Shown: one piece after another, positions 1-64,000 of the stretch | Position numbering within the stretch: position 1 is the stretch's first letter | How the letters are laid out: each line of letters starts with the position of its first letter | Assembly: GCF_017641085.1 (NCBI RefSeq) | Contig: NZ_JAEPPI010000003.1 | Coordinates: 1 to 64,000, forward strand | Origin: Gracilimonas sp. | Lineage (GTDB): Bacteria; Bacteroidota; Rhodothermia; Balneolales; Balneolaceae | DNA length: 64,000 nucleotides | Reading direction: 5' to 3' | Program-made: the position numbers and the translations under genes | Notes under the pieces: model-generated | Told to the model about the DNA's origin: nothing | Database searches by the model: none | The model's input: only the letters and a program-made list of their open reading frames with translations

Positions 1-87
1 GTAGCGATGGAAGAAGGGCTGCGGTTTGCGATTCGCGAAGGCGGACGTACCGTGGGCGCCGGAGTTGTAACTAAAATATTGGATTAA
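1..87 (+). CDS. tuf: Elongation factor Tu, C-terminal end (partial)
   Basis: Only the last 28 codons are in the window; the 5' part lies to the left. The translated tail contains the EF-Tu domain 3 ending (RFAIREGGRTVGAGVV followed by TKILD and a stop). EF-Tu delivers aminoacyl-tRNA to the ribosome as a GTP complex. Its position directly before tRNA-Trp, secE and nusG is the conserved arrangement in many bacteria and supports the call. Confidence 0.93.
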   Translation, partial: VAMEEGLRFAIREGGRTVGAGVVTKILD

Positions 88-153
88 GGCAGTCCCTTAA
101 ATAAGGCCAGTGCATAGAGCAGTCGGTTTGCCGCCTGCTCTTGTGCGCTTTAT

Positions 154-226
154 ACGGGTGTAGCTCAGTTGGCAGAGCACTGGTCTCCAAAACCAGGTGT
201 CGGGAGTTCGAGTCTCTCCACCCGTG
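154..226 (+). tRNA. tRNA-Trp (anticodon CCA)
   Basis: A 73-nt cloverleaf is visible: acceptor ACGGGTG (154-160) pairs with CACCCGT (219-225); D-stem GCTC; anticodon stem CTGGT/ACCAG around the loop CTCCAAA with anticodon CCA at 187-189; T-arm with TTCGAGT. The 3' CCA is not encoded. A tRNA-Trp between tuf and secE is a widespread arrangement. Confidence 0.95.
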
Positions 227-243
227 CAGACAAAATAAATGAT

Positions 244-429
244 ATGAGCAAGATTAATGATTTTTTTGACGGTGTTGTAAAGGAATTCAAGAAGGTTTCC
301 TGGCCAACCCAGAAAGAGCTAATCGATAATACCATTATCGTGGTGGTTTTTTCAATCATAATATCGGTATTCATCTTTGGTGTTGACCAAATGTACAGCA
401 CCATATTAGAAGCTATTTATAATCAATAA
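244..429 (+). CDS. secE: Preprotein translocase subunit SecE
   Basis: A 61-aa single-span membrane protein of the short bacterial SecE type. The amphipathic N-terminal part carries the family motif VKEFKKVSWPTQKEL, followed by one transmembrane helix (about residues 31-50). SecE clamps the SecY channel of the Sec translocon. The reading frame is open further upstream into tRNA-Trp, but the ATG at 244 starts at the conserved SecE N-terminus and clears the tRNA, so it is the chosen start. Its stop codon overlaps the nusG start by one base, indicating translational coupling. Confidence 0.95.
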   Translation: MSKINDFFDGVVKEFKKVSWPTQKELIDNTIIVVVFSIIISVFIFGVDQMYSTILEAIYNQ

Positions 430-986
430 TGAGTAAAGAATTAACGCATGATTGGTACGTAGTTCGCTGCTTTTCCAGTCATGAAAAAAAGGTTAAAGAG
501 TTTCTCGAGCGCGAAATTGAAGATCAGGGTTTAGAGGATAAAATCAAGGAGATCTTGATTCCCACTGAAACGGTTGTCGAGATTCGTTCCGGAAAGAAGC
601 GTACCCGCGAGAAAAACTTTTTCCCCGGATATATTCTTTTGAATACTCATTATGATGAAGAAGTAAACAATTTGATACAAAGTGCACCCTCCTGCCTTGG
701 TTTTTTGAAGGTAGGTAAAAATGAGACGGTGCCAACTCCACTGAAAGATCACGAAGTCAAACGCATCATTGGACGAGTGAAAGACGGTGGCGACGAACCG
801 CGGAATATTGAAATTCCGTACAGCGAGGGAGACCTGGTTAAAGTGATATCCGGTCCGTTTAAAGATTTTGACGGAACCGTTCAGGAAGTGAATCCTGAAA
901 AACTGAAGCTGCGAGTTATGGTTAGTATTTTTGGCCGTAAAACTCCTGTTGAAGTGGATGTCAGCCAAGTTGAATCCGCTACATAA
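429..986 (+). CDS. nusG: Transcription termination/antitermination factor NusG
   Basis: A 185-aa NusG. The N-terminal NGN domain begins with the typical HDWYVVRCFSSHEKKV and contains the FFPGYIL motif that contacts the RNA polymerase clamp. The C-terminal KOW domain (about residues 130-183) holds GDLVKVISGPFKDFDGTV. NusG links RNA polymerase to Rho or to the ribosome. Length is normal. The start ATG overlaps the secE stop (TAATG), so the two are co-translated, and the ribosomal protein genes follow on the same strand. Confidence 0.97.
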   Translation: MSKELTHDWYVVRCFSSHEKKVKEFLEREIEDQGLEDKIKEILIPTETVVEIRSGKKRTREKNFFPGYILLNTHYDEEVNNLIQSAPSCLGFLKVGKNETVPTPLKDHEVKRIIGRVKDGGDEPRNIEIPYSEGDLVKVISGPFKDFDGTVQEVNPEKLKLRVMVSIFGRKTPVEVDVSQVESAT

Positions 987-1059
987 AGAACCTAGTTGAT
1001 GCACACTAGCTATTACGCAAATTAAACTGAAGTTATTAATTATAGGATCCTGAGAATCC

Positions 1060-1491
1060 ATGGCTAAAAAAGTTGAGAAAATCCTGAAGCTCCAGATTGT
1101 TGGGGGGCAGGCAAACCCTGCGCCACCTGTTGGACCGGCACTCGGTCAGGCGGGAATCAATATAATGGAGTTTTGTAAAGCCTTTAACGCTAAGACTCAG
1201 GACAAGGCCGGAACTGTTGTTCCTGTTGAGATTACAGTTTATGCTGATAAGTCTTTTACATTCAAAACAAAGACTCCACCAGCACCTGTACTTCTTAAGA
1301 AAGCAGCGAAAATCAAGTCCGGATCAGGTGAACCTAACCGAAATAAAGTAGGTACAGTAACCTGGAGCCAATGCAAAGAAATCGCAGAAGAAAAGATGGA
1401 AGACTTAAATGCGTTTGACATCGAAGCTGGCGCGGAAATGGTTGCAGGAACGGCTCGCAGTATGGGTCTTAGAGTAAATCGCGAAAAGTAA
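1060..1491 (+). CDS. rplK: 50S ribosomal protein L11
   Basis: A 143-aa L11 of normal length. The N-terminal domain carries the proline-rich [16 protein letters not shown] segment contacted by release factors and thiopeptides. The C-terminal rRNA-binding domain ends with [11 protein letters not shown]11 forms the GTPase-associated stalk base with 23S rRNA. The gene follows nusG after a 73-bp gap and lies 13 bp before rplA, the usual L11-L1 pair. Confidence 0.97.
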
Positions 1492-1504
1492 GGAAATTGT
1501 GATC

Positions 1505-2203
1505 ATGGCAAAAAGAGGAAAGAAATATCAACAGGCCGTGGCACTCGTGAACCCCGAGGTAGAGTATACTTTGGAAGAAGCGTGCGATCTGGTTAAAAAA
1601 ACATCTACCGCTAACTTTGATGCATCCGTTGACGTTGACGTTCGGTTGGGAGTTGATCCCCGCCACGCCGACCAAATGGTGCGTGGTACAGTGAGCTTGC
1701 CTCATGGTACCGGTAAAGAAGTTAAGGTTTTGGCTCTCGTTAACGAGGCCAAGCAAGATGAAGCCAGAGAAGCTGGTGCCGACCATGTTGGTCTTGATGA
1801 TTACATCACGAAAATAGAAGAGGGGTGGGCTGATATTGACGTTATTATCGCTACACCCGACGTAATGGGTAAACTCGGTAAGCTTGGGCGCTTTTTAGGG
1901 CCCCGCGGACTGATGCCTAACCCTAAGAGTGGAACCGTAACAATGGATGTGGCCGATGCTGTAAAGCAAGTTAAAGCCGGCCAGATTGATTTCCGTGTTG
2001 ATAAAGCCGGAATCCTTCACACATCAATTGGAAAAGTTAGTTTCGATGCAAGTGACCTGAAGGAGAACGCTGAGTCGTTCTTACGTACGGTTATGAGCTT
2101 GAGGCCGGCTTCCGCAAAAGGGCTGTATGTGAAAAGTGTTTTCATGAGCAGCACAATGGGACCAAGCATCCCGATAAGCAGAACCGCAGTTACATCCCTA
2201 TAA
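1505..2203 (+). CDS. rplA: 50S ribosomal protein L1
   Basis: A 232-aa L1 from the ATG at 1505. A GTG two codons upstream (1499) is in frame, but it lies too close to the AAGGAA ribosome-binding sequence at about 1489-1494, so the ATG is preferred. The family signature [19 protein letters not shown] is present in the middle of the protein. L1 builds the mobile stalk that moves deacylated tRNA out of the E site and in many bacteria represses its own operon. Followed closely by rplJ. Confidence 0.96.
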
Positions 2204-2220
2204 TAGGAGGAATTTAAATT

Positions 2221-2742
2221 ATGCCTACTGCAGAAAAGCGTGTAATTCTTGATGAACTTACCGAAAAACTGAAAAGTTCGAGTGCTTTATACATTGCGAA
2301 CTACTCGGGAATGTCGGTACCTGAAGTCAACGAATTGCGAGGTGCATTTCGTAAGGGAGATATTCGATTCAAAGTTTACAAGAACAAACTTGTAAAGCTC
2401 GCAATGGAAGAAGTTGGTGGATACGATGAAATAATCCCCGCATTGGTTGAGCAGAATGCTTTTGCATTCGTTGAAGAAGAATTATCTGCACCTGCCAAGG
2501 TATTGAAAGATTTTATCAAGGATAATAATAAGCCAGAATTTAAAGCAGCTATCGTAGACGGAGATTTTTACGGTGCGGATAAGCTGGACGTTCTTGCCGC
2601 AATGAAGTCGAAGAACGAGATTGTTGGCGATATCCTTGGTCTGTTGATGGCCCCACTATCAAATGTAGTTGGTGCGCTTGAATCACAAGGATCTAACCTT
2701 GTTGGTGCCGTTAAAACCATCGCTGAAAAAGGCGAAGAGTAA
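2221..2742 (+). CDS. rplJ: 50S ribosomal protein L10
   Basis: A 173-aa L10. The N-terminal rRNA-binding domain includes YSGMSVPEVNELRGAFR and FKVYKNKLVKLA. The C-terminal helix that carries L7/L12 dimers is at the end. A strong AGGAGG ribosome-binding site (about 2205-2210) precedes the ATG. The gap to rplA is only 17 bp, so there is no room for a long L10 leader of the E. coli type directly upstream. Confidence 0.96.
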   Translation: MPTAEKRVILDELTEKLKSSSALYIANYSGMSVPEVNELRGAFRKGDIRFKVYKNKLVKLAMEEVGGYDEIIPALVEQNAFAFVEEELSAPAKVLKDFIKDNNKPEFKAAIVDGDFYGADKLDVLAAMKSKNEIVGDILGLLMAPLSNVVGALESQGSNLVGAVKTIAEKGEE

Positions 2743-2795
2743 CCCTTATTTATTACAACTAGAATTTTTTATATCAAAACAACTGGAGATAACAA

Positions 2796-3173
2796 ATGGC
2801 TGACGTTAAAGATTTAGCTGAACAGCTTGTCAACCTAACAATTAAAGAAGCAAACGAACTTGCTAAAGTTCTTGAAGAAGAATACGATATCAAACCTGCT
2901 CAAGCTGCTGTTGCAGTAGCTGGACCTGCTGCTGGCGGAGAAGCCGGTGGCGGAGAAGAGCAAACTGAGTTTGACGTAGTTCTGAAAAGCGCTGGTGCTA
3001 AGAAAATCGCGGTAATTAAAGAAGTACGCGGAATCACCGGTCTTGGACTCAAAGAAGCCAAAGAATTGGTTGACGGAGCTCCCGGCACTGTAAAAGAAGC
3101 AGTTTCTAAAGATGAAGCTGAGCAAATCAAAGGCAAGCTTGAAGAAGCTGGTGCCGAAGTAGAGCTTAAGTAA
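2796..3173 (+). CDS. rplL: 50S ribosomal protein L7/L12
   Basis: A 125-aa L7/L12. An N-terminal dimerisation helix pair is followed by an Ala/Gly-rich hinge (about residues 38-54) and the globular C-terminal domain with [20 protein letters not shown], which recruits translational GTPases. Length and order are standard. A ribosome-binding site (CTGGAGAT) lies just before the ATG. The gene is followed by a structured 133-bp gap and rpoB. Confidence 0.97.
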
Positions 3174-3195
3174 CTCATACTTACACATTCGTTGG

Positions 3196-3225
3196 TAGCC
3201 AATGCCGTGAAAACGGTATTGGCTA
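3196..3225 (+). promoter_or_regulatory. Hairpin with GAAA tetraloop between rplL and rpoB
   Basis: The arms at 3196-3208 and 3213-3225 pair over 13 bp (one G-U) and close a GAAA loop of the GNRA class. A second short hairpin (ACCCCA/TGGGGT, 3245-3263) follows. Neither has a T-run, so they are not plain terminators. The location matches the place where E. coli has an attenuator and an RNase III site that separate ribosomal protein from RNA polymerase expression; an equivalent role here is inferred. Confidence 0.6.
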
Positions 3226-3306
3226 TTGGCGTCTATATAAATTGACCCCATTAGCCCTGGGGTTTGCCCGTATCATTTACCTTCAATCTAAGAGGAGAGG
3301 TTCCTT

Positions 3307-6300
3307 TTGAGCAAGAAGATGCAAACTATTCCGAACACGGAACGCTTATCGTTTGGTAAAACCAAGCACGTACTGGATTATCCGGATTTTCTGGACATTC
3401 AGTTAGAGTCATTCGAAAAATTTGTACAACTTGATATTGCTCCCAATGAGCGAGAAAATCAAGGACTACAACGAATTTTTAATGAAAATTTTCCCATTCA
3501 AGACAGTCGCGAGACTCATATTCTTGAATTCCTTTACTATAACGTAGATGTGCCACGTTACACGATTGCTGAATGCCAGGATCGTGGGCTGACATATTCC
3601 GTTCCGTTAAAAGCAAAATTGCGATTATCATCGGTTGATGATAGCGACGAAGCCAGCGAAACTATTGAGCAGGAAGTATTTTTAGGAGACCTGCCCTGGA
3701 TGTCGAATCGCGGAACATTCATCATTAACGGTGCTGAGCGCGTTATTGTAAGTCAGCTCCACCGTTCACCCGGTGTATTCTTTGGTCAGAATGTGCACCC
3801 GAACGGAACACAACTGTATTCGGCCCGAGTTATTCCTTTCAAAGGATCCTGGATTGAATTCACTACCGATATTCGTGACGTTCTTTGGGCTTATATCGAT
3901 CGTAAGAAAAAAGTTCCGGCCACTACCTTATTACGTGCGCTTGGATATTCTTCCGATATCGAATTGTTGAGCCTGTTTGAACTTTCAGAAGAAATTAAAT
4001 TCGGTAAGAAAGATCACTACAACAAAAACCTGGTAGGTAAGCGACTTGCTGAGAACGTTGTTGTAGAAAGCATGGAAGAAGTGGTTGACGATGAGACCGG
4101 TGAAGTTACCGAAGCTCTTAATCGCCAGATTATCTTTGAGCGGGATCATGAACTTACCGAAGATGACTATGGCTCATTAAAAGATGCTGAAGTAGAGAAA
4201 GTGCTCGTCCAGAAAATCTCAGCTGAAGAGTCTGAGCGTTCTGTTATGATGAATACACTTCGTAAGGATCCTACTTACGATGAGACAACAGCTCTTGGAG
4301 AAATTTACCAGCAGATTCGATCCGGTGAAATGCCCGATCCTGAAACTGCGCGTTCTATTCTGGAAAGACTGTTCTTCAGCGACAAGAAATATGATCTGGG
4401 TGAAGTGGGTCGTTATCGATTGAATAAACGACTGAAGTTAGATCAGGATAACACTGTACAGTATCTGACTAAAGAGGATATTGTAGCTATTGTTAAAGAG
4501 GTTATCCGCCTGAAGAACATGAAGTCTCAGGTTGATGATATTGATCACTTAAGTAACCGACGTGTACGAACCGTTGGTGAGCAGTTGGGTCAGCAGTTTG
4601 CGATTGGTCTTGCCCGAATGGCACGTACCATCCGTGAGCGTATGAATTCTCGTGATGCTGAGCAACTCACCCCACAGGATCTTGTGAATGCACGTACCAT
4701 TTCAAGTGTGATTAACACTTTCTTTGGTACCAACCAGCTTTCACAGTTTATGGATCAAACCAACCCGCTTGCCGAGCTGACGCACAAGCGTCGTATGTCT
4801 GCACTGGGTCCCGGTGGTCTTACCCGTGAGCGAGCCGGTTTTGAGGTTCGTGACGTTCACTACACGCATTACGGACGTCTATGCCCTATTGAAACACCTG
4901 AGGGGCCAAACATTGGTTTGATTTCCTCACTGTGTGTGCACGCGAAAGTAAACGACTTTGGATTCATTGAAACGCCTTACCGTAAAGTGAAGGAAGGTAA
5001 AGTTTCCAAAGACGTTGAATATCTCGCTGCTGAGCAGGAAGACGAAACGGTAATCGCCCAGGCGAATGCTGAGATTGACGATAAAGGTACTTTCGAGAGT
5101 GAAGCTATTTTCTCCCGAACACGCGAAGGTAACTACCTGCGTGTAAAACCAGACGAAATTGAATACATGGACGTTGCCACTAACCAGATTACTTCTCTGG
5201 CGGCAGCGCTGATTCCATTTATTGAACACGATGATGCTAACCGTGCCCTCATGGGTTCGAACATGCAGCGTCAGGCTGTTCCGCTTCTTCGTCCCGAGGC
5301 CCCTGTGGTGGGAACCGGACTGGAGCAGAGAGCAGCTCGTGACTCACGTGCTATCATCACCGCTGATGCTGATGGTGAAGTAGTATATGTAAGTGCGACT
5401 GAAATTCGAGTTAAGTACAACCGTTCTGAAGACGAGCAACATTGCTACTTCGACGGCGGGGTGAAAACCTACAAGCTTGACAAGTTCATTCGTACTAACC
5501 AGGATACTACTATAAACCAGCGTCCGGTTGTGAAGATTGGCGACAAAGTGAAAGCCGGTCAGGCTCTCGCTGATGGTTGCTCAACCGACAAAGGTGAGCT
5601 GGCTCTTGGCCGTAACCTGCTGGTGGCCTTTATGCCATGGCGTGGTTACAACTTTGAGGATGCCATTGTAGTAAGTGAGCGCATCGTTCAGGACGATATT
5701 TATACTTCCATCCACGTAACGGAATTCGAACAACAGGTTCGTGATACCAAACGTGGGGAAGAAGAACTGACTCGTGAAATTCCTAACGTAAGTGAGGAAG
5801 CCACCCGCAACCTCGACGAACGGGGAATTATTCGCGTAGGTGCCAAGATTGAACACGGCGATATCCTGGTAGGTAAGATTACTCCTAAAGGAGAAACCGA
5901 TCCTACTCCGGAAGAAAAACTGCTGCGTGCGATCTTTGGTGATAAAGCCGGTGATGTGAAAGATGCATCTCTGAAAGTACCTCCTGGTGTTCAGGGAACC
6001 GTAATCGACACCAAGCTTTTCAGCCGTAAGCGCGATGAGTTGGTATCTCGTAAAGAAGAGAAGAAACGTGTTGAGCAGGAAGAAGAACGTCACTCCCAAA
6101 AAGTTGCTGAATTGAATCAGCAGTGGGCAGACAAGATGTATTCTCTGCTTCGCGACAAAACCTCTCCGGGTGTATATAACTACAGTAATGTAGAGCTGAT
6201 CCCGAAAGGCGAGAAATACAAGAAATCTGTATTTGAAGAATTAGATCCGGTAAACATTAACGAAAACATCGACTGGGCCACAGATGGTGAGCTCGTGAAG

Positions 6301-7134
6301 ATGGTTCGAAGATTGTTTGCCAACTACCGCGAGCTTCGTCGTGAAATTGACACCGAAGCTAAGCGTCGTAAATTTGCAATCCAGGTAGGAGACGAACTTC
6401 CGCCGGGAATCATCCAGAAAGCAAAAGTTTATGTTGCTAAGAAACGTAAGCTGCACGTGGGTGACAAGATGGCCGGTCGTCACGGTAATAAAGGTGTGGT
6501 TGCTAAAATCGTACCCCAGGAAGACATGCCGTTTATGGAAGACGGAACCCCGGTTGATATCTGTTTAAACCCACTGGGTGTGCCTTCCCGTATGAACCTT
6601 GGTCAGATTTACGAAACCATTCTTGGATGGGCTGCTAAGAAAATGGGTGTGACGTTTGCGTCGCCTATCTTCGACGGTGCTTCCATGGATGAAGTTAGAG
6701 AGAAATTAAAAGAAGCCGGACTGCCTGAAGACGGCCGCGTAAATCTTTACGACGGACGAACAGGCGAGCCATTCGCACAGAAAACAACTGTAGGTTATAT
6801 CTACATGTTGAAACTGAACCACCTGATTCAGGACAAGATGCACTCTCGTTCTATCGGGCCATATTCACTCATTACGCAGCAGCCATTGGGCGGTAAAGCT
6901 CAGTTTGGTGGCCAGCGACTTGGTGAGATGGAGGTTTGGGCACTGTACGCATATGGTGCATCCAGCATCTTGAAAGAAATGCTCACTGTGAAAAGTGATG
7001 ACGTAAAAGGGCGCTCTAAAGTGTATGAAGCTATCGTGAAAGGTGAGAACCTGCCCGATGGTGATGTGCCCGAATCATTCAAGGTATTGTTACGAGAGCT
7101 TATGGGTCTCGGCCTTGAAATGCATATTGAATAA
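3307..7134 (+). CDS. rpoB: DNA-directed RNA polymerase subunit beta
   Basis: A 1275-aa beta subunit. The start is TTG at 3307, supported by the GGAGAGG ribosome-binding site about 8 bases upstream; an ATG four codons in is less well placed. The rifampicin pocket has wild-type key residues (QLSQFMDQTNPL, THKRRMSALGPGG). Further conserved blocks include ETPEGPNIGLI, MPWRGYNFEDAI and the C-terminal clamp region with GGQRLGEMEVWAL. With rpoC it forms the catalytic core of RNA polymerase. Confidence 0.98.
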   Translation: MSKKMQTIPNTERLSFGKTKHVLDYPDFLDIQLESFEKFVQLDIAPNERENQGLQRIFNENFPIQDSRETHILEFLYYNVDVPRYTIAECQDRGLTYSVPLKAKLRLSSVDDSDEASETIEQEVFLGDLPWMSNRGTFIINGAERVIVSQLHRSPGVFFGQNVHPNGTQLYSARVIPFKGSWIEFTTDIRDVLWAYIDRKKKVPATTLLRALGYSSDIELLSLFELSEEIKFGKKDHYNKNLVGKRLAENVVVESMEEVVDDETGEVTEALNRQIIFERDHELTEDDYGSLKDAEVEKVLVQKISAEESERSVMMNTLRKDPTYDETTALGEIYQQIRSGEMPDPETARSILERLFFSDKKYDLGEVGRYRLNKRLKLDQDNTVQYLTKEDIVAIVKEVIRLKNMKSQVDDIDHLSNRRVRTVGEQLGQQFAIGLARMARTIRERMNSRDAEQLTPQDLVNARTISSVINTFFGTNQLSQFMDQTNPLAELTHKRRMSALGPGGLTRERAGFEVRDVHYTHYGRLCPIETPEGPNIGLISSLCVHAKVNDFGFIETPYRKVKEGKVSKDVEYLAAEQEDETVIAQANAEIDDKGTFESEAIFSRTREGNYLRVKPDEIEYMDVATNQITSLAAALIPFIEHDDANRALMGSNMQRQAVPLLRPEAPVVGTGLEQRAARDSRAIITADADGEVVYVSATEIRVKYNRSEDEQHCYFDGGVKTYKLDKFIRTNQDTTINQRPVVKIGDKVKAGQALADGCSTDKGELALGRNLLVAFMPWRGYNFEDAIVVSERIVQDDIYTSIHVTEFEQQVRDTKRGEEELTREIPNVSEEATRNLDERGIIRVGAKIEHGDILVGKITPKGETDPTPEEKLLRAIFGDKAGDVKDASLKVPPGVQGTVIDTKLFSRKRDELVSRKEEKKRVEQEEERHSQKVAELNQQWADKMYSLLRDKTSPGVYNYSNVELIPKGEKYKKSVFEELDPVNINENIDWATDGELVKMVRRLFANYRELRREIDTEAKRRKFAIQVGDELPPGIIQKAKVYVAKKRKLHVGDKMAGRHGNKGVVAKIVPQEDMPFMEDGTPVDICLNPLGVPSRMNLGQIYETILGWAAKKMGVTFASPIFDGASMDEVREKLKEAGLPEDGRVNLYDGRTGEPFAQKTTVGYIYMLKLNHLIQDKMHSRSIGPYSLITQQPLGGKAQFGGQRLGEMEVWALYAYGASSILKEMLTVKSDDVKGRSKVYEAIVKGENLPDGDVPESFKVLLRELMGLGLEMHIE

Positions 7135-7164
7135 TTTCACTGTTAATAATTTGGAGGAACATCC

Positions 7165-10100
7165 TTGCCAGTAACTAAGACATTAACAGTCACGAAAGAT
7201 TTCGACAGCATTGGGGTATCCCTTGCTTCCGCGGAAACGATTCTATCTCGTTCCCACGGCGAAGTCTTGACTCCTGAGACAATAAACTACCGAACCTTTA
7301 AGCCGGAAATGGACGGTCTTTTCTGTGAAAAGATCTTCGGCCCGGTTAAAGATTATGAATGCCATTGTGGTAAATACAAGCGTATCCGCTACAAGGGAAT
7401 TATCTGCGACCGTTGCGGTGTGGAAGTTACCCGAAAAGCTGTACGTCGCGAGCGAATGGGGCATATTACCCTAACCGTTCCTGTAGTACACATTTGGTAC
7501 TTCAAATCTCTTCCTAACAAAATCGCTTACCTGCTTGGAATGAGTTCCAAGAACCTGGATAAGATCGTTTATTACGAGACTTTCGTAGTAATCAATCCCG
7601 GTGTGGCGCGTGACCTCGGTTATGCCCAGGGCGATATGATCTCTGAAGAAGAGAAATGGGATATTTTAGAACAGCTGCCTGAAGATAACCAGGAACTGGA
7701 TGACGACGATGATGACAAATTCATCGTGAAGGAAGGAGCCGATGCTCTTGAAGCACTCCTCGGTGATCTGGATCTGGACGACCTGGCTTATAATCTGCGC
7801 TATGAAGTGAAGCATGAGACTTCACAGATGCGTAAGAAGAAAAAGCTGAAGCGTCTTCAGGTAATTGAGTCATTCCGTGCCGCCAACCAGCACACTGAAA
7901 ACCGTCCCGAGTGGATGGTACAGAGCGTAATACCGGTAATTCCACCGGAACTGCGACCGCTGGTACCTCTTGAAGGTGGCCGTTTTGCAACGTCCGACTT
8001 GAACGATCTTTATCGTCGGGTGATCATCCGAAACAATCGTCTGAAGAGATTGATTGATATTAAAGCTCCTGATGTGATTCTCCGAAACGAGAAGCGTATG
8101 CTGCAGGAAGCCGTTGATTCACTCTACGACAACTCAAGAAAATCAAACGCAGTACGAAACAACAACCGACCGCTTAAGTCACTTTCAGATATGCTGAAAG
8201 GTAAGAGTGGCCGTTTCCGTCAAAACCTTCTTGGTAAGCGTGTTGACTATTCCGGCCGTTCTGTGATTGTGGTAGGACCCGAGCTGAAAATGCACGAATG
8301 CGGTCTGCCAAAAGAGATGGCGGTTGAGCTCTACAAACCATTCATTATCCGACGACTTATTGAGCGTGGATATGTGAAAACGGTTAAGAGCGCCAAGAAA
8401 GTAGTTGACCGACGCGATGCCGTTGTATGGGAAGTTCTTGAAAATGTAATTGACGGACACCCCGTATTGCTTAACCGTGCACCAACCTTGCACAGGTTAG
8501 GTATTCAGGCATTCCAGCCGGTACTTATTGAAGAAAAAGCTATCCGACTTCACCCACTCGCATGTACAGCTTTTAATGCTGACTTTGACGGTGACCAGAT
8601 GGCCGTTCACCTTCCATTGAGCCACGATGCGGTACTTGAAGCATCTGTACTGATGTTAGGTTCACACAACATTTTATCTCCTGCGAACGGTGGACCTATT
8701 GCGGTTCCTTCTCAGGATATGATTTTGGGTCTGTATTACCTCACCAAGCCAAATGATGGCATGAAAGGTGAAGGCAAGACATTTGCCTCTCCGGCAGAAG
8801 TATTGGTTGCCTTCGACCAGGGTAAGATTGATACTCACGCCAAAATCAACGTTCGAATTCCGACGGTAAATGAGGATGGAGAAGTTGTCCATGAAGTGAT
8901 TAAAACTTCTACCGGACGTGTACTCTTCAACCAGATTACGCCGAAAGAAATCCCATTCATCAACAAGACACTCGGTAAGAAAGAACTGAGAAATCTGATT
9001 GGTGATATTCATGCAATTGTAGGAACGGCGAAGACGTCCAGATTCCTCGATGACATGAAGAAACTCGGTTATGAAGAAGCGACCATTGGTGGTCTTTCTT
9101 TCAGCCTTGACGATATCATTATTCCTGATGCCAAAGGTGAGTTGATTACCAAGGCGAAGGATGAAGTGACTGATATCCAGGGACGTTACGAGATGGGTTT
9201 CATTACCGATAACGAGCGTTACAACCAGGTTATTGATAAATGGACCTCAACCACTAACCGTGTGTCTGAAACCCTGTTCTCAGCTCTTGCGAGCGACAGA
9301 AATGGATTCAACCCGGTATATATGATGGCGGATTCCGGAGCTCGTGGTTCTAAAGAGCAGATTCGTCAGTTAGGTGGTATGCGTGGTCTGATGGCGAAAC
9401 CTCAGAAGAGTTCCATGCAGCAGGGCAATGAGGTAATTGAGAACCCGATTCTTTCTTCTTTCAAAGAGGGACTGACGGTACTTGAGTACTTTATCTCTAC
9501 TCACGGTGCGCGTAAAGGTCTTGCCGATACCGCTCTTAAAACTGCCGATGCGGGTTATTTGACTCGTCGTCTGGTTGATGTTTCTCAGGATGTGATCATC
9601 AACGAGAATGACTGTGGTACCCTCCGTGGTATTAAGATGGCGGCTCTGAAAGACAACGAAGATATTATCGAGAGTCTCGAAGATCGTATTATCGGGCGTG
9701 TTTCACTCCACGAAATCTATGATCCGATTTCTGATGAATTGATCTGCGAAGCAAACCAGATGATTGATGAGTCTGTAGCTTCCAAGATTGCCGAGACTTC
9801 TATCGAAGAAGTAGAAATTCGTTCAGTACTTACCTGTGAAACCGGACGTGGTGTATGTGCCAAATGTTATGGCCGTGACCTCGCACGGGGAACCGTAGTT
9901 GAGAAAGGGGAAGCCGTAGGGGTTATCGCCGCTCAGTCTATTGGTGAGCCGGGTACGCAGCTGACCCTTCGAACCTTCCACGTTGGTGGTACGGCATCTC
10001 GTCTGGAGGCTGAATCTCAGCACAAGACGAAATTCGAAGGTAAAGTAGAATTTGAAAACGTTCGCGTTGTGGTTTACAACGACGGTGAAGAAGAGCACAA

Positions 10101-11481
10101 TGTGGTTCTTTCACGTGCCGGCGAAATCAAGATCGTGAACGACGAAGGTAAAGTTCTCATCAACTACAATGTGCCTTACGGTTCAGAGATGTTGGTTGAG
10201 GAAGGCGATGTGGTACCTAAAGGAGCCGTGCTCTGTAAGTGGGATCCATATAATGCCCTTATCTTCTCCGAAATTGACGGTACCGTTGAGTACAAAGATA
10301 TCATCGACGGAGTGACTTCGTCTGAAGATACCGATGCTCAAACCGGTCACCGCGAAAAAGTTATTACCGATTCCAAAGATCGCTCGCTGGTACCAACCCT
10401 TGTGATCAAAGGAACCAAAGACCGAATCCGCGAAAATACACTGCCTGTTGATACCCACATCGTTATTGATGACGGTGCCAAGGTTGAAGCCGGTCAGGTT
10501 ATCGCTAAGATTCCGCGCGCTACATCCAAGTCTAAGGATATTACCGCCGGTCTGCCGCGTGTAACTGAATTGTTTGAAGCACGTTCCCCAAGCGAACCTG
10601 CCGTTGTTTCTGAAATTGACGGTATTGTTGAAATGGGTGGACGTAAGCGTGGTTCACAAGAGGTATTTGTGAAATCCAAAGACGGAACGGATGAGAAGAA
10701 ATATCTGATCTCGCTGAGCAAGCACATCTTGGTTCAATCCAATGACTTTGTGAAAGCAGGACAGCCTCTCTCAGACGGTACTATTCCGGCTCAGGATATT
10801 CTGAATATTCTCGGACCTTATGCAGTACAGTCGTATCTCGTGAACGAAATTCAGGAGGTTTACCGACTACAGGGTGTGAAAATCAATGACAAGCACATTG
10901 AGGTTATTGTACGCACCATGATGCAGAAGGTGGAAATCACCGATCCGGGCGATACCATGTTCCTTGAAGGGGATAAAGTGGATCGTTTTGAAGTGAACAT
11001 CAAAAACGACGAGCTGATAGGTAAGTTTGTAGTAACCAATCCGGGCGGTTCTGATCTGAAGAAAGGAGCTATCCTCGATCGTCGTGAAGTAAGAGATGTA
11101 AACAACGAGCTGATTAAAGAAGGTGTAGAAGAACTCGAAACCCGTGAAGCAGAACCGGCTATTTCTAAGCCAATTCTGTTGGGTATTACTCGAGCTGCAC
11201 TTTCAACCGATAGCTGGTTGTCGGCTGCTTCCTTCCAGGAAACAACCAAGGTACTTACTCAGGCTTCTATTGAAGCCAAGAAAGACTTCCTCCGCGGACT
11301 CAAAGAGAATGTGGTGGTTGGACATAAAGTGCCTGCCGGTACCGGTCTTCGCGACTACAACGACATTGTTGTTGGGTCTAAGAAAGACATGGAAGAAGGA
11401 GACGAAGAAATCGCCAAGGTATTTGAAGAACTTGGCGGAAGTGAAAACGGTGAAAGCGAAACCGCCGAAGCCGAAGATTAA
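7165..11481 (+). CDS. rpoC: DNA-directed RNA polymerase subunit beta'
   Basis: A 1438-aa beta' subunit starting at TTG (7165) behind a GGAGGAA ribosome-binding site. Visible landmarks are the N-terminal zinc-binding cysteines (CHCGKYK and CDRCGVEV), the catalytic Mg-binding loop [14 protein letters not shown], and the second zinc site ([13 protein letters not shown]) followed by the trigger-loop region. An Asp-rich stretch near residue 180 is a surface insertion. It lies 30 bp after rpoB and is followed by the operon terminator. Confidence 0.98.
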
Positions 11482-11526
11482 TCACTTCAGCAACACTTCG
11501 TTAACCGAAGTAGCATAAATAAAATT

Positions 11527-11562
11527 AAAGCCCCGCACATTGTTTATGTGCGGGGCTTTTTT
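11527..11562 (+). terminator. Rho-independent terminator after rpoC
   Basis: A perfect 14-bp inverted repeat (AAAGCCCCGCACAT with ATGTGCGGGGCTTT) closes a 5-base loop and runs into a T-tract. It sits 45 bp after the rpoC stop and closes the tuf-rpoC gene cluster. Confidence 0.95.
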
Positions 11563-11649
11563 ATATGCACGAATTTTGTTCAGGTTTGTAGATGTCGGGT
11601 AATTCACTAATAAGAGCTTGCATGTGTTTTCTTTGACGACGTAATTATT

Positions 11650-11872
11650 GGGTATAAATAGCTCCGTCCTTCAGGGCGGGGACAAATAAACCAGTATAAA
11701 AACCCAAGTATTATTGGATGAAAAGGCTCGGATAGTTTTCGCCGGGTTGGGCAATTCATTTTTTAAAGGCTATTTAGCCAAAGCTTCGGATATCGATGTT
11801 ACGTAATCGACATTGGGGCGAAGCTTATTCATGTTCTTTTTAACCCCGTCCTGAAGGACGGAGCTATTTATG
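11650..11872. repeat. MITE-like dispersed repeat, copy 1
   Basis: A non-coding element of about 223 bp with terminal inverted repeats of about 28 bp: the left end contains ATAAATAGCTCCGTCCTTCA and the right end carries its inverse. A second copy with the same ends and a conserved interior (TTTTCGCCGGGTTGGG, CATTTTTTAAAGGCTA, CCAAAGCTTCG, ATTGGGGCGAAGCTT) is at 19377-19602. The termini are themselves palindromic around CCTTCAGG, which resembles REP/BIME elements moved by REP-associated tyrosine transposases. No transposase gene is in the window. Confidence 0.8.
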
Positions 11873-11927
11873 TTTTAACTTTCCCCGTCATCGGTTTTAT
11901 TATGAAGTCACCAATTGTACCCAAGTC

Positions 11928-12035
11928 GTCATGCTGAACTTGATTCAGCATCTGAGGAGGGCGAGCAAATAGCGAAGTCATTAGGCTGTTATAAGCAGTC
12001 ACTCCTTTCAGACCCTGAATCAAGTTCAGGGTGAC
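11928..12035. repeat. Imperfect inverted repeat (dispersed-repeat type)
   Basis: Arms of about 26 bp at 11928-11953 and 12010-12035, each built around TGAACTTGATTCA or its inverse, flank a spacer of about 56 bp. Only one copy is in the window. With the MITE-like repeat and the rpoC terminator it accounts for most of the 660-bp gene-free stretch between rpoC and the next gene, in which I see no coding region. Confidence 0.55.
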
Positions 12036-12141
12036 AACCTATCTATCACAATATACACTTAGCCACTTGGTGAAGGGTAGAGTTTGTTTATTACGACTTA
12101 ATTTTGCTATTTCTGATTAGCTCATTATTAAACCTATCATA

Positions 12142-12531
12142 ATGAACAAAGCCACGAAAGCGTACAATGAAGATCAGTCACCTGCCGACAAGGAAATTTG
12201 TGATGCATTGGCCGTGCTAATTAATACCTATTTACCTGAGGCTGAGAACAAAATCTGGCATGCTCACCCGGTTTGGTTTTTGGATGGAAATCCGGTAGCA
12301 GCATATAGCAAACTGAAAGATTGTGTACGGCTTTTCTTTTGGAGTGGGCAGTCGTTTGATGAAGAAGGGTTGAGCAAATCAGGATCCTTTAAAGCTGCTG
12401 AAAAACGATATACTTCGGTGGATCAGTTCAATAAAAAAGAAATAAAGCAGTGGATTGAGAAAGCAAGAGACATCCAATGGGATTACAAAAACATCGTAAA
12501 AAGAAAAGGAAAGCTGGAACGGCTGAAGTGA
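12142..12531 (+). CDS. DUF1801 (YdhG-like) domain protein
   Basis: A 129-aa soluble protein of the DUF1801 family. The segment ENKIWHAHPVWFLDGNPVAAY and the following CVRLFFWSGQSF match the family core, a small fold related to iron-chaperone-like YdhG proteins whose function is not established. The Lys-rich C-terminus is typical. It lies 6 bp upstream of a GNAT acetyltransferase, probably in one transcript. No enzyme activity can be assigned from the sequence. Confidence 0.8.
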   Translation: MNKATKAYNEDQSPADKEICDALAVLINTYLPEAENKIWHAHPVWFLDGNPVAAYSKLKDCVRLFFWSGQSFDEEGLSKSGSFKAAEKRYTSVDQFNKKEIKQWIEKARDIQWDYKNIVKRKGKLERLK

Positions 12532-12537
12532 GTACAT

Positions 12538-12966
12538 ATGAAACCCGCGAAATTGACCCCATTTGTAAACGATCCCGGTGAAGAATTAGAGTTTGCTGTC
12601 GATCAGTTAAGAAAATACAATCGGTCTTTTACCGGCCCTTTTGAAAGTGAGTATTTCGGTTTTATAGCAAAAAATGACTCCGAAGAGGTAGTAGGGGCGG
12701 TACATGGAAATACCGAATGGGAATGGGTTTTTATAAAGCATCTGTGGGTCAGTGAAGACTTCAGGGGAATGGAGCTTGGCTCAGAGCTCATGGAGGCTAT
12801 CATACAGGAAGCCAACAGGCGCGGGCGCTATAAGTATTACTTGTCCACGTTTGAATTTCAGGCTCCTGAATTTTATAAAAAACTGGGTTTTGAGATATTT
12901 GGCACATTGCCACAGGTGTCCGGAGAATACGATTCATTCTACATGAAAAGGGAAGACAGAAAATGA
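12538..12966 (+). CDS. GNAT family N-acetyltransferase
   Basis: A 142-aa single-domain GNAT protein. The acetyl-CoA-binding region is FIKHLWVSEDFRGMELGSEL, in which the usual R-x-x-G/A-x-G/A loop has Glu in place of the middle Gly/Ala. The C-terminal APEFYKKLGFEIFG is the typical beta5-alpha4 segment. The acceptor substrate cannot be predicted. It starts 6 bp after the DUF1801 gene and is followed by a bidirectional terminator shared with the convergent DoxX gene. Confidence 0.85.
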   Translation: MKPAKLTPFVNDPGEELEFAVDQLRKYNRSFTGPFESEYFGFIAKNDSEEVVGAVHGNTEWEWVFIKHLWVSEDFRGMELGSELMEAIIQEANRRGRYKYYLSTFEFQAPEFYKKLGFEIFGTLPQVSGEYDSFYMKREDRK

Positions 12967-12978
12967 ATCCGGAAAATT

Positions 12979-13010
12979 GAAAAGCCAACCTGAAGAAGGA
13001 TGGCTTTTAA
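12979..13010. terminator. Bidirectional terminator between GNAT and DoxX genes
   Basis: An inverted repeat (AAAAGCCA with TGGCTTTT, plus inner CCT/AGG pairs) lies between convergent genes ending at 12966 and 13034. A-rich and T-rich flanks on either side suit termination in both directions. Confidence 0.7.
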
Positions 13011-13033
13011 GAACGATCATAGTTACTGTGAAA

Positions 13034-13450
13034 TTAAATAGGGGCTGCATCGGAATTGTCTCCGCCGGAGGTGCCAAGCATATCATCCAGAGAATATTTA
13101 CCGGTTCCCATCATAGATAAAGCAAGGCTGGTAAGCAGCAACATAAGTTCCAGTCGCATTCCGCTGAAACCATTATCGCCGCCCATCTTAACGGTGAGTA
13201 TGGCCACCAGCATTGTGAAGGCCAGTAATATGCCCGGAATCTCAACTTTGTAACCAACCAATACCATAATGCCGCCAACAAATTCGACCAGGGCTACCAC
13301 CCAGGCCATTACTCCGGGAAGAGGGATGCCGATATTTCCGAAAAATCCTTGTACTCCTTCTATTCCGGAAAGCTTACTCCATCCTGCAATAATGAAAATC
13401 ACACCAACACCAATACGTAACAGTAACTTTGCTAAATCTTTATTCTTCAT
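13034..13450 (-). CDS. DoxX family membrane protein
   Basis: A 138-aa protein with four predicted membrane helices (about residues 9-25, 45-65, 70-88 and 97-115). The N-terminal LAKLLLRIGVGVIFIIAGWS and the Gly-rich second helix are typical of DoxX/DoxD-like proteins, which are linked to quinone or thiosulfate redox and oxidative stress functions in other bacteria. The Gly/Ser/Asp-rich C-terminal tail is non-conserved. It is a single-gene unit convergent with the GNAT gene. Confidence 0.85.
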   Translation of the reverse strand: MKNKDLAKLLLRIGVGVIFIIAGWSKLSGIEGVQGFFGNIGIPLPGVMAWVVALVEFVGGIMVLVGYKVEIPGILLAFTMLVAILTVKMGGDNGFSGMRLELMLLLTSLALSMMGTGKYSLDDMLGTSGGDNSDAAPI

Positions 13451-13535
13451 CAGTACTCCTGTTTGGGTTTAAGGGTCTCAATAATCTATTTTAAAACGGA
13501 TAAACTTCAAAAGAAAAAGTTTAATGTCTAACTAA

Positions 13536-14069
13536 ATGATACAATCCGAAGCAAAAAGGCTAATTGAAGAAGCCGGGTTTAACAAAAATGAGCCGGTGAA
13601 ATGGGCTGACCTTGGTTGTGGGAGCGGGCTCTTCAGCCATGCCTTAGCCGAGCTTATGCCAAGAGAGAGTGAAATTCTAATGGTGGATAAGGTCAATCAG
13701 GCTCCCATCAAATCTCAGATGGGCGGAGTACATTTTAAGTTTCTGCAAATTGATTTCAACGAACAGCCTCTTCCGGATAGCAATTTTGACGGAATTCTGA
13801 TGGCCAATTCACTTCATTATGTGAAAAATAAAAAGCCCTTTATTCAAAAGTTAAAGACACATCTTTCAGGTGATGGTCGGCTGATCATCGTTGAGTATGA
13901 TACTGTTCAGTCCAATCCATGGATTCCATATCCCATAAACCTTAAACAACTGGAGCAATTATTTGGGGAGGCAGGATTCGAATCTGTAAGAAAAATCGGG
14001 GAGCGGCCATCCAGATATGGACAAAAGAATATGTATGCTGTTGAAGTGCTTTTGACCAATGACCAGTGA
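13536..14069 (+). CDS. Class I SAM-dependent methyltransferase
   Basis: A 177-aa methyltransferase with motif I WADLGCGSGLFSHALAE near residues 23-39, an acidic motif II (ILMVDKV), and the later motif FDGILMANSLHYV. This is the compact form of the Methyltransf_11/25 type. The substrate is unknown. The last codons are built from a tandem TGACCAR repeat that continues past the stop codon. It is convergent with the M28 peptidase gene. Confidence 0.85.
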   Translation: MIQSEAKRLIEEAGFNKNEPVKWADLGCGSGLFSHALAELMPRESEILMVDKVNQAPIKSQMGGVHFKFLQIDFNEQPLPDSNFDGILMANSLHYVKNKKPFIQKLKTHLSGDGRLIIVEYDTVQSNPWIPYPINLKQLEQLFGEAGFESVRKIGERPSRYGQKNMYAVEVLLTNDQ

Positions 14070-14100
14070 CCAATGACCAAAATTGAATTCGGTCACTGGT
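14053..14100. repeat. Four tandem TGACCAR heptamers with an inverted partner
   Basis: Four 7-bp units (TGACCAA, TGACCAG, TGACCAA, TGACCAA) occupy 14053-14080 and include the stop codon of the methyltransferase gene. ACCAGTGACC (14062-14071) pairs perfectly with GGTCACTGGT (14091-14100), so the RNA can form a 10-bp stem between two convergent genes. Confidence 0.7.
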
Positions 14101-14115
14101 TCAGGTCAACACAAA

Positions 14116-15666
14116 TTAGTTTCCGCCGTCCCGGTTTGCCGTACGCGGTATGGGCCAGGTCATTTGCTCACCGGTTCTTCGGCTGATCGGTAACACAGCT
14201 TTATCGCGAGGGAAAGTCTCGGGATCTTCGCTGGCCATATACGTTAGAACTGCCGTCAGGATGGCATTATTCCGTACATCATCGAAAACGATTTTATCAT
14301 AAGTATCGCGATTGGTATGCCAGGTATAGTTCCAGTAGCTCCAGCTTAACGAGCTAAGAGAAAAACCGGGAGCTCCAGCTGAAACAAAAGAAGCGTAGTC
14401 GGAACCGCCACCACCGGGAGTTCCTGGAAAAGTGGTTTCAATATGTCGGGTGATATCGCGGGGTACAGCTTCCAGCCATCGTCCTAAAAACTCATAAGCA
14501 TGCAGGAACCCCTGCCCGGATATGCGGACCACACGTCCGGTTCCATTATCCTGATTAAACAAGGCCTGCATATTGTCAACGATCTCAGGATTGTCTTCCA
14601 CAAAAGCCGCTGATCCGTTAAGGCCCTGCTCTTCACTTCCCCACAGTCCGACAATAATCGTACGTTTTGGGTTTGGATACACTTCTTTCAGAATTCGCGC
14701 AGCTTCCATCATGGTAATGGAGCCGGTGGCGTTATCGGTGGCTCCGGTTCCGCCATCCCAGGAATCGTAGTGAGCTGAAAGGATAATGTACTCGTCCGGT
14801 TTTTCTGAGCCGGGAATGGTAGCAATGGTATTGAAAGTCGGGACTTTACCTAATTTCCTGGATTGGGCATTTACCTTAATCACGGGGTTATCTCCATACT
14901 CAACCATTCGATAAAGCATGCCATAATCTTCAAGGGCAAGGTCTATTACAGGCACTTCTTCGGTGCCCGCACTGAAGATTTTATTCACACCAAATCCACT
15001 TGACCATCGGGATTGGATAATACCTGCTGCTCCTGCTTCTTCCAGAACGGAGAGCACTTCGCGGGAGTTGTAGCCAATTTTTGTGAAGCGTTCGCGCCAG
15101 GCATCTTGCATGGCATCACGCTCTTGTTTCATTTTTTCGAAAGATTCTTCAGTCGCGTATTCTTCCCAATTATAATCAGGACGGCCGGTGGGCTGCATCA
15201 TAGAAACCAGGATGAATTTTCCTTTGATGGTTTTAAGCCATTCTTCAAATGCGGCTTTGTTTTCTACATCAGGGATGATATCTAATTTACCTTCAACTCC
15301 GCCTTTCTTGGTGGCCGGACTCCAAGCCAGCTGCATTCCTTCCAGCGAAACCACCCGGGGTGAAACCAGGTCAACATGGGTGATGCCTCGTTCCCATCCC
15401 TGCCACTGCCCAAACTGCTGATTTTCTGCTGAGATTCCCCATTCTTCAAATTGCTCAACGGCCCATTCATGAGCTTGCTGCATTTGAGGTGTTCCAACCA
15501 GTCGAGGGCCGATCACATCCGTGAGCTGATGTGCCAGGTATTCCAGCTGCGAATTTTCAGTGGCCTCTTTTACGATGGCATCTACCATTTCGTCGGTCGT
15601 TTGAGCATGGACCGGCCCGAATGGCAGCGACATCATTATACATACAATAAGTGCGATTCTTTTCAT
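14116..15666 (-). CDS. Secreted M28 family metallopeptidase (carboxypeptidase Q-like)
   Basis: A 516-aa exported zinc peptidase. An N-terminal signal peptide (residues 1-21, ending in VHAQ) is followed by a long region that includes a PA-type insertion (about 120-250) and then the M28 catalytic domain. Candidate zinc ligands and catalytic residues are His299 (SAHYDSWDG), Asp311 (GATDNATGS), Glu345/346 (WGSEEQGLN) and the late TWHTNRDTYD His. It probably trims peptides in the periplasm or outside the cell. The gene is monocistronic. Confidence 0.9.
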   Translation of the reverse strand: MKRIALIVCIMMSLPFGPVHAQTTDEMVDAIVKEATENSQLEYLAHQLTDVIGPRLVGTPQMQQAHEWAVEQFEEWGISAENQQFGQWQGWERGITHVDLVSPRVVSLEGMQLAWSPATKKGGVEGKLDIIPDVENKAAFEEWLKTIKGKFILVSMMQPTGRPDYNWEEYATEESFEKMKQERDAMQDAWRERFTKIGYNSREVLSVLEEAGAAGIIQSRWSSGFGVNKIFSAGTEEVPVIDLALEDYGMLYRMVEYGDNPVIKVNAQSRKLGKVPTFNTIATIPGSEKPDEYIILSAHYDSWDGGTGATDNATGSITMMEAARILKEVYPNPKRTIIVGLWGSEEQGLNGSAAFVEDNPEIVDNMQALFNQDNGTGRVVRISGQGFLHAYEFLGRWLEAVPRDITRHIETTFPGTPGGGGSDYASFVSAGAPGFSLSSLSWSYWNYTWHTNRDTYDKIVFDDVRNNAILTAVLTYMASEDPETFPRDKAVLPISRRTGEQMTWPIPRTANRDGGN

Positions 15667-15760
15667 GAATCCTTTCTCCGATTCTGTCAGTTAAAATTAA
15701 TCGGAGAATATATTCTATAAACGGGTAAAAGGGCGAGGTTGTAATTTCTTTTTACGAATA

Positions 15761-15786
15761 AAAAAACCGCCTCAAAAGAGACGGTT
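15761..15786 (-). terminator. Terminator after the rhodanese gene
   Basis: Read on the minus strand, AACCGTCTC and GAGGCGGTT form a 9-bp stem with one G-U pair and a TTTT loop, followed by a run of T. It lies 28 bp beyond the rhodanese stop codon. Confidence 0.8.
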
Positions 15787-15813
15787 ATTGAAAATAGTTT
15801 ATGAATTTAAAAT

Positions 15814-16161
15814 TCAGACTTCTGTTCCGGTCAATTCATACCCGGCTTGTCTCCAGCCTGCAAGGCCTTCTTCAAAGTCACTGACGTTGGTATATCCCAT
15901 TTCTTCCAGCTTCTGTGCAAGATTTGGCGAAGCGTCACAGTCTGAATTCGCGCAATACACAATAATTTCAGCGTCCATGAATGGGATTACTTCTTTAGCC
16001 AGTTCTGCATTTTCCGTGGGTATATTGATGGAACCCGGAATATGTTTTGCGAGATAGGCATCGCGTGATAATGCGTTAATAATGATCGGTGCAAATTCAC
16101 CGGTCATTTTGCGATGTAATGTTTCTGCGTCTGTTCGTTGAAGTGTTGCTGTAGCCGTCAT
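15814..16161 (-). CDS. Rhodanese-like domain protein
   Basis: A 115-aa single-domain rhodanese. It has the family's N-terminal DAYLAKHIPGSINIP motif and the active-site loop VYCANSDCDAS, with the predicted persulfide-carrying cysteine at position 70. Such small cytoplasmic rhodaneses move sulfane sulfur between carriers. There is no signal peptide. It is transcribed alone and followed by a terminator; the M20 gene upstream ends 63 bp away. Confidence 0.9.
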   Translation of the reverse strand: MTATATLQRTDAETLHRKMTGEFAPIIINALSRDAYLAKHIPGSINIPTENAELAKEVIPFMDAEIIVYCANSDCDASPNLAQKLEEMGYTNVSDFEEGLAGWRQAGYELTGTEV

Positions 16162-16224
16162 AATCTTTGAGTTTAGATTCGACTTCTTACTTCATTCCTA
16201 TAACAAATCACAGCCTGCTCGCAT

Positions 16225-17361
16225 TCAGAGCAGTTTCTCTTTATAAATGGAAAAGAAAGTGAGGGCAGCAGGTTCTATAATATCATCGGGAAAATCGTAT
16301 CCGGGATTATGCAAAGGGGGCAGGCTTTCACCGGCTCCGAATCCAAACTGAGCGCCTTTATTGGTAGCTGTGAAATAGGCAAAATCCTCTGACCAGTTAT
16401 TGGGATGATCCATCTGTTGAAGCGTCAGCTCATTGGCTTTTGCAGAGTCAGAAATCATGCCTACACAATCGGCATCATTAAGCGTAGCAGGATAGATCTC
16501 AGAATAACTCCATTCGAAATCCAGCCCGTTTTCCTCAGCTAGGTCCGCTACAATTGCTTCCGATTTATTACAAAGAAGATCAAGATCTTCGTTTTGGTAG
16601 GCTCTCAGAGTTATGCCCATTTCCAGACTGCCCGGTGAAACACCAAAGGCAACTTCCCCTAATCGTATGTAGATAAGGGTGGCAATGGTATGATCGGAAA
16701 AAGCCGAGCGGTTATCATTTGCCAGCTCCAAAATTTGGTCAATAATGTCAGTGGCCGTGTAGTATGGATTCAGTCCGTTCTGAGGTTCAGCTGCGTGTGA
16801 TGTCCTTCCGTCCAGCTTTACCGTGAAACCACAGGAAGCGGCTGTGAAACTTCCGGTCTTCAGTAAAACAGTATCCTTTTTGACTCCGGGAATATTGTGG
16901 AGAGCAAAGATGTAGTCCGGTGATAGCGCATGAAACTCCTTGGACTCAACCACATCTTTAGCTCCCAGGTAATTTTCCTCAGCAGGTTGAAAGAGCAGAA
17001 CGGCTTTTCCCTTTTTGGGTCTGTTCTGAGATATTAACTGCCCCAGTCGTGCAATAATAGCCATGTGGCCATCGTGCCCGCAAAGGTGGGCTACTCCGGG
17101 TATAGAAGAACGATAGGCCAGGTTCGACTTTTCCTGGATTGGGAGGGCATCCAGTTCACATCGGAAGATCAGAGTTTCGCCCGGTTCCTCTCCTTCAAAC
17201 ACAAAGGCTTTCCCGGTTTTTGAAATCGATATTTCCTCATCGGGATTTAGTGCATTGATGAAGGCTGAGATGCGTTTGGAAGTCTCAAACTCCAGGTTCG
17301 ATAACTCAGGGTAGCGATGAAGGGTGCGTCTCAGGTTGATGACATCTTGTAAATCGGACAT
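16225..17361 (-). CDS. M20 family amidohydrolase
   Basis: A 378-aa M20 metallo-amidohydrolase, close to N-acyl-L-amino-acid and IAA-conjugate hydrolases. Metal-binding signatures are HLCGHDGHMA, FQPAEENYLGA and ALHNIPG, with the dimerisation domain in the middle. No signal peptide is seen, so it should act in the cytoplasm on N-acylated amino acids or small peptides. It starts 3 bp after the stop of the RidA-like gene, so the two are probably one transcription unit. Confidence 0.9.
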   Translation of the reverse strand: MSDLQDVINLRRTLHRYPELSNLEFETSKRISAFINALNPDEEISISKTGKAFVFEGEEPGETLIFRCELDALPIQEKSNLAYRSSIPGVAHLCGHDGHMAIIARLGQLISQNRPKKGKAVLLFQPAEENYLGAKDVVESKEFHALSPDYIFALHNIPGVKKDTVLLKTGSFTAASCGFTVKLDGRTSHAAEPQNGLNPYYTATDIIDQILELANDNRSAFSDHTIATLIYIRLGEVAFGVSPGSLEMGITLRAYQNEDLDLLCNKSEAIVADLAEENGLDFEWSYSEIYPATLNDADCVGMISDSAKANELTLQQMDHPNNWSEDFAYFTATNKGAQFGFGAGESLPPLHNPGYDFPDDIIEPAALTFFSIYKEKLL

Positions 17362-17364
17362 AAA

Positions 17365-17862
17365 CTAATTTTTTACAGCAGTAACCATGATTTCTACTTT
17401 AGCATCCAGAGGAATTCGGCTGACTTCAACAACCGCCCGTGCCGGTGGGTTCTCCGGAAAGTACTGAACATAGACTTTATTGAATGCGGAATAATCATTC
17501 ATATCATCCAGAAACACCTGCGCCTTCACCACATCCGACATTTCATAACCGGCGACCTTTAATACCGCCCGGATATTCTTCAGCGTTTGGTGGGTTTGAG
17601 ATTCAAGGTCATCTCCGGCAAGCTCGCGACTTTCGGGTATCAGGCCTATCTGTCCTGATAAATAAATTGTATTGCCAACCTGAATGGCCTGGGAATACAC
17701 GCCGACAGAAGCCGGTGCATTTTCGGTGTTTATGATTTTATTTTGCATCTCCGTGCCTGTCTCTGATTCAATCTCATTGCAGGAGGTAAATACCCCTGCA
17801 ATGAGAAGGCAGAAAAGAAATGGTATATAGGTGAACTTTTTTATCGTCATATATTCGGGCAT
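17365..17862 (-). CDS. RidA family protein with lipoprotein signal
   Basis: A 165-aa protein made of an N-terminal lipoprotein signal (hydrophobic FLFCLLIAGVFTSC, lipobox cysteine near residue 27) and a RidA/YjgF domain (about 42-164) with TENAPASVGVYSQAI and NPPARAVVEV. Cytoplasmic RidA proteins deaminate reactive enamines and imines; an exported lipidated version is unusual. The conserved arginine of the active site is in the PPARAVVEV motif. An in-frame ATG four codons later (17850) is an alternative start. It is coupled to the M20 gene. Confidence 0.85.
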   Translation of the reverse strand: MPEYMTIKKFTYIPFLFCLLIAGVFTSCNEIESETGTEMQNKIINTENAPASVGVYSQAIQVGNTIYLSGQIGLIPESRELAGDDLESQTHQTLKNIRAVLKVAGYEMSDVVKAQVFLDDMNDYSAFNKVYVQYFPENPPARAVVEVSRIPLDAKVEIMVTAVKN

Positions 17863-17930
17863 TTTAGAGTTTGAGATGCTGAGTGTATTTCAGCTTCTGA
17901 AAATGATCAGGTCGTTGGCCAACTGTGCTG

Positions 17931-19220
17931 CTAAACCTTTTTAATTTGATCTTTCATAGCACTTACAAAACGATCAATCTCTTCCTTGGTCGTATATACA
18001 TTCGGTGTTACGCGGATGCCTCTAAACTGCTCGTGATTAATAGGGGTGGTGATGATTCGGTAATCACTCCATAAGGTACTGTTTAGTTCGTTAGGCTCCA
18101 TTCCTTTAATTTCAACTGTAGCAATTCCGCAGGCGTATTTTGGATTCCGGCTGGTATGTAAAACAACTTTATCGCCATCCACAAGCTCATCAATCCAAAG
18201 GTCATTCAGGTATTTGAGGCGGGCCTCTTTACGAGATGCACCTATTCCCTCATGGAAAGTCAGGGCTTCCCCGATGGCTAAAAAGTTTGCCGCGGGGTGG
18301 GTACCGATTTCTTCGAATTTTCGGATGTCTTCGTCCTGAGATTCAGCTGCCGCCATCAGAGGCCATAAGTCTTTGATCTTATCTTTACGAACGTAAAGCA
18401 TACCCGTGCCATGAGGAGCAAAAAGCCATTTATGAAGACTGGTAGTGTAATAATCACAATCCATATTGGCATGGTCGAATTCGAAATGTGCATAAGCGTG
18501 GGCTCCATCCACGATAACCGGGATTCCCTTTTTACGTGCCATGTGCACCACTTTTTTAACAGGAAGAATTTGCCCTGTCAGGTTGATGATATGGCACATC
18601 AAAATCAACTTGGTATTTGGGGTGATTGCTTCCTCAAATCGGCGAACTATTTCAGCATCATCTTCGGCCGGAACCGGAATACTGATTTGATTTAGCTTGA
18701 TGCCTTCCCGTCGCTCCCGTTGTTTGAACGTGGTGATCATTCTGGGGTAGTCCTGATCGGTTGTGAGTACTTCATCGCCCGGTTGCAGGTCAAACCCAAG
18801 CTGACAAATTTGGAGGCTTTCTGAGGCATTTCTGGTGATTGCAATTTCTTCAGTATCAACACCAAAGTTGCGGGCCAGTCGCTGGCGAACACCTTCTCTT
18901 CTGGGTTCCAGTATTCTCCACATATTATATACCGGGGCCTGGTTGGAGAAATCCAGGTGCTTTTTCATAGCTTCTTGTACAAAAGCCGGGGAAGGGCTAA
19001 CACCTCCGTTGTTCAGGTTGATCAGGCTTCGATCTACGGTAAAGGCTTGTTGTACCTGGCCCCAGAAATCTTCATTCCGGGCAATTTCTACAGCGGTTCC
19101 AGAGTAGGTGTCAAGCTTTTCTTTAAGCTTCTCGGTCTTCATCGGGTTGAAAAAAGCCCCGGCAGTCAGTACAGCTGCTCCACTGCCAATTTTTTTCAAG
19201 AACTGTTTACGTGTTTCCAT
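17931..19220 (-). CDS. Exported class V aminotransferase (isopenicillin N epimerase-like)
   Basis: A 429-aa PLP enzyme when started at the ATG at 19220, which has a GGGGGATC ribosome-binding sequence just upstream; an in-frame extension of 19 residues to 19277 is not supported. The N-terminus TRKQFLKKIGSGAAVLTAG is a Tat-like signal with RK instead of RR. The PLP lysine lies in YTTSLHKWLFAPHGTGML. The family includes cysteine desulfurase-like and isopenicillin epimerase-like proteins; the substrate is unknown. Confidence 0.85.
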   Translation of the reverse strand: METRKQFLKKIGSGAAVLTAGAFFNPMKTEKLKEKLDTYSGTAVEIARNEDFWGQVQQAFTVDRSLINLNNGGVSPSPAFVQEAMKKHLDFSNQAPVYNMWRILEPRREGVRQRLARNFGVDTEEIAITRNASESLQICQLGFDLQPGDEVLTTDQDYPRMITTFKQRERREGIKLNQISIPVPAEDDAEIVRRFEEAITPNTKLILMCHIINLTGQILPVKKVVHMARKKGIPVIVDGAHAYAHFEFDHANMDCDYYTTSLHKWLFAPHGTGMLYVRKDKIKDLWPLMAAAESQDEDIRKFEEIGTHPAANFLAIGEALTFHEGIGASRKEARLKYLNDLWIDELVDGDKVVLHTSRNPKYACGIATVEIKGMEPNELNSTLWSDYRIITTPINHEQFRGIRVTPNVYTTKEEIDRFVSAMKDQIKKV

Positions 19221-19376
19221 TGCTGATCCCCCTGTTAGTGTTGTTTGGGAATTAGCCATAGATAGGCAAAAAAGCAAGCCAGATTATAGGGGGGATATTG
19301 GAACTTGTAGTCTTGCTGTAGCTGTCAGAAAATTCGGGCAAACGAATTTGAATGTTTTTTTAAATCATGTATGATC

Positions 19377-19602
19377 GGGTATAAATAGCTCCGCCCTTCA
19401 GGGCGGGGTAAAAGAAATAAGTCTTAAAACCCAAGTATCATAGGGTTAAAAGGCAGGAGTGGTTTTCGCCGGGTTGGGGGCTTCATTTTTTAAAGGCTAA
19501 TTAGCCAAAGCTTCGAATACCGGATATTACATAATCGAGATTGGGGCGAAGCTTGTTCGTGTTCTGTTGTTATCTCCGCCCTGAAGGACGGAGCTATTTA
19601 TG
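19377..19602. repeat. MITE-like dispersed repeat, copy 2
   Basis: Second copy of the element at 11650-11872, in the same orientation and nearly the same length, with the same terminal inverted repeats and interior blocks. The copies differ at scattered positions, so they are not very recent duplicates. The remainder of the gap between the aminotransferase and YtxH genes (19221-19689) holds no gene that I can see. Confidence 0.8.
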
Positions 19603-19689
19603 ATATAGCTTCCCAGCTTTGAATTATAAAAAAGCCCTGCACAATTTCTTGGGGAGGACTTCAAGTTCTTAAAATGTAAGCTATTCGAA

Positions 19690-19998
19690 TCAGCCTTTTT
19701 TCTTAGCCGTTTCGATAGACTCCAATAAATCTTCGGCTTCCTTAATCAGTCCTTCTGCTTTTTCTTTGGCATCAAGGACTACTTTATCACCTTTCTCTTT
19801 GGCTTCAGAAACTAAAATTTCTTTTTCTTCCCGAAGCTGTTCGATTAAGTCATTCAGCTCATCATAGTAGTTGCTTAACCTGTATGAAAGCCGGTCTCTG
19901 GTGTTTTTACCTGTATCCGGAGCATAAAGCAGTGCAATAGCAGCACCAACGAGAGCTCCTGAAATAATTCCTGATATATAATCTGATGATCTACTCAT
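19690..19998 (-). CDS. YtxH domain-containing protein
   Basis: A 102-aa small membrane-anchored protein. The start at 19998 is fixed by an AAAGGAGAAAG ribosome-binding site. The N-terminal YISGIISGALVGAAIALLYAPDTGKNTR is the YtxH glycine-zipper helix and PDTGKxTR motif (interior residues only), followed by a charged coiled coil rich in Lys and Glu. YtxH proteins are linked to general stress in Bacillus; no biochemical role is known. Confidence 0.85.
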   Translation of the reverse strand: MSRSSDYISGIISGALVGAAIALLYAPDTGKNTRDRLSYRLSNYYDELNDLIEQLREEKEILVSEAKEKGDKVVLDAKEKAEGLIKEAEDLLESIETAKKKG

Positions 19999-20153
19999 AA
20001 TTCTTTCTCCTTTTTTTAATCTAAACAAGTATAGCGCAAACAAGTTCCAAATTCCAAGTCTCAGCGCGATTTTTATCCAAAAATAAAGTCGCTCCTGACA
20101 TTCATAAATGCCAAGCCCGCATTAAGATACCTCACCGCTGATCGGGTAATTAA

Positions 20154-23100
20154 TTACGCTTCCACTGCGGTTTTGTTACCTCTGAATAACGCCTTAAACC
20201 ACTCTATCGTCATGCTCAATGAAACAGAGATAATTGGGGTGATAAATAGTGTAAGGGCTGAGCCAAACAGCAAGCCACCGATTACAGCTTTGGCTAATGG
20301 TGACCAGGTTTGTGCTCCGGAGCCAACTTCCAGTGAAAGCGGAATCATGGAGCAGATAGTGGTAATAGCCGTAAGCAGAATGGGTCGCATGCGTCTTCGA
20401 CAGGCCTCTAAAATATTTTTTAACAGAACAGAATCTTTATTCGTCGGTTTTTCTTTCCAGAAGAAAACAGGAATGAAGAGATTCTGCCAGCGAACCGACT
20501 TACGGTTCAGCATGTCATATTCCATGCCTTTGGTGTAAAGGTGCATATAATCGACGAGTACAATCCCGTTATTGACGATGATGCCCACCAGCATAAATAT
20601 ACCTATTTGCGATGTGGTACTAAGGGGATCACCAATCAAAAACAGATAGGCGAGCGCTCCAAACATGGCAAGGGGAATGCAGAGCCAAATAACGAATGGG
20701 TCCCGGAAGTTTTCGAACAGGGAAGCCATGATCATAAACATGAGTACGAGCGCTGCCAGTAAAGCAAAGGCAAACTCAGACTGACCTTCCTGAGTTTCAC
20801 GGGTGCCGCCGGTAAATTCATAGCGATATCCTTCGGGCAGAACCACTTCCGTTTCCAGGAATTCGCGGATAATCGGTTCATACTCAATTGCATTTCCCTG
20901 AACCTGAATGTTTACATCCAGCACTGTTTCGCGGTCTCGTCGTGAGAAGGAATCCACGCCGCGAGTCGGTACAAACTCACCAACGGCTGCAACTGGTATC
21001 CGTTGATCGCCCACCTGGAATACTTCGAGGTCAAACAAGTCTTCGCGACTGGTTAACGCCTGTTTTTGTGTACGTACTTCAATGGGGATTTCACGTCCTT
21101 CTGCAATGTAATACCCGGCTTGATTGCCCAGCGTCTGTGTTCTAAGCGCTCCGGCAATGGTTCCAAGATTTGTTCCCAGTAAACCCAGGCGTTCCCGGTC
21201 GGCGATAAAATGCAGCTCCGGGGTAGGATCAGTTCTTCCGTTATCAACTGAAATGACGGTTGGATCTTGTAACAACCGTGCATCTATTTTGTTTGAGATG
21301 GCAACAAGCTGATCGATTTCAGGGCCAATCAGGCTTAACCGGATAGAGCCTCCCCCTGAATCCCAGCCGCGCCCGAATCGTAATCCACCGCCTTCAACAC
21401 GAACCCGAACGTCCACTCCGGGAGAGGTCAACTCCTCCCTCAAAAATACAGCAAAGTCGTTGGTGGTTTGTTCTCTTTGGGTTTCAGGGACCAGAGTTAC
21501 ACTTATTTCTCCTCTGTTAGTTTGTTCTCTCCAGCGACTTCTGCCGATGGAAGTTATCATGGTTTCAACTTCAGGCATTTCACCGATACGGTCGCTGAAG
21601 TTCTCCATGATGTTTGCCGTTTTGGTAAGCTTACTTCCTTCCGGTAAACTGATATCGATATCAATCTGTCCGGAATCAGACTCCGGAAAACCTTCTTTCG
21701 GGATATTGGTGTATAACATGAAGGTGCCTGCCATGATAGCAACCATGGCTAACAGTGGAATCCATTTATGGTGAAATAACCAGCCAAGTGCTTTTGTATA
21801 TCCTCTTTCCAGTTTTGAGATGCCACGGAATGCCAGATTCTTGGTGTTGAATTGTTTGGCATCGAGGGCCAGTAAGGAAATTACAGGCACCAGGATGATG
21901 GAAGACAGGAAAGAAAAGCCGATGGCAAAACAGATGGTGTAGGCAAATTCCCGGAAGAAAGCACCCTGAGTTCCAGAAATCAAAATAATGGGTATGAAAA
22001 CACCAAGCGTGGTCAGGGTTGATCCAAGCAATGCACCAATTACTTCGTTGGTACCTTCCAGTGCTGCTTTGAACCGGGGAAGCCCATCCTCGAGTTTACG
22101 TGCAATACTTTCGGTTACAACGATTGAATTATCCACCAATAGTCCGATTGCAAGGGCCAGGGCTGAGATGGTGAGGATGTTCAGTGTAAGATCGGCCGCG
22201 TACATGGCGGCAAAGCTGGCAGCGATAGACACAGGAATGGAACAGGCCACTACCAGAGAAATTCTCCATCCTCCCATAAAAATCAGGATTACTAAAATAA
22301 CTACAACCAAAGCCCCGAGAGCCGACTGTGATAAATTATTTACGGAATCTTCAATGGTTTGTCCTTCATCAGAAAGAACCTGAAGTACGACGCCGGGAGG
22401 TAAAATTTTATTGATTTCCGGCACTACTTCTTTCACCGCGTTTACTACATCGAGGGTATTGGCATCTGAGTTTTTTTGCACATCCACAGATACGCTGTTT
22501 CGGCCGTTAACTCTTACCAGGCTTGTTACTTCGGTGAAGCCATCGCTGACATCAGCCACGTCTTTTACCCGAATGGGGACACCGTTTTCGGCTATAGTTA
22601 CGATGGTATTAGCAATCTGCTCTACATCCTGATAGGTGGATTGTGCCCGTACGCTATAATTGATTCGGTCTGCTACAACATTACCAATGGGCAGCTGCAC
22701 ATTGTTATTTCGGAGAGCACTTTCAATATCAGAAGGAACCAGGTTGTGCTGCGCCAGTTTCATGGGGGTTACATCGATGTAGATGCGCCGTTCGAGTCCG
22801 CCCTGGGTTTCTGCCGAAGCCAGTCCTTCAATCCGCTCAAGCCGGGTCTCAACCAGTTCGAGCCCGATATTTCGAAGTTCGTCGAGCCCACGGTTTTCGG
22901 CATCGATACTGAGCCGCATGATGGGCCTGTTTTCCGGATCAAACTGGAAGATTACCGGTTCCTGTGCCTGCTGTGGAAGTTCACCCCGGATTTCGTCAAT
23001 CGCTTTTCTGACTTTGAGCTCTGTTTTACGGATGTCGGTGCCTTCCCGAAGTCGTAAAATCACAAATGCATTTCCGCGACTTACACGTGCCTCAAGGGTT

Positions 23101-23342
23101 TCAATTCCTTCAATTCCCGAAAGGGCTCCTTCAATCGGGTCAACAATAATACGGTTAATATCTTCAGGAGCTACATTCTGATATCCTGAGGAAACGGCAA
23201 GTACCGGAATATTGAATGAGGGGTAGAGGGTCACTTTGAGGTTAGTGAGGGAAAACACGCCGAAGCCAATCACAATGAGGGTCATCATGATGACGGTAAT
23301 CGGGCGCTGTAAAATACCTCCGGCTACGCTGAATTTTTTCAT
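20154..23342 (-). CDS. RND efflux transporter, inner-membrane pump subunit A
   Basis: A 1062-aa HAE1-type RND transporter with 12 expected membrane helices and two large periplasmic loops. It begins with the usual amphipathic helix and TM1 (LQRPITVIMMTLIVIGFGVF). In TM4 the proton-relay motif reads LLVDNSIVV, keeping the first Asp of the AcrB pair while the second is Asn. TM10 has VNNGIVLVDY, with Asn where AcrB has Lys940. Its ATG overlaps the stop codon of the preceding RND gene (ATGA). No outer-membrane TolC-like gene is adjacent. Confidence 0.93.
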   Translation of the reverse strand: MKKFSVAGGILQRPITVIMMTLIVIGFGVFSLTNLKVTLYPSFNIPVLAVSSGYQNVAPEDINRIIVDPIEGALSGIEGIETLEARVSRGNAFVILRLREGTDIRKTELKVRKAIDEIRGELPQQAQEPVIFQFDPENRPIMRLSIDAENRGLDELRNIGLELVETRLERIEGLASAETQGGLERRIYIDVTPMKLAQHNLVPSDIESALRNNNVQLPIGNVVADRINYSVRAQSTYQDVEQIANTIVTIAENGVPIRVKDVADVSDGFTEVTSLVRVNGRNSVSVDVQKNSDANTLDVVNAVKEVVPEINKILPPGVVLQVLSDEGQTIEDSVNNLSQSALGALVVVILVILIFMGGWRISLVVACSIPVSIAASFAAMYAADLTLNILTISALALAIGLLVDNSIVVTESIARKLEDGLPRFKAALEGTNEVIGALLGSTLTTLGVFIPIILISGTQGAFFREFAYTICFAIGFSFLSSIILVPVISLLALDAKQFNTKNLAFRGISKLERGYTKALGWLFHHKWIPLLAMVAIMAGTFMLYTNIPKEGFPESDSGQIDIDISLPEGSKLTKTANIMENFSDRIGEMPEVETMITSIGRSRWREQTNRGEISVTLVPETQREQTTNDFAVFLREELTSPGVDVRVRVEGGGLRFGRGWDSGGGSIRLSLIGPEIDQLVAISNKIDARLLQDPTVISVDNGRTDPTPELHFIADRERLGLLGTNLGTIAGALRTQTLGNQAGYYIAEGREIPIEVRTQKQALTSREDLFDLEVFQVGDQRIPVAAVGEFVPTRGVDSFSRRDRETVLDVNIQVQGNAIEYEPIIREFLETEVVLPEGYRYEFTGGTRETQEGQSEFAFALLAALVLMFMIMASLFENFRDPFVIWLCIPLAMFGALAYLFLIGDPLSTTSQIGIFMLVGIIVNNGIVLVDYMHLYTKGMEYDMLNRKSVRWQNLFIPVFFWKEKPTNKDSVLLKNILEACRRRMRPILLTAITTICSMIPLSLEVGSGAQTWSPLAKAVIGGLLFGSALTLFITPIISVSLSMTIEWFKALFRGNKTAVEA

Positions 23343-26300
23343 GCGAGTGCCTCCTGTGGTTTGTTGGCAAGGGGATCAATTTTATGAATGGCATCAAATC
23401 CTAAACGCTCAACCAAGCTGTTGATGATGTTGTAAAAGCAGGGAACTACGAAAAGCATTAAAAGGGTACTCATGGATAAGCCACCGATAACAGTTCGGGC
23501 CATCGGGCTCCAGGTTTCTGAACCGGATCCCAACTCAAGAGCAAGCGGCACCATCGACAGGATAGTGGTGAATGCCGTCATTAGAATCGGGCGAAGCCTG
23601 CGTGTTGCCCCTTCGGCGATGGCTTTGTGGCGCTCCATGCCGCGTGCCTGCAAAATTTTGATGTAATCAATCATTACAATTCCGTTGTTCACCACAATTC
23701 CCGTAAGGAGGATTAAACCGACCATTGAGGTAACGCTTATGCTGGTTCCGGTAATCCACAGCATGAGTAAAACGCCGGTGAGGGCAAGCGGAATGGTTAA
23801 AATAATGATGAAAGGTTCCACCAGGCTTTCAAACTGAGAAGCCATGACCATGTAGGTCAGGATTCCGGCAATCATGAAGGCAATCATCAAGAAATTAAAT
23901 GATTCGGCTTGCTCTTCAGCTGTTCCGGCAATTTCGTAGCGGTATTCATCAGGCCAGTCAACCTGGTCGAGGAGGGTGCGGGCTTCTGCGGTTGCTGCTT
24001 TCAGATCAATGCCGGACAATTCGGCGGTCACTTCCGTTACCCGTTCCTGATCTATTCGCAGAACATTGGTAGGCCCGGAATAACGCTCTATGCGGGCCAG
24101 GTTTTTGAGAGGCATCCACGTTCCGTCCGGTGTTTGAATCTGTATGTTGGAGAGGTCAACGGATTGGGATTTATCCATGGGGTCCAGCTCTACAACTACT
24201 TCAAATTCGACACCCTGATCTACAAAGGCAGTTGCGACATTTCCTTTAACGGCATTGCTTACAGCGGTGGCAACCTGATTGGTATTCATGCCAACCCTGG
24301 AAATACGCTCCCGGTCCATGATAAGCCGTAATTCCGGGCGTCCCTGGTCGGATGTACTGAATACGCTATTGATGCCATCCACCTGCAAGAGCTTCTCTTT
24401 GACGCCGTTGGCCAGCTCTTCTTTTGTGACCGGATCATATCCAAAAATTTGAACGATTAGCCCGTTTTCGCCATCGGGGCTAAGTGGGTCAATAATGATC
24501 TCCTGGATTTCGACACCGGGTACAATTTGCAGCTTCTCCAATAACGATGAGGTGATTTCAAACTGTGAACGATCACGCTCGTTTTGCGGCACCAGTTCCA
24601 CCCGAACCGTACCGGTAAAGCCACCGGGATCATCGGCTCCTTCAATTCCTTCTTTATCTCCGTAGTCGGATACAACCAACCGGGCTTCGGGTACTTCCTG
24701 TTGAATGATACTTTCAACCTGGGTTATAGAGCGTTCGAGTTCAAAAAGGTTTACGCCGGGTTCCCGCTGTACTTCAAGGGTGAAGGCATTTTCATCAACG
24801 CGGGGAAAAAATTCACCCCCGATTACATAAAAAAGGGGGAGACTGACCAGGAATAATACAACAGCTCCGCTTACAACTAATCCGCTTCGGTCAAGGACTT
24901 TATCCAGCTGCCGGTGATAGGTTGACTCCACTCGGTTCAGTATATCGCTGAAGAACCTGGCAATTTTGTTTTTGGCTTCAAATGATTGCGCTTTTTCTTT
25001 AAAGAACTGAGAAGTCATTAACGGGATTAATGTCAGCGCTACTAACGATGAGATAGCCAGGGAGAATGAAATGGTTAAGGCAAGGTCACGGAATAAGAAG
25101 CCGGCAATTCCCGGTACAAACAGGATGGGAAGGAATACCACTAAGGTGGTTAAGGTTGAAATAACAACGGGTACGGCTACTTCTTTAGCTCCCTTTACCG
25201 AGGCTTCATTACGGTCGGCTCCCTGCTCCCTGAAACGGAATATATTCTCCAAAACAACCACGGCATCATCTACGACCATCCCAACGGCCAGGGTCAGCCC
25301 CGATAAGGAAATGATATTCAGGCTCAGGTCGGCAATATCCATCACCGTAAAGGTGGTGATGATTGAAACAGGAATAGAGATGGCTATAATCAATGCCGAG
25401 CGTCCGCTTCGCAGAAAAGCCAGAAGAATTAATACAACCAAAACTACAGCCTGAATTCCGGTTAGCAGTAAGTTACTGATAGACTGCTCAATGAAATCAG
25501 CTTTGTTGGTGAGTACCGAAATTTCGATGTCGTTTGGAAGGCTTTCTTTGATATCATCGAGCCCGCCTACAACAGCATTAGCCGATGAAACTACATTGGC
25601 ATCACTCTGACGATACACATTCAGAATCACTCCGTTTTCTCCATTGATGTGCACGTTGCCTATAGGTTGTGCGATTCCATCTTCTACATTAGCTACATCT
25701 TTCAGTAGCAGTGGCTGCCCGTCACGAACAGTGATAATGGTATTTCGAATCTGATCTACATTTTTGAACTCTCCAATGGTTCGCAAAGAGTAAATGGTGT
25801 TCCCTTCGGTAAGCTGACCGGCAGGAACCTGTATATTTTCTTGCTGAAGCTTGGAGGCAATGTCGGATATACTGAGGTTGTACAGCCGCATTTTCTCATT
25901 ATCGATCTGCACATTAATTTGACGCTCTAAGCCCCCGGAAGTCTCGACCGAGGCAATACCATTAATACGTTCAAGGCGCTGCTCAAGCACCTGTTTCGAG
26001 AACGTACGCAGATCACGCTGGCTGCGTGCATTGGAAGTTAACGTGAGAACCACAATCGGTTCTTGGTTGGGATCGTAGGAGAACACGAGCGGGGTCTCGG
26101 CATCATCAGGTATTGAACGTTCCACAAACCCGAGTTCTTTCCGGACATCATTTTCGGCCTGATAGAGATCGGTTCCCCATTCAAAGTTGAGTTTCACAAC
26201 AGATGCACCCTGGCTGGAGAGAGACCGGACTTTACGAATACCGCTGATACTGCCAACCGATTCTTCGATAGGTCGTGTTACCAAGGTTTCGATGTCTTCC

Positions 26301-26470
26301 GGAGCTACGCCTTCATAACCGGTATATACGGTGATGGTAGGGAAGGAAACATCGGGGTACAGATTTAATCTCAGGTTTTGCAATCCATAAAATCCGAATC
26401 CCAGCAAGATGAGGGTGGACATTAAAAACGTAATCGGACGATCAACCGCCAATTTGGAAAGAGATCCCAT
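23339..26470 (-). CDS. RND efflux transporter, inner-membrane pump subunit B
   Basis: A 1043-aa HAE1-type RND transporter, clearly paralogous to its downstream neighbour but distinct from it. The TM4 relay is complete (AVGMVVDDAVVVLEN, two Asp). TM10 reads VNNGIVMIDY. The porter and docking loops contain the usual YEGVAPEDIETLV motif. It starts 2 bp after the adaptor gene and overlaps the next RND gene by 4 bp, so all three are translationally linked. The substrate is not predictable from sequence. Confidence 0.93.
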   Translation of the reverse strand: MGSLSKLAVDRPITFLMSTLILLGFGFYGLQNLRLNLYPDVSFPTITVYTGYEGVAPEDIETLVTRPIEESVGSISGIRKVRSLSSQGASVVKLNFEWGTDLYQAENDVRKELGFVERSIPDDAETPLVFSYDPNQEPIVVLTLTSNARSQRDLRTFSKQVLEQRLERINGIASVETSGGLERQINVQIDNEKMRLYNLSISDIASKLQQENIQVPAGQLTEGNTIYSLRTIGEFKNVDQIRNTIITVRDGQPLLLKDVANVEDGIAQPIGNVHINGENGVILNVYRQSDANVVSSANAVVGGLDDIKESLPNDIEISVLTNKADFIEQSISNLLLTGIQAVVLVVLILLAFLRSGRSALIIAISIPVSIITTFTVMDIADLSLNIISLSGLTLAVGMVVDDAVVVLENIFRFREQGADRNEASVKGAKEVAVPVVISTLTTLVVFLPILFVPGIAGFLFRDLALTISFSLAISSLVALTLIPLMTSQFFKEKAQSFEAKNKIARFFSDILNRVESTYHRQLDKVLDRSGLVVSGAVVLFLVSLPLFYVIGGEFFPRVDENAFTLEVQREPGVNLFELERSITQVESIIQQEVPEARLVVSDYGDKEGIEGADDPGGFTGTVRVELVPQNERDRSQFEITSSLLEKLQIVPGVEIQEIIIDPLSPDGENGLIVQIFGYDPVTKEELANGVKEKLLQVDGINSVFSTSDQGRPELRLIMDRERISRVGMNTNQVATAVSNAVKGNVATAFVDQGVEFEVVVELDPMDKSQSVDLSNIQIQTPDGTWMPLKNLARIERYSGPTNVLRIDQERVTEVTAELSGIDLKAATAEARTLLDQVDWPDEYRYEIAGTAEEQAESFNFLMIAFMIAGILTYMVMASQFESLVEPFIIILTIPLALTGVLLMLWITGTSISVTSMVGLILLTGIVVNNGIVMIDYIKILQARGMERHKAIAEGATRRLRPILMTAFTTILSMVPLALELGSGSETWSPMARTVIGGLSMSTLLMLFVVPCFYNIINSLVERLGFDAIHKIDPLANKPQEALA

Positions 26471-26472
26471 GC

Positions 26473-27825
26473 TTATTGTCCGTTTGAAGTTGAATCAGCT
26501 TGTTGTTGCCTTAGCTCACGCAGGTAAGCCATGCGTTCCTCGCGCGACATATTCTGCATTTTCTCGCGGGCAGCAGCGCGTTCTTCATCCGTCATATTCA
26601 TATTTGCCAAAGGGGCTTGTCGTCCACTCTCGTTTGCATTCCCTCCAATTTGACGTTCCTGGGGGGCTTGAAACTGATCGCCGGTAGCTACATTAATTCG
26701 GGCGCCATCATCCAGGCCGCTTTGTCCGGTTACGATAATTCTGTCGTTAGGCAGCAATCCACTCAGCACTTCAATTCGATCGCCTTGTTCGATACCTAAT
26801 TCAAGTTCTCGTCGCTCGGCTACTGAATCTCCACGCGATACAAATACCGAATAAGAACGCTCCAGCTCAATGGTATTAGATTCCGGGTTAATGACTGTTT
26901 CAACCTGTTCAACCAGGGCACTTCGCGGAACAATAAGCGCACGGTCTTTGGTGGTGATGTTGATGACATTCTCAGCCAATACACCGGGGTAAACGGCATT
27001 TCCTACAGTGGTTAGCGTGATGACCACTTCTCCAAGTCCGGTGGTAGCATCCAGTTGCGGACTTTTTCGCGAAACTACGCCTTCAGCGCTTATGCCACGT
27101 TCATTGGAGACCCGAAGATTTACCTCCTGGCCAACTTTTACTGCGCGCCAATCCTGAACGGGCAAGTATATCCGGGATTCATATCCATTGGTGCTGGCAA
27201 TCTGAAATAACTCCGTTCCGGTAGTTGCTAAATCTCCAACCTCTAAAGCGCGGTTTGTAATTACCCCATCAACCGGAGAGCGGACAATGGTATTATTAAA
27301 ATCTTCCTGGGCTTGCGTGAGGGATGAACGAGCCGATTCAAACTGGGCTCTGGAGCTCTGGTAAGCAGCCTGGGCAATATCTAATTCCGATTCACTGGTT
27401 AAATCCCGTTCCATCAGGCTTTGCTGTCGTTGGTATTCGGAACTGTCGCGGCGAAGGGCTATTCGGCTTTGTTCTAACTGAGATTCGGCCTGGCTCAACT
27501 GGTCCCTAAAAGTAGCATCATATATTTTGGCGAGTGCTTCTCCCTGGCGAACGGTATCCCCGAGATCCACATAAATTTCAGTAATACGGTTGCTGACCTG
27601 AGGCAAAACCGATATTACATTTTGGGCTTTTACGTTCCCGAAAGAGCGAACCTGATCGGCTATTTGACCAACTTCAACTATATTGGTTTCCACACTGGTA
27701 GCTTGTCGTGCCCCGTTTCCACCAAACCTCGAAAAATTGGATTGTCCGCTTTCATTGGAATTGTCATTGCCACAGCTAATTAAAAGGATGCTAAGAGCAG
27801 CAATTTGTAAATAGGATATTTTCAC
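26473..27825 (-). CDS. RND periplasmic adaptor lipoprotein (HlyD/MFP family)
   Basis: A 450-aa membrane fusion protein. It has a lipoprotein signal ending in LLISCGND (Cys about residue 18), a split biotinyl-lipoyl domain (IYVDLGDTVRQGEALAKIYD and IVRSPVDGVITN), a coiled-coil hairpin rich in Gln/Ser/Arg (about 110-175), beta-barrel and membrane-proximal domains, and a charged Met/Arg/Gln-rich tail. It would bridge the two RND pumps to an outer-membrane channel encoded elsewhere. First gene of the three-gene efflux operon. Confidence 0.92.
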   Translation of the reverse strand: MKISYLQIAALSILLISCGNDNSNESGQSNFSRFGGNGARQATSVETNIVEVGQIADQVRSFGNVKAQNVISVLPQVSNRITEIYVDLGDTVRQGEALAKIYDATFRDQLSQAESQLEQSRIALRRDSSEYQRQQSLMERDLTSESELDIAQAAYQSSRAQFESARSSLTQAQEDFNNTIVRSPVDGVITNRALEVGDLATTGTELFQIASTNGYESRIYLPVQDWRAVKVGQEVNLRVSNERGISAEGVVSRKSPQLDATTGLGEVVITLTTVGNAVYPGVLAENVINITTKDRALIVPRSALVEQVETVINPESNTIELERSYSVFVSRGDSVAERRELELGIEQGDRIEVLSGLLPNDRIIVTGQSGLDDGARINVATGDQFQAPQERQIGGNANESGRQAPLANMNMTDEERAAAREKMQNMSREERMAYLRELRQQQADSTSNGQ

Positions 27826-28017
27826 GTTCTCCGGATTGAAATTTTTGTCTTTTCTTTTAGAATCTTAGAGTCAACAAAACAAGTTCATTATAAAGTTCGG
27901 GTTTACAATGTCTTGTTTTGTAAAAAAAGGAAATTAATAGTTACAGGATGTAACAAGATTGAGAGGAAATGAATTCTTATCTTAGATGATAAATAACAAT
28001 CAAACTTTCGCTCATTT

Positions 28018-28677
28018 ATGAAATTTTTTATAGACACTGCTGATCTCGATGAAATTAAGGAGGCCAATGACCTCGGAGTGCTTGACGGGGTGACCACCAA
28101 CCCAAGCCTTTGCGCAAAAATTGGTGTTCGGGATTTTGAAGGGCACATCGCTAAAATTTGTGAAATGGTAGCCGGCGATGTCTCAGCTGAAGTTGTTTCA
28201 ACCGAGTACAATGAAATCGTGGAAGAAGGGCGGAATATTGCCAAGATTGCCGATAACGTTGTGGTTAAAGTTCCTTTGATTAAAGACGGGATTAAAGCCA
28301 TCAAAACCTTTTCTGAAGAAGGCATCAAAACGAACTGTACGTTATGCTTTTCTCCTACCCAGGCACTGATAGCTGCGAAAGCCGGTGCCACGTATATCTC
28401 TCCATTTTTGGGCCGCCTGGATGATATCTCTACCGATGGAATGCAGTTGATTCGTGACATCGTGACCATTTATAATAATTACGGATACGAAACAGAAGTG
28501 CTGGCTGCGAGTATTCGCCACCCCATGCACCTGCTTGAGTGCGCCAAAGAAGGTGCCGATGTTGCCACCATGCCTCTTAGCGTAATTAAGAGTCTGCTTA
28601 AGCATCCTTTGACTGACATTGGCCTGGATCGTTTCCTGGCTGATTGGGATAAGCTTCAAAAAAGCTTGGAAGAATAA
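28018..28677 (+). CDS. tal: Transaldolase, TalC/FSA family
   Basis: A 219-aa (beta/alpha)8 aldolase of the small transaldolase family. The start has the signature [19 protein letters not shown] and GVTTNPSL. The Schiff-base lysine is Lys84 in VVVKVPLI. At the position equivalent to Gln59 of E. coli fructose-6-phosphate aldolase this protein has Glu58 (SAEVVST), which in this family marks true transaldolases. It therefore likely serves the pentose phosphate pathway. The gene is monocistronic with its own terminator. Confidence 0.92.
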
Positions 28678-28725
28678 TTCAGTATAGATTCGATAGCTGA
28701 AGAAGCTTAGTTAGATTTTATAGAG

Positions 28726-28757
28726 AAAAAGCGGAGGGGGTTTCCTCCGCTTTTTTT
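28726..28757 (+). terminator. Rho-independent terminator after tal
   Basis: GCGGAGG and CCTCCGC form a GC-rich 7-bp stem extended by A-T pairs, followed by seven T. It lies about 50 bp after the tal stop codon. The rest of the gap up to 28931 shows only an inverted repeat (GGTTTAAC at 28877 and GTTAAACC at 28904). Confidence 0.93.
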
Positions 28758-28931
28758 ATGCCCTTCAATTCCGATGCTGTAAAATACTGTTGGAAAACAA
28801 AGATAGTCCAAGCGGACGCTTGAACTATTTTAAGAGTGCATATCAGGCTTTAGAGATTCTTAACCGGTAATCGCATGGTTTAACCACTTGGTTGAATAAT
28901 ATAGTTAAACCTTTTGATCATATGATTTAAT

Positions 28932-30482
28932 TTACAGTTCCGGTGCTTTTCTAACCTTAGTGGCCTGTTCAAATCCATAGGCAATTTCCAGAAGTAATGG
29001 TTCACTCCAGGCTCGGCCGAAGAAAGAAATTCCAACCGGAAGGCCGTCAATATATCCCATGGGTACGGTAATGTTTGGATACCCGGCGCGAGCAGCCGGT
29101 GAACTGGATGAAACTGCAAAATTATCCCCATTGGTAAGGTCGGTTTTCCAGGCAGGTCCGCCGGTAGGTCCGATGATTGCATCCAGGTTATTCTCATCCA
29201 TCACTTTGTCGATGCCTTCTTCTCGGGTGAATTTCATCATCCGGGACAAAGCACTGGTGTACTCCTCGGAATTGAGATCTCCTTTTTCACTGGCAGTAAT
29301 CAGCAAGTCATGATCGAAGTAATGCATTTCAGCGGAATCGGCAAGGGTGGAATCGACCAGCTCAGCCATCGTTCTAACCGGAGCGTCATCACCCAGCGAA
29401 GCAAAGTATTTATTCAGTCCGTCTTTAAATTCATAAAGCAATACCTGGAATGAATCACCGCCAACATTTTCTGCAGAAATACGATCAATCTCGATTACAG
29501 TGGCTCCACGGCTTTCCAATAACCGGACGGTTTCATGCATCAGGGTATCCACGCGATGATGCCCGCCCAGCGAGCCGGTCCACAAGCCAATGCGTTTACC
29601 TTCCAAGCCATCAATATTCAAAAATTGGGTATAATCGGTGTGATAGTTTCCTTCACTGGAGGTGGTTTTAGAGTCTGCTTCATCCACGCCAACCATAGTT
29701 CCGAGAGCGATGGCAGCATCCTCAACGGTTCGGGCCATAGGGCCGGGTGTATCCTGGGTGTGAGAAATGGGGATGATTCCTGAACGGCTCAATAATCCAA
29801 CCGTTGGTTTGATACCCACCAACCCGTTTGCGGAAGAAGGACAAGTGATAGAGCCGTTCGTCTCTGTACCGATAGCAAAGACGGCCAGGTTAGCCGAAGC
29901 TGCGGCTCCTGAACCGGCGCTTGACCCACAAGGATTTCGCGTTAAATCATAAGGATTATGAGTTTGACCGCCCAAAGCACTCCATCCACTGGATGAAAAG
30001 CTGCTGTGAAAATTTGCCCATTCACTCAGGTTGGCTTTGCCAATAATGATGGCTCCGGCATCCCGTAGTTTTTGAGTGATGAAGGCATCCTGATCCGGAA
30101 CAGATCCTTCCATGATATTTGCCCCGGCTGTGGTTGGCATATTGTAGGTGTCAATGTTGTCTTTCAATACAACGGGAATTCCGTGCAAAGGGCCTCTTTT
30201 GGTGCCCGCTTGCAGTTCTTGATCCAGCTGCCGGGCTACATCCATAGCTTTTGGGTTGATGTATATCATCGAATTGAGCTGAGGCCCGAATTGATCGATT
30301 GCTTCAATGCGCTTCAGGTAGGCGTTGGTTACATCCTGAATAGTGAAGTCACCGTTGTCATAACCGGCTTGTAATTCAGAAATGGTTATTTCTTCCAGGT
30401 CAAGCTGATGATAGCCGGACTGTGGCTCGCAGGCCACTATTAATAATGAGATCGTTACAAGAGAAAGCAGAAGTTGTTTCAT
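28932..30482 (-). CDS. Amidase signature family lipoprotein
   Basis: A 516-aa amidase. A lipoprotein signal (LLSLVTISLLIVACEP, Cys18) places it on the periplasmic side of a membrane. The Ser-cisSer-Lys triad is visible as Lys107 (PVVLKDNID), Ser187 (NPCGSSAGSG) and Ser211 (GTETNGSITC), with the 24-residue serine spacing known from malonamidase and peptide amidase. The substrate is probably a C-terminal or side-chain amide, but this is not proven. The gene appears to stand alone. Confidence 0.9.
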   Translation of the reverse strand: MKQLLLSLVTISLLIVACEPQSGYHQLDLEEITISELQAGYDNGDFTIQDVTNAYLKRIEAIDQFGPQLNSMIYINPKAMDVARQLDQELQAGTKRGPLHGIPVVLKDNIDTYNMPTTAGANIMEGSVPDQDAFITQKLRDAGAIIIGKANLSEWANFHSSFSSSGWSALGGQTHNPYDLTRNPCGSSAGSGAAASANLAVFAIGTETNGSITCPSSANGLVGIKPTVGLLSRSGIIPISHTQDTPGPMARTVEDAAIALGTMVGVDEADSKTTSSEGNYHTDYTQFLNIDGLEGKRIGLWTGSLGGHHRVDTLMHETVRLLESRGATVIEIDRISAENVGGDSFQVLLYEFKDGLNKYFASLGDDAPVRTMAELVDSTLADSAEMHYFDHDLLITASEKGDLNSEEYTSALSRMMKFTREEGIDKVMDENNLDAIIGPTGGPAWKTDLTNGDNFAVSSSSPAARAGYPNITVPMGYIDGLPVGISFFGRAWSEPLLLEIAYGFEQATKVRKAPEL

Positions 30483-30554
30483 AGGTACAGTAAGTTAATC
30501 CAATTTTGTGGATGGAATATACAAGGGAAGGGGAGTATTTCCAGTATAGGATTC

Positions 30555-30875
30555 CTACTGAAAGGACAGCAATAACAAAATCGCGAAGATGATGTTGGGA
30601 ATGGTACCGTATTTGGCGTCTTCCCATGCGCCGATAATTAGGACCTGGGAAATGAGAATAGCGGTGAATCCAAATCCGATATAGTATGAGTTTCCGGCTA
30701 AATACAGGTTCACAGCCGAAATGACGAGAATAAAGCTAATCATCCAAAATATACCTGCCTGCCTGGAAATAGGGCGCTTAAAGTCTTTGATATCGGCAAG
30801 CTGAAATGCTTTTAAAAAACCAAGAAGATGGATAAGGCCGTGGATGGTCATGAAAATAGCGAAGGCAGTTTTCAT
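30555..30875 (-). CDS. Small multi-pass membrane protein, function unknown
   Basis: A 106-aa hydrophobic protein started at the ATG at 30875, which follows an AAAAGGAGTC ribosome-binding site; ten more upstream codons are open but unsupported. Four hydrophobic helices are apparent (about residues 3-20, 37-54, 58-78 and 85-104), with HGLIHLLGFLKAF in the first loop. I do not recognise a named family; the HG-x-IH-x-xGF pattern occurs in small uncharacterised membrane proteins. It is followed by the divergently placed amidase unit on the same strand. Confidence 0.65.
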   Translation of the reverse strand: MKTAFAIFMTIHGLIHLLGFLKAFQLADIKDFKRPISRQAGIFWMISFILVISAVNLYLAGNSYYIGFGFTAILISQVLIIGAWEDAKYGTIPNIIFAILLLLSFQ

Positions 30876-31046
30876 CTTGACTCCTTTTCTGGTTTGAAAG
30901 TGCATTACGTTACCGACCTTACATTAAGATTTGATGAAAAAAGCAGAAGAGTCCAGCCTATAGAATAAAAGGTGCCAGACCTCGCAACGCTTTCAGGACT
31001 TCGGGCGCTGAAATAGTTGCTACGGATGAATTGGGTTTTCTGTGTG

Positions 31047-32525
31047 CTAAGCCTTTCCGATCAAATCCTGAGCAATGATGGATGAAGAAAGCACGCCCGG
31101 TAAGCCGGCTCCGGGATGGGTTCCCGCTCCAACAAAGTAGAGATTATCCACGTCTTCCGATTTATTATGCGGACGAAACCAGGCCGACTGTGTCAGAATG
31201 GGCTCTACGGAAAAAGCAGATCCTTTATAGCTGTTCAGCACATCCTGGAAGTGCAACGGATCGATATAATGTTCGGCGATAATGTTCTCCTGAAGGTCCG
31301 GTAAGTAGTTTTCTTCGAGGAAGTCCATAATGGCATCCCGGTATTTGGGAGCCATTTCGTTCCAGTCGGTGCCGCTGTCTAGATGGGGAACCGGCGAAAG
31401 TACATAAAATCCTTCACAACCTTCCGGAGCCATCGAAGGATCAGTAATGGTTGGCATATGCAGGTAAAGGGAGAAATCCTCGGCCAAATGTTTTTTATGG
31501 AAGATGTCCTTAAGTAAACCCTTATAGCGTTCTCCCAAAATAATGTTGTGGTGAGCCAGGCCGGAATCCAGGTATCGTTTTTTTGTTCCAAAGTATATCA
31601 CAAAAAGAGACATGCTGTATTTTGTTCGCTCAATCTTGCGGTCGGTATATTTCTTACGGTGCTTGGGATTAATCAGGTTCTTATAGGTAAAGGCCACATC
31701 AGCATTAGAAACGATTTCATCAGCCTGTAACTCTTCTCCGTTCTTAAGTCTTACCCCTTTGGCCTTTCCATTAGCGATCAGGATCTCATCCACTTCAGCT
31801 TCGGTATGGATGGTGCCGCCTTGCTCAAGAATCAGTTTTTCGAGGGCATTGACGATAGCGCCGGTTCCGCCCATAGCATAATGAACGCCCCACTCACGCT
31901 CCAGGTAGTGGATCATGGCATAGATAGAAGTTGTATCAAAAGGGTTGCCACCTACCAGCAGCGGGTGAAATGAAAAGCACCGGCGCAGAAATTCATCATC
32001 GATAAATTGCTGAACGTACTTGTAAACCGTTTTATAAGACTGAAGCTTGATCAGGTCGGGGGCCACCTTCAGCATATCGGTAAACTTCAGGAAAGGCTTG
32101 TCGGCGAGCTCCACGAAGCCTTTGTCGAAAATAGCCTTCGTAGTTTTAATGAATTTCTCATAGCCTTCTACATCATCAGGATTTCGTTTTCTGATTTCTT
32201 CCAGCGTAAACTCATGGTCATTGTTGTAGTCAAAGTGCTTTCCCTCCGCATCAAAAATTCGGTAAAACGGATCGCAGGGTACGAACTCCACATAATCTTC
32301 CCGCTTTTTGCCGGCGGCTTCAAAAATATCATCAAACATAAATGGAGCCGTGATTACGGTGGGGCCGCCATCAAATTTAAAGCCGTTCTTTTCGTACACG
32401 TACGCACGGCCACCCAATTTATCTCTTTTTTCGAGGATGGTAACATCATGGCCGGCAGACAGTAATCTGGAAGCTGCGCCTAAGCCGCCGAATCCGCTTC
32501 CTATTACAATGATCTTCTTTTTCAT
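31047..32525 (-). CDS. Phytoene desaturase family FAD oxidoreductase (CrtI-like)
   Basis: A 492-aa flavoprotein started at ATG 32525; a TTG two codons upstream is the only alternative. The N-terminal dinucleotide-binding motif is [15 protein letters not shown] followed by [14 protein letters not shown], and the C-terminal FAD site is [16 protein letters not shown], the CrtI signature. Such enzymes desaturate phytoene in carotenoid synthesis. No crtB, crtE or cyclase gene is next to it, so the exact substrate (phytoene or a related polyene) is inferred. Confidence 0.88.
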
Positions 32526-32588
32526 TGACAAAATTATTTTAGGTTCTGTGCGGAAAACGGAAAACCAGGAATAATCAATCCCGGAAAT

Positions 32589-33257
32589 TCAATTATTTTC
32601 AATCTGCTTTACAAAACCGGCGTAGCCCATCCGGTTGAGGCGTTCCATCTCTTTTTTGGCTTCTTCGGGATCGGTGTAGGTTCCAAAGTACACGCGGTAA
32701 TAAGTTTCCCGGTTTACTTTGATGTCTTCAATGCGACTGCCTTTAATTTCAGAAGATGTTTTCTCGGCTTGGGACCTTTCCTTATAAGAACCCAGCTGTA
32801 CGGTATATGTGGGAACTTTTAAATCCGTAATTCGCGAATTCTCAAGATCTCCTTTTATAAGGTAGAGACGTACTCTGGCAGTTCCGGGTCCAATCATATC
32901 AATTTGCTCTGCAGCGCCTTTCGATAAATCAATAATCCTGTTTTTTGCATAAGGCCCCCGGTCGTTTATACGAACCTGTACCGTTTTACCATTGTCCAGA
33001 TTTTCGACCAATAAAATGGTTCCAAAAGGAAGGGTGCGATGAGCAGCTGTTACTCCATCCATATCATAAACCTCGCCGTTGGCGGTAAGCTTGCCATGAA
33101 AATTAGGGCCATACCAGCTGGAAACACCGGTTTCAATCGGGCGGGCGTTATCTGAGGAAATAGGGGCCGTGAAATCAGCTCCTCTTTTGGTAACACCGCA
33201 AGCCGAAATCAGAACTCCCGTGAGTACAAATAGAGCAAGGACTTTTAACGAGTGCAT
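32589..33257 (-). CDS. rlpA: RlpA-like septal ring lipoprotein with SPOR domain
   Basis: A 222-aa lipoprotein (lipobox LISACGV, Cys20). The central double-psi beta-barrel domain has SSWYGPNFHGKLTANGEVYD and the catalytic-type Asp in VRINDRGPY. A C-terminal SPOR domain (about residues 148-220) binds denuded septal peptidoglycan. RlpA proteins cut glycan strands lacking stem peptides. The order signal, RlpA domain, SPOR is standard. It follows the histidine kinase gene on the same strand after about 55 bp. Confidence 0.9.
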   Translation of the reverse strand: MHSLKVLALFVLTGVLISACGVTKRGADFTAPISSDNARPIETGVSSWYGPNFHGKLTANGEVYDMDGVTAAHRTLPFGTILLVENLDNGKTVQVRINDRGPYAKNRIIDLSKGAAEQIDMIGPGTARVRLYLIKGDLENSRITDLKVPTYTVQLGSYKERSQAEKTSSEIKGSRIEDIKVNRETYYRVYFGTYTDPEEAKKEMERLNRMGYAGFVKQIENN

Positions 33258-33312
33258 GTAGATGATTTAAATTGGACTCCCAAAATATATCCCGCTTTGG
33301 GGTGAAATGCTA

Positions 33313-34311
33313 TCAGGCTGATTTAAGATAAACCGAAAATACAGAGCCGTTTCCCGCTTCGCTTTCCAATTCGATGCGTCCCCCCATTCGGTGAACCAGT
33401 TTTTGAACAATATAGAGACCAAGCCCCGTAGTTTTTTCTCCACCGGTGGGCGTGGCAGATAACTTTGAGAATTTGTTATACATGCTCTTTTTATCCTCTT
33501 CCGTAAATCCCGGTCCTTCATCGGCAATACTTATTTTTACCTTTTCCTCAGCAGACAGGTGTTCCACTTTAATAGTGACTGAAGAGTCGGGGCGGGAAAA
33601 TTTATAGGCATTATTAACCAGGTTTTCTAACACGCGGGTCAGAGCTTCCTGATCGGCTACGACCAGAGGGAGGTTGTCCTCAATTTGTAGGATGGTTTTT
33701 ATGGATTTTTTATCTCCCAAAATCTTAAGTGCATTGAAGACATCGGTCACCGTTTTTTCAGGAGAAATCGGTTCGGGCTTTATCTTCACTTCCCCAAGTT
33801 CAATTTTATTGGCATCCATCATGTTGCTAACCAGGTTATTGATGCGCATGGTTAAATCATGAATGTTTCCGGCATATTCTTCTATTTCTTTGGGGGGAAG
33901 CTGATCGGCATCCATAGCCAAGAGCTCCGAGATGGCTGTAATGGAATTCAGGGGGCTGCGTAAATCGTGTGATACTACACCGATAAAACGATGGATGTCG
34001 TCGTTGAGATAAGAAAGGTTGCGTGCCCCCTCGCTAAGGGATTTGTTAATTTCCTGTTGTCTTTTACGCTGCTTTCTGTAAGAAAAAAGCATAGAGCTAA
34101 GGATAAGAAGACCAATCAGGGAAGCGGCAAATAAGATGAAAAGAGTGTCACGGTTAAGCCATTCTAAGCTTCCCGCTATAAGGAAAACCCCGAGTGTAAT
34201 AGATTCAAGCAGATAGTCTAATCCCATCCCACCTAATGAAATAGCACACAAACTATCCCAAAATCCAAGTGAGACGATTAACATACCTGCTTGGTATGTG
34301 CCGCCAGTCAT
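33313..34311 (-). CDS. Membrane sensor histidine kinase
   Basis: A 332-aa kinase. Two or three hydrophobic segments (about residues 8-28, 36-50 and 55-77) make up a short membrane sensor without a sizeable periplasmic domain. A linker coiled coil leads to HisKA with the phosphoacceptor His115 in SHDLRSPLNSI, then HATPase with N-box NLVNNAYKFS, G1 DEGPGFTEED and G2 TTGLGLYIVQ. No response regulator gene is adjacent, so its partner is elsewhere. Confidence 0.9.
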   Translation of the reverse strand: MTGGTYQAGMLIVSLGFWDSLCAISLGGMGLDYLLESITLGVFLIAGSLEWLNRDTLFILFAASLIGLLILSSMLFSYRKQRKRQQEINKSLSEGARNLSYLNDDIHRFIGVVSHDLRSPLNSITAISELLAMDADQLPPKEIEEYAGNIHDLTMRINNLVSNMMDANKIELGEVKIKPEPISPEKTVTDVFNALKILGDKKSIKTILQIEDNLPLVVADQEALTRVLENLVNNAYKFSRPDSSVTIKVEHLSAEEKVKISIADEGPGFTEEDKKSMYNKFSKLSATPTGGEKTTGLGLYIVQKLVHRMGGRIELESEAGNGSVFSVYLKSA

Positions 34312-34444
34312 ATGTTACCCTTCTAAAGCTGTATATCCTAAAGTATGTAAGAATATAGTCGAATGGTTTGATAAAGTCATTTTTCAATGGGCTTTCTTTT
34401 AACTCATTCTAAATCAAACTCTATTGCTTAAGAAAGGCCAAAAA

Positions 34445-34464
34445 AACTACCTGATCGGGTAGTT
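34445..34464. promoter_or_regulatory. Palindrome in a divergent promoter region
   Basis: AACTACC and GGTAGTT form perfect 7-bp arms around TGATCG. It lies between the divergently transcribed histidine kinase gene and the T9SS gene, about 90 bp before the latter. A DNA-binding site is plausible; the regulator is unknown. It has no T-run, so it is not an obvious terminator. Confidence 0.4.
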
Positions 34465-34555
34465 CATTATCAGGTAAAAAAGAGTACAATAATCGCGAAT
34501 ACGTTGTTAGATGCCCTAAAAGGGGAAACAGCAACTCAAATTAAATATCAGAACT

Positions 34556-35065
34556 ATGCGGTTATACAAAACTCTGCTTGTAGTAATCGGGCTGTTGATC
34601 AGCACGGCTACACAAGCTCAAAGTGTGATTTCATTTATGGGTGGTACGCTTGAAAGTTCTTCTATGACGTTAACCTTTACGGCAGGGGAGGCGTTAGCGG
34701 GTAATTTCAGCAGTGCATCTGTAAGTATAAGCGGAGGGTTCAGCAATGGCAGCGACTTGGTTTTCACCTCCAACGAGATGCCGGTTACCGACCTGCCGGA
34801 TTCATTTCGGTTAATGCAGAACTATCCCAATCCATTCAACCCATCCACAAACATTTCATTCGACTTGCCGAAATCGGCAGATATCAGGGTTGAAGTTTTT
34901 AATTCTATCGGGGCAAAAGTGGCGGTGCTTGCTGAAGGCAGAAAACCGGCGGGCAGTTACACCCTGCGCTTCAATGCCTCAAGTTTTGCCAGTGGCATGT
35001 ATTTCTATCGCTTTATGGCAGATGGAAACGTGATTGCTACCCAAAAAATGCTTTTGATCAAATAA
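34556..35065 (+). CDS. Secreted protein with type IX (Por) sorting domain
   Basis: A 169-aa protein with an N-terminal signal peptide (residues 1-22, ending TATQAQS), a short Ser/Gly/Thr-rich region (about 23-70), and a C-terminal T9SS type A sorting domain that starts at LPDSFRLMQNYPNPFNPSTN and ends with the KMLLIK tail. The sorting domain is almost half of the protein, so the passenger is very small. It is the first of a two-gene unit with the S74-domain protein 17 bp downstream. Confidence 0.88.
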   Translation: MRLYKTLLVVIGLLISTATQAQSVISFMGGTLESSSMTLTFTAGEALAGNFSSASVSISGGFSNGSDLVFTSNEMPVTDLPDSFRLMQNYPNPFNPSTNISFDLPKSADIRVEVFNSIGAKVAVLAEGRKPAGSYTLRFNASSFASGMYFYRFMADGNVIATQKMLLIK

Positions 35066-35082
35066 TCTAAAAGGACTACAAA

Positions 35083-36777
35083 ATGAATAAACTATTCTAC
35101 AAACTAATTTTCGCGATACTTGCTGTACTGTTTACAGCAGAAGTAATGGCTCAGGTGCCACAAGGCTTTAATTTTCAGGCAGTAGCCCGCAATGCTGACG
35201 GAGACCTGATCGCAAACTCAGAACTCGGAGTTCGGGTAAGTGTTTTGCAAGGCAGTGAAACCGGTACCGCTGTTTATACCGAAACTCAGACACCCACTAC
35301 TAGTGCGGTCGGTTCCTTCCAGATTGTGATTGGGGAAGGGGCATCGGATGGTGATTTCAGCTCCATAGACTGGTCGGCAGATAACTTTTACGTAAAGCTG
35401 GAAATAGACCCGGCCGGAGGAACTGAATACGAGGAGTTGGGAACCACCCGTTTGCTTTCGGTTCCTTATGCGTTACTGGCAGAGAATGTTGTGAACGGTG
35501 GGGAATCAATGGAGTCGGAATTTACTCTGGACCTCAGCGCCGGCGATACCTCCTATGTGATTAATCAATTCGGGGATAATGGCGACAAGTTTACACCGGC
35601 GTTTGTGGTAAACTCGGAGCTGAGCGGTATCAATCAGGCTATTGATGCAAATACAATTTCTCAATCAGGAAGCACAGAAACACAATATGGGCTATCGGGA
35701 AGTGCAATTGGGGAAGGAACCGGAACTCATATTGGTGTTTTAGGTTCAGCATTGCACGATGAAGGAGAAGGTTCCGGTGGCAGACGTTATGGTCTGTATG
35801 GTCAGGCCCGGTCAAACGGTCGCGAGAATATTGGCGGTTTTGGACTTGGTTTAGGTAACGGGGATGGTGAAATCGTAGCATTAGGAGATGAATTTGCCGG
35901 AGGTGAGTTCAATGTTGGAGGATTCAATATTGGCCTTGTAGGGTTTGCCCGTCAAAACCTGAATGGAAACATTGGTATTCGCGGATACACGTATGGTTCA
36001 GAAGGTGCCAGAGAAAACAGAGCGGTTTCAGCAGAGGCAGTAACTACGGCAACGGGAAGAAATATAGGTGTACAGGCTATTGTTCACAGTTCACAGTCAG
36101 ACAATATGGGATTTCAGGCACTGATGTTTGACGATGGTTCCGGAAATGCTTCTGCCAATAACATTGGAGTTGAACTGGATGTCAGCAATGGTGCCACAGA
36201 CAATAATTACGGTATCAGGGGATATATAAATGGTTCGGCTACCAATAATACCGGAATGTTTCTTGAAGTATCGGGAGGCAGTAATTCAAATGTTGGGTTG
36301 AACGTAACAGCTCCAACAGCTGCAGAGTTGAACGGAGATGTGAATATAAGTGGGAATTTGACCGTCTCAGGTTCTATTACTGAAACCTCAGACCGCAACC
36401 TTAAAGAAAACATTAAGCCGCTTCAAAACGGATTGAGTACGATTATGCAGCTGAATCCAACCACGTACAATTTCCGTGGAAATGGCGAGTATAAAGGAAT
36501 GAAGCTTTCCACCGGTTTACACTATGGACTCATTGCCCAGGAAGTGGAAGAAGTACTTCCTTCGCTGGTTAAGAATAACCTGCACACTTACAGCGAAATG
36601 CAAAGTGGAGGGCACGGCCCGGATGCCACTTCGGAAACCGAAATCAAAAAGACCATGGAATTTAAAACCATGAACTACACCGAGTTGATTCCGGTATTGA
36701 TTAAAGGCATGCAGGAGCAGCAGGCTGAAATCGAGCGGCTTAAAAAAGAAATCGAAGAGCTTCGGAAGGACAAATAA
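35083..36777 (+). CDS. Tail-fibre-type surface protein with S74 intramolecular chaperone domain
   Basis: A 564-aa exported protein. It has a signal peptide (about 1-23, ending VMAQ), an N-terminal beta domain common in Bacteroidota/Balneolota surface proteins (GFNFQAVARNADGDLI to LLSVPYALLAENV), a long Gly/Asn-rich beta-helical repeat region (about 150-420), and a C-terminal peptidase S74 domain (SDRNLKENIKPLQNGL, YGLIAQEVEEVLP) that ends in a coiled coil. In phage endosialidases this domain trimerises the fibre and then cuts itself off. Here it is a host protein linked to a T9SS gene. Confidence 0.88.
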   Translation: MNKLFYKLIFAILAVLFTAEVMAQVPQGFNFQAVARNADGDLIANSELGVRVSVLQGSETGTAVYTETQTPTTSAVGSFQIVIGEGASDGDFSSIDWSADNFYVKLEIDPAGGTEYEELGTTRLLSVPYALLAENVVNGGESMESEFTLDLSAGDTSYVINQFGDNGDKFTPAFVVNSELSGINQAIDANTISQSGSTETQYGLSGSAIGEGTGTHIGVLGSALHDEGEGSGGRRYGLYGQARSNGRENIGGFGLGLGNGDGEIVALGDEFAGGEFNVGGFNIGLVGFARQNLNGNIGIRGYTYGSEGARENRAVSAEAVTTATGRNIGVQAIVHSSQSDNMGFQALMFDDGSGNASANNIGVELDVSNGATDNNYGIRGYINGSATNNTGMFLEVSGGSNSNVGLNVTAPTAAELNGDVNISGNLTVSGSITETSDRNLKENIKPLQNGLSTIMQLNPTTYNFRGNGEYKGMKLSTGLHYGLIAQEVEEVLPSLVKNNLHTYSEMQSGGHGPDATSETEIKKTMEFKTMNYTELIPVLIKGMQEQQAEIERLKKEIEELRKDK

Positions 36778-36796
36778 AGTTCCTTCTTCTTCAAAT

Positions 36797-36833
36797 AAAA
36801 ACCCTTCATGCAGAAATGTGTGAAGGGTTTTTT
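36797..36833 (+). terminator. Rho-independent terminator after the S74 gene
   Basis: AAACCCTTCA and TGAAGGGTTT form a 10-bp stem, followed by a T-run. It lies 20 bp after the stop codon of the S74 gene and just before the oppositely oriented tRNA-Thr. Confidence 0.92.
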
Positions 36834-36838
36834 AATTG

Positions 36839-36910
36839 AGCCGGTGACTGGATTTGAACCAGCGACCTATTCTTTACGAGAGAATTGCTCTACCCCTGAG
36901 CTACACCGGC
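36839..36910 (-). tRNA. tRNA-Thr (anticodon CGT)
   Basis: On the minus strand a 72-nt cloverleaf is seen: acceptor GCCGGTG pairs with CACCGGC; D-arm GCTCAGGGGTAGAGC; anticodon stem ATTCT/AGAAT around the loop CTCGTAA, so the anticodon is CGT (reads ACG). The T-arm contains GGTTCAAATCC. The 3' CCA is not encoded. Confidence 0.95.
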
Positions 36911-37046
36911 CTTTAAACTCAATTTTTGCTTAATCGGGACTCTGCCAGCTGAGCAATTTCGGCATGGCGAGAGGTTGAATATTACGATTCTTTTCAAATC
37001 TTCTGCAACAGTATTGTTTTCCTCTTACCTTGAAAAGAAAAAATAG

Positions 37047-37640
37047 ATGTCGGTTACCCTTATTCTGATCGCAGCCAATGTGGTCGTTTCATTAGTTGCC
37101 CTTTACGCACTTCCCCAGGTTTTTGAAAAAGGAATGATGATGCCGTATCGGGTTATCCGGGAAAATACCTGGTACGAGTTAATCAGCTCTGGTTTTATTC
37201 ATGCCGGGCTGGGACACCTGTTCCTGAATATGTTCGTCCTGTTCTTCTTCGGACTGGTTTTGGAGCGATCTATAGGTAGAGAGCATTTTATTGCTTTGTA
37301 CCTATCTGCACTGGTTATTTCCAGTTTGCCCTCGTTGTTTCAGCATAAAGATAATCCCGAATTTGCCACGGTTGGGGCGTCCGGGGCCGTAGAAAGTGTG
37401 TTATTTGGGTTCATCCTGCTTTTTCCGCTCGACCCGATATACATCATGTTTATTCCATTCGGGATTCCGGCCATTATTTTTGGAGCTCTATTCCTGGTTT
37501 ACAGTGTTTTTGCAAGTAAACGGGAAGGAAGGGTAAATCATGAAGCCCATATAGCCGGTGCAGTCTGGGGATTTCTATACCTGATAATCTTTGTCCCGAA
37601 TACCGTTGATCACTTCCTCAGTGTGTTTGGCCTGCTCTGA
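37047..37640 (+). CDS. Rhomboid family intramembrane serine protease
   Basis: A 197-aa six-helix rhomboid. The nucleophile serine lies in TVGASGAVESVLFG and the partner histidine in NHEAHIAGAVWGFLY. The HLFLNMFVLFFFG segment with its Asn is the family's TM2 motif. This is the minimal core type without an extra N-terminal domain. It cuts single-pass membrane proteins within the bilayer; the target is unknown. It ends 3 bp from the convergent serC gene. Confidence 0.93.
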   Translation: MSVTLILIAANVVVSLVALYALPQVFEKGMMMPYRVIRENTWYELISSGFIHAGLGHLFLNMFVLFFFGLVLERSIGREHFIALYLSALVISSLPSLFQHKDNPEFATVGASGAVESVLFGFILLFPLDPIYIMFIPFGIPAIIFGALFLVYSVFASKREGRVNHEAHIAGAVWGFLYLIIFVPNTVDHFLSVFGLL

Positions 37641-37643
37641 TTT

Positions 37644-38723
37644 CTATCCCCTTTTTGAGCGGAACTCTTTCATGAAATCAGTCAGTGCTTTTACCGACTC
37701 CATAGCACAGGCATTGTAAATACTGGCACGAATGCCACCCACACTTCGATGTCCTTTTAAAGCCACCAAGCCAAGTTCTTCCGCTTCAGAAATAAACCGC
37801 TGCTCCAGTTCTTCGGTTGGCAGCCGAAAGGTTACATTCATTTTAGAACGGGAATCAACATCAGCTGTTCCGGTGTAAAAATCGTCCTGATCAATAGTGT
37901 TGTACAGCAGTTCTGCTTTTTGATTATTGAGTTTTTGGAAGTAGGGAATGCCTCCTTTGTCTTCCACCCACTGCAAAACCAGGTTTACCATATAAACGGC
38001 AAAGCTCGGCGGCGTATTGAAAATGCGTTTGCTGTGAGAATGATAATTCAGGAAAGTAGGAATGTTTTGCTTGGTGTTGGTCTGCAGGAAGTCTTTCCTG
38101 ACGATAACCACCGTTACCCCCGAAGGCCCCAGATTTTTTTGAGCCCCTGCATAAATAAGTCCATAGCGAGCTACGTCAATAGGGCGGGAAATAAAGTCGG
38201 ATGAAGCATCACATACCAACGGAGCTCCATTCGAATCCGGCTCGGTCCTGAACTGAGTTCCGTAAATGGTATTGTTGGATGTATAGTGAACATACCTTGG
38301 ACTCTCTGAAAGCCTCAATTCCTCATTGGCAGGAACACGGGTAAAATCCTCGTCTTCACTGCTGAACGGAATGTGTACATTGCCAAAGAGCCGGGCTTCT
38401 TTAATGGCTTTCTGCGACCAAACGCCGGTGTTGATATAATCGGCTGTCTGCCCTTCTTCCAAAAAGTTGAAGGGTACTTGCATAAACTGGGCGGTAGCTC
38501 CTCCCTGCAAAAACATAATATGAAAATCATCCCCGAGCCCTAATATCCGGGTTAGCCGTTCTTTGGCTTCGGCATCCACTTTGGTGTACTCTTTTCCCCG
38601 ATGACTTTTCTCCATGATTGAAGTCCCGGTTCCGTGGTAATCAAGAAGCTCATCCTGTACAATCTCCAAAACCTCCAAAGGGAGGGCTGCGGGACCTGCA
38701 CTAAAATTGTGAACGCGTTTCAT
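37644..38723 (-). CDS. serC: Phosphoserine aminotransferase
   Basis: A 359-aa SerC of normal length. It starts with VHNFSAGPAALPLEVLE, has the family block LQGGATAQFMQVPFN, the PLP lysine in YAGAQKNLGPSGVTVVIV, and the C-terminal KGHRSVGGIRASIYNA. The enzyme converts 3-phosphohydroxypyruvate and glutamate to phosphoserine and 2-oxoglutarate, and also serves pyridoxal phosphate synthesis in some bacteria. It lies 33 bp after the DUF1015 gene, likely co-transcribed. Confidence 0.97.
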   Translation of the reverse strand: MKRVHNFSAGPAALPLEVLEIVQDELLDYHGTGTSIMEKSHRGKEYTKVDAEAKERLTRILGLGDDFHIMFLQGGATAQFMQVPFNFLEEGQTADYINTGVWSQKAIKEARLFGNVHIPFSSEDEDFTRVPANEELRLSESPRYVHYTSNNTIYGTQFRTEPDSNGAPLVCDASSDFISRPIDVARYGLIYAGAQKNLGPSGVTVVIVRKDFLQTNTKQNIPTFLNYHSHSKRIFNTPPSFAVYMVNLVLQWVEDKGGIPYFQKLNNQKAELLYNTIDQDDFYTGTADVDSRSKMNVTFRLPTEELEQRFISEAEELGLVALKGHRSVGGIRASIYNACAMESVKALTDFMKEFRSKRG

Positions 38724-38756
38724 ATCGGCTTTGCGTATTAAGTGAATTTGTTAGAT

Positions 38757-39968
38757 CTAAAAAGTATGAACCAATAAACCTGAACGCAGTTTAGGCTCAA
38801 ACCAGGTTGACTTTGGTGGCATGAGCTGTCCCGCATCAGAAACATCCAGCAGTTCTTCAATGCTGGTTGGGTACAGGCTGATGCCAAGCGAAGCTTCTCC
38901 GTTATCAACTAAATTTTCCAGCTCATCGGTGCCTCTGATGCCGCCAACGAAATCTATGTTGGGATCGGTTCGCTGATCTTTAACATTAAGAATAGGTGTA
39001 AGAACCTGGTTCTGCAGTAATGAGATGTCAAGGTTGGAAGCAGGGTCGGTGTTCTCCGAAGGCTTAAGGGTAATGCCATACCAGTTGTCATTTACATAGA
39101 AAGAAACCATTCCTTTTTTAGCAGGAACCGGTTTAGCTTTTTTCTGAACCGTGAATTTCTCCTCCAGCTGTTTCAGGAAGTTATCAGGAATGGAAAACAC
39201 AATGCGGTTATAGGCCAGTATTTCCATTTGATCCATAGGAAAAAGCACAGCGGGGAAGAAATTGTATTCTTCACTTCCGTCATGAGCAGGATTTTGCGAA
39301 GCCTGCTCTTTGGCTGCTCTCGCAGCACTTGCGCAGCGGTGATGTCCGTCTGCCACATATAACCTGGCAATCTTCTGAAACTCTGAAACCAAGGTATCTG
39401 AAGCCTCAACTTTCCAAATGGTATGTTGAATGCCGTCTTCAGTTGTCAGGTCATAAACAGGATCATTCCGATCCATATGATTATCCATAAAATGGGTGAC
39501 AGAGCCGGTATCACGGAATGTGAGCATGACGGGCTCAGCATGGGCTTGTTGTGTAAGAATGTGTTTGGTGCGGTCGTCTTCTTTGTCAGGCCGGGTAAGT
39601 TCATGCTTCAGGATTACGTCATTGTTGTAATCGTCAACGCTCACACACCCAAATATTCCGGTTTGAGAACGGCCGTTCATAATCAGCCGGTAAATATAGA
39701 GGGCGTGCTTATCTTCCTGAATAAAAGCATCAGATTGTAGCAGGGAATGAAGGTTTTCCCGGCCTTTCTCATATACCTTGGCATCATAAACCGAGGTTTT
39801 GGCCGGAAGGTCAATTTCAGGCCGAATGACATTTAAGAAACTATTCGGTTTTCCTTTGGCAAGCTGTTTTGCTTCGCTGGTATTGATTACATCATAAGGA
39901 ACACAGGCTACTTCTTCTGCGAACTCCGGGTGTGGTCTACATGCCTTAAAAGGCTTAATAACGGCCAT
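38757..39968 (-). CDS. DUF1015 family protein
   Basis: A 403-aa soluble protein of the DUF1015 family. The N-terminal VACVPYDVINTSEAKQLA and NSFLNVIRPEIDLP, and the central YVADGHHRCASAARAA, are the family's conserved blocks. The last resembles HTH/ParB-like HxxR nuclease-type motifs, but no activity is established. DUF1015 genes often sit beside serine-pathway genes (serA/serC), as here, which suggests an unknown metabolic or regulatory link to serine synthesis. Confidence 0.88.
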   Translation of the reverse strand: MAVIKPFKACRPHPEFAEEVACVPYDVINTSEAKQLAKGKPNSFLNVIRPEIDLPAKTSVYDAKVYEKGRENLHSLLQSDAFIQEDKHALYIYRLIMNGRSQTGIFGCVSVDDYNNDVILKHELTRPDKEDDRTKHILTQQAHAEPVMLTFRDTGSVTHFMDNHMDRNDPVYDLTTEDGIQHTIWKVEASDTLVSEFQKIARLYVADGHHRCASAARAAKEQASQNPAHDGSEEYNFFPAVLFPMDQMEILAYNRIVFSIPDNFLKQLEEKFTVQKKAKPVPAKKGMVSFYVNDNWYGITLKPSENTDPASNLDISLLQNQVLTPILNVKDQRTDPNIDFVGGIRGTDELENLVDNGEASLGISLYPTSIEELLDVSDAGQLMPPKSTWFEPKLRSGLLVHTF

Positions 39969-40089
39969 AAAAAAGTTTTTGATTTTGGTTATCCTTAGGA
40001 GCGCTTAATGTACAGAAAATTGAACTTTATTTAACCGGAAAGCCCTTTAATTTAGGGAAGCAATCAACGAATAATAAAAGAAAAGGAAT

Positions 40090-40419
40090 ATGAGCGAGAA
40101 CGGTAATAAACTGAATGAAGAACAGCAGGAACAACTACTGTTTATGATGCTGGTTCAGCAACATCAGCAAATTGCAATGATGGGGCTTGGTAAGATTCAA
40201 CACCCTGAGACAGGCCAAACAGAGAAAGATTTATCATCCGCCAAGTATGCTATTGATACCCTGGGCATGCTGAAGAAATTCACGGAAGGGAATCTTTCTA
40301 AGGAATCTGCAAATTACCTGGATCAGGCCCTCACTAATCTGCGCCTGAATTATGCAGAAGAAAAGAAAAAAGAGAACAACGCCCCATCCGGAGAAGCTCC
40401 CGAAAAAGAAGATGAGTAA
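40090..40419 (+). CDS. DUF1844 domain-containing protein
   Basis: A 109-aa small helical protein. The core QQEQLLFMMLVQQHQQIAMM and YAIDTLGMLKKFTEGNLSK match DUF1844, a family found mainly near housekeeping genes; its function is unknown. The tail is Lys/Glu-rich. Its stop overlaps the NUDIX gene start by 8 bp, so the two are translated together. Confidence 0.85.
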   Translation: MSENGNKLNEEQQEQLLFMMLVQQHQQIAMMGLGKIQHPETGQTEKDLSSAKYAIDTLGMLKKFTEGNLSKESANYLDQALTNLRLNYAEEKKKENNAPSGEAPEKEDE

Positions 40420-40837
40420 CCCGGAAGCAAAGCCGGTAAAAGCAGCCGGCGGTATTGTTTTCAGGCATTCCGATGGTTCAACAGTACCCGAAGTATTGAT
40501 GATTTACAGAAACGGGTACTGGGATCTCCCAAAAGGAAAACTGGAAAAAGGGGAATCGCTGGAAATGTGTGCGGTCCGTGAAGTATCCGAAGAAGTGGGC
40601 ATTAGTTTGCCTGCTTTGGTGAGCGAAGTCGGCACTACCTATCATGAGTACCCTGAAAAAGGAAAGGTGATGGGTAAAACCACCTGGTGGTATTCCATGA
40701 TTTTAACCCGGCAAGAGGAATTTACCCCTCAGAAAAAAGAGGGAATTGAAAAAGTAGAATGGGTGCCATTCCGGAAAGCGATCGATAGAGCCGGTTTCGA
40801 TAACCTCAGGGAAATCCTGGAAAAATTCAGTCAATAA
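40412..40837 (+). CDS. NUDIX hydrolase
   Basis: A 141-aa NUDIX protein starting at the ATG at 40412; upstream in-frame codons overlap DUF1844 and are not needed. The Nudix box GX5EX7REXXEEXG is complete: GKLEKGE, then REVSEEVG. It begins with the typical AAGGIVFR strand. It resembles diadenosine polyphosphate or nucleotide hydrolases (YRNGYWDLPKGKLEKGES), although the substrate is inferred. Translationally coupled to the DUF1844 gene. Confidence 0.92.
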   Translation: MSNPEAKPVKAAGGIVFRHSDGSTVPEVLMIYRNGYWDLPKGKLEKGESLEMCAVREVSEEVGISLPALVSEVGTTYHEYPEKGKVMGKTTWWYSMILTRQEEFTPQKKEGIEKVEWVPFRKAIDRAGFDNLREILEKFSQ

Positions 40838-40868
40838 AAAAGGTGCAACCCATTGGCTACACCTTAGT
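40836..40868. terminator. Terminator between NUDIX and TonB1 genes
   Basis: AAAGGTG and CACCTT, with the inner GCAACCC/GGCT region, form an imperfect stem between convergent genes. On the minus strand it ends in a run of T, suiting termination of the TonB1 gene. Confidence 0.6.
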
Positions 40869-40892
40869 TTCTATGATTAAAATATTAGAGGA

Positions 40893-41546
40893 TTAATTTG
40901 ACAGACGGAAATTGATAGAAAGGGCATATTGTACCCGTACCGGGCGTCCCCGTTGCATGCCGGGAGTAAATTCAGCTTTCCTGATAGCTTTCAGAGCCTC
41001 TTCATCACAACCACCGCCAATTCCGCGTACAACCTGTGCATTTTCAACATTACCCTGTTCATTCACAATAAACTGAACAGTAACGCGCCCTTCAATTCCG
41101 GCTTTTCTGGCCATATCAGGATACTTAACACTTCCCTGAAGTTTAGCCATGCCGCCTTTCAGTTCCGGCATTTGTTCCACTACCACAAAGAAATCTTCTT
41201 CTTCCTCTTCTTCAGGCGGGGGTGGTGGAAGATCCATGGGCGCATCCATATCCAGCTCGGCGTCCATATCAATCATCTCATCCTCGATAATTTCATCGTT
41301 GGGGACTTCAACAGGAACCGGTGGCCGGGGTGGTGGAGGCGGAGTTTCCACTTGCTTGGTTTGAATGACTTCCTCCATCTCTACGACTTCCTGCTCATCC
41401 AGTGCAATTTCTTTAGGTGGCTCAGCTTCAATGTTAACTTTTACCACGGCAATCATGAAAAGCAGGGCAAATATGGTTCCCACTTCCAGGATGATGGTGT
41501 AAGATTTCCTAAGATTAACCTTTGGTGACTTTCTCTCGTTTCTCAT
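40893..41546 (-). CDS. TonB family protein 1
   Basis: A 217-aa energy transducer. One N-terminal membrane helix (TIILEVGTIFALLFMIAVVK), a periplasmic Pro-rich linker (TPPPPPRPPVPVEVPNDEI and MDLPPPPPEEEEEEDFF), and a TonB C-terminal domain (about 130-215) with YPDMARKAGIEGRVTVQFI. TonB couples the inner-membrane proton motive force, through ExbBD, to outer-membrane receptors. It is nearly identical in layout and sequence to TonB2 just upstream. No exbBD or receptor gene is close. Confidence 0.92.
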   Translation of the reverse strand: MRNERKSPKVNLRKSYTIILEVGTIFALLFMIAVVKVNIEAEPPKEIALDEQEVVEMEEVIQTKQVETPPPPPRPPVPVEVPNDEIIEDEMIDMDAELDMDAPMDLPPPPPEEEEEEDFFVVVEQMPELKGGMAKLQGSVKYPDMARKAGIEGRVTVQFIVNEQGNVENAQVVRGIGGGCDEEALKAIRKAEFTPGMQRGRPVRVQYALSINFRLSN

Positions 41547-41728
41547 GGTTCCTCCCTGTAATTAAATAATTCGGCACTTAGGGGTCCGGTAAACTCATTA
41601 GTATCAACAAAACAACGACTTATATCGTTTTCTTAACTAACTAATAAAGATTTTATTGGATTGCAAATCAGGATCGTGACAATGCCGGGGTCGTAATAAG
41701 GAGGAGGCAAAAAAAGTAAAATGCATAA

Positions 41729-41760
41729 AAAAAGGTGTGACCGAAAAGCCACACCTTAAA
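41729..41760 (-). terminator. Terminator after TonB2
   Basis: On the minus strand AAGGTGTGGC and the near-inverse GTCACACCTT form a stem followed by seven T, 24 bp past the TonB2 stop. It shows that TonB1 and TonB2 can be transcribed separately. Confidence 0.88.
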
Positions 41761-41783
41761 ATAACTCAACAAATGTATTTGAA

Positions 41784-42437
41784 TTAGTTTTCCAATCGGA
41801 AGTTGATAGACAAGGCATACTGTACACGTACAGGTCGTCCTCGCTGCATACCCGGAGTAAAGCTCGCTTTTTGAACGGCTTTCAGGGCTTCTTCATCACA
41901 ACCACCGCCAATTCCACGAACAACCTGGGCGTTTTCAACTTTACCCTGCTCGTTTACAATAAACTGAACGGTAACGCGGCCTTCAATACCTGCGCGACGT
42001 GCCATTTCGGGATATTTCACACTACCCTGAAGTTTAGCCATACCGCCTTTCAGTTCCGGCATCTGCTCTACAACCACGAAGAAATCCTCTTCTTCCTCTT
42101 CTTCAGGAGGAGGTGGAGGTAAATCCATTGGGGCGTCCATATCAAGTTCGGCATCAAGGTCAATCATTTCGTCCTCAATAATTTCATCATTGGGAACTTC
42201 GACCGGGACCGGTGGACGAGGTGGTGGTGGAGGGGTTTCAATTTGTTTGGTCTGGATTACTTCCTCCATCTCAACAACTTCCTGCTCATCAAGAGCAATT
42301 GCTTTCGGGGGCTCAGTTTCGATCGTAACCTTAACGGCTGTGATCATAAAAAGCAGAGCAATAATCAAACCTGCCTCCAGATAGACAGTGTAAGACCTTT
42401 TCAGATCTGCTTTAGGTGATTTTCTTTCATTTCTCAT
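41784..42437 (-). CDS. TonB family protein 2 (close paralogue of TonB1)
   Basis: A 217-aa TonB with the same domain order as TonB1: membrane helix (YLEAGLIIALLFMITAVK), Pro/Glu-rich linker and C-terminal domain. The linker and C-terminal domains are almost residue-for-residue the same; most differences are in the membrane helix and nearby residues. This indicates a fairly recent tandem duplication followed by change in the part that contacts ExbBD. Confidence 0.92.
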   Translation of the reverse strand: MRNERKSPKADLKRSYTVYLEAGLIIALLFMITAVKVTIETEPPKAIALDEQEVVEMEEVIQTKQIETPPPPPRPPVPVEVPNDEIIEDEMIDLDAELDMDAPMDLPPPPPEEEEEEDFFVVVEQMPELKGGMAKLQGSVKYPEMARRAGIEGRVTVQFIVNEQGKVENAQVVRGIGGGCDEEALKAVQKASFTPGMQRGRPVRVQYALSINFRLEN

Positions 42438-42561
42438 AATTCAAATACAATGTTTATCTGTTGTAACGATAAGTTGAAAAGAACGTGATTTTATACATAC
42501 TCTGCAAGTGGCAGAACAGTAATTTAACTCTTTAAACAATTTTTTAGTGTGCAGGTTTTTG

Positions 42562-43218
42562 TCAAACATCCAGCAGTATAAACTGAACGGTCTCTTTAAT
42601 TCGGAATGAGGCTATTCTTCCTGCTTTCTTTCCGGGTTTGTACCGTTGAATTTTAATGGCCTTTAATACAGCTTTATCACAACCGCCGCCAATTCCCCGA
42701 ACGATAACCGGGTTGTGAACGCGGCCATGTTCATCAACATCAAATTCCACTTCCACAATGCCCTGAATTCTCATGCGACGAGCCATCACCGGATATTCAA
42801 TGCTTTGTCTGAACGCATCCTCACCACCAATCATCACCGGGAGTTGCTCAATATCTTTAAGAAGATCATGATTTACATCTACAAAAATTTGTCCCGGCAA
42901 GGGAGGAACCATAAGTCTGTCTGTAGTATTGAACTCGATGATTTCAATGTGCGGGGGATCTATAGGCTCATCATTTGGGATGTTAACAGGAACGGTCGGA
43001 ACCGGTGGTTGCCTCTTAATCGCTCGGGTTTCTGAAACGGATGGGGGGAGAATGAGTGCCGTTTCTTCACTTTTCACATAGGAGATTTGATTTGCCCCTT
43101 GTTCCGGAAGCTGAATTTTGGTTGCTACAATCATTAGCACAAGCGCAATAATGATCCCGCCCTCAATCACCAGAGGGTAACTCAACTTTAAATCAGCTGA
43201 TGGAACTTTTCGAAGCAT
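42562..43218 (-). CDS. TonB family protein 3 (divergent)
   Basis: A 218-aa TonB-family protein from the ATG at 43218 (a GTG two codons earlier is possible). It keeps the membrane helix (VIEGGIIIALVLMIVATKI) and the C-terminal domain (YPVMARRMRIQGIVEVEFDV, VIVRGIGGGCDKAVLKAI), but the Pro-rich linker is shorter and lacks the poly-Glu tract. It is much less similar to TonB1/2 than those are to each other. The C-terminus ends FILLDV. Confidence 0.88.
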   Translation of the reverse strand: MLRKVPSADLKLSYPLVIEGGIIIALVLMIVATKIQLPEQGANQISYVKSEETALILPPSVSETRAIKRQPPVPTVPVNIPNDEPIDPPHIEIIEFNTTDRLMVPPLPGQIFVDVNHDLLKDIEQLPVMIGGEDAFRQSIEYPVMARRMRIQGIVEVEFDVDEHGRVHNPVIVRGIGGGCDKAVLKAIKIQRYKPGKKAGRIASFRIKETVQFILLDV

Positions 43219-43310
43219 AAGCACCAGTCTAAAATGCTATTATAAAATCAGTACACCTTTTAAAATAGTAAAATTGACGAAAAAAGCACTCGTTATTACC
43301 CCATTAGCTA

Positions 43311-43952
43311 CTATTTCAGCCTGAAGTGAACCAGCTGTTTCATACGTACTTTTACCAGCTTACCATTTTGAATCCCCGGCGTATAGCTTTGCAGCTTGAT
43401 GGCTTCCAGAACCTCTTCATCACAACCGGCACCGATGCCCCGGATAATTTCAGGGTCTTCTACTCCACCTTTCTCATTCACAACAAAGCGGACTTCAACG
43501 GTTCCCTCAATTCCATTTCTTTTTGCGAGTTCAGGGTAGGTGATGTCGCTGTACAGGGCTTTGATTCCACCTTTAATTTTGGGCATAAACTGTACCTGAT
43601 CAAGAATCTCGGGTTTCTCATCTTTGGGTTCTTCCGGAGGTAAGGATAGTGCCGATCCGGTATCGCCGAACTCAGGGAATTCGATGTCGGGTATTTCAAT
43701 TGGTTCGTCATTGGGTACTGCAGCGGGAATGCGAGCAAGAGGAGGTTCAGCAGGCGGTTTTTCCTGTTTAGTGATTGGAGAAAGAACGATGGGAGGCTCA
43801 TCCTTGATAATGAAGTCAGAGCCGTCGGTTACTGAAACCGGTAAATGAAATTTAAAGGCCCCAATGAAAATCAGAAGTGCTGCAATTAATCCCAATTCGC
43901 ATAGCAGGGTGTAGTTTTTACGAAGATCGAAAGTGGATTTTGAAGAGCGCAT
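43311..43952 (-). CDS. TonB family protein 4 (divergent)
   Basis: A 213-aa TonB-family protein with a membrane helix (LLCELGLIAALLIFIGAFKF), a linker with KQEKPPAEPPLARIPAAVP, and the C-terminal domain (YPELAKRNGIEGTVEVRFVV, EIIRGIGAGCDEEVLEAI). It carries the same GIG-x-GCDE motif as the other three, which is the local signature of this array. It is the first gene of the array on its strand. Confidence 0.9.
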   Translation of the reverse strand: MRSSKSTFDLRKNYTLLCELGLIAALLIFIGAFKFHLPVSVTDGSDFIIKDEPPIVLSPITKQEKPPAEPPLARIPAAVPNDEPIEIPDIEFPEFGDTGSALSLPPEEPKDEKPEILDQVQFMPKIKGGIKALYSDITYPELAKRNGIEGTVEVRFVVNEKGGVEDPEIIRGIGAGCDEEVLEAIKLQSYTPGIQNGKLVKVRMKQLVHFRLK

Positions 43953-44016
43953 ACCTATATGGATTAGTTTAAAAGTTACACCAATTAACTAATCCGTACG
44001 GGCACTTGTAATCACA

Positions 44017-44424
44017 TTATGATGCGGGGTCAGTGTTAAATTCCGGCACTTTTTTGGCAAGAATGTAGAGAACCAAAATGGCAAGGCCGGTTCCGGACAG
44101 GTCGGCAATAAAATCCATGAACTCAGGGCTTCTTCCCGTGGGCAACAGATATTGAAGTACTTCTACAATCAACCCGAATAGGGTGCCCACGATAAAAACA
44201 GGGATAAGCTTGAATTTATCTTTCAGAAAGCGAACCAGGCCAAAAAAGAAGGTCCAGGCACCAAACATGATGAGGTGAACCAATTTATCCATACCTAAAA
44301 GTGACCGGGGTACATCGTAGCTTACCGGAAAAAGCGTTCCGTATAAGATGGCACCGGTAGAAATAATCAAGAGCGTAAGATAAAGTTTGACCGATCGGGT
44401 CAGGATTTTGGTCGGTTTTGTCAT
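44017..44424 (-). CDS. VanZ-like family membrane protein
   Basis: A 135-aa protein with four membrane helices. The motif GMDKLVHLIMFGAWTFFFG and EVLQYLLPTGRSPEFMDFIADLSGT (interior) are typical of the VanZ-like family, whose biochemical role is mostly unknown and which only in some species affects teicoplanin resistance. No glycopeptide resistance genes are nearby. It starts 3 bp after the nnr stop codon, so the two are in one operon. Confidence 0.87.
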   Translation of the reverse strand: MTKPTKILTRSVKLYLTLLIISTGAILYGTLFPVSYDVPRSLLGMDKLVHLIMFGAWTFFFGLVRFLKDKFKLIPVFIVGTLFGLIVEVLQYLLPTGRSPEFMDFIADLSGTGLAILVLYILAKKVPEFNTDPAS

Positions 44425-44427
44425 TCG

Positions 44428-45927
44428 TTAGATAATATCAATAGGTGCTAAAGAACCGGAGTTCTCCACAAAATATTGTTGTGCTTTCTGGAAGCCGTCC
44501 AATAATCCGTAAAAACAAGCCAGCTCAGATGATGAATATTTCAGCCAATAAGCCCCTACTTTTCCGGCCAGCACGTCTCCGAATCCGGCCCGGGCAAAGA
44601 TACGGGTTTCGTATCCTGTTAAATACGCATCTCCGGTTTCTGTTCCAACAATGGATGGCATTCCTTTACTCAATAAGGTGATTTTTTCTTCTCTTGCTTT
44701 CTGTTTGGTGAGGTTGAGCCGGTCAAAATCATCTTCTAGCTGCTGATTAAACAGCGTTTTCAACTCTCCGGGGTGAGGTGTTAAAACCCAATTTGAACCC
44801 TCAGGCCGTTTTCGATTTTCCATTTTGGAAAGAGCAAACAAAGCATCGGCATCTATGAGTACATCACCTTCAAAATTCAGGAGTATGCTCTGGGTAAACC
44901 GGATGGTTTCCTGCTGCCTTCCCAGTCCCGGACCAATTAAAACTTTTCCGTGCTTTTCGGCGATGATGTCCAGCACTTGTTCAACATGTTCTTCCTTGAA
45001 GTACACATCATCACGACCTCCTACCGGTTTCTTGATGATCTGTACCAGCTGCTTCTCATAAATTTCGAGTAATCCTTTTGGGGTGATCAGGACCACAGCT
45101 CCGAGTCCTGCCGACCAGGCACTTTTTGCAGCAAGAATTCCGGCTCCGGTCAATCCCTCTGATCCGGCTATGATATAAAGTACGCCGCCATCATATTTGT
45201 GCTTCTGTCTTTTTGGGGATGGGGAAGCTGCTTCGACCCAGCTTCTGTCAATTAATGCGGCAGTAGGTTTTTTAAACTTGTTGGGGAAGGAAAGTTCACA
45301 CAGAATAACTTCTCCGGACGTATCAAAGCCCTGGTTCAGATAAAAACCGGTTTTTAAGGCACCGAAACTCAGCGTGAAATCGGCCTGAACCGCAGTTCCA
45401 AGAATGCGCCCCGAATCAGCATGCAACCCGGTGGGGACATCCAAAGCAAACACCGGGACTCCCTGTTTATTAATCCATGATATGGCATCGGAGTAGGGTG
45501 CGCGGACGTCTGAGTTCAGTCCCGTTCCTAACATGCCATCAACGATAAAGTCGTATGCGCCCGGATTGAAATCTTCCCAATCCAGCAGCTCGATGTCTTC
45601 ATCAAGCTTTTGGAGCAGCCCAAGGTTTTCCAGGGTATCAGGGCTCAGGTCACCGGTTCCGGATAAAAAACAAATCGTAATTTTAAATCCCTGTTGGGAG
45701 AGGAGCCGGGCCATGACCAGCGCATCTCCGGCATTATTCCCTTTTCCGCAAAAGAAAACCCCATGTGAGCCTGAAGGGAGCCGGGACTGAATAAAATCAG
45801 CTGCCCGTGTTCCGGCAATTTCCATCAGGGTAAAACCATCAATGCCAAACTCCGAGATGGTCTTCTCATCCATAAACCGGGATTGCTCAGCCGAGCATAA
45901 ATAATATGAATGAGGAACTAAATCCAT
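44428..45927 (-). CDS. nnr: Bifunctional NAD(P)H-hydrate epimerase/dehydratase
   Basis: A 499-aa fusion of two repair enzymes. The N-terminal epimerase half (about 1-220) has FFCGKGNNAGDALVMARLL and VDGMLGTGLNS. The C-terminal ADP-dependent dehydratase half (about 235-490) has KYDGGVLYIIAGSEGLTGAG, LIGPGLGR, VLTPHPGEL and the catalytic GFGDVLAGKVG loop. Together they restore hydrated NADH and NADPH. The fused form is standard in bacteria. It is followed by VanZ with a 3-bp gap. Confidence 0.94.
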   Translation of the reverse strand: MDLVPHSYYLCSAEQSRFMDEKTISEFGIDGFTLMEIAGTRAADFIQSRLPSGSHGVFFCGKGNNAGDALVMARLLSQQGFKITICFLSGTGDLSPDTLENLGLLQKLDEDIELLDWEDFNPGAYDFIVDGMLGTGLNSDVRAPYSDAISWINKQGVPVFALDVPTGLHADSGRILGTAVQADFTLSFGALKTGFYLNQGFDTSGEVILCELSFPNKFKKPTAALIDRSWVEAASPSPKRQKHKYDGGVLYIIAGSEGLTGAGILAAKSAWSAGLGAVVLITPKGLLEIYEKQLVQIIKKPVGGRDDVYFKEEHVEQVLDIIAEKHGKVLIGPGLGRQQETIRFTQSILLNFEGDVLIDADALFALSKMENRKRPEGSNWVLTPHPGELKTLFNQQLEDDFDRLNLTKQKAREEKITLLSKGMPSIVGTETGDAYLTGYETRIFARAGFGDVLAGKVGAYWLKYSSSELACFYGLLDGFQKAQQYFVENSGSLAPIDII

Positions 45928-45948
45928 TTCCGTTAGCTAAAATTAAAT

Positions 45949-46034
45949 TAAACGCAGAGGCGCAGAGTGCTTGCAAAGATCGCAGAGTAAAATTCTTAGC
46001 GTTCTTTGCGATATCTCAGCGACCTTCGCGTTAA
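45949..46034. repeat. Imperfect inverted repeat between proS and nnr
   Basis: The sequence from AACGCAGAGGCGCAGAG on the left to the inverse of AACGCGAAGGTCGCTGAG on the right folds into two imperfect arms of about 30 bp with CGCAAAGA-like inner matches. It is close to a short repeat class seen in many Bacteroidota genomes. It lies in the gap between two co-oriented genes. Confidence 0.55.
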
Positions 46035-46038
46035 AAAA

Positions 46039-47505
46039 TTAGTACGACCGAGCGAACAACACCTTCTGCTTAGAAGGCTTCCCGGTTACCATACATTTTC
46101 CTTCTTCCCCATCCTCAAGCGGAATCAGGCGAATGGTTGCCTTGGTATCTTCTTTAATTTTTTCTTCGGTCTCCGCCGTTCCATCCCAATGAGCCCAAAC
46201 AAAGCCGCCTTTGTCTTTAATCACCTTGCGGAACTCGTCATAAGAATCAACGTGTGAAGTCATTTCTTCCCGTCGTTCTTTAGCTTTGGTGAACAATTCA
46301 TCCTGAATGTCAGCCAGCAGCTTTTGGATGCGCTTGCTGAGTCCTTCCCGGGATTCAATGTTTTTCTCTTTGGTATCCCGGCGCGCCAGTTCTACATTAT
46401 TGTTTTCCAGATCACGGGGGCCAACGGCTATTCTTAATGGGATGCCGGCAGCTTCATGTTCAGCAAACTTATAGCCCGGATTTTGATTGTCGCGGTCATC
46501 CACTTTTATGCGGACTCCCAACTCTTTCAACTCATCATGGATACTATCGGCGTATTCGAGTACAGCTTCACGTTGCTCATCGCTTCGGTAAATAGGCACT
46601 ATTACAACCTGGGTAGGGGCCAGTTTAGGAGGAAGCACCAGTCCCTGATCATCGGAGTGAGTCATAATCAAACCGCCTATTAACCGGGTGGAAACGCCCC
46701 AGCTGGTTGCCCAAACCAGTTTATGCTCGCCATCTTTGTCCTGAAATTTTACATCAAATGCTTTTGCGAAATTCTGTCCCAGGAAATGGGATGTTCCGGC
46801 CTGCAGAGCTTTTCCGTCCTGCATCAGGGCTTCAATACAATAGGTCTCAACAGCACCTGCAAATCGTTCGCTGGCTGTTTTTACCCCTTTAATGACCGGC
46901 ATCGCCATGAATTCTTCAGCAAAAGTAGCATATACGTCCAGCATCTGGCGCGTTTCTGCTTCAGCCTCTTCTTTGGTGGCGTGAGCCGTATGACCTTCCT
47001 GCCAGAGAAATTCCATGGTTCGCAAGAACAAACGGGTACGCATTTCCCAGCGGACTACATTCGCCCATTGATTTACAAGGATGGGAAGGTCTCGATACGA
47101 CTGTATCCACCCGCGGTAGGTGTCCCAGATAATGGTCTCTGAAGTAGGACGTACAATCAGTTCTTCTTCCAGCTTCGATTCGGGATCCACTTCCACTCCG
47201 CCATCCACGCTTTTGAGTCGGCTGTGAGTAACTACTGCACATTCCTTGGCAAAGCCCTCAACGTGCTGCGCTTCTTTAGATAAAAATGACTTTGGGATAA
47301 ACAGGGGGAAGTAGGCATTTTCATGGCCGGTATCTTTAAACATCTGGTCCAGGGCTTCGCGCATGTTTTCCCAGAGCGCCATACCATTCGGGCGAATCAC
47401 CATGCTTCCGCGCACGGGAGAGTGCTCGGCCAGTTTAGCTTCCCGGACTACATCCAGATACCATTGTGAATAATCTTTTTCCTGTGAAGTTATTTTTTGT
47501 GCCAT
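46039..47505 (-). CDS. proS: Prolyl-tRNA synthetase, type 3 (archaeal/eukaryal-like)
   Basis: A 488-aa class II synthetase. Motif 2 and 3 regions are seen ([48 protein letters not shown]), then an anticodon-binding domain ([18 protein letters not shown]) and a C-terminal domain ending in Tyr. There is no inserted editing (YbaK-like) domain between motifs 2 and 3, which marks the type-3 form rather than the common bacterial form. It charges tRNA-Pro. Confidence 0.95.
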
Positions 47506-48111
47506 GAACCTGTTTAATGTGATTTTTTACTTGAAGGGTGAAGTTAAGAAATGTAGCGTAGAGAATAAGGCAATGAAGACGAAAACTTTTTGTGCTTAAT
47601 CAGCCTTTATAACTTAAATATTCATCTTATTTCTCGTTATGAAGCTCCTGCTTCTTAGTGCACTCCGGAAAGCTCCATCTTCAAGTGGAATAAGTGTTAG
47701 AGCCTTTACAAATTTGCTTGTTCTTTTGTGCCGACAAAAGAACCAAAAACTCCCCGCTGCGAAAAAGGGGCTAAAGCTGACTTCATTTCGCTAAAAGAAA
47801 TCAATGCTCCTTCCCGTGCTCTGTTTGCTTCTTGATTTCTCAGCGGTATGATTTCTTTCTTAACGCTTCATTACATCATCTTCTTGACGCACCTTTTTCT
47901 AAGGCCGATTAAATAGTATTAACCTTGTACTAAGATTATCAGGGACTGACGATTTCAGATTGTTATTAATGAAGCACATCCACAAAAAAATGTTTTACCC
48001 TTTGTTTCAGAATGCCGTATATTTGATGCCCTTCTTGAAAAGGGCCACTAAAGCTCTAAAGCACAAAAGTAAATTTTAGTGTTTTTTGAGATTTCGTGGC
48101 GATTCAAAGAT
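47506..48111. other. Gene-free stretch before the island
   Basis: About 600 bp without a supported gene. It contains a perfect palindrome at 47720-47743 and a small hairpin (GCCCTT with AAGGGC, 48028-48045), 66 bp before the tRNA remnant. I find no convincing promoter or RNA gene here. Confidence 0.5.
47720..47743. repeat. Perfect palindrome (10-bp arms)
   Basis: GTTCTTTTGT and ACAAAAGAAC flank GCCG. The surrounding bases (AACCAAAAACTCCCCGCTGC) recall a short repeat seen in Bacteroidota-like genomes, from memory only. It has one copy in this window. Confidence 0.5.
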
Positions 48112-48152
48112 GCCGTGGTAGCTCAGATGGTTAGAGCGCACGACTCATAATC
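48112..48152 (+). pseudogene. 5' half of a tRNA with CAT anticodon (island attachment site)
   Basis: The sequence from the acceptor strand GCCGTGG through TA, D-arm GCTC-AGATGGTTA-GAGC and anticodon arm CACGA-CTCATAA to TC fits a tRNA with anticodon CAT (Met or Ile2). After TC the expected stem partner TCGTG is missing, and no T-arm or 3' acceptor strand follows. The break point in the anticodon arm, with an integrase 192 bp downstream, marks an integration junction. Confidence 0.8.
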
Positions 48153-48172
48153 TGTAAAATCGCCATTTACAG
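48152..48172 (+). promoter_or_regulatory. Candidate recombination core (7-7-7 inverted repeat)
   Basis: CTGTAAA and TTTACAG form perfect 7-bp arms around the 7-bp ATCGCCA, starting exactly where homology to the tRNA stops. Tyrosine recombinases bind inverted arms around a 6-8 bp overlap, so this is a plausible core or accessory site. The role is inferred. Confidence 0.45.
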
Positions 48173-48343
48173 GTGTTTAAGCCCCTCTTTTTCTGCCGCC
48201 AGTTGAAAAAAACGCAGCTAGACGGCATGACTTTTCGTACTTTTTTCATCGGTTCCTCCGGTGAAATTTTCTCTTCAGCGGAATAAAAAAACTCCCGATC
48301 CCCGAGCTTGCACTTGTTCATTTAACCAAAAAATACAGGTGCT

Positions 48344-49465
48344 ATGGATTATGCAATTTATCCGTTTAAACGAGGCAAGAAATATCAACTTTATGTTCAA
48401 TACAGAGAAACGAACGGAAGAAGGCGGACGCTTTCAACCGGGATAAGCTATCCGCTTCGGGCTACCAAGAAAGTCAGAGATGCGGCCATGAAAAAAGCCG
48501 AGCGATTGGGCATAGAGCGTATGCTCGAGGACAAAGCCCAAAAAAAGGAACGACGCCGAATCAATGAAAAGTTCAGCAACTTCCTGAAAGACAAATATTT
48601 TGTGCACGTGCAGAATAACATGGCCGAGAACTCCGTGCCTATTTACGTGAATGCCATGAACCGGTTCATGAGCATCTGCGGAAATAAAAACGTAAATAGC
48701 TACCAGCGCTCCGATATTCAAGATTATAAACTTCATCGCCTCAATGTAGACGGGGTTAAAAAGACCACCATCAATATTGAACTTCGGAGTATCAAAGCCG
48801 GATTCAACTGGGGGCAGAATAACGAGTACATCCAAAAGCATCCGTTTCGTGGGCAAGGCTACATGTTTGAAGTGGATGACCGTCGGGAAGAGCTCTCTAA
48901 AGATCAAATCCAAAGACTGCTAAAACATACGCAGGGTACGATGATCGGGCTGGTGATTCGGTTTGGGTACAACACCGGAGCTCGAATTGGGATGATTTCC
49001 AAAATGACATGGAGGATGGTCAACTTTGAAGAGCGCTACATTCATTTCCCAGCTGAGATTATGAAAGGCAAAAAGGCCTTCACTATGCCTCTGAATAATC
49101 AGGCGTTCAATATTGTGCAGGTCTGGCATGCGCTGGCCAAAAAGAGCAAGAAGGAAAATCCCCATTGGTATGATGGCATTTCCTTCAAAGACACCTATGT
49201 GGTGCAAAAAGAAAAAAGCAGTGGCTGTTACACCGTTAGCGGAATACAGACCATGTTTAACCGGGCGAAAGAAGAGATTGGAATCCCCAACAAGATTAAA
49301 TTCCACAGCCTTCGTCATTCATTTGCCACGCACCTTCTCGAAAATGGAGCTGATATTTATTCGGTAAGTAAACTTATGGCGCATTCCAGTGTACAGGTTA
49401 CCGCCAGCTTCTACGATCACACCGATGCCCTCAATTATCGGGACGTGGCGAATATGATTGGGTAG
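48344..49465 (+). CDS. Tyrosine recombinase/integrase
   Basis: A 373-aa tyrosine recombinase. An N-terminal Arm/SAM-like DNA-binding part (about 1-180) is followed by the catalytic domain. The catalytic residues are visible: Arg214 (NTGARIGMIS), a beta-hairpin lysine near 241-244 (MKGKKAF), His321/Arg324 (HSLRHSFATHLL), His347 and Tyr357 (MAHSSVQVTASFYDH). It is located at the tRNA remnant and should catalyse integration and excision of the island. No excisionase gene is seen next to it. Confidence 0.95.
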   Translation: MDYAIYPFKRGKKYQLYVQYRETNGRRRTLSTGISYPLRATKKVRDAAMKKAERLGIERMLEDKAQKKERRRINEKFSNFLKDKYFVHVQNNMAENSVPIYVNAMNRFMSICGNKNVNSYQRSDIQDYKLHRLNVDGVKKTTINIELRSIKAGFNWGQNNEYIQKHPFRGQGYMFEVDDRREELSKDQIQRLLKHTQGTMIGLVIRFGYNTGARIGMISKMTWRMVNFEERYIHFPAEIMKGKKAFTMPLNNQAFNIVQVWHALAKKSKKENPHWYDGISFKDTYVVQKEKSSGCYTVSGIQTMFNRAKEEIGIPNKIKFHSLRHSFATHLLENGADIYSVSKLMAHSSVQVTASFYDHTDALNYRDVANMIG

Positions 49466-49486
49466 TGAACTATTAATCAACAAACT

Positions 49487-49520
49487 GAAAAGGGGCGACT
49501 TGGGTTAAGCCCCTTTTTTT
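49487..49520 (+). terminator. Terminator after the integrase gene
   Basis: AAAAGGGGC and GCCCCTTTT pair around a 12-base loop and end in a T-run, 20 bp after the integrase stop codon. Confidence 0.9.
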
Positions 49521-49570
49521 AATAGTCCATGATACTGCTATGTAGATTTGAACAGATCGCTTTGAAAACA

Positions 49571-49589
49571 GATAATGTTGTATATTATC
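49571..49589 (+). promoter_or_regulatory. Operator-like palindrome upstream of the HipB-like gene
   Basis: GATAAT and ATTATC are perfect arms around GTTGTAT, 19 bp before the start codon. HipB-type regulators in other bacteria bind short palindromes at their own promoters, so autoregulation is a reasonable inference. Confidence 0.5.
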
Positions 49590-49608
49590 CACAAATAGCA
49601 CAAAATTG

Positions 49609-49914
49609 ATGAATATATTCAACATTATGAAGTCAAAAAAGCAACACATATTTCCTCAGCATCAAACAATTCTGGACCAATTAGGCAAGAATATTAAGTT
49701 GGCTAGAAAAAGGAGAAAGCTTACCACTATCCAAGTAGCCGAGCGGGCAAATATTAATCGCACTACGTTGTATAATATCGAGCGCGGGAAGCCTTCAGTA
49801 GCTCTTGGGGCTTATTTCAATGTACTCAGGGTACTTAATCTTCATAAAGACTTTCTTAAACTTGCAGCCGATGATAAGTTAGGGCGAAAACTACAAGACT
49901 TGGGTCTCAAGTGA
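49609..49914 (+). CDS. HipB-like XRE family regulator
   Basis: A 101-aa protein from ATG 49609; a later in-frame ATG at 49627 is also possible. The XRE helix-turn-helix is LGKNIKLARKRRKLTTIQVAERANINRTTLYNIERGKPSVALGAYFNVLRVL, described here by its parts: IQVAERANI is the first helices and INRTTLYNIERG the recognition region (around residues 45-60). The C-terminus (DDKLGRKLQDLGLK) is typical of HipB-type antitoxins paired with HipA kinases. A HipS-like gene follows after 390 bp, but no kinase gene is present. Confidence 0.82.
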   Translation: MNIFNIMKSKKQHIFPQHQTILDQLGKNIKLARKRRKLTTIQVAERANINRTTLYNIERGKPSVALGAYFNVLRVLNLHKDFLKLAADDKLGRKLQDLGLK

Positions 49915-49949
49915 ATTAGTCTAAAAAGCTATTTCCGTCGAGTCAAAAA

Positions 49950-50117
49950 ATGGCTAGAAGTAAGCTTTTTTTCTACGCACCCCCCATGATGCCCCCCATG
50001 ATACCCCCCAAGTTACCCCCCAAGATAAAAAGCGTATTTTTAGTACGTTATAGCGATCGTGGTTTCAAACGGTCATATATTTTAGAAAAAAAGTACGTCT
50101 ATAAATTTCGATTCTAA
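49950..50117 (+). CDS. Small Pro-rich open frame coded by a 12-bp tandem repeat
   Basis: A 55-codon frame beginning MARSKLFFYA, then four PPxx units (PPMM, PPMI, PPKL, PPKI), then a basic tail (KRSYILEKKYVYKFRF). The repeats at 49980-50027 are four 12-bp units starting CCCCCC. There is no recognisable ribosome-binding site, and I know no homologue, so it may be non-coding. It sits between the HipB-like and HipS-like genes. Confidence 0.25.
   Translation: MARSKLFFYAPPMMPPMIPPKLPPKIKSVFLVRYSDRGFKRSYILEKKYVYKFRF
49980..50027 (+). repeat. Four 12-bp tandem repeats (CCCCCC + 6)
   Basis: Units are CCCCCCATGATG, CCCCCCATGATA, CCCCCCAAGTTA and CCCCCCAAGATA. The C-run is invariant and the second half varies in pairs. 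The run is striking in an AT-rich region. Confidence 0.9.
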
Positions 50118-50205
50118 CGACCGATCTCATTTGAGTTTAATGGTAGATGTTGCCAAAAAAATAACCTTAAAATTGCTGCAATGACCATTTGTTGTTTTCT
50201 GTCAG

Positions 50206-50227
50206 AAATCACAACATAATGTGATTT
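50206..50227 (+). promoter_or_regulatory. Operator-like palindrome 1 upstream of the HipS-like gene
   Basis: AAATCACA and TGTGATTT are perfect 8-bp arms around ACATAA. A second similar site (same TCACA/TGTGA core, 6-bp spacer) lies at 50266-50289; the centres are 61 bp apart. Confidence 0.55.
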
Positions 50228-50265
50228 AGTTTGTGAATATTCATTTCTAGTTTTTAAAGACAACG

Positions 50266-50289
50266 AAACTCACACTTTATTGTGATTTT
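50266..50289 (+). promoter_or_regulatory. Operator-like palindrome 2 upstream of the HipS-like gene
   Basis: The TCACA/TGTGA core with spacer CTTTAT, extended by AAA/TTT with one mismatch in each arm. It ends 17 bp before the start codon at 50307, so a bound protein would cover the promoter or early transcript region. Confidence 0.55.
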
Positions 50290-50306
50290 TACTCAACGAT
50301 CTAAAT

Positions 50307-50648
50307 ATGAGAACAGCAAGAATTACTAGAAACGGAGAAAGGGTTGGTGCATTAATTCAATACCACAAAAAATCTTATGAATTTATATATGATGATGACT
50401 GGTTTCAGGATTCAGCAAAACCTCCGGTTAGTCTTACCATGCCAAAAACCCAAAAAGTTTATCAGTCAGATCATCTATTCCCATATTTTTTCAATATGTT
50501 GACAGAGGGGAACAACAGAGCTTATCAGCATCAGTACTACGAAATTCACCTACAAGACCATTTTGGATTGTTATTAGCTATCGGAAATTTTGATCCGATT
50601 GGAGCAATCCATGTAATCTCTATGATTAGTGAAGAGTTTGATGAATAG
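50307..50648 (+). CDS. Stand-alone HipA N-terminal domain protein (HipS-like)
   Basis: A 113-aa protein that matches only the N-terminal subdomain of HipA: VGALIQYHKKSYEFIYDDDW, then PPVSLTMPKTQKVYQSDHL, LFPYFFNMLTEGNNR and FGLLLAIGNFDPIGAIHV. In the tripartite HipBST toxin-antitoxin system this domain is a separate protein, HipS, which neutralises the HipT kinase. Here no HipT/HipA kinase follows; an AbiEi-like gene comes next after 139 bp. The protein ends cleanly after the domain, so it is not an obvious frameshift remnant. Confidence 0.8.
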   Translation: MRTARITRNGERVGALIQYHKKSYEFIYDDDWFQDSAKPPVSLTMPKTQKVYQSDHLFPYFFNMLTEGNNRAYQHQYYEIHLQDHFGLLLAIGNFDPIGAIHVISMISEEFDE

Positions 50649-50787
50649 AATAAATCTTTCCTTAATTAGAAGTAAATGTTTGGAGTAAATTGAGTTTTGT
50701 GGATTAACTTAGTTGTTATGTTTTGTATCTTAATAATGAGCTTAGAACTCATATATTGGATATAAAACATAATTCACTGTCTTTCCT

Positions 50788-51615
50788 ATGGAAATGATCC
50801 ATAAAAACATATCAACAGAATCTAGTGTACTGCTGACATATCTGGCAAAGCAGAAGAAACGTTGTTTTGAAGTAGCTGATGCAAAAGAAGCTTTTCCGGA
50901 CTCCTCGGAAAATACGGTGCTTAAGTTGCTTTCTGATATGGCAGCAAGAGGGCTCTTAATGAGGTTAAAACAAGGAGTGTATTGTGTAATACCATATGAA
51001 GAAGATCCTGGTAATTATATGCCTGAATGGCACGTGTTACCGGAATATTTAGTATCCGATGGTGAATACTACATCGGATATTATTCGGCTATGGAAATTC
51101 ATAATCTGATCACACAGCCTTCCCTAAAAGAACAGGTAGTGGTATCAAAGCAGGTGAAGCCAAGCATCCAAAAGATCAAAGATGTGACGTTTCAATTTAT
51201 CTACCATAATGAAAAGCATTTCTTTGGGTATAAAAAGAAATGGATAAACTCATATGATAAAGTTTGGTGCTCTGATCTGGAAAAGACGCTGGTCGATTGT
51301 CTGTATAAACCGGATTATGCCGGGGGAATAGTGGAAGTAGCTCGTGGGCTTTATAAGAGAAAAGACGATATCTCTTATGATAAGCTGTTAGAATATATCA
51401 TCAAATTTGATTCTCAGGTTGTGATTAAACGCTTGGGGTTTATACTGGAAATGCTTGAAATTGAGACGGACATTATCCCGAAATTGCAGAAGCTTAAAAC
51501 AGCCTCTTTCACCGTATTAGATACTGAGCTTCCCAAAAAAGGAAAAATGTACAGTCGCTGGAGTATTCGCCAAAATTTGGATACAGAAACAATTAAATCC
51601 GCTATTAATACCTAG
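50788..51615 (+). CDS. AbiEi-like antitoxin/regulator
   Basis: A 275-aa protein with an N-terminal winged-helix domain (about 1-75: FEVADAKEAFPDSSENTVLK, LMRLKQGVYCVIP) and a C-terminal AbiEi-type domain (YIGYYSAMEIHNLITQP, VWCSDLEKTLVDCLYKPDYAGG, IKRLGFILEMLEIE). In type IV toxin-antitoxin systems AbiEi represses the operon and counteracts the AbiEii nucleotidyltransferase. No AbiEii gene follows; the next 320 bp hold a terminator and repeats. A weak inverted repeat (ATGAG/CTCAT, 50736-50752) lies upstream of the gene. Confidence 0.82.
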   Translation: MEMIHKNISTESSVLLTYLAKQKKRCFEVADAKEAFPDSSENTVLKLLSDMAARGLLMRLKQGVYCVIPYEEDPGNYMPEWHVLPEYLVSDGEYYIGYYSAMEIHNLITQPSLKEQVVVSKQVKPSIQKIKDVTFQFIYHNEKHFFGYKKKWINSYDKVWCSDLEKTLVDCLYKPDYAGGIVEVARGLYKRKDDISYDKLLEYIIKFDSQVVIKRLGFILEMLEIETDIIPKLQKLKTASFTVLDTELPKKGKMYSRWSIRQNLDTETIKSAINT

Positions 51616-51636
51616 TCATCTACATGGTCATATCAG

Positions 51637-51693
51637 GCACAAATTTTCGGCACTAAACTTAGTTTACTGCCGAAATATAGTTTGTGCTTTTTT
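51637..51693 (+). terminator. Rho-independent terminator after the AbiEi-like gene
   Basis: GCACAAA and TTTGTGC form the base of a long hairpin with a second inner stem (CGGCA with TGCCG), followed by a run of T at 51688-51693. It ends the hip/abi cluster transcript. Confidence 0.85.
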
Positions 51694-51798
51694 AAAATTA
51701 AAACAGTCCATGCCTCTAATTTTAAACAACTTTGCACAAACTAATAGTTATAGCGAAGCACAGATCAATAGCTTTAGAGTAGTCAAACTCAATTAATT

Positions 51799-51863
51799 GG
51801 AATTTACCGGAATTCTGTGGAATTGCTTGAAAATTGCTGGAATACAATGAGTTTTGTGGAATT
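51799..51863 (+). repeat. Helically phased GGAATT array upstream of the DUF2779 gene
   Basis: GGAATT or a close variant occurs at 51799, 51809 and 51819 at 10-bp spacing, with GGAAT at 51839 and GGAATT at 51858. It lies in the 320-bp gene-free stretch after the AbiEi-like gene and could be a multi-site binding region or an intrinsic bend. Confidence 0.5.
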
Positions 51864-51867
51864 AAGG

Positions 51868-51882
51868 TGACAGAATCTGTCA
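51868..51882 (+). promoter_or_regulatory. Operator-like palindrome before the DUF2779 gene
   Basis: TGACAGA and TCTGTCA are perfect 7-bp arms around one A, 56 bp before the start codon at 51938, where a repressor could act. Confidence 0.5.
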
Positions 51883-51937
51883 TAGCCATTGTGTATGTTA
51901 AAAGGGCATTGTTATAAATCTGTTTTTCGGAGTGCTC

Positions 51938-53887
51938 ATGGCCAACAATTACTTAACTAAATCCAAGTTCACACATTGTCTGGAATGCCCAACAAAGCTC
52001 TACTACAAAAACCACGAAGACGAGTATGCCACTTCACAAGACGACAATGATTTCCTACAAGCTTTAGCTGAAGGCGGTATCCAAGTTGGGGAATTAGCCA
52101 AGCTGTACTATCCCGGTGGCGTTGAGATTCCTTATTCCAGAGATAAATCTGTTTCCATTGAGCAGACTAAAGAATTGCTTCAACAAGATGAGGTTGTAAT
52201 TTATGAAGCAGCTATCCAACATGGATTGACATATTCCTTGGTTGATATCCTTGTTAAAGAGGGCAACGAGATCAAACTCATTGAGGTAAAATCAAAGTCT
52301 TGGGAATCGGGCGAAAGCTTCTACAAGCAAAATGGAGAGTTATACCCAAAGTGGCATAAGTATCTCTACGATGTAGCCTTCCAGACCTGGGTGATGCAAA
52401 AGGCTTATCCTGAATTCAATGTTCGTCCTTATCTCATGTTGATTGATAAAGGGGTTCCAACCAGTGTGGACGGCTTGCATCAGTACTTTAAGATCGTGGA
52501 GAATGAAGAAGGGCGGAGTGAAGTCAAGTTGACTGAAAACCGATCTGATATTGAGTTGGGCGATCCGATTATGACCACCATTGATGTCTCGAATGAAGTA
52601 GCCCTCATCTTTAACGGGGAAGCTCGAGAGCCGGAAAGCAAACTGGAAGCCAAAGACTTTGATCAGTGGATTGAGGGATTGTGTGAGCTGATTCGTAAAG
52701 ATGAAAAATACCCGGTGACCATAGGAGCCAAATGCCGGAATTGTGAGCATCGGGTGAACCCCGAAAAGCTGAACGGTAAAAAAGCCGGGTTTAATGAGTG
52801 CTGGAAAGAAGCGTTGAATTGGAGCGAAAAAGAACTTGCCAAACCACATGCCTTTGATGTGTGGTACGCCGATTCAAAAAAGTATATAGATGATGAGATC
52901 TATCTCATGGAGGAGATCACTCCAGAGTATTTGGACGTAGATGAAGACTCTTTGTACCAACAGCCGATTTGGGATAGCAGAGATGAGCGAAAACTGGCTC
53001 AGGTTATGAAAATGACCGGCCGGCATGATGCTAGTGAAGTGATCCTGCCCGGACTATTCCAGGAAATGGAAAGCTGGACCTATCCTCTGCACTTCATCGA
53101 CTTTGAGGGTATTGCTCCGGCTATTCCGTTTCACAAAGGGTGTTATCCCTATAAAAAGATACCCTTTCAGTTTTCTATGCATAACGTTTACGATGATGGA
53201 AGAGTAGAACATGCGGCTGAATGGGTGGACAAAAGAAAGGGCGTGTATCCGGGCTTTGATTTTGTACGGGAACTCAAGAAAGTCCTGGAACAGGATGAAG
53301 GCAGCGTGTTTATGTATCATCATTATGAAAAGACGACCTTGAATGATGTGAAAAGACGCCTATTGGAATCTGAAGAACCGGATCGGGAAGAACTGATTGC
53401 CTGGATTGATACGCTGGTCACCAAAGGAGCACCACGAGAACTCATTGATCAGCAGTGGCTGGTTGTGAAGTATTACTACTCGGTGTACATGGGCGGTTCC
53501 AACAGCATCAAAGATGTATTACCCGCTGTTTTAAACGAAAGTGAAACCCTCAAGCAAATTTATTCCAATCCTTATTCAGGATTAAGCATGAAAGACAAAG
53601 TGCTCTACCAAACCAATGAAAACGGAAAGGTGATCAATCCCTATAAGCTGCTTGATCCGGTGGGCTATGGCATTCCGGATGAATCCGAAGATGTGGAAAT
53701 AGAACTGGAATCCGGGGAACGAATCACCGAAGGTGGCACCGCCATGATGGCCTGGGCACGCATGCAGTTTGATGATTTGCCGGAAGAGGAGCGGGATAGG
53801 GTGTTTGAGGCTTTACTGCGTTATTGTGAGTTGGATACGCTGGCCATGGTGATGATTTATCAGCATTGGGAGTTTTTGAAAGATTAA
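51938..53887 (+). CDS. DUF2779 protein: Fe-S/PD-(D/E)XK nuclease plus RNase H-fold domain
   Basis: A 649-aa protein; the ATG at 51938 follows CGGAG at suitable spacing, while the GTG at 51932 is too close. The N-terminal part has CLECPTKLYY (Cys14, Cys17) and an IEVKSKSW strand with candidate catalytic Asp103, Glu116 and Lys118, as in Cas4-like nucleases. Further cysteines (CRNCEHRV, ECWKEA) could complete an Fe-S cluster. A C-terminal DEDD-type exonuclease-like domain starts at LHFIDFEGIAP (about residue 390). Its function is unknown, and such genes occur near defence genes. The next gene starts 14 bp later. Confidence 0.8.
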   Translation: MANNYLTKSKFTHCLECPTKLYYKNHEDEYATSQDDNDFLQALAEGGIQVGELAKLYYPGGVEIPYSRDKSVSIEQTKELLQQDEVVIYEAAIQHGLTYSLVDILVKEGNEIKLIEVKSKSWESGESFYKQNGELYPKWHKYLYDVAFQTWVMQKAYPEFNVRPYLMLIDKGVPTSVDGLHQYFKIVENEEGRSEVKLTENRSDIELGDPIMTTIDVSNEVALIFNGEAREPESKLEAKDFDQWIEGLCELIRKDEKYPVTIGAKCRNCEHRVNPEKLNGKKAGFNECWKEALNWSEKELAKPHAFDVWYADSKKYIDDEIYLMEEITPEYLDVDEDSLYQQPIWDSRDERKLAQVMKMTGRHDASEVILPGLFQEMESWTYPLHFIDFEGIAPAIPFHKGCYPYKKIPFQFSMHNVYDDGRVEHAAEWVDKRKGVYPGFDFVRELKKVLEQDEGSVFMYHHYEKTTLNDVKRRLLESEEPDREELIAWIDTLVTKGAPRELIDQQWLVVKYYYSVYMGGSNSIKDVLPAVLNESETLKQIYSNPYSGLSMKDKVLYQTNENGKVINPYKLLDPVGYGIPDESEDVEIELESGERITEGGTAMMAWARMQFDDLPEEERDRVFEALLRYCELDTLAMVMIYQHWEFLKD

Positions 53888-53901
53888 ATCAAATCAATTC
53901 T

Positions 53902-54777
53902 ATGATTGAAAAAGAACCAGAGATATTCTACAAACTTTACCCATATGATTTTTGGCTGAATAAGGCCAATATGTTGAAAAGTAAAATTGACTCAAAAGGC
54001 TCCGCCAGTGACGATATTGGAATATCTGGATATGGCTCTGATCAGAAGCGGTATCAAAGGATGCTCAACTATGAACTACACTTTACTTACTTTCAGCAAG
54101 TAGAGGCTTTATTCGAACTATTATTTGCTCTCCAAAAGAAGGACGACAAGCATATTTGGCTTTATTTAAACAACTCGAAATGGCATAAAAATTTAAAGAA
54201 AATAGAAAAGATTGCTACTGGAGAACTTAATATTGATTCCCAAAAGGTAGAGCTAGAAAATGGAGACAAAAGAAGCTTTTTGGAATGGGCCTTTTATGCT
54301 GGGATAGATCACAAAATGTCAAAAAAAGATCTACAGAATACATTAACAAAAGCTAAAAGATTAATTCAGCAAGCAGCCAAAGATTTTGTCGATCGACAAT
54401 CTTACAATGCCTATAAACATGGGTTAAGAATCCTTCCGCTGTTAGATAATGATTATTTGAAAGACGAACGTATTACTGAAGCTATAGGAGATAATGATTT
54501 TTCAAATTCTTTTACCTACTTGGATTTTGAAAAGGATGGAAGTGGATTCTCTGAAATTACTGTCTCATATAACCCTGAGCAGGATATAGAAAGAATTAAT
54601 TTTATGTCTTTATTAATGGCAAACATGATAAGGAATAGAAGGAGTCAATTTTACAAAGAAGATACCCTAAGATTTACTGCTTTTTCTAAATTAGACCCAG
54701 TTGACCATATTAAGGGAGCTCATCAAAGAAAAAAACTAGTTATTGAGCATAAGCTTCCTAAAAGAGATATGTTTTGA
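53902..54777 (+). CDS. Protein of unknown function, AT-rich island gene
   Basis: A 291-aa soluble, helix-rich protein started at ATG 53902; the open frame extends into the preceding gene, but there only a TTG is available. I do not recognise a family. The segment DRQSYNAYKHGLRILPLL with its Tyr-Lys-His-Gly recalls the motif of some HEPN-fold proteins, but the spacing is not the canonical R-x4-6-H. It has no membrane segment. It lies between the DUF2779 and hsdR genes and is markedly more AT-rich than the DUF2779 gene. Confidence 0.7.
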   Translation: MIEKEPEIFYKLYPYDFWLNKANMLKSKIDSKGSASDDIGISGYGSDQKRYQRMLNYELHFTYFQQVEALFELLFALQKKDDKHIWLYLNNSKWHKNLKKIEKIATGELNIDSQKVELENGDKRSFLEWAFYAGIDHKMSKKDLQNTLTKAKRLIQQAAKDFVDRQSYNAYKHGLRILPLLDNDYLKDERITEAIGDNDFSNSFTYLDFEKDGSGFSEITVSYNPEQDIERINFMSLLMANMIRNRRSQFYKEDTLRFTAFSKLDPVDHIKGAHQRKKLVIEHKLPKRDMF

Positions 54778-54905
54778 ACTATATTTTTGAGGAACTTCTC
54801 TTTCTATTCCTTTATGTTCTGCTAACCTCTTAATTTAGTTATAAAACTTTGTAGCTAAAGCAGGAAAGAGTCCTTACAATACCAACAAGCCCTTAATAAG
54901 ATTTA

Positions 54906-57900
54906 ATGACCAAAGAAAGTCAGATTGAAGAACAATTAATTGAGCAGCTGCAGGAGCTGAAATATACCTATAGATCTGATATTACGGATAGGGATTCGTT
55001 GGAAGCAAACTTCAAAAAGAAGTTTGAATCGCTTAATCGGGTACACTTATCAGAGAGTGAATTTCTACGGCTTAGAGAAGATATTATTGAGCCGGATGTT
55101 TTTGAAGCTTCTAAAAAGCTTCGTGAAAGACAATACTTCCAACGAGAAGATGGTACACCCCTTCATTACACTTTAGTGAACATTAATGAGTGGTGTAAGA
55201 ATGAATTTGAGGTTATTAGACAACTGCGTATCAATACAGAGAACAGCAATCAGAGGTATGATTTAGTACTTTTGATTAATGGTCTACCAGTTGTACAGAT
55301 TGAACTGAAGAGATTAGACATCTCACCACGGAAAGCCATGCAGCAGATCGTGGATTATAAGAATGAGCCCGGCAATGGGTACGGAAATACTTTGATGTGT
55401 TTCATGCAGTTGTTCATAGTGAGCAACAGAAGCAATACGATTTATTTTGCCAACAATAAAAATCAGCACTTTCAATTCAATGCTGATGAGCAGTTTTTGC
55501 CCATTTACCAACTGGCAGATGAGAGCAATAAAAAAATTACTCACCTTGAACCGTTCACCAAGAAATTTCTCTCCAAGTGTACATTGGGTGAAATGATCAG
55601 TAAATATATGGTGCTGGTGGAAAGCGAGCAGAAAATGCTGGTCATGCGGCCATATCAGATCTATGCAGTAAAAGCTATTGTAGATTGTATAGATCAAAAT
55701 CGGGGTAATGGGTATATATGGCATACTACAGGAAGTGGTAAAACGCTTACTTCTTTTAAGGCTTCTACACTGCTAAAGAGCAATCCAAATATCGAAAAGT
55801 GTCTTTTTGTGGTTGACCGAAAAGATCTTGATCGACAAACCCGAGAGGAATTCAATAAATTTCAGGAGGGTAGTGTAGAAGAAAATACCAATACCGAAAT
55901 GTTGGTTAGGCGTTTACTCTCCACGGACTATGCAGATAAGGTTATTGTAACTACTATTCAGAAATTAGGATTGGCCTTGGATGGTGGCTACAAAAGAAAT
56001 TATAAAGAACGACTGGAGCCTCTAAGCGATAAACGCATGGTATTCATCTTTGATGAGTGTCACCGCTCACAATTTGGAGTTAACCATCAGGCTATAAAAG
56101 AGTTTTTTCCAAATGCCCAACTTTTTGGTTTTACCGGGACTCCCATATTTGATGATAATGCAAATTATAAAATCCGGGAAGGGCAATATGAAAAGTACAA
56201 GACCACAGAAACCGTCTTTGAAAAACAGCTTCATGCTTACACAATTACTCATGCTATAGATGATAAAAACGTACTACGATTTCATATAGATTACTTTAAA
56301 GGGAAGGGGGATCAAAATCCGAAACCAGGAACTGGAATTGCTCAACATGCTGTAGCAGAAGCGATTATCGACAAGCACAATAAAGCGACCAATCAGCGTA
56401 AATTTAATGCCATTTTTGCCACCTCATCCATTAATAATGCGATTGAATACTACCGTATATTCAGTGAACTTCAAGAAGAAAAGAAAACTGAAAATGAAGA
56501 CTATGTTCCGCTCAATATTGCCTGTGTATTTTCTCCTCCGGCACAATTAATTGCTAAGGAAGGAGACAAGAGAAGCCAGAGAAATGCGGCCGATATACAG
56601 CAATTGCAGGAAGATTTGGCTCAGGAAAAAGAAGATAACAAGCATAATCCTGAGGAAAAGAAAGAAGCTTTAATGGAAATTATTGCTGACTACAATACTC
56701 AGTACGGCACCAATCACAGCATCAATGAATTTGACTTGTACTATCAGGATGTGCAAAGCCGGATTAAAGACCAGAAATTTAGCAACAAGGATTATCCGCA
56801 TAAAAACAAGATTGATATAACCATTGTGGTAGATATGTTGCTTACCGGATTTGATTCCAAATACCTCAACACCCTATATGTAGATAAGAACTTAAACTAT
56901 CATGGATTGATCCAGGCGTTTTCGCGGACCAATCGGGTATTAAATGATAGTAAACCCTATGGGAATATTTTAGATTTCCGCTCTCAGCAGGAATCAGTAA
57001 ATGAGGCTATTACCCTCTTTTCTGGTGAAGATGCTGGAAAAGCCAAAGAAGTCTGGATGGTTGATCCTGCTCCTGTTGTAATTGATAAATACCAAGAAGC
57101 TGTGGAGAAACTGGGCGTATTCATGCAAGAACATGATTTGGTGAACGAGCCGGGGGAAGTGTACAACCTGAGAGGTGATGCAGCGAAGGTTGCTTTCATA
57201 AAAAACTTTAAGGAAGTACAACGTCTTAAAACCCAGCTTGATCAGTACACGGATTTGGATGAAGAACAACAGGCTTCTATCGAAAAAATTCTTCCTGAAG
57301 AGACTTTACAAGAATTCAGGAGTTCTTATTTAGAAACAGCTAAGCATCTGCGAGATATACAACAAAAAGAAGGCGAAGATGCGCCTGAAGATATTCAGCA
57401 GCTGGATTTTGAGTTCGTACTCTTCGCTTCTGCGGTAATTGATTATGATTACATCATGAACCTGGTAGCTGACAGCACGCAGAAGAAACCTTCCAAGCAA
57501 AAAATGTCCAAGGCCCAGGTCATAAGTCTTTTGAAGTCCAATTCCAACCTGATGGAGGAAGAGGAAGACCTGACGGATTACATTAACAGTCTGGATTGGG
57601 ACAGTGGAAAGGATGTACAAACACTTCGAGAAGGCTATGAAACCTTTAAAATAGAAAAGCATGAAAAAGAATTGGCAGCTATTGCGAATAAACACGGTTT
57701 ACAAACGGCTGACTTAAAAAGCTTTGTAGAACAGATTATGAGCCGAATGATATTTGACGGGGAAAACCTCACCGATTTACTGGAACCTTTAGAACTTAGC
57801 TGGAAAGAACGCAGAACCAAAGAACTGGCATTGATGGAAGACTTAGTTCCACAATTAAAAAAACTGGCTGAAGGGCGTGAAATTTCGGGGCTAGCTGCTT

Positions 57901-57908
57901 ATGAGTAA
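54906..57908 (+). CDS. hsdR: Type I restriction enzyme, R subunit
   Basis: A 1000-aa HsdR. The N-terminal PD-(D/E)XK nuclease has Asp119 (NQRYDLVLL) and Glu133/Lys135 (VVQIELKR). The SF2 motor has Walker A HTTGSGKT (274-280), DEAD-box motif DECHRSQFG (383-386), FGFTGTPIF, MLLTGFDSKYL and motif VI QAFSRTNRVL. A C-terminal helical region binds the methyltransferase core. HsdR moves DNA and cuts distant from unmodified target sites. Its stop overlaps hsdS by 8 bp. Confidence 0.96.
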   Translation: MTKESQIEEQLIEQLQELKYTYRSDITDRDSLEANFKKKFESLNRVHLSESEFLRLREDIIEPDVFEASKKLRERQYFQREDGTPLHYTLVNINEWCKNEFEVIRQLRINTENSNQRYDLVLLINGLPVVQIELKRLDISPRKAMQQIVDYKNEPGNGYGNTLMCFMQLFIVSNRSNTIYFANNKNQHFQFNADEQFLPIYQLADESNKKITHLEPFTKKFLSKCTLGEMISKYMVLVESEQKMLVMRPYQIYAVKAIVDCIDQNRGNGYIWHTTGSGKTLTSFKASTLLKSNPNIEKCLFVVDRKDLDRQTREEFNKFQEGSVEENTNTEMLVRRLLSTDYADKVIVTTIQKLGLALDGGYKRNYKERLEPLSDKRMVFIFDECHRSQFGVNHQAIKEFFPNAQLFGFTGTPIFDDNANYKIREGQYEKYKTTETVFEKQLHAYTITHAIDDKNVLRFHIDYFKGKGDQNPKPGTGIAQHAVAEAIIDKHNKATNQRKFNAIFATSSINNAIEYYRIFSELQEEKKTENEDYVPLNIACVFSPPAQLIAKEGDKRSQRNAADIQQLQEDLAQEKEDNKHNPEEKKEALMEIIADYNTQYGTNHSINEFDLYYQDVQSRIKDQKFSNKDYPHKNKIDITIVVDMLLTGFDSKYLNTLYVDKNLNYHGLIQAFSRTNRVLNDSKPYGNILDFRSQQESVNEAITLFSGEDAGKAKEVWMVDPAPVVIDKYQEAVEKLGVFMQEHDLVNEPGEVYNLRGDAAKVAFIKNFKEVQRLKTQLDQYTDLDEEQQASIEKILPEETLQEFRSSYLETAKHLRDIQQKEGEDAPEDIQQLDFEFVLFASAVIDYDYIMNLVADSTQKKPSKQKMSKAQVISLLKSNSNLMEEEEDLTDYINSLDWDSGKDVQTLREGYETFKIEKHEKELAAIANKHGLQTADLKSFVEQIMSRMIFDGENLTDLLEPLELSWKERRTKELALMEDLVPQLKKLAEGREISGLAAYE

Positions 57909-59217
57909 AGAGAATAAATTGACACCTGAGTTACGGTTTCCGGAGTTTGATAAGGATGGAAATTGGAAGCTGGCACCATTTAATAAATTATATTCATTAA
58001 AGATTACAAACTCATTTTCCAGAAATAAGCTAAACCTAGAAACGGGCTCAGTAAAAAATATTCATTATGGTGATATACATACTCAATTTTCAACACTTTT
58101 TGATATAACTAAGGAAAAAGTTCCCTTCATTAATCCAGATGTTTCTATCGAAGGAATAGATCAAGAAAATTATTGCTCTGAAGGTGACATAATAATGGCT
58201 GATGCCTCAGAAGATTTAGATGACATTGGCAAAAGCATTGAAATAGTAAATTTAAATAATGAAAAACTACTATCTGGTCTTCATACTCTACAGGCTAGAC
58301 AAATAAAACCAAATTTCATTATCGGTTTTGGTGGTTATTTATTTAAATCTGCAGCTATACGAAAACAGATAAAGAGACAGGCTCAAGGAGCAAAAGTTTT
58401 AGGGATTTCTAAGGGAAGAATTTCTGAAATAAATGTCTATTACCCTGAAAAAAAAGAAGAACAACAAAAAATCGTTGACTGTCTTTCTTCTTTAGATGAA
58501 TTGATAACCGCCCATAAAAATAAGTTAGATTCTCTCAAAGACCACAAAAAGAGCTTGTTACAAAACTTCTTTCCTCATGACAAAAGAAAGAAACCTAAGT
58601 ATCGTTTTCCAGAGTTTGAGAAAGAGGGGGACTGGGAAATGGGTAAATTTTCGAAATATATAAAATTAGATAGGGGAAGTTCACCACGCCCAATAAGAGA
58701 ATATCGAACAAAAAGTGATGATGGAGTAAATTGGATTAAAATTGGTGACACCGGTGCTGATGATGATTTTAAAATCAGCTCCGTAGAGGAAAAAATAACG
58801 CAAAAAGGTGCAGAAAAATCCAGGAGAGTTAGTAAGGGCGAATTGATTTTGGCCAACTCCATGAGTTATGGTAAAACTTATGAAATAGATATTGATGGAT
58901 GCATATACGATGGTTGGTTTGTCCTTCGGGAATATGAAGAATCATTTGATAAACAATTCCTTCTTCAGCTTCTCAATTCGGATTATATGCAATATCAGTA
59001 CGAAAAATATGCTGCTGGCGGTATTGTGAAAAACATTAGTAGTAAAATTGTATATAACACGGTGCTCCCTAGGCCATCGCTAGATGAACAAAAGAAAATT
59101 GCCTCTTGTCTCTCGGAATGTGATGAATTAATCCATGCTGAAAAAGATAAATTAGAAGAGTTAGAGTTGCATAAAAAGGGCTTGATGCAAGGGCTATTTC
59201 CTAAAATAAGTAATTAA
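57901..59217 (+). CDS. hsdS: Type I restriction enzyme, specificity subunit
   Basis: A 438-aa HsdS with two target-recognition domains, each introduced by a RFPEF motif (ELRFPEFDKDGNW at the start, YRFPEFEKEGDW near 235) and each followed by a conserved helix (EEQQKIVDCLSSLDELI and DEQKKIASCLSECDELI). The repeated RFPEF arrangement is typical of type IC enzymes. The two TRDs read the two halves of a bipartite DNA target that cannot be predicted. It is AT-rich and overlaps hsdR. Confidence 0.95.
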   Translation: MSKENKLTPELRFPEFDKDGNWKLAPFNKLYSLKITNSFSRNKLNLETGSVKNIHYGDIHTQFSTLFDITKEKVPFINPDVSIEGIDQENYCSEGDIIMADASEDLDDIGKSIEIVNLNNEKLLSGLHTLQARQIKPNFIIGFGGYLFKSAAIRKQIKRQAQGAKVLGISKGRISEINVYYPEKKEEQQKIVDCLSSLDELITAHKNKLDSLKDHKKSLLQNFFPHDKRKKPKYRFPEFEKEGDWEMGKFSKYIKLDRGSSPRPIREYRTKSDDGVNWIKIGDTGADDDFKISSVEEKITQKGAEKSRRVSKGELILANSMSYGKTYEIDIDGCIYDGWFVLREYEESFDKQFLLQLLNSDYMQYQYEKYAAGGIVKNISSKIVYNTVLPRPSLDEQKKIASCLSECDELIHAEKDKLEELELHKKGLMQGLFPKISN

Positions 59218-59222
59218 AGAAA

Positions 59223-60356
59223 ATGAGCGATCGTACAAATTTTAATAGCTTAGAAGAAGTTGCGGATCATTTTAGGAAATATTTAACTGGAGATCGTAGA
59301 AGTGAGAAAGAGTTTATACTACTCTTTGCACATAATGGGACTGGGAAGACAAGGTTATCCATGGAGTTTAAAGAGCTGGGTAAGGCAGATGAAGAAACTC
59401 GTGATACCTTATACTTTAATGCTTTTACAGAAGACCTGTTTGTTTGGGATAATGATCTTGAGGGGAATGTAAATAGAGCTTTAAAACTGAATAAGGATTC
59501 GGTCTTTTTTGAGGGTCTCCAGGAATTGGAAATGGAAAACCGTATTGGACCCATTTTTCAAAACTATGTAGACCTAAATTTCTTCATTGATTACGATGAG
59601 TATAAAGTAACTTTCTCAAGAGATATCGTAGTTGACGGAGAACAAGAAACCATTAGTGATATAAAAATATCAAGAGGAGAGGAAAATCTATTCATTTGGT
59701 GCTTTTTTATAGCAATATGCGAGTTAGCAGTTGACCATGTAGAAAATGAAGACGGGGCATACAGCTGGGTTAAATACATATATATAGATGATCCAATTTC
59801 ATCGTTGGATGAAAATAATGCAATAGCTGTAGCTTGTGACTTGGCAAGGTTAATTAAAAGGGACGATAACAACATTAAGACCGTAGTCTCAACTCATCAT
59901 AGTCTCTTTTTCAATGTCATGTTTAATGAGCTTTGCCGGAAAATTAAGAATAAATGCTACTTCTTACATTCAAATGGGTTAAATAATTATGAGTTAAAGA
60001 ATACAGGTGATACTCCTTTTTTTCATCATATTGCAGTAATTAGTGAACTAAAAAAAGTAGCAGAATCAGATTTAATATATACTTATCACTTTAATGCAAT
60101 GAGAAGTGTATTAGAAAAAACAGCAAGCTTTTTTGGATATGATAAAATTGATAAGTGTATCCATGGTTTAGAAGATGAAGTTCTTTTTGAAAGAGCTTTA
60201 CAGTTATTTAGTCATGGTAAATATTCTGTATTTGATCCGAGAGAGATGGGAGTTGACAATAAGGACCTATTTAAAAGAATATTAGATGGATTTTTAGAAA
60301 AATATGAATTTGATCTTCCTGAAATATTCAATGACGAAATTCAAACTGAAGAATAA
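59223..60356 (+). CDS. prrC: PrrC-like anticodon nuclease (ABC ATPase) within the hsd operon
   Basis: A 377-aa ABC-type ATPase: Walker A AHNGTGKT (36-43), NAFTEDLFVWDND (66-78), signature ISRGEE (149-154), Walker B YIYIDD (185-190), SSLD D-loop (193-196) and H-loop THH (224-226). The C-terminal part has Arg294-x3-Glu298-x32-His331 (HFNAMRSVLEK and LFSHGK), matching the catalytic triad of E. coli PrrC (Arg320, Glu324, His356). PrrC cuts the anticodon loop of tRNA-Lys when its partner type IC enzyme is blocked. Length is close to PrrC (396). It overlaps hsdM by one base. Confidence 0.85.
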   Translation: MSDRTNFNSLEEVADHFRKYLTGDRRSEKEFILLFAHNGTGKTRLSMEFKELGKADEETRDTLYFNAFTEDLFVWDNDLEGNVNRALKLNKDSVFFEGLQELEMENRIGPIFQNYVDLNFFIDYDEYKVTFSRDIVVDGEQETISDIKISRGEENLFIWCFFIAICELAVDHVENEDGAYSWVKYIYIDDPISSLDENNAIAVACDLARLIKRDDNNIKTVVSTHHSLFFNVMFNELCRKIKNKCYFLHSNGLNNYELKNTGDTPFFHHIAVISELKKVAESDLIYTYHFNAMRSVLEKTASFFGYDKIDKCIHGLEDEVLFERALQLFSHGKYSVFDPREMGVDNKDLFKRILDGFLEKYEFDLPEIFNDEIQTEE

Positions 60357-62011
60357 TGACTAAGAAACAACAACAAGAGTTAGGTAAAACACTTTGGAAC
60401 ATAGCTAATCAATTGCGAGGGGCTATGAATGCTGATTCCTTTCGTGATTACATGCTTTCCTTTTTGTTTTTAAAGTATCTCTCAACGAACTATGAAGCAT
60501 CGGCTAAGAAAGAGCTAGGATCAGATTATCCTGATGATACGCCTCCAGATGTAATGGAAAAGCTCAATGCAAATTCTCCACTACAAGTTTGGTATGCTGA
60601 GAATGAAGAGTTCGTACCTGAGTTTGAAAAACAAATGCGTAGAAAAGTACATTACGTTATCAAACCTGAACACCTCTGGAGTAACATTTCTGAAATGGCC
60701 CGGACTCAGGACGGCGACCTATTGGTTACTCTTGAAAAAGGGTTCCGTTACATTGAAAACGATTCGTTTGAGAATACGTTTCAAGGCTTGTTTTCAGAAA
60801 TCAATCTGAGCTCTGACAAACTGGGTAAGACACCAAAAGAACGAAATAAAAAGCTCTGTACTATCATCCAGAAGATCGCAGAAGGGATTGCTGATTTCTC
60901 AACCGATACAGATACGCTTGGTGATGCCTATGAATATTTAATTGGCCAGTTTGCTGCCGGTTCAGGTAAAAAGGCGGGTGAATTTTATACCCCTCAACAA
61001 ATCTCTACCATTCTCTCTGAGATCGTCACCTTAGACAGTCAAGATCCCTCAACGGGCAAGAAGAACAAACTGGATAATGTACTTGATTTCGCTTGCGGTT
61101 CCGGTTCCTTATTACTGAACGTTAGGAAGCGCGTTATAGAAAATGGTGGAACCATTGGTAAAATTTACGGGCAAGAAAATAACGTAACCACATACAACCT
61201 GGCCAGGATGAACATGCTCCTTCACGGGATGAAAGATACCGAGTTTGAGATTTTCCATGGTGACACTTTAAAAAACCAGTGGGACGTTTTGAATGAAATG
61301 AATCCTTCCAAAAAAACGGAGTTTGACGCCGTTGTTGCTAATCCACCCTTTAGTTTACGATGGGAGCCAAATGATGCCATGGCTGAAGATTTTCGATTCA
61401 AGAGTTATGGTTTAGCACCCAAATCAGCTGCCGATTTTGCATTCTTATTGCATGGTTTTCATTTTCTAAGTCAGGAAGGAACCATGGCAATTATTCTTCC
61501 ACATGGTGTTCTATTTCGAGGTGGTGCAGAAGAACGAATTCGCACCAAATTACTCAAAGACAACAATATCGATACTGTGATAGGATTGCCTTCTAATCTG
61601 TTCTATTCGACTGGTATCCCTGTTTGTATTCTTGTGTTGAAAAAGTGTAAGAAGGAAGACGATGTACTTTTCATAAATGCGAGTGAGCACTATGATTCTG
61701 GGAAGAGGCAAAACTCACTTGGAGAAGAACACATCTCTAATATTGTCGATACTTACAAAGACAGAAATGAAGCTGACCGTTATTCTCGCAAAGTTTCATT
61801 GGATGAAATCGAAAAGAACGGTTTCAATCTAAACATTTCGAGATATGTGAGTACAGCAGAGGCGGAGCCTCGCGTAGATTTGCATGAGGTGAATAAAAAA
61901 CTGGTGGATTTGGAAAAGGATATTACTGAGACTACAAAGAAGCATAATTCTTTTTTAGAGGAGTTGGGATTGCCTTTATTGCCTTTAGGTGATTCGGAGA
62001 GTAAGGAGTAA
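60356..62011 (+). CDS. hsdM: Type I restriction enzyme, methyltransferase subunit
   Basis: A 551-aa N6-adenine methyltransferase. It has an N-terminal helical domain (LWNIANQLRGAMNADSFRDY), GEFYTPQQISTIL, SAM motif I LDFACGSGSLLL (about 243-254), and catalytic motif IV NPPF (329-332), with a coiled-coil C-terminus. It methylates the host target DNA and, with HsdS, forms the core to which HsdR binds. It is placed after the PrrC-like gene, so the order is hsdR-hsdS-prrC-hsdM. Confidence 0.96.
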   Translation: MTKKQQQELGKTLWNIANQLRGAMNADSFRDYMLSFLFLKYLSTNYEASAKKELGSDYPDDTPPDVMEKLNANSPLQVWYAENEEFVPEFEKQMRRKVHYVIKPEHLWSNISEMARTQDGDLLVTLEKGFRYIENDSFENTFQGLFSEINLSSDKLGKTPKERNKKLCTIIQKIAEGIADFSTDTDTLGDAYEYLIGQFAAGSGKKAGEFYTPQQISTILSEIVTLDSQDPSTGKKNKLDNVLDFACGSGSLLLNVRKRVIENGGTIGKIYGQENNVTTYNLARMNMLLHGMKDTEFEIFHGDTLKNQWDVLNEMNPSKKTEFDAVVANPPFSLRWEPNDAMAEDFRFKSYGLAPKSAADFAFLLHGFHFLSQEGTMAIILPHGVLFRGGAEERIRTKLLKDNNIDTVIGLPSNLFYSTGIPVCILVLKKCKKEDDVLFINASEHYDSGKRQNSLGEEHISNIVDTYKDRNEADRYSRKVSLDEIEKNGFNLNISRYVSTAEAEPRVDLHEVNKKLVDLEKDITETTKKHNSFLEELGLPLLPLGDSESKE

Positions 62012-62152
62012 ACGAGTTGTAGCACTAACGGTAGTTCGCTCTAAAGAGTGAAGTTTTTACATGCATCAACAGCTTCCCTAAAAAAACGGGATATGCTGAA
62101 GCCTATATTGGGGATGAATAAATTATCATTTTTATAAAGATTAGATCGTAGA

Positions 62153-64000
62153 ATGAACACGAATAGCAAAGCGAACCTATCTACTTTATTCAAAGATAGA
62201 ATCTATATTGTTCCAAATTATCAGAGAGGATATTCCTGGACGCCTTCAAATGTAAAAGACCTATTAAAAGATGTAGAAAATGCGATAAATCTTGGGGTGC
62301 CACATTACATGGGCACTGTAGCATTACATAAACAAGAAGAACGTATTGATATTGATGACTACACGGAATGGGATCAATTTCATGTAGTTGATGGTCAACA
62401 GCGTTTTACGACTTTAATTATGATCATCAGTGAATTGATTAATCGAATTGAAGGAGAGGATGTTGAAAGGTTAATCGAGCAGTATTTGAAGATAAGAGGA
62501 CAGTATATATTTCGGTACGAAGTGGATGAGATTAACAATCAATTTTTCAGATCCAGAATACTCAATCTGGAAAATAGTACTACAGATGAGAAAAACTTGT
62601 ATTCAGTAAATTTTCTAAAAGCTAAAGAGGCAATATCTACATATTTCGATAATTTTGAGAAAGATTATTATGTGAAATTTCTAAAAAAACTCCGCAGGGA
62701 TCTTTACTTCAATGAATTCACAGTTGAAAATCTAACACAAGTCAGTATAGTATTTGAAACGATAAATAACCGTGGATTATCATTGTCTACCTTGGAGCTG
62801 GTCAAAAATAGATTGCTGTATCTATTAGGAAAATCATCTGAGCGGGAAAACAGCAAAAAGAATACAGGGAAAAGAGATGCAACAAATTTTAAGTCATTAA
62901 TTGACAATTTTAACAGAGAGTGGGGAAACCTCTTAAAAAATCTAACACTTCCAAATAAAGTATTAAGCGAGGATGAATTTTTAAGGTATCATTGGAGAAT
63001 GTACAGAGGGTATGAAACGGAGATTTCAATAAAGAATCAGATTTTAAAAGAAGAATTTACTGTAGATCAACTCGTCAGTCAGGATAATTACATTGGTAAA
63101 ATAGATGAGTACGCAAAAAGTCTAGCTACCTATTCATTGTATTGGAAATATATAAATCATCCAGAGTCGCCGGATGCATTTGATTTTATACTCGATGGAA
63201 ATCAAAGAAAAAAAATTAAAACCCAGCTTGTCCGCTTAAAGAGATTAAATACAGCAACGATTAATCCACTACTACTTGTCGGTGCCGATATTTCCAGGGA
63301 AGAGCCAGAGTTTTATATTAGACTCTTGAAATTATGTGAACTGTTTTCGTTTCGAGTTTATGAAATGAATAGACGTCGATCTGATGTAGGGCTTTCGACA
63401 TTTGCAGGAGCAGCAAATCAGCTATTTGAGGCTTATAATAATGGTAACGTTAAGACAATTGACGAAGCGAAATCTGATTCTATTAAAAAATTAAAGTCAA
63501 ACATCAGTGAGTATGGAAATTGGCAAAAGTTTGAAAGCGAAATTGAAGAGCTTTTTAGGTCAGAAAAGAAAAGTGGATACTATTCGTGGAAGGGACTTCT
63601 TTATGCCTTATATGAATATGAAGAAATTTTAAGAGGTAATGAGGCTCCAAAATTAGACTATAATGAAATCACAAAGGAAAATTCTGTAGAACATATATAT
63701 CCACAAACACCTGACCATGAATACTGGACGGATAGATTTGGTGATTTTAATAATGATGAGCGAAAAAGGAAATTACATTCATTAGGTAACTTTCTGCTTT
63801 TAACAAAGGGTAAAAACTCAAGAATCAAAAATTATCCATTTGACAAAAAAATAGCTGAGTATAAGATGAGTAATTATTCTGCTAATGAATTGGCAAAAAA
63901 CCATTCAAATAATGAGTGGACCCCTGAAAAGATTGAAGAAAGAGAGAGTAAGCTTTTGCAATTCATATATGATCGATGGGATTTTGATAAGATCAATAAT
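62153..64000 (+). CDS. GmrSD-like DUF262/DUF1524 protein (partial)
   Basis: 616 codons without a stop, running off the right edge. The N-terminal DUF262 (GmrS-like) domain has VPNYQRGYSWT (20-30) and the nucleotide-hydrolysis motif VVDGQQRFTTL (Asp80 to Arg84). The C-terminal DUF1524 (GmrD-like, HNH-type) domain has NSVEHIYPQ (His514) and SLGNFLLLTKGKN. GmrSD enzymes are type IV restriction systems that cut glucosylated hydroxymethylcytosine DNA; target specificity here is unknown. It begins 141 bp after hsdM and probably belongs to the same defence module. Confidence 0.9.
   Translation, partial: MNTNSKANLSTLFKDRIYIVPNYQRGYSWTPSNVKDLLKDVENAINLGVPHYMGTVALHKQEERIDIDDYTEWDQFHVVDGQQRFTTLIMIISELINRIEGEDVERLIEQYLKIRGQYIFRYEVDEINNQFFRSRILNLENSTTDEKNLYSVNFLKAKEAISTYFDNFEKDYYVKFLKKLRRDLYFNEFTVENLTQVSIVFETINNRGLSLSTLELVKNRLLYLLGKSSERENSKKNTGKRDATNFKSLIDNFNREWGNLLKNLTLPNKVLSEDEFLRYHWRMYRGYETEISIKNQILKEEFTVDQLVSQDNYIGKIDEYAKSLATYSLYWKYINHPESPDAFDFILDGNQRKKIKTQLVRLKRLNTATINPLLLVGADISREEPEFYIRLLKLCELFSFRVYEMNRRRSDVGLSTFAGAANQLFEAYNNGNVKTIDEAKSDSIKKLKSNISEYGNWQKFESEIEELFRSEKKSGYYSWKGLLYALYEYEEILRGNEAPKLDYNEITKENSVEHIYPQTPDHEYWTDRFGDFNNDERKRKLHSLGNFLLLTKGKNSRIKNYPFDKKIAEYKMSNYSANELAKNHSNNEWTPEKIEERESKLLQFIYDRWDFDKINN

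Follow-up and report, generated by a model that had tools for sequence, protein, structure and literature searches.

A Gracilimonas defence island integrated in reverse orientation into the tRNA-Met anticodon loop

Islands that displace the 5′ fragment of their target tRNA gene are an already known minority among islands in tRNA genes. In the portion of the Islander report used here, 159 islands have 5′ fragments and 3760 have 3′ fragments, out of a total of 3919 (PMC4383910). Archaeal 5′-distal integrations likewise recombine at the 5′ part of the tRNA gene and are reported, in the excerpts used here, as less frequent (PMC6563490, PMC8371274); the thaumarchaeal survey calls this recombination "considerably less frequent", citing Zhao and Williams 2002 (PMC6563490). 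According to the excerpted part of a review, the original promoter continues to drive recombinant tRNA genes of bacteria, "with very few exceptions" (PMC8371274).

The island described here shares with the 5′-fragment islands of Islander, as that portion of the report presents them, a tRNA gene with a same-strand 5′ fragment, an integrase-bearing island between the two and a tRNA completed by element DNA. It differs from them in that a group of related integrases is involved, with two tRNA isotypes, a conserved promoter-like block at the tRNA end, a hybrid tRNA and one insertion into non-tRNA DNA. With ordinary 3′-restoring islands and prophages it has in common a tyrosine recombinase, an integrase next to the tRNA end and a crossover in the anticodon loop, which is frequent among them; here, however, it is the 5′ half that is replaced, and the tRNA appears to lose its native promoter. 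The tRNA-dependent lysogeny of mycobacteriophage Fionnbharth, in the excerpt of its description used here, is similar in that the element supplies the tRNA function under its own promoter and disrupts the host gene, but it has a core of roughly 10 bp, leaves the tRNA unrestored and carries a complete tRNA gene elsewhere (PMC10865867). In the present locus the repeat is 43 bp, the tRNA is rebuilt with reuse of the host 3′ half, and ARAGORN found no tRNA gene in the island part of the window. Unlike the suicidal integrases presented in the excerpts on archaeal elements (PMC6563490, PMC8371274), the integrase here has a complete open reading frame of 373 aa that is not interrupted by the attachment site.

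The window, the whole stretch of DNA that was analysed, comprises 64,000 nucleotides, positions 1-64000 of contig C3 in a 3.49 Mb genome of seven contigs (G000). The genome is from a marine Gracilimonas, a member of the Balneolaceae. An intact tRNA-Met(CAT) gene at C3:83167-83241 begins with exactly the same 41 nt as segment 48112-48152 (+ strand). Past the anticodon loop CTCATAA the identity extends over two more bases, in the 3′ strand of the anticodon stem, where it ends. ARAGORN identified no tRNA at this left junction, and no 3′ half stands behind the 41-nt 5′ half. The half lies within the left copy of an exact 43-bp direct repeat, the left attachment site [48110-48152, + strand], which equals C3:83165-83207 (search of the genome against itself, E 2.1e-15; equality checked). 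Chance is excluded as an origin of this repeat because its second copy falls exactly on the intact tRNA. The latter is on the + strand (ARAGORN), behind the second repeat copy. The island has a length of 35,055 bp and ends at C3:83207, and at this integrase-distal end the tRNA is rebuilt with a second, complete and identical 5′ half. The right end is not visible in the window, which stops about 19 kb short of it.

The genome of the congener G023 provides the empty site, in which the tRNA directly joins the left flank (95.5% identity) to the right flank (about 95%). By comparison with this site, the DNA upstream of the 41-nt segment is host DNA, and the segment itself is the displaced 5′ half of the host tRNA. 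The host 5′ half is stranded at the integrase end together with the DNA that precedes it in the host, and the host 3′ half is joined to the second 5′ half. The island has recombined at the anticodon loop of tRNA-Met in the reverse of the usual orientation, and the tRNA stays whole. As in the Islander definition, the intact tRNA and the fragment are on the same replicon in the same orientation, the integrase lies between them, and the length falls within 2-200 kb. The displaced fragment is the 5′ half, placed 35.0 kb upstream of the tRNA, and not the 3′ fragment of a 3′-restoring island.

The original prediction, made from the window, had placed an island inside a tRNA anticodon arm, with a 41-nt CAT-anticodon 5′ half that stops in the anticodon stem, an integrase behind it in the same orientation and no 3′ restoration at the junction. 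All of this is borne out by the identity with the intact gene, by the repeat at both ends and by the empty site. The matching 3′ half and the direct repeat that it proposed to look for at the right end are both there (C3:83165-83241). The 3′ half was thus correctly expected at the other end, where, however, a second and complete 5′ half has already been attached to it. A truly split tRNA, with the 5′ half left and the 3′ half right, lost or rejoined in trans, agrees with a left end that carries the 5′ half alone, yet it has next to no chance of being right and was rejected, as the complete tRNA-Met that ARAGORN finds at the right end (C3:83167-83241) is the very observation that the prediction had named as its refutation.

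The integrase gene [48344-49465, + strand], downstream of the 41-nt half and on the same strand, encodes a tyrosine recombinase of 373 aa with matches to PF00589 (E 8.9e-30) and PF13495. A search of 92 genomes of the family gave 14 related integrases in 12 genomes (E ≤ 1e-40). Eleven of the 14 sit behind a same-strand tRNA 5′ half, from tRNA-Met in four cases and from tRNA-Leu in seven, and the identity to the G000 integrase is 74-100% in the former and 42-50% in the latter. When we refer to a clade of integrases, pairwise similarity is meant and not a tree. At the 11 loci, 212-238 nt separate the D-arm region of the half from the start of the integrase. The intact partner tRNA is found downstream on the same contig in four of them, at 35.0 kb in G000, 39.8 kb in G025:C14, 37.2 kb in G019 and 25.3 kb in G009, and the right end is on a different contig in four more (G025:C19, G021 and two in G028). 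For G056, G059 and G062 we identified no partner right end; in G059 the DNA upstream of the intact tRNA-Leu(TAA) looks native, and the anticodon stem of this tRNA differs from that of the remnant. The three integrases with no half beside them are those of G020, G042 and G069. An intact tRNA-Leu lies 324 nt upstream of the G042 integrase, and the G069 match, with no clear half, starts at residue 97 and contains a stop.

Wider searches returned the same group. No further relative was found beyond these 12 genomes in a class-wide search of 244 genomes (E ≤ 1e-50), and a phylum-wide search of 394 genomes had matches in six, every one from the Balneolaceae (E ≤ 1e-35); both samples include members of the family. 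Neither PLSDB (E ≤ 1e-20) nor IMG/VR, searched with peptide patterns, contained a relative of the integrase, and a search of genome contigs gave one locus, in Gracilimonas. A nearby outgroup that could polarise the orientation was not found, the next matches being 25-26% identical (E ≤ 1e-15, 16 genomes).

The second part of the original prediction, that the junction may have decayed, corresponds to an ordinary 3′-restoring island whose 3′ half was lost, with the tRNA 35 kb away as an unrelated second copy. The base rate favours it, as 3760 of the 3919 Islander islands restore the 3′ end in the portion of the report used here (PMC4383910). It is nevertheless hardly credible and was rejected: in the G023 empty site a single tRNA joins exactly both flanks, and the same 5′-half arrangement recurs beside 11 of the 14 related integrases. 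We consider it highly probable that the locus is a 35,055-bp defence island, integrated in reverse orientation by tyrosine recombination at the anticodon loop of tRNA-Met, with an element-borne 5′ half and upstream region; a swap of promoters and a chimeric A/B structure would complete this picture.

We compared 21 open reading frames of the island with Pfam, and 18 of these with PADLOC. Ten of the 18 match defence families at E ≤ 1e-30, namely AbiEi, HsdR, HsdS, PrrC, HsdM, HEC-06 (GmrSD type), an LmuA-like metallo-beta-lactamase, Avs4, IetA and IetS. A second AbiEi is seen by Pfam, and its AbiEii partner matched weakly. The Pfam matches of the 21 reading frames, four of which have no match, include no phage structural or conjugation families, and on these matches the island is not classed as a prophage or an ICE. 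In the window the cargo is encoded on the + strand. It starts with an HTH regulator in a HipB-like position [49606-49914; PF01381] and a short protein with a HipA N-terminal domain [50307-50648; PF13657, weak PADLOC match to PDC-M03B], right behind the integrase. Such a pair of an HTH and a HipA N-terminal protein occurs in tripartite Hip systems; a third gene was not identified here. The pair is followed by an AbiEi-like protein [50788-51615; PF13338, PADLOC AbiEi E 3.3e-91] and a DUF2779 protein [51932-53887; PF11074]. The type I restriction genes, identified by both Pfam and PADLOC, are hsdR [54906-57908], hsdS [57901-59217] and hsdM [60356-62011]. A GmrSD-type restriction protein [62153-64000, continuing to C3:64072; PF03235, PF07510, PADLOC HEC-06] crosses the window's end. 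A gene for a PrrC-like anticodon nuclease [59223-60356; PADLOC PrrC E 1.7e-134] lies between hsdS and hsdM (57901-62011). PrrC effectors cut anticodons, and the island that carries this gene has an anticodon loop as its own site of recombination.

The leader of the integrase, between the stranded half and the start codon, has several features. An arm-type repeat of type A, CAGTTGAAAAA, at 48200-48210 (+ strand) is a putative integrase arm site; it is common to the type-A right ends of G027 and G028 and is absent from the island's own right end. The motif CGTACTT at 48236-48242 (+ strand) and the motif AGTACG, which precedes the 5′ half at right ends, were spotted by eye and are candidate functional motifs. 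An inverted repeat spans the ribosome-binding region of the integrase gene [48310-48342, + strand; RNA fold z -2.55]. A long A-rich loop is present in it, as in related integrase leaders. Hairpins with differing stem sequences cover the ribosome-binding region in 12 of the 13 leaders compared, that of G000 included, and z is -2 or lower in eight of the 13 (G000 and seven others); the G042 leader has no such hairpin. These hairpins suggest translational control of the integrase. An Rfam scan of 47500-49500 gave two sub-threshold matches, both to eukaryotic families, which we took as chance.

The two repeat copies of G000 are identical, and therefore its sequence alone can place neither the crossover nor the owner of the second 5′ half. 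Three relatives, with a hybrid tRNA, an apparent array and a secondary site, support the reading that this half belongs to the element, as part of attP, and that the element supplies the 5′ part of the tRNA. In G009 the acceptor strand of the stranded half is GCCCGAG, while the intact tRNA has GCCTGAG opposite the host strand CTCGGGT, with a T-G pair. When pair 4-69 is compared across the tRNA-Leu(CAA) genes of 12 congeners, seven have T-A, four have C-G and G009 alone has T-G. Of the two G009 halves, the stranded one is the match for the host 3′ strand, and the one in the intact gene is not; the latter is therefore element-borne, and the intact tRNA of G009 is a hybrid with a U.G acceptor pair.

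In G028, contig C12 has the host left flank, a half and an integrase; contig C28 has an element right end, a half and a second integrase; and contig C36 has an element right end, the intact tRNA and the host right flank. The three contigs fit an apparent tandem array A-B, which is pieced together from a MAG of 70 contigs with 4% contamination. The outermost half has one substitution, as expected for an unused remnant. In G020, the integrase end (C11) has no half, and at the right end there is the promoter motif together with a tRNA-Leu half that runs into non-tRNA DNA. The right flank was matched in six of the 11 congeners searched; the two flanks meet within 40 bp in G019, G014, G010 and G015 and within about 120 bp in G009 and G018. 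As this element occupies a non-tRNA site that is empty in relatives, the tRNA-Leu half is the element's own. The base that follows the anticodon is not the same in its two junctions, ATTCAATAT on the left and ATTCAAAAT on the right: the left one keeps the base of the G019 empty site and the right one keeps the tRNA base. From this mismatch, the exchange took place at the anticodon loop's 3′ edge.

These three cases also bear on a variant in which the island is reversed but the exchange took place at the 5′ end of the repeat, making the left half element-borne and the right half the host's original. The identical 43-bp copies in G000, which leave the crossover unplaced, are compatible with it. 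It is very unlikely given that in G009 the left, stranded half is the match for the host 3′ strand, that in G020 the half is at the element's right end in a non-tRNA site with a core mismatch putting the exchange 3′ of the anticodon, and that within the apparent array of G028 an element right end is succeeded by a half.

Some further tRNA loci were noticed in the course of these comparisons. The DNA upstream of the intact tRNA-Leu(CAA) at G018:C2:417037-417122 resembles the right end of the G020 element, and G018 has no integrase of this group at E ≤ 1e-40. In G005 a degenerate tRNA-Met copy (C55:15359-15422) lies directly upstream of an intact tRNA-Met and is perhaps the relic of an excised or decayed element. 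A 3′ fragment of tRNA-Leu(CAA), positions 29-86, at G016:C1:42575-42632 (- strand), 8.6 kb from the intact gene, probably marks a conventional 3′-restoring element at this tRNA. The first acceptor pair of tRNA-Leu(CAA) is G1-U72 in all 12 congeners, and the target tRNA-Met likewise shows a GGT-A ending. In G000 itself, the CAT tRNA at C3:349253-349327 (- strand) has the same first 41 bases as the CAT tRNA at C3:264827-264901 and a different 3′ half, giving a C6-A67 mismatch (by eye). Downstream of this tRNA, an integrase of 391 aa is encoded on the same strand; the tRNA may mark a second reverse element and is possibly another hybrid tRNA of a mobile element.

The relatives also support the reading that the region upstream of the second 5′ half belongs to the element, and this region holds a promoter-like motif. 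The pattern TTG-N21-TATATT occurs in all 12 right ends (five Met and seven Leu, picked by eye for arm repeats and the AGTACG motif), 208-231 nt before the half, where shuffled sequences give an expectation of 0.01; this strict pattern was fixed after inspection of the sequences, and a looser one is found in 12 of 12 against 2.26 expected. There is exactly one TTG-N21-TATATT in the 330 nt before the half of each right end, and neither pattern, strict or looser, is found in any of the 11 gaps between half and integrase. Over the motif the five Met right ends have 70 consecutive invariant alignment columns. The sequence GTTCTTT lies within 70 nt after the -7 box in eight of the 12 right ends. It resembles stretches of rRNA leaders that we take to be boxA-like, CGTTCTTTGACA in G009 and TGTTCTTAGACA in G023; the 16S gene of G000 itself was not found. 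At the other end of the island, a putative native promoter of the host tRNA, TTT-N21-TATATTTG, lies at 47994-48025 (+ strand), now on the integrase side, and the same sequence is upstream of the tRNA at the G023 empty site.

From this arrangement we infer that integration would exchange promoters between the integrase and the tRNA. In the excised circle, the element promoter would read through the half into the integrase gene. In the integrated state it would drive the tRNA, and the host tRNA promoter would face the stranded half and the integrase. Alternatively, the right-end motif may serve the integrase in the circle and nothing else, the tRNA being transcribed from another start or by read-through. 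Its distance of 208-231 nt from the tRNA, further than most native motifs, which lie about 48-119 nt before the tRNA (193 nt at the stranded half of G062), speaks for this. Against it, each of the 12 right ends has a single motif within 330 nt of the half, and the nearest gene upstream of the G000 motif, of 430 aa, is on the opposite strand, which makes the alternative quite unlikely.

The exchange of promoters may be general in this group. We propose, at somewhat less than even confidence, that the attP of the Balneolaceae integrase clade consists of a tRNA-type promoter, a boxA-like leader and a 5′ half, that the life cycle is built on promoter exchange, and that the host depends on element DNA for the start signal and the front half of its tRNA.

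The two ends of the G000 island do not match each other. The number of 7-mers shared between an element's own left and right ends is 8-18 in seven of nine pairs and zero in G000 and G020. The left end of G000 shares ten 7-mers with type-A right ends, while its own right end has the type-B repeats GTTACCAA. Such arm matching lacks exclusivity in the Leu elements. Some left ends match foreign right ends as well as their own or better; the left end of G025C14 shares 18 7-mers with the right end of G021 and 8 with its own. Over larger distances, the left 2 kb of the G000 island have 93% identity with type A of G028, and for the right 5.4 kb the identity with type B of G025 is 92%. The island is probably a chimera of a type-A left end and a type-B right end, which probably arose when a tandem A-B array lost its middle part. 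The mismatch of arm repeats might instead reflect functional divergence within one element, and the G020 ends, which likewise share no 7-mers, are in line with that. This is rather unlikely in view of the high identity of each end to a different type and of G028, which shows A and then B at the same tRNA. If the island is a chimera, its integrase may not recognise its own right end, and this copy may not excise itself.

In our literature search, which had most subscription papers outside its reach, we found no report of such elements in the Balneolaceae. Subject to that coverage, we would report as new that the arrangement is a habit of the whole family of elements and that the promoter block is conserved among them, and also the hybrid tRNA and the probable chimeric make-up of the G000 copy.

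When an island restores the 3′ end, the promoter of the tRNA stays untouched, whereas here the promoter and the 5′ half appear to be replaced by a whole group of elements. This replacement would give natural hybrid tRNAs and let a mobile element control a tRNA of its host; in G000 this element carries many defence systems. A 5′ half followed by an integrase is a simple search rule for such elements, and the promoter-exchange model is directly testable. If the host does depend on the element for the start signal and the front half of its tRNA, this dependence would penalise loss of the right end and would keep the defence cargo, and clean excision would be harmless.
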